DNA from: Dehalococcoidales bacterium
GTDB lineage: Bacteria > Chloroflexota > Dehalococcoidia > Dehalococcoidales > Fen-1064
Length of the DNA: 22,529 nucleotides
Direction: 5' to 3'
Assembly: GCA_028712845.1 (NCBI GenBank)
Contig: JAQTPO010000015.1
Span: 1 to 22,529, forward strand
The position numbers were made by a program, and so were the translations under genes. Shown piece by piece: positions 1 to 22,529 of this stretch (positions are counted from its first letter, which is position 1; each line of letters begins with the position of its first letter). The notes below the pieces were generated by a model. It was not told the DNA's origin. It saw nothing but the letters and a program-made list of their open reading frames with translations, and ran no database searches.

Positions 1-2
1 TG

Positions 3-197
3 GCACTAGTTGGCTGTCAGGTGGCTTGCGCTAAAAAAACTATTGAACATGCCGGACTAAAAGTAACGGACTGGATTTGCGTGACCAATGAAGGAATCAG
101 CAAAAGTCATGAGTTTATGATGGATTTAGAGCAGATTGAACTTATTGAGAAACGCACGAAGGAATCTCTCGCAAAATCACTATCTGTTGGGCTTTAA
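3..197 (+). CDS. DGC-domain putative zinc-binding protein, C-terminal part
   Basis: This is the last 64 codons of an ORF that enters from the left edge in frame 3 and ends at TAA 195-197. The segment begins ALVGCQVACAKKTIEHAGL, which matches the C-terminal Cys block that I know from DGC-domain proteins (usually DGCPVACAKK). Here the Asp of the DGC triplet is Val. It continues with a typical VTNEGISK stretch and a charged tail. The biochemical role of the family is not established; these small Cys-rich proteins are thought to bind metal and often sit beside redox, arsenic or mercury genes. It lies 41 bp upstream of a MoaD-like gene on the same strand and is probably in the same operon as arsC. 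The N-terminus and its Cys residues are outside the window. Confidence 0.7.
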   Translation, partial: ALVGCQVACAKKTIEHAGLKVTDWICVTNEGISKSHEFMMDLEQIELIEKRTKESLAKSLSVGL

Positions 198-238
198 GAA
201 CAATCTAATTCTGCTAGTCGGCGGGAAAAGGAGGCAAG

Positions 239-427
239 ATGCGTATAAAACTACGGCTCTGTCAGATTTTATCATACTATGCAGATAACCGACAATTAGT
301 TGAGGTTAATGGGAATACCGTTAGCGAGTGTCTCAATAATCTTGCCACACAGTTTCCTGATATTAGAAAGATGATGGAAACAGTTAAAGAAGGTGATGAG
401 CTTAAATTAATATTTCATATGGGTTGA
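239..427 (+). CDS. Shortened MoaD/ThiS-like beta-grasp protein
   Basis: A 62-residue ORF with a strong ribosome binding site (AAAGGAGG, about 6 nt before ATG). The N-terminal half reads like the MoaD/ThiS ubiquitin fold: an opening strand MRIKLRL, then VEVNGNTVSECLNNLATQFPDIRK. The C-terminus VKEGDELKLIF matches the KDGDEV.I strand just before the diglycine tail of that family. It is odd in two ways. Family members are usually about 80-95 residues, and the stretch between FPDIRKMM and VKEGDEL is missing. The protein also ends HMG, not GG. The C-terminal Gly-Gly is what is adenylated or thiocarboxylated in MoaD and ThiS, so normal sulfur-carrier chemistry is doubtful. It may be a decaying copy or a reshaped variant used within the arsenic operon. 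Confidence 0.6.
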   Translation: MRIKLRLCQILSYYADNRQLVEVNGNTVSECLNNLATQFPDIRKMMETVKEGDELKLIFHMG

Positions 428-478
428 TGAGGGTAACATTATGGCTGGTTCAGCCATATTAAGAAGGTGGTCTAACAC

Positions 479-880
479 TTGAACAAGGCAGTGCTTTTTG
501 TATGTGTGCACAATTCTGGTAGGAGCCAGATGGCTGAGGCTTTCTTCAATCAGTTGGCAAAAGGAAATGCTCTTGCCATTTCGGCGGGGACTCAACCTGC
601 TGATAAAGTAAATCCGGTGGTTGTTGAGGCAATGAGAGAAATTGGCATGGATATCAGTGGTAATAAACCCAAAGTGCTTACGATGGACATGGTAGAGCAA
701 GCAGATAAGATGGTTACAATGGGTTGCGGCGCAGAAACAGGAGCTACCTGTCCGGCAAGCTTCATCGAGACCGAAGACTGGGCACTTGAAGACCCAAAAG
801 GAAAATCGATTGAGCCGGTCAGAAAAATACGGGACGAGATAAAGGCAAGAGTTGCCAAAATGCTGGAAGGGATTCATTAG
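479..880 (+). CDS. arsC: Arsenate reductase, thioredoxin-coupled (LMW-PTP fold)
   Basis: Reduces arsenate to arsenite in the cytoplasm. The 133-residue product has the low-molecular-weight phosphatase loop C9-VHNSG-R15 followed by SQMAEA. The two further Cys expected of thioredoxin-linked ArsC lie at about C83 (in MGCG) and C91 (in CP). The late motif DWALEDPKGKS is also typical. Length is normal for the family. The start is TTG at 479, supported by an AAGAAGGTGG ribosome binding site about 10 nt upstream; no better start is in frame. It is followed after 6 bp by the thioredoxin-like lipoprotein gene, so the two are co-transcribed. The arsenite exporter that completes detoxification is ACR3 at 2942. 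The family identity is clear from motifs; the in vivo reductant is inferred. Confidence 0.93.
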   Translation: MNKAVLFVCVHNSGRSQMAEAFFNQLAKGNALAISAGTQPADKVNPVVVEAMREIGMDISGNKPKVLTMDMVEQADKMVTMGCGAETGATCPASFIETEDWALEDPKGKSIEPVRKIRDEIKARVAKMLEGIH

Positions 881-886
881 GAGGGC

Positions 887-1348
887 ATGTTGGGAACTGT
901 GAGATATATCTTAATATTAGCAGGTACGTTGTCAATATTTATGATGTTAATTAGTTGTCAGTCATCTGAAGTAAGAACAACCCTCCCATTTACAATACCG
1001 CCCACAGGGAGTACAACAACTCAATCACAACAACCCTTGGTCGTAGATAATCTGGGCGCAGTCATCAAGAGTGGTGTTCCAGTTATTGCTGAGTTCGGAC
1101 GAGGGACGTGTATTCCCTGTAAAGAGATGAAACCAATTCTGGAAAATCTCGCAGTAGAATGCAAAGGTAAACTTTATGTAGCGATAATTAGTGTGGATGA
1201 ATATTATAATCTTGCCGTTCAGAGTAAGATTATGGCAATACCCACCCAGATATTTTATGATGGCAACGGTAAAGAAGTAGCTCGGCACATAGGCTTTTGG
1301 CCCAAGGAAGAGATTGTTACGCAACTTAAGAAAATGGGGATAGATTAA
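887..1348 (+). CDS. Thioredoxin-family lipoprotein
   Basis: A 153-residue protein. Residues 1-23 form a hydrophobic signal segment ending LISC, a lipobox with Cys24 as the likely lipidation site, followed by a Ser/Thr/Pro-rich linker to about residue 55. The thioredoxin domain follows, with active site C75-IP-C78 in the context GRGTCIPCKEMKP and the later cis-Pro region MAIPTQIFYDGNGKEV. The protein should sit outside the cytoplasmic membrane, with its disulfide facing out. The ribosome binding site AGGAGGG sits just before ATG 887. Its stop codon is directly followed by the ccdA start. This pairing suggests that CcdA delivers electrons to it. A cytoplasmic ArsC could not be its direct substrate, so the target is unknown. 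Confidence 0.88.
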   Translation: MLGTVRYILILAGTLSIFMMLISCQSSEVRTTLPFTIPPTGSTTTQSQQPLVVDNLGAVIKSGVPVIAEFGRGTCIPCKEMKPILENLAVECKGKLYVAIISVDEYYNLAVQSKIMAIPTQIFYDGNGKEVARHIGFWPKEEIVTQLKKMGID

Positions 1349-2044
1349 TTGGAAGGTTTAGTCAACACTATCGGAGACCTCATCAATAACCAGGCATGGC
1401 TGGCATTCCCCGCGTGCTTTTTCGGTGGCATAATATCCAGCGCCAGTCCTTGTGTTCTGGCAATGATACCGCTGGTTATTGGCTACGTTGGGGGTCATGC
1501 TGAAGGCTCGCAGAAGAAAGCTATCCAGTATTCGCTAATGTTTACGTTGGGACTAACCATCACCTTCACTATTTTGGGGGTAATAGCCGGAGCACTGGGC
1601 AGACTCTTTGGTGATGTCGGAGGATTCTGGAAATATATCCTGCCACCAATCGCTATCCTGCTGGGATTGTATCTACTGTTTTCTGACAAGTTGAACTTAA
1701 ATATAGGTTTATCACAACGATTTTTGCCCAAGAAAAAAGCATTGCTGGGTGCTTTTTTGGTTGGCCTTTTCTTCGGAATAATAGCTTCTCCCTGTGCCAC
1801 ACCAGTGCTGGGAGTGATATTAACTTTTGCGGCTACTAAACAACAGATTGTCTATAGTGGCGGTTTACTTCTTGCCTATGCACTAGGACACTGGATTTTG
1901 GTACTCGGAGTTGGTATTTCTGCGGGATTTGCCCAGAAGGTGCTAGCCTCCAGGAGCATCGCTAATTTCTCCAGCTACTCCAGAAAGGTGGCTGGGGTTG
2001 TTTTAATCGGGGTGGGTGTATATCTTATCACTTCTTTGCTTTAA
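1349..2044 (+). CDS. ccdA: CcdA-family transmembrane thiol electron carrier
   Basis: A 231-residue membrane protein of the CcdA/DsbD-beta family, which moves reducing equivalents from cytoplasmic thioredoxin to extracytoplasmic thiols. The family Cys appear in two pseudo-repeated helices: SASPCVLAMIPLVIGYVGG near residue 30 and ASPCATPVLGVI near residue 150. Six hydrophobic segments are visible. The start is TTG at 1349, abutting the TAA of the lipoprotein thioredoxin gene with no spacer, which implies translational coupling; GGGGAT lies about 8 nt upstream. Although CcdA is best known for cytochrome c maturation, no cytochrome or heme-lyase genes are nearby. Here it more likely serves the neighbouring thioredoxin. 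Confidence 0.92.
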   Translation: MEGLVNTIGDLINNQAWLAFPACFFGGIISSASPCVLAMIPLVIGYVGGHAEGSQKKAIQYSLMFTLGLTITFTILGVIAGALGRLFGDVGGFWKYILPPIAILLGLYLLFSDKLNLNIGLSQRFLPKKKALLGAFLVGLFFGIIASPCATPVLGVILTFAATKQQIVYSGGLLLAYALGHWILVLGVGISAGFAQKVLASRSIANFSSYSRKVAGVVLIGVGVYLITSLL

Positions 2045-2077
2045 TTTATGCAAATATTATCAAAAGAGGTACGTGCT

Positions 2078-2401
2078 ATGGCAGTTTGCTGGGTGAAAGC
2101 CGGCATATGTGGAACAGAGACAACCATTGAGATAACAAAAACCTCCCAGACAAAAGTGTGCGTTTCATTCGTCACTACCTGCGAGCATATACAGGCTCTT
2201 GCAAAAGAACTTACAGAATTGGACATCGGCAGTGAGATGACGAAGCCAATGAATGAGACGTTGACTTATATCATAGCTACCAAATACCTATGCCGCACAA
2301 GTTGTGTCGTACCGTCAGCCATCCTGAAAGCAATGGAAGTTTCGGCTGGTCTATTCTTGCCAGAATCATGTGCTATAGAGTTTGTTCAAGGAGCGGTGTA
2401 G
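2078..2401 (+). CDS. Small Cys-rich conserved-type protein in the ars operon
   Basis: About 107 residues when started at ATG 2078, which has AAGAGG about 8 nt upstream; an in-frame ATG at 2048 lacks a good ribosome binding site. Cys residues occur in AVCWVKAGICG, TTCEHIQALAKEL and KYLCRTSCVVPSAILKAMEVSAG, with one more near the C-terminus. I recall this layout (AGICG, then TxCEHI, then CxVPxAILKAxEVxAGL) from an uncharacterised family in anaerobes, possibly the one labelled DUF6951, but that label is unverified. There are no signal peptide or membrane segments, so it is probably cytoplasmic. It follows ccdA by 33 bp. Position and Cys content suggest a metal- or metalloid-binding or thiol role; that is inference only. 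Confidence 0.7.
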   Translation: MAVCWVKAGICGTETTIEITKTSQTKVCVSFVTTCEHIQALAKELTELDIGSEMTKPMNETLTYIIATKYLCRTSCVVPSAILKAMEVSAGLFLPESCAIEFVQGAV

Positions 2402-2460
2402 AAATACTATATGTCAAGCACTTCTCAATAGGAAAAATTAATCTGTACGATGGGGGTACT

Positions 2461-2679
2461 ATGTTAGAAATGAGAAAGACCGCCGTTTCTTTCGATGAGA
2501 GAGACCTGATGGAGTTGGAGAGAATCGTCACAGATGGCGATGAAAAAGAGGCGTTGCGGTTTGTGAAGAAATCAGTTTACGACCGCATCAACAATGCCCA
2601 GCAGAGCAGGCTGAAGTCGCATCTGGATACGGGCGGCGACCCGACCAAGCAGTTCAAAGGACAGAACAGGGCAGGATGA
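2461..2679 (+). CDS. Small charged hypothetical protein (72 aa)
   Basis: Starts at ATG 2461 (MLEMRKTAVSFDERDL) behind a GGGGGT ribosome binding site; the longer in-frame ORF from 2290 overlaps the preceding gene out of frame and is not credible upstream of 2461. The protein is acidic and basic by turns, with two predicted helices (DLMELERIVTDGDEKEALRFVKKSVYDRI and the region after it), no Cys, and a Gly/Lys tail ending KGQNRAG. No membrane segment. I do not recognise a named family. Its stop codon abuts the start of the dispersed repeat block that separates it from acr3, so it appears to be the last gene before that insertion. Confidence 0.55.
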   Translation: MLEMRKTAVSFDERDLMELERIVTDGDEKEALRFVKKSVYDRINNAQQSRLKSHLDTGGDPTKQFKGQNRAG

Positions 2680-2782
2680 AGGGGACTAGATTCTTCACTT
2701 CGTTCAGAATAACAGGATGGTTAGATACATCAGTACACTTAAGGTGTCCTGTACATTTGTCCGCTGAAAGCGTCCAAAGTAT

Positions 2783-2815
2783 GACATTGCGATGTCAGTA
2801 CGACGCTGCGGCGTC
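2783..2815. repeat. Pair of 14-nt mini-hairpins at 19-nt spacing
   Basis: GACATTGCGATGTC (2783-2796) and GACGCTGCGGCGTC (2802-2815) are both perfect 5-bp stems around a TGCG loop. They start exactly 19 nt apart, with AGTAC between them. The second is C(UGCG)G in RNA, which is a UNCG-type tetraloop. The same design recurs at 6485-6517 with other stem bases. Confidence 0.75.
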
Positions 2816-2828
2816 GGGTGGGAACTGG

Positions 2829-2848
2829 ATTCCGACTTACGTCGGAAT
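2829..2848. repeat. ATTCC-type palindromic repeat, variant stem
   Basis: ATTCCGACTTACGTCGGAAT is an 8-bp perfect stem around TTAC. It belongs to the family at 6162, 7596 and 11191, whose stem is ATTCCTGC. Here the inner pairs are changed on both arms, so pairing is kept. Confidence 0.8.
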
Positions 2849-2860
2849 GGAATATTGAGT

Positions 2861-2923
2861 AGGCTGGGAGATTCTTCGCGGAGTTTATCCTGAGTCATCC
2901 AGAACGAAGGGCTCAGAATGACA
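2861..2923. repeat. Dispersed repeat (copy A) reaching into the acr3 leader
   Basis: About 60 bp, from AGGCTGGGAGATTCTTC through GAGTCATCCAGAACGAAGG to CAGAATGACA. A near-identical copy is at 10989-11052 with only about five differences by eye. It contains ATG 2918, an in-frame but probably false start for acr3. Confidence 0.8.
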
Positions 2924-2941
2924 ATGGAGGTAACATCAACG

Positions 2942-4003
2942 TTGAGTAAACAGGTAACTGAAGTATGTGCACCGCGGCTTTCATTTGTGGACCGGTTTTT
3001 GACACTGTGGATATTCCTGGCGATGGGAATCGGCGTGGGACTGGGGTATTTCGTCCCGCAGGTCGGTGAGGCGGTCAACAAGCTCTCCATCGGGACGACA
3101 TCCATCCCGATTGCCATCGGGCTCATCCTGATGATGTACCCGCCGCTGGCGAAAGTAAAGTATGAAGAACTGCCGAAGTTTTTCCGCAACTGGCGTGTGC
3201 TGGCACTTTCATTGATACAGAACTGGCTGATAGGGCCGATTTTGATGTTCTTCCTTGCCATCCTTTTCCTGCGCAATTACCCCGACTACATGGTGGGGCT
3301 GATTATGATAGGGCTGGCGCGCTGTATCGCGATGGTCATCGTGTGGTGTGAACTGGCGCGAGGCGATAATGAGTATTCCGCCGGACTGGTGGCTTTCAAC
3401 GCCATTTTTCAGATGGTCTTTTACTCGATTTTCGCATTCATCTTCATTACCGTCCTGCCGCCGTTGTTCGGTTTGAAAGGGATGGTCGTCCATGTCAGCA
3501 TCTGGCAGGTCGCGCAGAGTGTTTTGATATACCTCGGGATTCCGTTTTTCGGCGGGATGCTGACCCGTTTTATCCTTCTGCGCAGCAAGGGCAAGGAGTG
3601 GTACGAGACCAAATTCATCCCCAAAATCAGCCCCATCACGCTCATCGCCCTGCTCTTCACCATCGTCGTCATGTTCTCCCTCAAGGGTGATATTATCGTC
3701 CAGTTGCCGCTGGACGTGGTACGCATCGCGATTCCGCTGCTCATCTATTTCGTGGTGATGTTCTTCGTCTCGTTCTATATGGGGAGAAGGCTGAGCGGCG
3801 ACTACCGCAAGACGGTGACCATTGCGTTCCATGCATCCGGCAATAACTTCGAGCTGGCAATCGCGGTGGCGGTGGGCGTGTTCGGCATCAGTTCCGGACA
3901 GGCATTTACGGCAGTCATAGGGCCGCTGGTGGAGGTGCCCGCACTGCTGGCGCTGGTCAACGTGGCGCTGTGGTTCCAGAGAAAGCTAAGCTGGAAGAGT
4001 TAA
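2942..4003 (+). CDS. acr3: ACR3-family arsenite efflux permease
   Basis: A membrane exporter of arsenite with ten hydrophobic segments, about 353 residues. Diagnostic features are the [20 protein letters not shown] segment, containing the Cys needed for arsenite transport in characterised ACR3 proteins, and [15 protein letters not shown] followed by [17 protein letters not shown] near the C-terminus. I place the start at TTG 2942, with GGAGG at 2926-2930. An in-frame ATG at 2918 would add eight residues but lies inside a dispersed repeat whose other copy at 10989 is non-coding. It is on the same strand as arsC but separated from it by two small genes and about 260 bp of repeats. It may therefore need its own promoter or depend on read-through. 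Function is well supported. Confidence 0.93.
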
Positions 4004-4023
4004 ATAGCGGTCAGATATGAATT

Positions 4024-4041
4024 GAGGTTTAAGTAAACCTC
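4024..4041. terminator. Perfect hairpin between convergent genes
   Basis: GAGGTTTA and TAAACCTC form an 8-bp stem with a very small loop, in the 63-bp gap between the stops of acr3 (plus) and the DUF262 gene (minus). There is no clear T-run on either side, so it is at best a weak bidirectional terminator or a transcript-end stabiliser. Confidence 0.45.
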
Positions 4042-4066
4042 TCAGTATTGAGGCTATCCTAAAAGG

Positions 4067-5149
4067 CTATGATTCTTGCAGTTCAGATGGAGATACTCCA
4101 ACAAATGATGCAAAACGTGAAAGTAATATCTGATATCTCCCTATTTGGCTCTCTTTACTGTTCACACTTCGATCCATGAAATCGAATCTAAGTAACTCAT
4201 CATCTACATTAGGTACTCTATCTTTTGACTTTCTTCTATTTTTCACACGTTCATTTTTAAACATCACAAGAAACTCTCGAATTCTCGGGCGATATCGCTC
4301 ACTAGTCTCTCTAACTAGCCAATAATATACCGTGATAGGCCCTTGAGAAGTTAGCAGCGGGTCTCTGGGATTAAATATACTTACCATCCGAGTTAAATTT
4401 GTCTCTACATCACGAGCAGCATTCTCTAAGTTAAGGTTTTGAGATTGTTCTGCCGCTTGCCTAACCATCTTATCAAGTGTGCCCTTTTTCGTATCTGAAA
4501 AACCTCCGAGGAATTCGGTAAGAAGCAACTTTGCTGCAGCATTATAATCATCCAGCCTTCTTACGCTAAATCTGATCCTTGAATTGAAGAATTCATTTCT
4601 CGATATTCTCCGAATTAATTCAGGAACAGGACCTTTCATCGCGTTACGAACTTCCGCTCCCGTCAGAGATTTACTACTTTTATTTAATCTCACGAATAAA
4701 TCATTAATTTTCCCAGGGTCATCTGTAATCACACTTACCATTGGTAACGGGAAATTATCAAACTTTCGAGCTATTTTAGGGTAGTTTGCTTGCAAATCTT
4801 TGTAACTCAAACCTGCCAATTTTAATGTTGTATCTCTTGAGTATACAAAGTCGTTACTGAGTCTTATATTACTATCAAAAAAATCGAAAATAGCCTCGAG
4901 TCTTTGCTTGCCATCAATAACTGCATAAGCTTTGTTAGTTTTATTGAGAGGAGTATTAGTAAATGTAAAATCTGCGAAATAAAGTTTAGGTATATCATAT
5001 TCATTCAGAATTGAATCTATTAATAGAGCTTTGTCCTCATCGGACCACAACTTACCTCTTCTCTGATACTCCGCATTCATTTCTATATTTTCTCTTTCAT
5101 CATTCCACCAGCTCAGTGTTTTTGACGGTAATTGTTCAACTTTAAACAT
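4067..5149 (-). CDS. DUF262-domain protein (ParB-like nuclease fold), second gene of the FRG-DUF262 pair
   Basis: 360 residues. The N-terminal half fits DUF262, the domain of GmrS and many defence proteins: NAEYQRRGKLW near residue 25, the nucleotide or DNA-binding motif VIDGKQRLEAI at about 77-87 (family usually DGQQR), and LFVRLNKSSKSLTGAEVRNA at about 151-170. The C-terminal half is mostly helical and charged. I see no DUF1524 HNH nuclease motif of the kind found in GmrD, so this is a DUF262-only protein. It starts 2 bp after the FRG gene stop, with AAGGTG inside the end of that gene as its ribosome binding site, so translation is coupled. The AT-rich composition and position between repeat blocks suggest acquisition by transfer. 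A defence role is inferred. Confidence 0.85.
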   Translation of the reverse strand: MFKVEQLPSKTLSWWNDERENIEMNAEYQRRGKLWSDEDKALLIDSILNEYDIPKLYFADFTFTNTPLNKTNKAYAVIDGKQRLEAIFDFFDSNIRLSNDFVYSRDTTLKLAGLSYKDLQANYPKIARKFDNFPLPMVSVITDDPGKINDLFVRLNKSSKSLTGAEVRNAMKGPVPELIRRISRNEFFNSRIRFSVRRLDDYNAAAKLLLTEFLGGFSDTKKGTLDKMVRQAAEQSQNLNLENAARDVETNLTRMVSIFNPRDPLLTSQGPITVYYWLVRETSERYRPRIREFLVMFKNERVKNRRKSKDRVPNVDDELLRFDFMDRSVNSKESQIGRYQILLSRFASFVGVSPSELQES

Positions 5150-5151
5150 AT

Positions 5152-5991
5152 TTACACCTTGTACCCGTAAATCCTTTTTATTTCTTTAGCTAGTCCTTCC
5201 AAAGACGGCGATGTTATTATGTCTGTGTAGCCAAATTTTAACATGGACTCGATTAAGTCAGATATTTTCACCTTTGGAAACTCGATTTTGACCAATAAGT
5301 TTTCTGGAAAATCTGAAGTTGAATATATTTCTTCCATAGGAGTGAGAGTGGAGCCAAAGATAGAAAATACACCCCTTTGAACTGTAATGTTCGGGCTATT
5401 ATGGATACCGTACATATTTGCGGGTTCTTTTCTCATAGCTTTAAGATCACTCTGGAATTTGTATCCCCTTAGACCTAGGCTATCATCCGTAGGCAAGATA
5501 ACTCCTCCCTTCCAACGAATCGATTCCAAAACCTTTCTATTCCACTTGCATGGATCAAGTACCCAAACAGCTACATCTTCGTCGTATGTACTACGTTTAC
5601 CGATGGATGTTGAATGTGCAGCTGTTAAAGCAAAATACAAAGCAACAAATGGATTCTCAGTCCAATCTAATAACCTTGTTGGGACTCCTGCATGCCTCAT
5701 ACGAAAAAGTAACTCCCAATAGTGATCTGAGTTATTACTAAATAGTGTGATCGGCTGATTTAGATATGGGAGGCAACGCTGTTTGAATCTTTCTGTAATC
5801 TTATCCTCTAAATCCAGTAATTCTGGTATCTGCTTAATTGTAGGATGTCTGTACAATGAAGGTTGTAAAGGATAGCTGCTTTTGCCACAACCGCGAAACC
5901 ACAACTCTTCATGCCCTTTACAAAGGTCCTCAATAATACCTGTAAAAGACTTAAGGCTGCTTACATTATGCTCAATAAGTAATTTTGTCAT
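5152..5991 (-). CDS. FRG-domain protein, first gene of the FRG-DUF262 pair
   Basis: 279 residues with the FRG domain: ELWFRGCGKSSYPLQPSLYR at about 29-48, and the second block LLFRMRHAGVPTRLLDWTEN followed by PFVALYFAL at about 94-122, which is the classical continuation. The C-terminal third contains the ending SLEGLAKEIKRIYGYKV and no membrane segment. The biochemical activity of FRG domains is not settled; they occur in many phage-defence and toxin-like contexts. The ATG at 5991 has no obvious Shine-Dalgarno, and its upstream leader is very AT-rich. It is followed after 2 bp by the DUF262 gene. The product is presumably a partner or effector of the DUF262 protein; this is inference. Confidence 0.87.
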   Translation of the reverse strand: MTKLLIEHNVSSLKSFTGIIEDLCKGHEELWFRGCGKSSYPLQPSLYRHPTIKQIPELLDLEDKITERFKQRCLPYLNQPITLFSNNSDHYWELLFRMRHAGVPTRLLDWTENPFVALYFALTAAHSTSIGKRSTYDEDVAVWVLDPCKWNRKVLESIRWKGGVILPTDDSLGLRGYKFQSDLKAMRKEPANMYGIHNSPNITVQRGVFSIFGSTLTPMEEIYSTSDFPENLLVKIEFPKVKISDLIESMLKFGYTDIITSPSLEGLAKEIKRIYGYKV

Positions 5992-6034
5992 ATATATTCA
6001 ACGCACCAATTACTTTATAACCTTTTTGGGATTT

Positions 6035-6068
6035 ATTATATCACTAATGTTCATAATATCCCATTATA
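6035..6068 (-). promoter_or_regulatory. AT-rich leader with possible -10 elements for the FRG operon
   Basis: On the minus strand two exact TATAAT hexamers fall at 6068-6063 and 6040-6035, about 45-75 nt before the FRG start. No convincing -35 is at the right distance for either. In such AT-rich DNA they may be chance. Confidence 0.25.
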
Positions 6069-6161
6069 TTTAATGGCAAGCTATTGCATATCACTCTGAC
6101 TCTCTTACGCAAAGAGATAAGAGATTTAAAGTGGCTATAATTAGAGAAAGGCGTCAGATGG

Positions 6162-6181
6162 ATTCCTGCCTGCGCAGGAAT
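6162..6181. repeat. ATTCC-type palindromic repeat
   Basis: ATTCCTGCCTGCGCAGGAAT, an 8-bp stem around CTGC, flanked by GG and GACAG. The same core is at 7596-7615, with near copies at 11191-11210 and 2829-2848. Confidence 0.85.
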
Positions 6182-6211
6182 GACAGTCGGGGGAAAGTAC
6201 CAGAGCCATTC

Positions 6212-6320
6212 CCCCGATTTTCATCGGGGTCAGGATGACAAGAGGGAAATGGGTAGCGCCACTTCTCCCCCCAGTGATTGCCACGCCTCCCGATTTTGTT
6301 GGGATGGCTCGCAATGACAG
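6212..6320. repeat. CCCCGAT hairpin and GATTGCCACGCC-type repeat
   Basis: CCCCGAT (6212-6218) pairs with ATCGGGG (6223-6229) around TTTC. The region 6276-6320, from GATTGCCACGCC to GGCTCGCAATGACA, recurs at 11135-11175 with a shorter middle. Neither contains a credible gene. The minus-strand ORF across this block is repeat-derived. Confidence 0.65.
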
Positions 6321-6374
6321 TGGGGCACTTACGGTGAGGGTATCAATTAAGGTAGAATATAAAGGAAGAATTAA

Positions 6375-6478
6375 TACATCAATCTGTTGAAGATAGTCTG
6401 ATACATTTGTCCGCTGAAAGCGGCTATACATCAGTCTGTTGAAGACAGACCGATACATTTGTCCGCTGAAAGCGGCCA
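6375..6478. repeat. Tandem pair of 52-bp units with two hairpins each
   Basis: Two units (6375-6426 and 6427-6478) start TACATC and end GCTGAAAGCGGC plus two bases, differing at about six positions. Each has a constant hairpin, CCGCT-GAA-AGCGG, and a variable inverted repeat before it; in unit two this is GTCTGT-TGAAG-ACAGAC. A related single unit is at about 2726-2777, where the variable stem is instead ACAC/GTGT. Confidence 0.8.
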
Positions 6479-6484
6479 AAGTAT

Positions 6485-6517
6485 GACGCTGCGGCGTCAG
6501 TATGATGCTGTGGCATC
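6485..6517. repeat. Pair of 14-nt mini-hairpins, 19-nt spacing, before the first crotonase
   Basis: GACGCTGCGGCGTC (6485-6498) and GATGCTGTGGCATC (6504-6517) are perfect 5-bp stems with TGCG and TGTG loops. The spacer is AGTAT and the start-to-start distance is 19, as at 2783-2815. They end about 10 nt before the GGGAGGAG ribosome binding site of the crotonase gene, so they could be in its mRNA leader. Confidence 0.75.
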
Positions 6518-6536
6518 ACGATGTCAGGGAGGAGAT

Positions 6537-7313
6537 ATGGAGTACAAAGATATTATTTACACCAAAGAAGGGCATATCGCGACAATCACGCTGAACCGCC
6601 CGGAACGGATGAATGCTTTCACGATGGCAATGATCGATAGTATTCAGCAGGCGCTTCTGGACGCTAAAGAGGACAAAGAAATATGGGTGATTGTGGTGAC
6701 AGGCGCCGGACGCGGGTTCAGCGCCGGTATGGACTTAAAAGAGCCCCCGAACTTCCGCGGACGGTCCTCGGACCAGACTGTCCATGTGCCGGAGCTACCC
6801 GGTGTCTTTGCGAGCATCGATAAACCGATTATCGCCTCCATCAATGGAGCCGCCATCGGCTGGGGCTTGGAACTGGCTCTTCTGTGCGATATCAGAATCG
6901 CGGTGGAGAGCGCGCCGCTCGGCGACCGGCACCTGAACTTCTCCATTATCGCCGACCATGCCGGATTGTATCACCTGCCGCGTACCGTCGGCTGGGCGAA
7001 AGCCTGTGAACTGGCTTTCACGGCGGCAATAATCGACGGCAAAGAGGCGGAGCGCATCGGACTGGTCAACAGAGCAGTCGCTCCTGAGAATCTGGCAACA
7101 GTTACCCAGGAAATGGCAAACACCATTGCCGACAAGCCACCGCTCGCCATACAACTGAGCAAACGCATCATGAGAGACGGGATGAATTCCGACCTCAAGT
7201 CTGTGAACGACCACGCCTACAGTCTTTTCCGGCTGCTGCTGGGCAGTGAGGATTATGCCGAAGCAATGAAGGCTTTGATGGAAAAACGGGAGCCGCATTT
7301 TAAAGGGCAGTAG
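6537..7313 (+). CDS. Crotonase-family enoyl-CoA hydratase/isomerase, one catalytic Glu replaced
   Basis: 258 residues from ATG 6537, which has GGGAGGAG just upstream; the longer ORF from 6459 only extends into repeat DNA. Crotonase features: ITLNRPERMNAF at 17-28, the oxyanion-hole segment [11 protein letters not shown] at 58-68, and INGAAIGWGLELALLCDIRI at 102-121. The first catalytic Glu of enoyl-CoA hydratase is present (E112). The position of the second Glu, normally in PEI.LG.IP, reads GDRHLNFSII, with His132 at the Glu site, and the usual GGTQRLPR is AGLYHLPR. Standard hydration of 2-enoyl-CoA is therefore doubtful; isomerase, hydrolase or ring-cleaving variants are possible. It is followed by a weak terminator and then another crotonase gene. 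Confidence 0.88.
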   Translation: MEYKDIIYTKEGHIATITLNRPERMNAFTMAMIDSIQQALLDAKEDKEIWVIVVTGAGRGFSAGMDLKEPPNFRGRSSDQTVHVPELPGVFASIDKPIIASINGAAIGWGLELALLCDIRIAVESAPLGDRHLNFSIIADHAGLYHLPRTVGWAKACELAFTAAIIDGKEAERIGLVNRAVAPENLATVTQEMANTIADKPPLAIQLSKRIMRDGMNSDLKSVNDHAYSLFRLLLGSEDYAEAMKALMEKREPHFKGQ

Positions 7314-7332
7314 TCATGACTTATCCCATTCA

Positions 7333-7365
7333 GGTTGAGCATTATTTGCTCCCCCTTTTTATTTT
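7333..7365 (+). terminator. Terminator-like hairpin after the first crotonase gene
   Basis: GAGCA and TGCTC pair around TTATT, then CCCC and a T-run at 7356-7360. The sequence GAGCATTATTTGCTCCCC is identical to part of the strong terminator at 19010-19040, but the left arm here reads GGTT in place of GGGG, weakening the stem. Confidence 0.55.
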
Positions 7366-7391
7366 CCCTTACGAGATCCCCTCACCTTAAT

Positions 7392-7412
7392 CCTCTCCCA
7401 CAAGGGGAGAGG
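7392..7412. repeat. CCTCTCCC palindromic repeat
   Basis: CCTCTCCC pairs with GGGAGAGG across ACAAG, preceded by CTCACCTTAAT. I recognise this from general knowledge as a dispersed palindrome common in many bacterial genomes. The 400-bp gap 7314-7714 holds only repeats and a probable promoter. Confidence 0.7.
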
Positions 7413-7595
7413 AAGTTTTATTAGAGGGGCAACAGTGGCACCTATAGTACCACTGAACGCCTCCTCTAACTCAAATCCCCGCTTAAAACGGGGTATGATG
7501 GACTCGCAGCGACAGCGGGGAGAATAGGTGACAGGAGTGTTAAGAACAGACGGGGATGTCTGTTCCACTAGAATGACAGTGGGGGTAGGGACTGG

Positions 7596-7645
7596 ATTCC
7601 TGCCTGCGCAGGAATGACAATTGAGCAGTATGTCGCTGCGGCGTC
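7596..7645. repeat. ATTCC palindrome plus a degenerate mini-hairpin
   Basis: 7596-7615 is the same 20-bp palindrome as at 6162-6181. At 7632-7645, GTCGCTGCGGCGTC is the 14-nt mini-hairpin with one mismatched pair (T against T), again with a TGCG loop. It is a single copy here, without the 19-nt partner. Confidence 0.7.
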
Positions 7646-7648
7646 AAT

Positions 7649-7678
7649 TTGACGGTGATGACTAATTCCAATTATCAT
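7649..7678 (+). promoter_or_regulatory. Possible sigma-70 promoter for the second crotonase gene
   Basis: TTGACG (7649-7654), 18-nt spacer, TATCAT (7673-7678), 36 bp before ATG 7715. The -35 begins just after the degenerate mini-hairpin. Motif match only. Confidence 0.4.
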
Positions 7679-7714
7679 TATTAGCAAGAACGACTTATAA
7701 AAGGATGTAAAAAC

Positions 7715-8506
7715 ATGTCGAATGAAGATGCTGTCAAACTGGAAATCGATGGTACTATTGCGCTTATCACCCTGAACCGTCCCGAAGCGATGAATGCTTT
7801 TAACCAGGATGTTTACCGCGGGCTGATGAAAACCGCCCAGACCCTTATGGAAACCCCCGATGTCAGGGTTGCCATCATGACGGGCGCCGGAGAACGGGCT
7901 TTCAGCGCCGGTATGGACCTGAAGATGATTGCCGGCGGTGGCAGAGGCGGCACGGCGGCTTTTGGTACCTATCGCGATGGATTCGACCGTCTTTACGGAC
8001 TAAAGTCAATCTTTTCGATGTATGAGAATTTAGCCATCCCGGTCATTGCGGCAATCAACGGCTACTGTATGGGCGCCGCTATGGAACTGAGCCTGTGCTG
8101 CGATATCCGCCTTGCCTGTGAGGCGGCGGTTTTCTCCCTGCCGGAAATCACCTTCGGCGTTATTCCTGATTTGGGGAGCACCCAGAGACTGCCCCGCATC
8201 GTCGGACAGGGAATGGCAAAAGAGCTGGTGATGACGGGCCGCAGAATCAATGCCGCCGAGGCGCTCCGCATCGGTCTGGTAAACCACGTTTATACAAAAG
8301 ACCAGTTGATGACAGAAGCCCGGAAATTAGCTGCAGAGCTTGCCAAATTCTCACCCCGCCTGGTGGAAGGCGCAAAGCGCTGCGTCAATATGGCGATGTC
8401 CACACCGCTGGATGCAGGTCTGCGGATTGAAGCCGATATCTGCCTGGGAGCCGGAAGTGGTAAGTCATTCAGTGAGGAAGCGCAGAAGTTCGTTAAAAAA
8501 GATTAA
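7715..8506 (+). CDS. Enoyl-CoA hydratase (crotonase) with both catalytic Glu
   Basis: 263 residues from ATG 7715 with AAAGGATG upstream. All crotonase landmarks are canonical: [12 protein letters not shown] at 18-29, oxyanion-hole [12 protein letters not shown] at 59-70, [20 protein letters not shown] at 114-133 with the first catalytic Glu at 124, and [20 protein letters not shown] at 141-160 with the second at 144. It therefore likely hydrates 2-enoyl-CoA thioesters in fatty-acid or aromatic-acid beta-oxidation. It is the most orthodox of the three crotonases here. Its stop is only 9 bp from the stop of the convergent transporter gene. Substrate chain length cannot be read from the sequence. 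Confidence 0.93.
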
Positions 8507-8515
8507 GACGGGAAT

Positions 8516-9421
8516 TTAATTAAACAGGGTAATCAGAACGACGCCGCAAGTTATTAAAGTGATAGCGATGAGCTTCACCAGGACGGTGCGTTTTTCCAGG
8601 CGCTCATTGAGGACCGCCGGATAAAACCGGCTTAGTATCACAGCGAATAAAAAGACAATCGCCGGACGTATGTTCATGATAGTAGAAGCGAGGGATACGG
8701 GTCCGTTATCCAACGCAACGAACGAGAGAACCATGCCTGTGGTGACGATACACTGATTGCCGACAGTCAGCGCCAGTGTCTGTGTCCGCTTTTTGAGAGT
8801 TCTCAATTCCCCGATAGTTGTCCTACGCAAGGAATAAAGAAAAAAGATGGCGCCGACACAGATAGCATTAAAGCTGTACACATTCCAGAATGAGAGTGTT
8901 CCGAGCGTGTATTTAAATCCGATGTTGGAGGCGGCATAACTCAGGCTCGCCAGCACGAGTAAGAAAAATGATTTCTGCAGTTTTACCTTACGCCCGCTAC
9001 CATCCAGATGCACAGAAATCAGCATAGCGCCGGTGACAGCCAACAAAATGCCCAGCCATTCCCGATAGCCTACCATCTCCCCGAGAAGCGGCACTGATAG
9101 CAGCGCAACAAAAATAGGTGCACTGCTGACGACAGGGATAACACGGGACACTTCACCGTAACGCATGATAGTCAGAACGAGAAGTCCGCCAAGACCGTTA
9201 AGGAGTCCGGCGACAATAGCCACCAGCACAGGAATGACGCCGGAATTATCAGGGAGACGAAAAACAGCCAGCAAAGTAAAGGAGATTATAAGGTGAGTTA
9301 ATCCCACCGGCAGGAGATAAGCGCGCAGAGACGGCATTCTCCTGGTAAGCATGTGAGAATCCACAATGCTGATAAATGACATGATGACGGCATTAGCAAG
9401 GGCGGCAGTAATCCAGACCAA
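8516..9421 (-). CDS. EamA/DMT-family transporter
   Basis: 301 residues with about ten hydrophobic helices arranged as two EamA repeats. The first repeat includes the internal helix GLLNGLGGLLVLTIMRYGEV, and each half has the loop of type SRVIPVVSSAPIFVALLSVP before its last helix. It belongs to the drug/metabolite transporter superfamily of inner-membrane exporters; the substrate cannot be predicted. The start is TTG at 9421, with AAGGGGA about 12 nt upstream. It lies 44 bp downstream of speE on the same strand and could be co-transcribed with speDE, which would make polyamine or related export an attractive but unproven idea. Confidence 0.87.
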   Translation of the reverse strand: MVWITAALANAVIMSFISIVDSHMLTRRMPSLRAYLLPVGLTHLIISFTLLAVFRLPDNSGVIPVLVAIVAGLLNGLGGLLVLTIMRYGEVSRVIPVVSSAPIFVALLSVPLLGEMVGYREWLGILLAVTGAMLISVHLDGSGRKVKLQKSFFLLVLASLSYAASNIGFKYTLGTLSFWNVYSFNAICVGAIFFLYSLRRTTIGELRTLKKRTQTLALTVGNQCIVTTGMVLSFVALDNGPVSLASTIMNIRPAIVFLFAVILSRFYPAVLNERLEKRTVLVKLIAITLITCGVVLITLFN

Positions 9422-9465
9422 AGTTAGTGCAGTCCCCTTTTTAAAAAGTACACAACCAGCCGGGT

Positions 9466-10386
9466 TTATTCATGATACAGGTACAGAGGATTATCATCGG
9501 TGATGAGTCTGCCGCCGCGGGCAATAGCTTTTCTCATATGTTTGGGCAGGGTGAACATCGATTGGTGCGTCAGCCCGTCGTAGAACTTCAGGTTTTTTAA
9601 TGAGCGCGCTTTGATTTTCCTGTCCACCTCAGCCGGTGTAAGCGCGGCGGTATCCAGTGTCATCGATGCGATACAGAATCCCCACGGGCCGCCGAAAGAA
9701 GGGATATCCGCCTGATAGACATTGACAATGGGGAAAATGCTTTTCAGCGTGTGGTTGACCGCTTTCAGGTTCAGCAGTTCGGTAAATGAAGCACAACCCG
9801 CCTGCACCGAGATGATGCCGTCTTTGGTCAGTTTATTCCGGACAATCTGATAGAACTCTTTGGTGTAAAGAAGATACGCAGGGCCCTCTTCCACCGGCTC
9901 CGTAAGGTCGATAATAATAACATCGAACTTGTCTTTGCTGTCCGCCAGCCATTTCCGGGCATCGGTGTGGTAAATTTCAGCGCGCTTGTCATCAAAAGCG
10001 CCGGCGTTGTATTCAGGTAAATATTTTTTGCAGACTTTGATGACATCTTCATCGATGTCCACCATCACGGCTTTCTTGACCGTCGGGTGCGCCAGGACTT
10101 CGCGTAAGGTAGCGCCTTCGCCGCCGCCGACGATGAAAACTTTTTCAGGGCGCGGGTGGGTGAGCATCGGGGGATGCACCAGCACTTCATGATAGACAAA
10201 CTCGTCCACCTCACTGGACTGTACCTTGCCATCCAGCACCAGGAGCTTCCCGAAGCTGGGGCTTTTGAGAATTTCGATCGACTGAAATTTCGTCCGGCCG
10301 GTATATAAGGCACTTTCGATAGCGTGCAGCTGTAAGAGATGCGGATTTATTTTATCGAAAAACCATTTTGTTGACTCAATATCCAT
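9466..10386 (-). CDS. speE: Polyamine aminopropyltransferase (spermidine synthase type)
   Basis: Transfers the aminopropyl group of decarboxylated AdoMet to putrescine or a related amine. 306 residues. Seen: the N-terminal QSIEILKSPSFGKLLVLDG strand region at 35-53, DEFVYHE at 61-67, the nucleotide-binding VGGGEGATLRE at 86-96, acidic VDIDEDVI at 109-116, and IIIDLTEPVEEGPAYLLYTKE at 157-177. The canonical D-x-T-D-P active-site motif is DLTEP here, with Glu at the second acid. Such variants occur among agmatine-, spermidine- and thermospermine-type enzymes, so the acceptor amine is uncertain. The AGGAAAG ribosome binding site overlaps the stop of speD, 8 bp upstream. The operon order speD-speE supports the assignment. 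Confidence 0.93.
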   Translation of the reverse strand: MDIESTKWFFDKINPHLLQLHAIESALYTGRTKFQSIEILKSPSFGKLLVLDGKVQSSEVDEFVYHEVLVHPPMLTHPRPEKVFIVGGGEGATLREVLAHPTVKKAVMVDIDEDVIKVCKKYLPEYNAGAFDDKRAEIYHTDARKWLADSKDKFDVIIIDLTEPVEEGPAYLLYTKEFYQIVRNKLTKDGIISVQAGCASFTELLNLKAVNHTLKSIFPIVNVYQADIPSFGGPWGFCIASMTLDTAALTPAEVDRKIKARSLKNLKFYDGLTHQSMFTLPKHMRKAIARGGRLITDDNPLYLYHE

Positions 10387-10394
10387 GAACTTTC

Positions 10395-10766
10395 CTATTT
10401 TTTTATTTTCTTTCCGGCATCAATCATGCCGCGATGCATCAGGATAACGGAATGGCTGACGGGGTTCATCCTTTCAATGATAACCTCAGCGGCTTTTTCC
10501 GGTTTGACGGTGGTGCCACAGGTGAAGATATCGGCGCCGGCATAGCCGTGCTCAGGCCAGGTATGAATGGAGAGGTGAGACTCAGCGATGATAATGACAC
10601 CGCTGACACCCTGAGGGCTGAACTGATGGAACGATTCACCGAGGACAGTGGCGCCGGATGCTTTAGCGGCGGCGAGCATGATGTCTTTGATAACATCGAT
10701 ATCATTCAGAAGCGTGCGATCACAATCGTTAAGCTCCAGAAGTAAATGCTTCCCCAGTGCTTTCAA
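10395..10766 (-). CDS. speD: S-adenosylmethionine decarboxylase proenzyme (class 1B)
   Basis: A self-cleaving pyruvoyl enzyme that makes the aminopropyl donor for SpeE. 123 residues, as expected for the Thermotoga/Bacillus type. The cleavage site is E62-S63 in IIAESHLSIHTWPEHGYAG; Ser63 becomes the pyruvoyl group. His68 and Cys83 (in DIFTCG) are the processing and proton-donor residues, at the same numbers as in the Thermotoga maritima enzyme. The start is TTG at 10766, preceded by GGGGGCAGGTGA. It is the first gene of the speD-speE operon, with a good promoter candidate about 70 bp upstream. Confidence 0.95.
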   Translation of the reverse strand: MKALGKHLLLELNDCDRTLLNDIDVIKDIMLAAAKASGATVLGESFHQFSPQGVSGVIIIAESHLSIHTWPEHGYAGADIFTCGTTVKPEKAAEVIIERMNPVSHSVILMHRGMIDAGKKIKK

Positions 10767-10832
10767 TCACCTGCCCCCAGACAGATTCATTCCCGGTCTT
10801 GACTCCTTGAGCAAAATCAAGACACAGACTTA

Positions 10833-10861
10833 ATTCTAAATAAAAAGCAGGATTTTAGCAA
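10833..10861 (-). promoter_or_regulatory. Sigma-70-like promoter for speDE
   Basis: On the minus strand TTGCTA (10861-10856), a 17-nt spacer and TAGAAT (10838-10833), giving a leader of about 65 nt before the speD start. Both boxes are close to consensus with optimal spacing. Confidence 0.5.
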
Positions 10862-10988
10862 CAATAATGACAAAGCTTTTTTGAATACCGACAATCTATA
10901 GGGCGATAAAGAACTGGCGAATCACCCCCCCGTATCGAGTATAGATTCACCATGAACGGGGCAAGCGCACGGAAGGACAGTATCGAGC

Positions 10989-11052
10989 AGGCTGTGAGAT
11001 TCTTCACGGAGTTTACCCTGAGTCATCCAGAACGAAGGGGTCAGAACGACAA
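10989..11052. repeat. Dispersed repeat (copy B of the acr3-leader repeat)
   Basis: Matches 2861-2923 with about five differences: AGGCTG, GAGATTCTTC, CGGAGTTTA, CCTGAGTCATCCAGAACGAAGG. The surrounding gap 10862-11240 has no credible gene; the small minus-strand ORF over 11041-11232 is made of repeats. Confidence 0.8.
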
Positions 11053-11134
11053 GAGAGAGGGTGTCATTCTGAAGGAGTCACAAAGGGACGACTGAATGAA
11101 TCTCAGGGTGGGGAAGAGACGCCTCTCCCATCTG

Positions 11135-11210
11135 GGATTGCCACGCCCCAACAAGTTAGGGCTCGCAACGACAATAGGAGATGGGTCTGGATTCCTGCCT
11201 ACGCAGGAAT
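11135..11210. repeat. GATTGCCACGCC-type repeat and ATTCC palindrome
   Basis: 11135-11175 matches 6276-6320 at both ends (GATTGCCACGCC and GGCTCGCAA.GACA). 11191-11210 is ATTCCTGCCTACGCAGGAAT, the 8-bp-stem palindrome with loop CTAC. Confidence 0.75.
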
Positions 11211-11240
11211 GACCAGGGGGTCGCAACGACAATCAGGCTA

Positions 11241-12116
11241 TTATATTAGCTGATATTCTGCTTTTTCCAGTATCTTCCTGACCGCGACGCACGCCGGGGA
11301 ATCAGGCGGAAGCTCCCAGAGCGATTTACCCTTCAGATTGTACTCTTTGACGGCAGGGTCATAGTCAACCCTGCCCAGAAACACCTCTCCGGAAGCAATG
11401 AAAAGCCGTTCTGCCTCGTCATTGAACTCGTGGTTGCCGACCAGATAAAGATGCTCATACTTGATGCCGACTTCCCGGGTGATGCGTTTGACGCGCTCCA
11501 CATGTTTCAATGATTTCGCCGAGGGGTCAACAACCACAAATAAGTCGTTGACCCTACTTATAACTTTACGGTTCAGGTGTTCCAGTCCAGCAGGTGAATC
11601 GATAACGATGCTGGCATAGTTACTGCCGATATAGGGAACGATAAACTCGAAAAGGAAATTTGCCGCGCGGTAATCGCCCTCCGTCCATTTCGGTCCCAAT
11701 GAGATGAGGTCGAACCGAGCAGAGCGGTACTGCGTGTACCACTGAAGCATCAACGGCAACTTTACCGTCAGGTCCCCGCCTGCCAGTTCCAACAGGGCAT
11801 CTTCATCAACAATATCCGCCGTCAGGTCGGAGAGTGTTTTGACCGGCACTTCGCGGCCGATTTCGGTCTTGATGCGAATCGAGTCCAAATCGATGCCCAA
11901 CATGCTCGCCAGAGACTGGTCGGGGTCAATATCCAGGAGGAGTCTTGGTGATTTCAAATACCGGCTTGCAAGCGCGGTAAAAGTGGACTTGCCGGTGCCG
12001 CCCCGACCGGTGACCATAATAACTTTGCCGGTCTGCTTACCCCCTGTGGTAATGCGGGAAATCCTGGCAATTTCTTCCAGCGTCCGCGCTCCGTAATCAT
12101 TATTATCTGTTGTCAT
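11241..12116 (-). CDS. CooC/MinD-like P-loop ATPase
   Basis: 291 residues. The P-loop GRGGTGKST at 37-45 is a deviant Walker A, with Arg where the signature Lys of KGGxGK normally stands. It is followed by LLLDIDPDQSLASMLG (58-73), the partner of the ADxDPN motif. The later IVIDSPAGLEHLNRKV resembles the CooC segment D.EAGIEHLGR, and FVVVDPSAKSLKHVERVK is also CooC-like. CooC proteins drive nickel loading of carbon monoxide dehydrogenase. The CxC metal-binding motif of true CooC is absent; the corresponding region reads GPKWTEGDYRAAN. It is therefore probably a maturation ATPase for another metalloenzyme. It lies downstream of mobB across a 178-bp repeat-bearing gap on the same strand. Confidence 0.82.
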   Translation of the reverse strand: MTTDNNDYGARTLEEIARISRITTGGKQTGKVIMVTGRGGTGKSTFTALASRYLKSPRLLLDIDPDQSLASMLGIDLDSIRIKTEIGREVPVKTLSDLTADIVDEDALLELAGGDLTVKLPLMLQWYTQYRSARFDLISLGPKWTEGDYRAANFLFEFIVPYIGSNYASIVIDSPAGLEHLNRKVISRVNDLFVVVDPSAKSLKHVERVKRITREVGIKYEHLYLVGNHEFNDEAERLFIASGEVFLGRVDYDPAVKEYNLKGKSLWELPPDSPACVAVRKILEKAEYQLI

Positions 12117-12184
12117 TAAACGACCTGACTAGATTATTTATCGAACCTCGTCATTACCAAAAGGCAGTCCCAAAATAAGCCCCT

Positions 12185-12262
12185 GTCATTCTGAGTCCCG
12201 ATGACAGAATCGGGGCGAAGAATCTAGTCCCCATACTTCATTTACCAGATACATTCGCTTCG
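12185..12262. repeat. CATTCTGAG/CGAAGAATCT dispersed repeat
   Basis: Contains the hairpin CCCGAT (12197-12202) / ATCGGG (12209-12214), then CGAAGAATCTAGTCCCC. The latter is the reverse complement of the module at 2683-2697. It fills the gap between the CooC-like gene and mobB. Confidence 0.65.
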
Positions 12263-12294
12263 CTCAGTATGACAGTCTGTGTTCTGAAGCAAAT

Positions 12295-12939
12295 TCATTC
12301 TTCTTTCTTGAGGAAGATTTTCATGGTTTTGATTTTATCCACGCCTTTCAGACTGTGCGCCATACCCAGCAGAACATTGGTGACAAAATCCCGGGGGAAA
12401 ACACTCAAAACAATCGGCTCATCATTGACCAGCAAGGATAATCTCTCTTTCTGCGGTTTAATAAAACCTTCTTCGATGAGGTCGGCAATGCCCTTGGCAT
12501 CTTCCAGAGAAAACTGTCTGACTTTCGTATCCAGTGGTTCATCGGTGGCAACGGCAAATAACTTCTTGACGTCTTTGAGCGCAGGACCATTCTCACGGCG
12601 GTGAACCTCAATCTTCGGTGCATCGCTTTCTTTAAAGCCTTCGGCGATGATAATGTCATAGTCTTCACCGAGTACCCGGGCAATTTGCTCCAGAGAAAGC
12701 TCCTCTTTCAGGGGTTTGAACATAATCAACTGGTCCGGAGCACTTACCAGAGACACCTCACTACCGGCATTAAGGTGCCTATCGCTATCCTTCCTCGATT
12801 CGGGATAGGCGATATTGCCGTGGGTGTGTTTGATAGTGGCTACCCGGTAACCTCTCGATTTCAACTCGGTAATCAATTTTTCCAGCAGGGTGGTTTTCCC
12901 CGAGTTCGATTTTCCGACGATAGAAACAATTGGCGGCAT
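12295..12939 (-). CDS. mobB: MobB-type molybdopterin-guanine dinucleotide P-loop protein
   Basis: 214 residues. It opens MPPIVSIVGKSNSGKTTLLE, with the P-loop GKSNSGKTT at 9-17, then IKHTHGNI, the family hallmark after the first helix, RHLNAGSEVSLVSAPDQ, and IIIAEGFKESDAPKIEVHR. These are all MobB features, supporting GTP-dependent completion of the molybdenum cofactor. A C-terminal extension of about 60 residues, with a LLVNDEPIVL strand and VTNVLLGMAHSLKGV, is common in anaerobe MobB proteins. The ribosome binding site GAGGGGGTGA precedes ATG 12939. It follows the IscU-like gene by 14 bp, so the two are one transcript. Confidence 0.92.
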   Translation of the reverse strand: MPPIVSIVGKSNSGKTTLLEKLITELKSRGYRVATIKHTHGNIAYPESRKDSDRHLNAGSEVSLVSAPDQLIMFKPLKEELSLEQIARVLGEDYDIIIAEGFKESDAPKIEVHRRENGPALKDVKKLFAVATDEPLDTKVRQFSLEDAKGIADLIEEGFIKPQKERLSLLVNDEPIVLSVFPRDFVTNVLLGMAHSLKGVDKIKTMKIFLKKEE

Positions 12940-12953
12940 GCTTCACCCCCTCA

Positions 12954-13394
12954 TTATGTTGCTTTACCCGGCACTTTTTGCCGGGTGAGATAATTCCGGA
13001 CTGATTTCTTCAGTGTTTTGACTGCCAGCACGGCGCAATGGACATTCCCCTCAGGGAGTTCCTTAAAAGCATCGATGATATCCTGCTTTTCGATTTTCAA
13101 GGCATCGGTGACAGTTTTACCACAAGCAAGTTCACCGACCATACTGCCGCAGGCAATCGTAGCGCCGCAACCATCCGACCAGAAGCGGATATCCGCAATG
13201 CGGTCATCTTTAATCCGCAACCAGATTTCCATATTCTCGCCGCAATCGCTGTGCATCGCGGCAAAGCCATCGGCATCATCCAGACTGCCGACATTCCGCG
13301 GGTTCATCGCATGGTCAACGACCGCCGGCGCGAAGACCTGCGGCATATCGCCCATCACCAGTTTCTGGAGAGCTTCATAATCAGAATCAGCCAC
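12954..13394 (-). CDS. IscU/NifU-N-like iron-sulfur scaffold protein
   Basis: 146 residues. After an N-terminal helix comes VVDHAMNPRNVGSLDDADG (25-43), the classic IscU/NifU opening. Cluster ligands are C51 in SDCGENMEI, C76 and C82 in SDGCGATIACGSM, and C120 in NVHCAVLA, with an extra Cys at 91. In standard IscU the first motif is CGD; here it is CGE, so the conserved Asp that tunes cluster release is Glu. The start is GTG at 13394, with AGGTTAG provided by the end of the upstream mrp gene, 5 bp away. It likely assembles or carries clusters for a neighbour such as the Mrp-type ATPase. No cysteine desulfurase gene is in the window. Confidence 0.88.
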   Translation of the reverse strand: MADSDYEALQKLVMGDMPQVFAPAVVDHAMNPRNVGSLDDADGFAAMHSDCGENMEIWLRIKDDRIADIRFWSDGCGATIACGSMVGELACGKTVTDALKIEKQDIIDAFKELPEGNVHCAVLAVKTLKKSVRNYLTRQKVPGKAT

Positions 13395-13399
13395 GATTA

Positions 13400-14401
13400 C
13401 TAACCTGCCCTAGTTTCTAACGCTGTAAGTAATGCCTTGCCCAGGCTGGCAACGGACTCAGCGGAATAATGTTCGATATCGCCCTTATCAGAGAGGCGGG
13501 CAAATTCAGGGTCGATGGATAATTTACCCAGCAGCGGCGCCTGGGCAGCTTTTGCCAGTGCCTCACCCTTACTTTCCCCGAACAGTTCAAACTTTTTCTT
13601 GAGTTCGGGAACGTAGAAGTAACTCATATTTTCTACAATTCCCAGAATGGGCTTGTTCATTTTCTGTGCCATATTGATGGCTTTTTTGACAATCATTTCC
13701 ACCAGTCCCTGCGGGGTAGAAACGATAATAATGCCGGTAACGGGGAGCGATTGCATCACCGTCAGAGGCGCATCCGCCGTACCCGGGGGCAGGTCAATCA
13801 GCAGGTAATCCAGTTTTCCCCAGACGACATCTTCCCAGAACTGGCTGATAGCTTTGGATAATAGCGGCGCCCGCCAGATGACCGCACTGTCTTCCTGCGG
13901 CAGGAGGAGATTCATCGACATGACCTCAATCCCCGATTCCGATACCACGGGCATAAGCCCGGTCTCGCTGCCCATGGGACGGGCATTGATGCCGAACATC
14001 CGTGGGATGCTGGAACCGGTAATATCAGCGTCAAGAATGCCGACTTCCTTGCCGAGACGTTTCAGAGCGATGGCAAGCATAGCAGTCACGGCGGATTTTC
14101 CCACACCGCCCTTACCACTCATCACCGCGATGACGTTCTTGACCTCATTCAACTCGGCAGGTTTGGCTTCAACGAATTCAATTATTACATCTTTGATTTT
14201 GGATTTTTGCATCGCGGCTTTAATGCCGGCAGAAATAAACTCCTGGACTTCCGGACTCAGAGCAGTCGAAGCCAAGGTAACGGTAACCTTATTTTCAATG
14301 ATGGTGATTTTCCGCACCAGGTTAAGGTCGATAATGCTCCGTTCGACTTCCGGCACAAAGACTTCTCGCAGGCTGGTTTTAATTTGTTCTTCTGTTATCA
14401 T
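13400..14401 (-). CDS. Mrp/NBP35-family P-loop ATPase lacking the CxxC motif
   Basis: 333 residues. Residues 1-90 form a DUF59/MIP18-like domain (EEQIKTSLREVFVPEVERSI). The ATPase domain starts VIAVMSGKGGVGKSAVTAML near 91, with the signature KGGVGKS, then GILDADITGSSIPRMFG, LIDLPPGTADAPLTVMQSLP and GIVENMSYFY. Family members carry and transfer iron-sulfur clusters through a CPxC motif directly after ENMSYF; here the sequence is VPELKKKFELFGES and both Cys are gone. The ATPase core is intact, so it may act in cluster biogenesis without holding a cluster itself, or in another metal pathway. The ribosome binding site AAGGAAG precedes ATG 14401. The IscU-like gene follows after 5 bp. Confidence 0.92.
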   Translation of the reverse strand: MITEEQIKTSLREVFVPEVERSIIDLNLVRKITIIENKVTVTLASTALSPEVQEFISAGIKAAMQKSKIKDVIIEFVEAKPAELNEVKNVIAVMSGKGGVGKSAVTAMLAIALKRLGKEVGILDADITGSSIPRMFGINARPMGSETGLMPVVSESGIEVMSMNLLLPQEDSAVIWRAPLLSKAISQFWEDVVWGKLDYLLIDLPPGTADAPLTVMQSLPVTGIIIVSTPQGLVEMIVKKAINMAQKMNKPILGIVENMSYFYVPELKKKFELFGESKGEALAKAAQAPLLGKLSIDPEFARLSDKGDIEHYSAESVASLGKALLTALETRAG

Positions 14402-14427
14402 AAGCTTCCTTTCCTTTCTTTAATCTC

Positions 14428-14433
14428 ATTATA
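14428..14433 (-). promoter_or_regulatory. Possible -10 box for the mrp-iscU-mobB operon
   Basis: An exact TATAAT on the minus strand, 26 nt before the mrp start, in the 112-bp gap after the yggS-type gene. The -35 region (TGGCAG at 18-nt spacing) is poor, so mrp may also be read from the upstream gene. Confidence 0.3.
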
Positions 14434-14513
14434 GAGCCAAAGGCGATTTCTCTGCCAGTTTGAGAAGGGGATAATGCCGATATGGGACTTACAACAAGAG
14501 TGCGAAAAATTCT

Positions 14514-15170
14514 TTACCGCTCGCCGAAAATCAACGTGCCGAGCCGCACCATATTGGCACCCTCTTCCAGAGCCACGCGGTAGGAATTGGTCATACCCAT
14601 CGAGAGGTATCTCATCTCAATATCGGGAATACCTAACGACCGGACTTCTTCAAAGACCTTCCGCGTCGTCACAAAATAGGGGCGGAAATCCTCCTGGTCG
14701 CCGACCTGCGGTCCCATCGTCATCAAGCCCGTCAGCCTGACATTTTGTAGTTGCGATACTGCCTGTGCCAGTGTAACGATATCCTCCGGCAATGCACCTG
14801 ATTTCTGCGCTTCACGGCCGCTATTGACTTCAATCAGGACGGGCATCACCTTGCCAATCTGCCGACACCGCTTATCAATCTCCTGCGCAAGCTCCAGCGA
14901 GTCCACCGTTTCAATCATGTCAAATATTTCCACGGCTTTCTTGACCTTGTTCTTCTGCAGATGCCCGATGAAATGCCACTGCGCCAGATTGCCGATGGCT
15001 TCATAAGCCGGTGCCGCTTCCTGCACGTAATTTTCCCCGATGATGCGGACGCCCGCCGTAATCGCCTGCATAATTTCAGCCGGCGTGCGGGTCTTAGCCG
15101 CCGCTACCAGATGGACATCAGGTGGTAGTCCCTGCAGGATGCGCTGCACATTTTCTTGAATACTACTCAT
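14514..15170 (-). CDS. YggS/PROSC-family PLP-binding protein
   Basis: 218 residues from ATG 15170, with GACAGG a few nt upstream. The in-frame ORF continues 63 codons further back, but that part runs antisense through the tRNA gene and has no family similarity. Features: LVAAAKTRTPAEI with the PLP-binding Lys at 26, IGENYVQEA, QWHFIGHLQKNKVKKAVEI, IEVNSGREAQKSGALPED, LTGLMTMGPQ, and the end LSMGMTNSYRVALEEGANMVRLGTLIFGER. The family maintains pyridoxal-phosphate homeostasis and lacks known enzyme activity. The length is slightly short of the usual 225-235. It sits upstream of the mrp gene on the same strand. Confidence 0.92.
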   Translation of the reverse strand: MSSIQENVQRILQGLPPDVHLVAAAKTRTPAEIMQAITAGVRIIGENYVQEAAPAYEAIGNLAQWHFIGHLQKNKVKKAVEIFDMIETVDSLELAQEIDKRCRQIGKVMPVLIEVNSGREAQKSGALPEDIVTLAQAVSQLQNVRLTGLMTMGPQVGDQEDFRPYFVTTRKVFEEVRSLGIPDIEMRYLSMGMTNSYRVALEEGANMVRLGTLIFGER

Positions 15171-15300
15171 ACCTGTCTGTATTTTACTACTTGAAGCAGG
15201 TTTTGGATACAACCCGCATAATTGCGCTTGACTATTTCGTATGAATATATCAAAATTAAGCGTTGGGAGTTGGGGAATTCCAAAAACTCCTGTAAGAAAA

Positions 15301-15377
15301 CGGGGTGTAGCGCAGCTTGGTAGCGCACCTGAATGGGGTTCAGGTGGTCGGAGGTTCAAATCCTCTCACCCCGACCA
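15301..15377 (+). tRNA. trnP: tRNA-Pro (anticodon GGG), CCA encoded
   Basis: Folds cleanly: acceptor CGGGGTG/CACCCCG, D-arm GCGC/GCGC, anticodon stem CCTGA/TCAGG with loop ATGGGGT (anticodon GGG, reading CCC and CCU), five-base variable loop, T-arm GGAGG-TTCAAAT-CCTCT, discriminator A, and an encoded CCA. 77 nt. A strong terminator follows after about 12 nt. The last 17 nt of the tRNA recur at 18980-18996. Confidence 0.96.
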
Positions 15378-15388
15378 TAGATAAATCT

Positions 15389-15424
15389 TAGGGGGAGCAA
15401 ATATTGCTCCTCTTTTTGTTTTTT
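15389..15424 (+). terminator. Rho-independent terminator of tRNA-Pro
   Basis: Stem GGAGCAA/TTGCTCC with loop ATA, extended by G-U and G-C pairs, followed by TCTTTTTGTTTTTT. Confidence 0.88.
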
Positions 15425-15471
15425 GGTAGTAAAATGGCAGATATTAGTTTAACTTTTGGGAGTGGGTGCCT

Positions 15472-15819
15472 ATGAATTGGCAAGTTGTCTTTTATATGGA
15501 TACGGAAGGCAATGAACCTGTAAAAGATTTCATTTTGAAGCAACCTAACGGTGCAATTGCTGAAATTGTCCATGTCTTTAAGCTTCTAAGAGAATTTAAT
15601 ATAACGCTGGGTATGCCTTATGTCAGAAAAATAGATAAATCGGGGTTGCGGGAACTGAGAATCAGGCATAGCTCTGACTTATACCGGATATTCTACTTTG
15701 CTTATATCGGAAAGAAGTTTGTATTGTTGCATGCTATTTTGAAAAAGGAAGCTAAGACTCCGGAAAGTGACAAGGAACTGGCGATAAAAAGGATGAATGA
15801 TTATAGGGCAAGGTATTGA
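15472..15819 (+). CDS. higB: HigB/RelE-type toxin (Gp49-like family)
   Basis: 115 residues from ATG 15472; an in-frame GTG at 15466 is possible, and TTTGGGAGTGGG lies upstream of both. Features of the phage Gp49-like branch of RelE/HigB mRNA interferases: NWQVVFYMDTEGNEPVKDFI at the start, FKLLREFNITLGMPYVRKID in the middle, then GLRELRIRHSSDLYRIFYFA and KKFVLLHAILKKEAKTP. The Arg/Lys-rich strands and ILKK match the active region of the family. Ribosome-dependent mRNA cleavage is inferred from family knowledge. The cognate antitoxin gene follows 61 bp downstream with its own promoter. Confidence 0.87.
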   Translation: MNWQVVFYMDTEGNEPVKDFILKQPNGAIAEIVHVFKLLREFNITLGMPYVRKIDKSGLRELRIRHSSDLYRIFYFAYIGKKFVLLHAILKKEAKTPESDKELAIKRMNDYRARY

Positions 15820-15845
15820 CAATTATAACATACGTGTTATATTAT
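15816..15845 (+). promoter_or_regulatory. Antitoxin promoter with a palindromic operator, overlapping the toxin stop
   Basis: TTGACA (15816-15821) shares its TGA with the toxin stop codon. An 18-nt spacer is followed by TATTAT (15840-15845). The spacer holds the inverted repeat TATAACA-TACG-TGTTATA (15824-15841), where a repressor would block RNA polymerase. HigA binding is the likely use. Confidence 0.65.
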
Positions 15846-15880
15846 GGGTGTGTGAGTGATAGCGCGTGGGGGAGTGAGAA

Positions 15881-16204
15881 ATGAATAATAAAAAACCGAC
15901 AAACTACGAAGAGTTTGAAGCTGAACTTCTTAAAGATCCGGAAATCCGTAAGGAATATGATGCTTTAAAACCCAAGTATGACATGATAAGAAGTCTGATA
16001 GAACGCCGGAGCGCATTGGCTATCAGTCAGACGGAACTTGCACGAATGATAGGGACAAAACAGCCTGCTATCTCAAGGCTAGAGAAAGGCGATTATAATA
16101 CTACTCTTAGCACTTTCTTTAAGGTGGCAGAGGCTTTGGACCTAGAAATATCTGTAAAAGCCCGGAAAACCGGAAAGCGTGATGGGCAAAAGGTTACTGT
16201 CTGA
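15881..16204 (+). CDS. higA: HigA-type XRE-family antitoxin
   Basis: 107 residues from ATG 15881, with GGGGGAGTGAG just upstream. An N-terminal helical part (EEFEAELLKDPEIRKEYDAL, the usual HigA opening) precedes the Cro/C1 helix-turn-helix at about 47-95: ISQTELARMIGTKQPAISRL and EKGDYNTTLSTFFKVAEALD. It neutralises the HigB-type toxin and should repress the operon through the palindrome in its own promoter. The gene order toxin then antitoxin is typical of higBA. The ending KTGKRDGQKVTV is basic. Confidence 0.9.
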   Translation: MNNKKPTNYEEFEAELLKDPEIRKEYDALKPKYDMIRSLIERRSALAISQTELARMIGTKQPAISRLEKGDYNTTLSTFFKVAEALDLEISVKARKTGKRDGQKVTV

Positions 16205-16255
16205 AGCCACAATGTATTGGTTTGTGAAAAGGGAAGTTATTTCAGGGGTGGGTGG

Positions 16256-16648
16256 TTGTTTAATAAAGAGTTTTTTGAAAGTGTTTTGTCTAAACATGTA
16301 GAAGTAGACTCCTCTCTGAAAATCACGCTGGACGATGGTTCATCTTTTAATCCTCAGAAATTAATTCCACTCGGTGAAGTTTTATTAGCTAAAATACAAA
16401 CCGAACCGGAAAAGCCACTTATTAGTAAATTCATACCTTATGAGCGCATAAGGTTCGCTGAGTTGATTCCGGTTGAAAAACATGTTGATATTATCGACTT
16501 CCTCTTCAATCGGAAGCCGGAAGATTGTTTCAGACAAGTACCTATTGATGTTAAAATACACCCCACATTGAAATACGATGACTTAAATCTATTACGAAAA
16601 TCTCTAGTCGAACTTTTGAAGCATGGAACGGAACGAGGGGGATCGTGA
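16256..16648 (+). CDS. Hypothetical protein next to higBA
   Basis: Open reading frame 16217-16648; I favour the TTG start at 16256, which has AGGGGTGGG about 5 nt upstream, giving 130 residues (FNKEFFESVLSKHVEVDSSL). I do not recognise the family. The protein has mixed alpha/beta character: a helix at the N-terminus, a strand-rich centre (LKITLDDGSSFNPQKLIPLG, then LISKFIPYERIRFAELIPVE) and a helical basic end (LNLLRKSLVELLKHGTERGG). One Cys, no membrane segments. It may be transcribed with higBA, 51 bp upstream. A third component of the toxin-antitoxin unit or an unrelated cargo gene are both possible. Confidence 0.5.
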   Translation: MFNKEFFESVLSKHVEVDSSLKITLDDGSSFNPQKLIPLGEVLLAKIQTEPEKPLISKFIPYERIRFAELIPVEKHVDIIDFLFNRKPEDCFRQVPIDVKIHPTLKYDDLNLLRKSLVELLKHGTERGGS

Positions 16649-16776
16649 TAAGGCTATCCACCTATTTAGTCGGATGTTGCGCAGAACCAAGTAAAAAATC
16701 GGTTTTTAGAGTTTAGGGGGAAAGTTACAGAGAGGCGCAGGCGCTATGCGAGTTAATAAATTGTTGGGTTGACGAT

Positions 16777-17121
16777 TCAATTGTTATGGTTATTCTCTTG
16801 CTGTTCAGAATCAGAATATAGCTCCTCAACAAAAGATATCAGGGCTTTCTTCGCTTTAAGTTTTAAGCGTTTGTCAGCTTTAATTGCCGGTATCGTATCT
16901 GTTACCACAGATTCCTTACCGGTAACGAGATAATCAATGCTGACACCTAATTCTTCCGCTAGCTTAGCAAGTAGTACTAAAGAAGGTGTTCCTTTGTCCT
17001 TCTCAATAAATGAGATATGTTGAGGGCTTATTTTCAAGGCATCTGACAGTTGTCGCTGAGTAATTTGCAGAAAGTGCCTTCTCTTTCTAATTCTTTTTCC
17101 CAGAGTCACTTGCTCGCTCAC
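16777..17121 (-). CDS. XRE-family transcriptional regulator
   Basis: 114 residues. The Cro/C1-type HTH occupies about 8-66: LGKRIRKRRHFLQITQRQLS, then DALKISPQHISFIEKDKGTP and SLVLLAKLAEELGVSIDYLV, the standard XRE sequence. It is followed by a linker and a basic helix (KADKRLKLKAKKALISFVEE), ending in an Asn-rich tail. It is likely a DNA-binding repressor; its target is unknown. It faces the opposite way to the higBA genes and shares an AT-rich upstream region with the small divergent Cys-rich ORF at 17245, which is a plausible site of control. Confidence 0.88.
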   Translation of the reverse strand: MSEQVTLGKRIRKRRHFLQITQRQLSDALKISPQHISFIEKDKGTPSLVLLAKLAEELGVSIDYLVTGKESVVTDTIPAIKADKRLKLKAKKALISFVEELYSDSEQQENNHNN

Positions 17122-17244
17122 AGTGAAAAGACTACCAGTAATTTGATTATATGCGCAATGACTAAAGTATTACTTGTTATTTACGTATATAATGTGTTAA
17201 TATTTCATTAATTAAGCCGGAATTCAGGAATGTTGTTGTGTCAT

Positions 17245-17394
17245 ATGAATAGTCAAAACGAGTGCAATAAATGCCGGAAGGGACAAGCTTGCTCTAAGAT
17301 TGCAGAAATTAAAAGACGTGACTGGAAAGGTATTGAGGATATATTGGTGTATGCGATACGGAAAACCTGTGAGACATGTCATAAGAGAGAATAA
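17245..17394 (+). CDS. Small Cys-rich (zinc-ribbon-like) protein, 49 aa
   Basis: ATG 17245 to TAA 17392-17394; an in-frame ATG at 17230 would add five residues. Cys pattern: C-N-K-C near residues 7-10, C at 16, then C-E-T-C-H near 42-46, which looks like two CxxC knuckles able to bind zinc or a cluster. The centre is basic and helical (KIAEIKRRDWKGIEDILVYA). A TATAAT lies at 17188-17193 without a good -35. It is divergent from the XRE gene. No named family recognised; the regular Cys spacing argues that it is coding. Confidence 0.45.
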   Translation: MNSQNECNKCRKGQACSKIAEIKRRDWKGIEDILVYAIRKTCETCHKRE

Positions 17395-17421
17395 GAAAGG
17401 GGTGAATGGTTCCCCGGCAGG

Positions 17422-17439
17422 CTCGACATCATAGTCGAG
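17422..17439. terminator. Small hairpin after mgtE
   Basis: CTCGAC-ATCATA-GTCGAG between the small Cys-rich ORF and the mgtE stop. There is no T-run, so it is at best a weak terminator. Confidence 0.3.
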
Positions 17440-17463
17440 TATGGGACAGATTGACTACCGGTT

Positions 17464-18804
17464 CTAAGCCAGGAGTTTGATGAAGATGGTGGCCAAGCCG
17501 AGGAACAGGAAAAAACCGGCAACATCCGTGCAAGTCGTAACGATAACGGCAGAAGCTAAAGCAGGGTCTACTTTAAGTCGTGCGAGTAAAAGAGGTATTC
17601 CTGCCCCGGCTAAGCCTGCAATTAGCATATTACCCAGCATTGCCAGTCCCAGCACGATACCAAGCATATAGTTGCCTTTCCAGATATAAGCCACCACTCC
17701 CACCACCACAGCCATCAAAAGCCCATGTATAATACCCAGATACATCTCTCGGATTAGCAGGCGAAATCCACCTCTCTTTCCTGTTATCTCTCTGAGCACC
17801 ATGCTTCGTACAACCAGCGTGAGGGTCTGTGTTCCGCCAATTCCACCCTGCCCTGCCACGATAGGCAGAAACATTGCCAGGGCAACTACGCGGGCAATAG
17901 TAGATTCAAATAAACTGATTACCAGTGCAGCTATAAAGGTAGTAGCCAGATTGATGAATAACCAAGGGAGACGATTGCGTAGAGACACGTGTAAAGGTCC
18001 GGACACCCGTTCTCCGGCTATTCCAGCGAGCTTATACATGTCTTCCGTCGCCTCTTCTTCGAGAATATCCGCGACATCGCCCCAGGTAATGATACCTACC
18101 AAGCGTCCTTCTACATCTACCACCGGCACCGCTAACAGGTTATTATCCCTCAAAATTCGCGCAGCCTCTTCCTGGTCGGTATTCGTACTTACCGGTCGGG
18201 CGTCAAGCCTCATTATTTCTGATACCATCGTGACCGGGTTAGCCAAAACAAGGTCCTTAAGTGATACAATTCCCAAAAGTCGACGTTCTCTATCCATGAC
18301 ATATGACTCATAAATGGTCTCCCGGTTAAGAGCCAAATCCCGGATTCTCTGGAGAGCTTGGGTAGCGGTCATGTCACGGCGCAAGTCAACAAAGTAAGGA
18401 GTCATCGCGCGGCCGGCGGTTCCCTCTTTGTATCCCAGAAGCTCCATAGTGACCTGACGTTGTTCAGGAGATAGTACTTGTAGTAACCGTTTGGCAACCA
18501 TTGCAGGGATTTCATCTAAAAGGTCTGCCCGGTCGTCAGGATTCATTGCTTCCAACAAGATTCGGACGCCCTCGTCACCAAAAGATTCCAGAAAACGCTG
18601 TTGCTGGGTTGCATCAAAATGTTCGAAGACTTGTACCGCCAGGCTTTTCGGCAGCAGTCGGAACGCCATGACTGCCTTTTCGTGAGGCAGGTCTTCCAGC
18701 AGCCGAGCAATTTCTATTGCTTCCGTTCCAGTAAGTATCTGGCGCAGTGTCCTGAATTGCCGCTTGTCCAGTAATTCCTCGAAGGTTTCTTTGTCTAAGT
18801 CCAT
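17464..18804 (-). CDS. mgtE: Magnesium transporter MgtE
   Basis: 446 residues with the full MgtE architecture. The N-terminal superhelical domain (to about residue 130) contains repeats such as LLEDLPHEKAVMAFRLLPKS and LLDEIPAMVAKRLLQVLSPE. Two CBS domains follow (MTPYFVDLRRDMTATQALQR, then SEIMRLDARPVSTNTDQEEA), with acidic residues for sensing cytosolic magnesium. The C-terminal membrane domain has five helices and the conserved MFLPIVAGQGGIGGTQTLTL segment. It imports Mg2+ when cytosolic levels fall. The ATG at 18804 has no good Shine-Dalgarno; a GAGGAGG element lies about 35 nt upstream inside a hairpin. It is a housekeeping-type gene, although it lies between the two tRNA-Pro ends. Confidence 0.95.
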   Translation of the reverse strand: MDLDKETFEELLDKRQFRTLRQILTGTEAIEIARLLEDLPHEKAVMAFRLLPKSLAVQVFEHFDATQQQRFLESFGDEGVRILLEAMNPDDRADLLDEIPAMVAKRLLQVLSPEQRQVTMELLGYKEGTAGRAMTPYFVDLRRDMTATQALQRIRDLALNRETIYESYVMDRERRLLGIVSLKDLVLANPVTMVSEIMRLDARPVSTNTDQEEAARILRDNNLLAVPVVDVEGRLVGIITWGDVADILEEEATEDMYKLAGIAGERVSGPLHVSLRNRLPWLFINLATTFIAALVISLFESTIARVVALAMFLPIVAGQGGIGGTQTLTLVVRSMVLREITGKRGGFRLLIREMYLGIIHGLLMAVVVGVVAYIWKGNYMLGIVLGLAMLGNMLIAGLAGAGIPLLLARLKVDPALASAVIVTTCTDVAGFFLFLGLATIFIKLLA

Positions 18805-18817
18805 TTCCAGTGAAACT

Positions 18818-18842
18818 GAGGAGGGCTTTATTAGTCCTCCTC
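18818..18842 (-). promoter_or_regulatory. Hairpin in the mgtE leader that pairs a GAGGAGG element
   Basis: On the minus strand GAGGAGG pairs perfectly with CCTCCTC across an 11-nt loop, 14 nt before the mgtE ATG. It is far too short for an M-box riboswitch. It could mask a ribosome-binding element or act as a short attenuator. Confidence 0.4.
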
Positions 18843-18955
18843 TCTCCTAACAATAATTATAATATCCCAGGCTACTAAATATATGATAAATAACTCTTCG
18901 TATTCCTGATTTTAACCCTTGTATATTTCTAAATCAATTCATTGCTACGTTATTT

Positions 18956-18996
18956 TGGGGTGAGGGTCAACGCTTTCACTCCTCTCACCCCGACCA
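18956..18996 (+). pseudogene. tRNA-Pro relic
   Basis: The 3' part, TCCTCTCACCCCGACCA (18980-18996), is identical to the last 17 nt of the intact tRNA-Pro, including T-arm half, acceptor strand, discriminator and CCA. The 5' part TGGGGTG (18956-18962) matches the acceptor 5' strand apart from the first base. Only 17 nt remain between, so D, anticodon and half of the T arm are lost. A near-copy of the tRNA terminator follows. Confidence 0.75.
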
Positions 18997-19009
18997 GTGG
19001 TAATTTTCA

Positions 19010-19040
19010 GGGGGAGCATTATTTGCTCCCCTCTTTTTGC
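19010..19040 (+). terminator. Orphan rho-independent terminator behind the tRNA relic
   Basis: GGGGAGCA (19011-19018), loop TTATT, TGCTCCCC (19024-19031), then TCTTTTTG. It is strong, yet no plus-strand gene precedes it except the tRNA relic. Confidence 0.85.
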
Positions 19041-19062
19041 TTTAGAAAAAAGCAGCATAAGT

Positions 19063-19090
19063 TTGACAGGTTATTAACAGAGAATAGTAT
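19063..19090 (+). promoter_or_regulatory. Sigma-70-like promoter for rimO
   Basis: Consensus TTGACA (19063-19068), 16-nt spacer, TAGTAT (19085-19090), 66 bp before the rimO ATG and just after the orphan terminator. Confidence 0.5.
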
Positions 19091-19156
19091 CATTGGAAGT
19101 GACAAGCTCCGGGTTTATCAATTAGAGTAGTAGAAATATAAGGCGCAACTTACTTT

Positions 19157-20488
19157 ATGAACGAGAAAACATTTCACATCGTTTCTCTTGGCTGTGCAAA
19201 GAATACCGTTGACGCAGATTCTATGGCACAATTATTGACCGCCCGGGGCTATAAGCGCATCGATGTCCCACATCGGGCGCGTGTCCTTATTGTCAACACC
19301 TGCGGTTTCATTAATCCGGCAAAAGAAGAATCGTTCAAAGTGCTCGCCGGACTGGCTGGCAAAAAGAAAAACGGTCAGGTGTTGATAGCGGCAGGTTGTC
19401 TGACACAGCGTTACGGCGTTGAAGTTGCCAAGCGTGTCCCCGGCATCGATGGCATTCTCGGCACACGCCGCTGGATGGATATTATCGATGTAGTTGAGAG
19501 CCTGCGTGGTAACAAGCGTCCTGAACCGTGCTATCACCTGCCCAGAACGGCTACAGTCGGCAAGGATGAACAGGGTGCAATGCGCGTCTCCGTACAGGGC
19601 GCCAGCGCCTATCTAAAAATTGCCGATGGTTGCCGCCGCCCGTGCGCCTTCTGCGCCATCCCGTTGATTAAGGGCACCGCCGTCAGCCGCCCGATTGAAT
19701 CCATATTGGCAGAAGCACGCTCCCTGCAAGAGATGGGCATCCGCGAAATCATCCTGATTGCCCAGGATACCACCGACTACGGCTATGACCTGGGGATGAA
19801 AAACGGTCTGGCGCACCTGCTCAAAGAAATGACTGACGCCGCACCCCGGGTTGATTGGATACGCGTCATGTATGCCTACCCCGGCTATGTCACCGATGAG
19901 TTGATTGAAGTCATCGCCACACATAAGCAGGTGGTACATTACCTCGATATGCCACTGCAACACGCTCATCCATTAACGCTGCGCCGGATGCGCCGCCCGA
20001 CAAACGTAAATTGGGTCCGCAAGACGCTGGAGAAAATGCGCAAAGCCATCCCCGACCTGGCATTACGCACCACTTTCATTATCGGCTACCCCGGCGAGAC
20101 CGAAGAAGAATTCCAGACCTTGCTCGATTTCATCGGAGAAATACGCTTCGACAAGGTGGGTGCTTTCAAGTTCTCTTTCGAACCAGGTACCAGGAGCGAA
20201 CCGCTGGGCGACCCGATTCCGGGTGAGGTAAAAGAAGAACGATTGAAACGCTTGATGGAAAAACAGCAGAAAATTTCCCTCGAGCGCAACCGGGCATTCA
20301 TTGGTCACAGGCTGGATGTGTTGATTGAGGGCACCGGGCAGGGCATCTCGATGGGACGCAGTTATCGTGACGCTCCCGAAATAGACGGGCTTGTCATGGT
20401 AAAAGATGAAATCCCTGCCGGACAGTTAATCCCGGTGCGCATCAGCAACGCCATGGTCTATGACCTGATTGGTGAAGCCTGCCTTTAA
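19157..20488 (+). CDS. rimO: Ribosomal protein S12 methylthiotransferase RimO
   Basis: A radical-SAM enzyme that adds a methylthio group to an Asp of ribosomal protein S12. 443 residues. The N-terminal UPF0004 domain has SLGCAKNTVDAD (C13), VNTCGFINPAKEE (C49) and AAGCLTQRYG (C81), the ligands of the auxiliary cluster. The radical-SAM CxxxCxxC is C159-RRP-C163-AF-C166, with ADGCRRPCAFCAIPLIKG. Further support comes from YAYPGYVTDELIEVI, YLDMPLQHAHPLTLRRMRRP and the TTFIIGYPGETEEEF strand. A C-terminal TRAM domain (about 375-443) is present. SLGCAKN and the Asp/His-rich HYLDMPLQH favour RimO over MiaB. The ribosome binding site is weak (AAGGCG, 14 nt upstream). Confidence 0.95.
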   Translation: MNEKTFHIVSLGCAKNTVDADSMAQLLTARGYKRIDVPHRARVLIVNTCGFINPAKEESFKVLAGLAGKKKNGQVLIAAGCLTQRYGVEVAKRVPGIDGILGTRRWMDIIDVVESLRGNKRPEPCYHLPRTATVGKDEQGAMRVSVQGASAYLKIADGCRRPCAFCAIPLIKGTAVSRPIESILAEARSLQEMGIREIILIAQDTTDYGYDLGMKNGLAHLLKEMTDAAPRVDWIRVMYAYPGYVTDELIEVIATHKQVVHYLDMPLQHAHPLTLRRMRRPTNVNWVRKTLEKMRKAIPDLALRTTFIIGYPGETEEEFQTLLDFIGEIRFDKVGAFKFSFEPGTRSEPLGDPIPGEVKEERLKRLMEKQQKISLERNRAFIGHRLDVLIEGTGQGISMGRSYRDAPEIDGLVMVKDEIPAGQLIPVRISNAMVYDLIGEACL

Positions 20489-20573
20489 GTAACCGGTATT
20501 CATAGCACTAACTACACTACATCTTTTTACAGCGTGCGCCAACCGACGGAGCATTGCATCAAAATAGCCAAAT

Positions 20574-20603
20574 TTGATATAACACTTTCGTATGGAATAC
20601 AAT
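20574..20603 (+). promoter_or_regulatory. Possible promoter for the third crotonase gene
   Basis: TTGATA (20574-20579), 18-nt spacer, TACAAT (20598-20603), in the 193-bp gap after rimO and about 78 bp before the start codon. Confidence 0.45.
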
Positions 20604-20681
20604 AGGGTACTCGTTTACGACCGGCCACTGCTCTCCCATCATCATCTCAACCGATGGAAAACCTATTAATAGGAGGCTTTC

Positions 20682-21530
20682 ATGATGGACTACAAAACAA
20701 TTCTCTACGACAAGACAGAAGGAATTGCACGCATTACCCTGAATCGACCGGAAAAGCTGAATGCCCTGAGCGTCCAGCTGCGGCAGGAGATAGTTGACGC
20801 AGTGAAAACATCCGAGCGGGATAATGAAGTCAATGTGATAGTCATCAAAGCAGCCGGGCGGGCATTTTCCGCCGGCTATGATATTACCCCAGCCACGAAG
20901 ACGAAAGAATATTTAAGCCAGCCGAAATATGATAACATCCGCAACGATATCGATGAAATGCTAACAAATATCGTGGATGCTTGGAATACTCTGTGGAATT
21001 GCCGCAAATTCGTTATCAGCCAGGTGCACGGATTCTGCCTCGCCGGAGGCACGGATTTAGCTCTACACACTGATATAATTGTTTGCGCCGATAATGCTCA
21101 AATCGGCTTTCCTGCGGGCAGAGCTATGGGCACACTGCCAACACATATGTGGACATATTTAGTAGGTCCGCAATGGGCAAAATACATGCTTGCCACCGGG
21201 AATTCTATAGATGGTAAGACAGCGGAGCGCATCGGGCTGGTGTGGAAATCGGTCCCGCCTGACAAATTGGAAGAGGAAGTGACTGCTTTAGCATTAACAC
21301 TCGCCAAAGTCCCCTACGGGCTCCTCGTGGCACATAAGAGAATCGTAAATATCACAGTGGAGATGATGGGACGCGGGTTGGTGCAACAACTTGCCACAGA
21401 AGGTGACGCCATCGCTCACCTTGACCCCATTGTTCAAGAATTCAGCAAAATTGCCGCCGAAAAAGGCTTGAAAGCCGCCCTCGAGTGGCGAGACGGCAAG
21501 TTCAATGATTACAGAGCAGAGCAGAAATAA
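20682..21530 (+). CDS. Crotonase-family protein with both catalytic Glu replaced
   Basis: 282 residues from ATG 20682 (AGGAGG at 20671-20676; a second ATG at 20685 fits the spacing better). The fold is clear: ITLNRPEKLNAL at 18-29, the oxyanion segment GRAFSAGYDITP at 59-70, VHGFCLAGGTDLALHTDIIV at 115-134, then TAERIGLVWKSVP. At the two hydratase Glu positions it has Asp125 (TDLALHTD) and Ala145 (FPAGRAMG), and the usual GGTQRLP is LPTHMWTYLVG. It is thus unlikely to be a standard enoyl-CoA hydratase. An extended C-terminus (EFSKIAAEKGLKAALEWRDG) is longer than in the other two. It is convergent with an SDR gene. The reaction is unknown; the substrate is probably an acyl-CoA. Confidence 0.85.
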   Translation: MMDYKTILYDKTEGIARITLNRPEKLNALSVQLRQEIVDAVKTSERDNEVNVIVIKAAGRAFSAGYDITPATKTKEYLSQPKYDNIRNDIDEMLTNIVDAWNTLWNCRKFVISQVHGFCLAGGTDLALHTDIIVCADNAQIGFPAGRAMGTLPTHMWTYLVGPQWAKYMLATGNSIDGKTAERIGLVWKSVPPDKLEEEVTALALTLAKVPYGLLVAHKRIVNITVEMMGRGLVQQLATEGDAIAHLDPIVQEFSKIAAEKGLKAALEWRDGKFNDYRAEQK

Positions 21531-21596
21531 AGCCGGATACAACAACTGGCTGGATACTTGAAAAGCAGTCATCCATCTGTTTTCGGGGCGACTATA

Positions 21597-22349
21597 TTAC
21601 GCTCCCAGATTTCTCAAACCGCCAACGATATAGTTCTGTCCTGAAATATAGTCAGCCTCAGCCGATGCCAGAAAAGCCACCATCGCCGCTATCTCTTCCG
21701 GCTTACCCCGCCGTCCGAGACCGGTCGACCGCTCCATCTCCTTAAGAACCTCGGGTGATAACCGGGACCTGCCGACATCGATGACACCGGGGGAAACACA
21801 ATTGACCAATATCCCGTACCGGGCAACCTCTTTAGCCAGCGCCATAGAGAAGCCAATGATGCCGGCTTTGGCGGCGGAGTAATCAACAGCATTGAACGTG
21901 CCGATTACGCCGGAGATAGATGCAATATTTACAATCTTGCCGGTCTGCCGCTCAACCATGTGATTAATGACTGCCCGGGTGCAATTGCGCACTCCTTTCA
22001 GATTCCTACCGATTACATAATCCCACACTTCTTCCACTGAATCCTTGAAAAGGGACCGCCTTTTAAAATCAGCTCCGCCGGCATTATTGACCAGTATATC
22101 TATTTTCCCGAATTCCGCCAGAGCGGCATTAGCCATTGCTTCTGCCTCTGCGCTCTTACTGACATCGGTTTTCGTCGCTATTGCCCTGTGTCCTTTTGCT
22201 TCTAATTCCTGAACAACTTTCTGTGCTCCCTCAAAATCAATATCCCCCACAACCACAGCCGCGCCTTCTTCAGCCAGACGAAAGGCAATTGCTTTTCCGA
22301 TTCCGTAAGCTCCACCAGTGACAATTGCAACTTTGTTCTCCAGCCTCAT
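21597..22349 (-). CDS. Short-chain dehydrogenase/reductase (SDR)
   Basis: About 250 residues, classical SDR. NAD(P)-binding TGGAYGIGKAIA near the N-terminus, with an acidic residue after the second strand (VVVGDIDF) pointing to NAD(H). NNAGG follows, then the catalytic Ser in NIASISGVIG and Tyr/Lys in DYSAAKAG, and a substrate-side YISGQNYIVGG ending. I start at ATG 22349, with AAGGAGAT about 9 nt upstream; a TTG two codons earlier is too close to that site. Oxidises or reduces an alcohol/ketone, possibly a 3-hydroxyacyl-CoA, given the crotonase next door, but the substrate is not determined. It lies about 38 bp downstream of the amidohydrolase-like gene, probably in one operon. Confidence 0.93.
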   Translation of the reverse strand: MRLENKVAIVTGGAYGIGKAIAFRLAEEGAAVVVGDIDFEGAQKVVQELEAKGHRAIATKTDVSKSAEAEAMANAALAEFGKIDILVNNAGGADFKRRSLFKDSVEEVWDYVIGRNLKGVRNCTRAVINHMVERQTGKIVNIASISGVIGTFNAVDYSAAKAGIIGFSMALAKEVARYGILVNCVSPGVIDVGRSRLSPEVLKEMERSTGLGRRGKPEEIAAMVAFLASAEADYISGQNYIVGGLRNLGA

Positions 22350-22387
22350 CTTCAATATCTCCTTAATTATTCGAATTCTTGCAGACG

Positions 22388-22528
22388 CTATTTAGCTGTC
22401 CCTTTTTTATTCAGTTTGAAGATACGGGCGGCATTACCCCCCAGGATAGCATTCACTTCTTCATGGCTGAAGGCAATGCCATCGTTTCCTCTGACGGTCA
22501 ATCCCTTGATGGTGTCTATCCATTGTTT
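22388..22528 (-). CDS. Amidohydrolase-family protein, C-terminal part
   Basis: The last 46 codons of a minus-strand gene that enters from the right edge and stops at TAG 22390-22388. The segment contains TVRGNDGIAFSHEEVNAILG followed by GNAARIFKLNKK, the typical C-terminus of amidohydrolase-2 (TIM-barrel metal-dependent hydrolase or decarboxylase) proteins, where the ILGGNAARLL motif is characteristic. The metal ligands are outside the window, so reaction type cannot be judged. It is upstream of, and probably co-transcribed with, the SDR gene. Confidence 0.7.
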   Translation of the reverse strand, partial: KQWIDTIKGLTVRGNDGIAFSHEEVNAILGGNAARIFKLNKKGTAK

Positions 22529-22529
22529 T

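Follow-up and report, generated by a model that had tools for sequence, protein, structure and literature searches.

An FRG–DUF262 gene pair, a conserved and closely spaced candidate defence module

Genes and features of the locus

The window (the whole stretch of DNA that was analysed, 22,529 nucleotides of the Dehalococcoidales contig JAQTPO010000015.1) contained two adjacent genes, both on the minus strand and with the FRG gene first. Their features, and the repeats upstream of them, were:

5152–5991, minus strand: FRG gene, 279 aa, encoding a predicted ADP-ribosyltransferase-fold effector (open reading frame list and Pfam)
5614–5907, minus strand: FRG domain proper, residues 29–126, including the strands WFRG (R33) and PTRLLDW (T105–W110) (Pfam)
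5155–5160, minus strand: AAGGTG, a Shine-Dalgarno-like site for DUF262 in the final codons of FRG, 5 nt ahead of the ATG of DUF262
4067–5149, minus strand: DUF262 gene, 360 aa, encoding a predicted ParB/Srx-fold NTPase domain and a helical C-terminal half, with no nuclease domain
4640–5080, minus strand: GmrSD_N/DUF262 domain, residues 24–170 (Pfam)
4901–4915, minus strand: DGKQR motif, residues 79–83, the equivalent of the DGQQR nucleotide-pocket motif
6138–6529, no strand: dispersed repeats upstream of the pair, of families that recur in other parts of the window and are therefore not specific boundaries

The FRG stop and the DUF262 start were 2 nt apart, the spacing given by the first-pass annotation, and its placing of the second ribosome binding site inside the first gene was borne out by the AAGGTG motif. 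It had also called the pair AT-rich, and the GC content was indeed 37.3%, against 48.4% for the rest of the window; of 413 overlapping windows as long as the pair, 4 had a GC content as low. Its claim that the pair was bounded by repeat DNA held in part: repeats lay upstream (6138–6529), but the same dispersed families, e.g. TACATTTGTCCGCTGAAAGCGGCC and GGATTCCTGCCTGCGCAGGAATGAC, also occupied intergenic gaps at 2752–2929, 7572–7657 and 10981–11213. Since repeats of these families separated other genes too, they were not pair-specific boundaries and were rejected as boundaries of an insertion. Among the repeats listed, none of at least 18 nt fell in the gap of 63 nt that separates the pair from its neighbour.

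By Pfam, the window also encoded a bile-acid-symporter-family (SBF) transporter, two enoyl-CoA hydratases and other housekeeping proteins; the immediate neighbours of the pair, assigned by Pfam only, were the SBF transporter and an enoyl-CoA hydratase. Promoter and terminator predictions in the window were not above those in shuffled sequences. Elsewhere in the window, a tRNA-Pro gene (GGG, 15301–15377) was accompanied ~3.6 kb downstream by a degraded copy of its 3′ end (18965–18996), with a low-GC stretch and an HTH_3 gene (15881–16204) between them. The stretch from the tRNA gene to the degraded copy is possibly the remnant of an integrated element.

An HMM search of both proteins, as proposed in the first-pass annotation, gave matches above the curated cut-offs. 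FRG matched its Pfam family at E=5.6e-20 (residues 29–126). Across 214 FRG proteins, R33, G34, L42, R48, E62, H100, T105, R106, L108, D109 and W110 were conserved at a level of at least 0.99 (rounded), as were Q205 and G207 beyond the domain; the near-invariant residues were also kept in 11 of 11 FRGs that had no DUF262 partner. Searching the PDB by sequence returned nothing credible, and a search with the FRG domain profile gave no credible sequence relative with a solved structure. When the FRG model was compared with known folds, all 16 VIA entries were ADP-ribosyltransferases, among them the toxins ParT, MbcT and NatT of toxin-antitoxin pairs. The scores were modest, and the placing of the predicted fold among ADP-ribosyltransferases is tentative. 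According to excerpts of PMC9503650, Frg belongs to the ART superfamily and is a potential antiviral effector that might be an NADase; one sentence there counts it among biochemically characterised signal-generating enzymes. The FRG protein of the pair may use NAD+.

The DUF262 protein matched GmrSD_N/DUF262 at E=2.7e-17 (residues 24–170). Its motifs, named QR, DGQQR and FxxxN in excerpts of PMC12137116, were present as Q29R30, DGKQR (K replacing the first Q) and F152xxxN156, and Q29, R30, D79, G80, Q82, R83, F152 and N156 were conserved at a level of at least 0.99 across 181 proteins. Comparison of its predicted fold pointed to SspE, BrxU and ParB. The first-pass annotation had seen no HNH (DUF1524) domain, and a Pfam scan of both the FRG and the DUF262 proteins likewise gave no DUF1524/HNH match up to E=1.

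Pairing across genomes and viral contigs

Genome contigs were scanned with an alignment of 40 FRG proteins, and the best 80 of 495 relatives were kept. A profile built from 39 DUF262 relatives detected a DUF262 gene immediately after FRG, in the same orientation, in 67 of these 80 loci; four of the 67 (L056, L058, L059 and L071) scored only 20–21 bits, and L056 was confirmed by Pfam. Divergent DUF262 genes were found by Pfam in five more (L057, L061, L065, L066 and L070). Because L043 and L080 ended at a contig edge, 78 loci were testable, and the pair was present in 72 of them, always with FRG first. Adjacency recurring at this rate indicated that the pairing was more than chance. DUF262 was absent downstream of FRG in L062, L064, L073, L075, L077 and L078; here the evidence was a Pfam scan of the following gene for L062, L064, L075 and L077 and the DUF262 profile alone for L073 and L078, the last of which offered only 458 nt of downstream sequence. 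Among 29 pair-bearing genomes the profile matched 26, at one locus each, and the remaining three carried a divergent DUF262 missed by the profile. E. coli genomes queried with a Sodalis pair gave no match.

Viral contigs were approached from both sides. Starting from DUF262 (18 loci, L091 and L161–L177, the weaker L178–L239 being left out), FRG lay directly upstream in 16 of the 17 loci scoring at least 279 bits, a limit chosen after the viral loci had been inspected; the exception, L166, lies on a contig that opens with the initial bases of DUF262 itself. The next locus below the limit, L177 (127 bits), had no FRG. Starting from FRG (the best 20 of 80 loci), nine loci had the pair, nine had FRG without DUF262 and two (L081 and L089) ended at a contig edge; several contigs of the DUF262 side were identical to those of the FRG side. 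A scan with the window's FRG alone found no viral relatives.

Adjacency within 20 bp across genomes, put forward as a check in the first-pass annotation, was found for 58 of 62 pairs, in which DUF262 started at most 20 nt from the FRG stop. These 62 were the 63 of 80 loci with DUF262 above 150 bits together with the window, less L024 and L060 (broken frames). A Shine-Dalgarno-like motif preceded DUF262 in 39 of the 62, counted with broad motifs and no control.

Co-inheritance of the two genes was seen in the agreement of their trees (Mantel r 0.755; highest value among 2000 permutations, 0.297), which is partly due to shared host ancestry. The trees comprised 61 pairs (L040 was also left out) from 16 named phyla, with four rows carrying no phylum. 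Separately, a 648-aa metagenome protein, P0241, covered both the FRG and the DUF262 domains; it was not counted as a natural fusion because, judged by eye, the last stretch of its FRG portion looks frame-shifted.

Mobility and neighbouring genes

The pair carried a signature of horizontal transfer. It was AT-richer than its own flanks in all 48 loci with enough flanking sequence. The difference exceeded 3 points in 45 of them and 10 points in 34; among 26 random windows from the same genomes, five were lower in GC by over 3 points and none by over 10. In the family nearest to the window, the neighbouring transporter was found in 23 of 30 genomes; a search of these 30 genomes for DUF262 only gave no close relative, and two distant matches (E 2.9e-18 and 1.8e-12). 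The SBF transporter was 73–77% identical in 10 regions of relatives, and its neighbours there differed from those in the window, one region containing an enoyl-CoA hydratase relative at 35–36%. Because gene order around the transporter was not that of the window, an empty site in relatives was not demonstrable. With identity of up to 77% between the transporter and genomes of the nearest family, reached by way of a Chloroflexi locus, the host of the window probably belongs to Chloroflexota. Terminase and CI-repressor genes lay near some pairs (Pfam, one representative each), and a Hymenobacter plasmid carried the pair, annotated as FRG and DUF262. These observations supported the description of the pair as a conserved, closely spaced and mobile-looking module.

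The pair might also be an ordinary accessory operon, metabolic or regulatory and not defensive, spread by horizontal transfer. The transport and fatty-acid genes beside it in the window, and the housekeeping families that also neighbour the pairs of relatives, are what such an operon would show, and a PADLOC comparison of neighbours with controls gave no clear sign of a defence island. We regard it as very unlikely, given the carriage of the pair by viruses, its restriction-gene neighbours, the PADLOC-listed families that both genes match, and its sporadic presence, with no close DUF262 in the 30 nearest-family genomes.

Evidence on location in defence islands, another check named in the first-pass annotation, was mixed: C5-methylase restriction genes recurred and alone stood out, but the window's own pair lay among housekeeping genes. 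A PADLOC scan of 149 neighbours (25 loci) and of 139 control proteins gave 134 and 30 families, respectively, with at most two members per family, and the controls included Zorya and JetA genes; we read no enrichment into these counts. The controls were 16.8-kb stretches of the same genomes at hand-picked coordinates, and the scan left out the longest proteins, one of the 150 neighbours and nine of the 148 controls. Reading of the list revealed no type I methylase (PF02384) near the pair in 29 genomes.

Ten neighbour families were present in at least three of 78 pair loci (63 genomic and 15 viral), the commonest in 12, and a third component of the module was rejected on these counts. C5-cytosine-methylase-like genes lay at most 4.5 kb from the pair in 12 of the 78 (6 of 63 genomic and 6 of 15 viral), and Eco29kI-type enzymes were near pairs in five and Vsr in six; all three families were confirmed by Pfam on representatives and assigned by blastp only in the other members. 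Loci with C5-methylase, Eco29kI-type endonuclease or Vsr genes had them upstream of FRG in L082, L083 and L086 and nearby in L001, L039, L047, L084 and L168. In three viral loci the methylase gene ended 2–15 nt before FRG.

A C5-methylase-like gene was found in 7 of 80 genomic loci and in none of 26 control windows, a comparison that favours the pair loci, from which the search queries came. The density estimate is independent of this query bias: 32 such genes, after merging of fragments by eye, were counted in ~160 Mb (29 genomes), and this density, extended to the full set of 80 loci, gave 0.23 expected against the seven observed (Poisson P about 5e-9), for a family picked after it had been seen as the commonest neighbour. 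Within the 29 genomes alone, two were observed against 0.09 expected (P 0.004).

These neighbours bear on the idea of modification-dependent restriction, in which DUF262 would recognise modified DNA and FRG, in place of a cut, would ADP-ribosylate DNA or RNA. Excerpts of PMC12137116 and PMC10952713 attribute to DUF262 relatives a presumed role in sensing modified DNA, and the recurrence of C5-methylase, Eco29kI and Vsr genes fits this idea; yet a system triggered by 5mC and encoded next to a C5 methylase should turn against the cell that carries it. We consider it decidedly unlikely.

Known relatives and a proposed mode of action

PADLOC held no system containing both FRG and DUF262. Among open papers none was recognised as naming the pair and none contained both 'FRG domain' and 'DUF262'; because subscription papers and most preprints lay outside the search, a name may exist elsewhere. 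The claim of an undescribed module stands for the pair within PADLOC and the open papers searched, but not for its FRG component, which is already listed as PDC-S15 and discussed in excerpts of PMC9503650. The FRG protein matched 14 models of PDC-S15, a PADLOC candidate family (best 7e-38). The S presumably marks a single-gene candidate, whereas 72 of the 78 testable loci of the FRG clade here had a DUF262 partner.

The DUF262 protein matched two families that also combine DUF262 with no DUF1524. One match was to NsnA (E=8.6e-30, profile positions 61–292 of 385), a distant one; we take NsnA to be a component of Menshen. A PADLOC scan of 12 further proteins of the window found no Nsn partner (OLD-type nuclease). 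The other match was to PD-T4-2_A (7.2e-17). In both systems the partner differs from the FRG found here, being a predicted OLD nuclease in Menshen and listed as HEPN in PD-T4-2, according to excerpts of PMC10952713.

GmrSD-type type IV restriction systems share with the pair a DUF262 domain with QR, DGQQR-like and FxxxN motifs, but the pair lacks their DUF1524 His-Me/HNH nuclease domain. SspE and BrxU resemble the DUF262 protein in predicted structure. In SspE, GmrSD and BrxU the DUF262 NTPase accompanies a nuclease domain, as described in excerpts of PMC10952713, PMC12137116 and PMC12409362; here, unlike in these three, the partner is a separate FRG protein with a predicted ADP-ribosyltransferase-like fold. 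The TgvAB and GrwAB systems of Vibrio cholerae are likewise two-gene systems with a nuclease-free DUF262 protein and a partner (excerpts of PMC12137116 and PMC12409362), but that partner is DUF262-DUF1524 and not FRG. The same excerpts and those of PMC10952713 present DUF262 proteins as sensors or regulators in GmrSD, SspE, TgvAB and GrwAB. On the effector side, CmdTAC and the RES-domain toxins (ParT, MbcT and NatT) are also ADP-ribosyltransferase-fold effectors of bacterial conflict systems, but are not known to have a DUF262 partner.

The partners of CmdTAC and the RES-domain toxins are antitoxins or a chaperone. The pair might itself be a toxin-antitoxin system, with FRG as a toxin that ADP-ribosylates or depletes NAD+, DUF262 neutralising it, and any phage defence following from toxin release. 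Two closely spaced genes with a mobile, patchy distribution fit this proposal, as does the presence of ParT, MbcT and NatT in the FRG fold list. It is nevertheless unlikely: the DUF262 NTPase pocket is near-invariant, which a pure antitoxin would not obviously need, DUF262 is the larger protein, its relatives in GmrSD, SspE, TgvAB and GrwAB act as sensors or regulators in the excerpts cited above, and 6 of 78 testable FRG relatives had no DUF262.

We lean, at slightly better than even confidence, towards a mobile two-gene immune module: the DUF262 NTPase would sense invasion and set free an FRG effector that uses NAD+. The DUF262 protein, by analogy the sensor and switch, would be a ParB-fold NTPase responding to some feature of invading DNA. 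Sensing would then release or activate FRG in trans, probably through nucleotide binding or hydrolysis, and FRG would consume NAD+ or ADP-ribosylate a cell component, so that growth of the infected cell stops and a phage phenotype would be expected. The first-pass annotation had cast FRG as effector and DUF262 as sensing or processing DNA; of the two, FRG is more probably the effector, since its model resembles ADP-ribosyltransferases and DUF262 keeps its NTPase motifs intact, and the sensing half of the claim stays an analogy.

More tentatively, and at rather less than even confidence, the pair may be a pan-bacterial immune module without a name so far. Its ParB-fold NTPase sensor, of a type best known for the control of nucleases, would instead control a separate effector with an ADP-ribosyltransferase fold, and that effector would deplete NAD+ or ADP-ribosylate a target. 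The pair would in some hosts be wired to C5-cytosine methylase genes directly upstream, and may read DNA methylation state or protect a restriction system. Bacterial immunity makes repeated use of DUF262 sensors, described so far mostly with nuclease-type partners; if the proposal is true, the same sensor could be plugged into NAD-based immunity. The little-studied FRG domain would gain a concrete test bed, with one clade, two genes, near-invariant residues and many hosts.

FRG relatives were found in 308 plasmid records (tblastn E 1e-5), and FRG genes also occurred outside the pair. On K. pneumoniae plasmid pC105-NDM1-IncHI3 (L311) an FRG gene stood alone, next to IS genes and genes for mercury resistance. 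Escherichia phage PhiR11_1 (L310, 2003–5859) encoded a 456-aa FRG protein without DUF262, followed by a 350-aa gene of no known family and then a gene with a below-cut-off HEPN match, a possible case of FRG in another defence arrangement.
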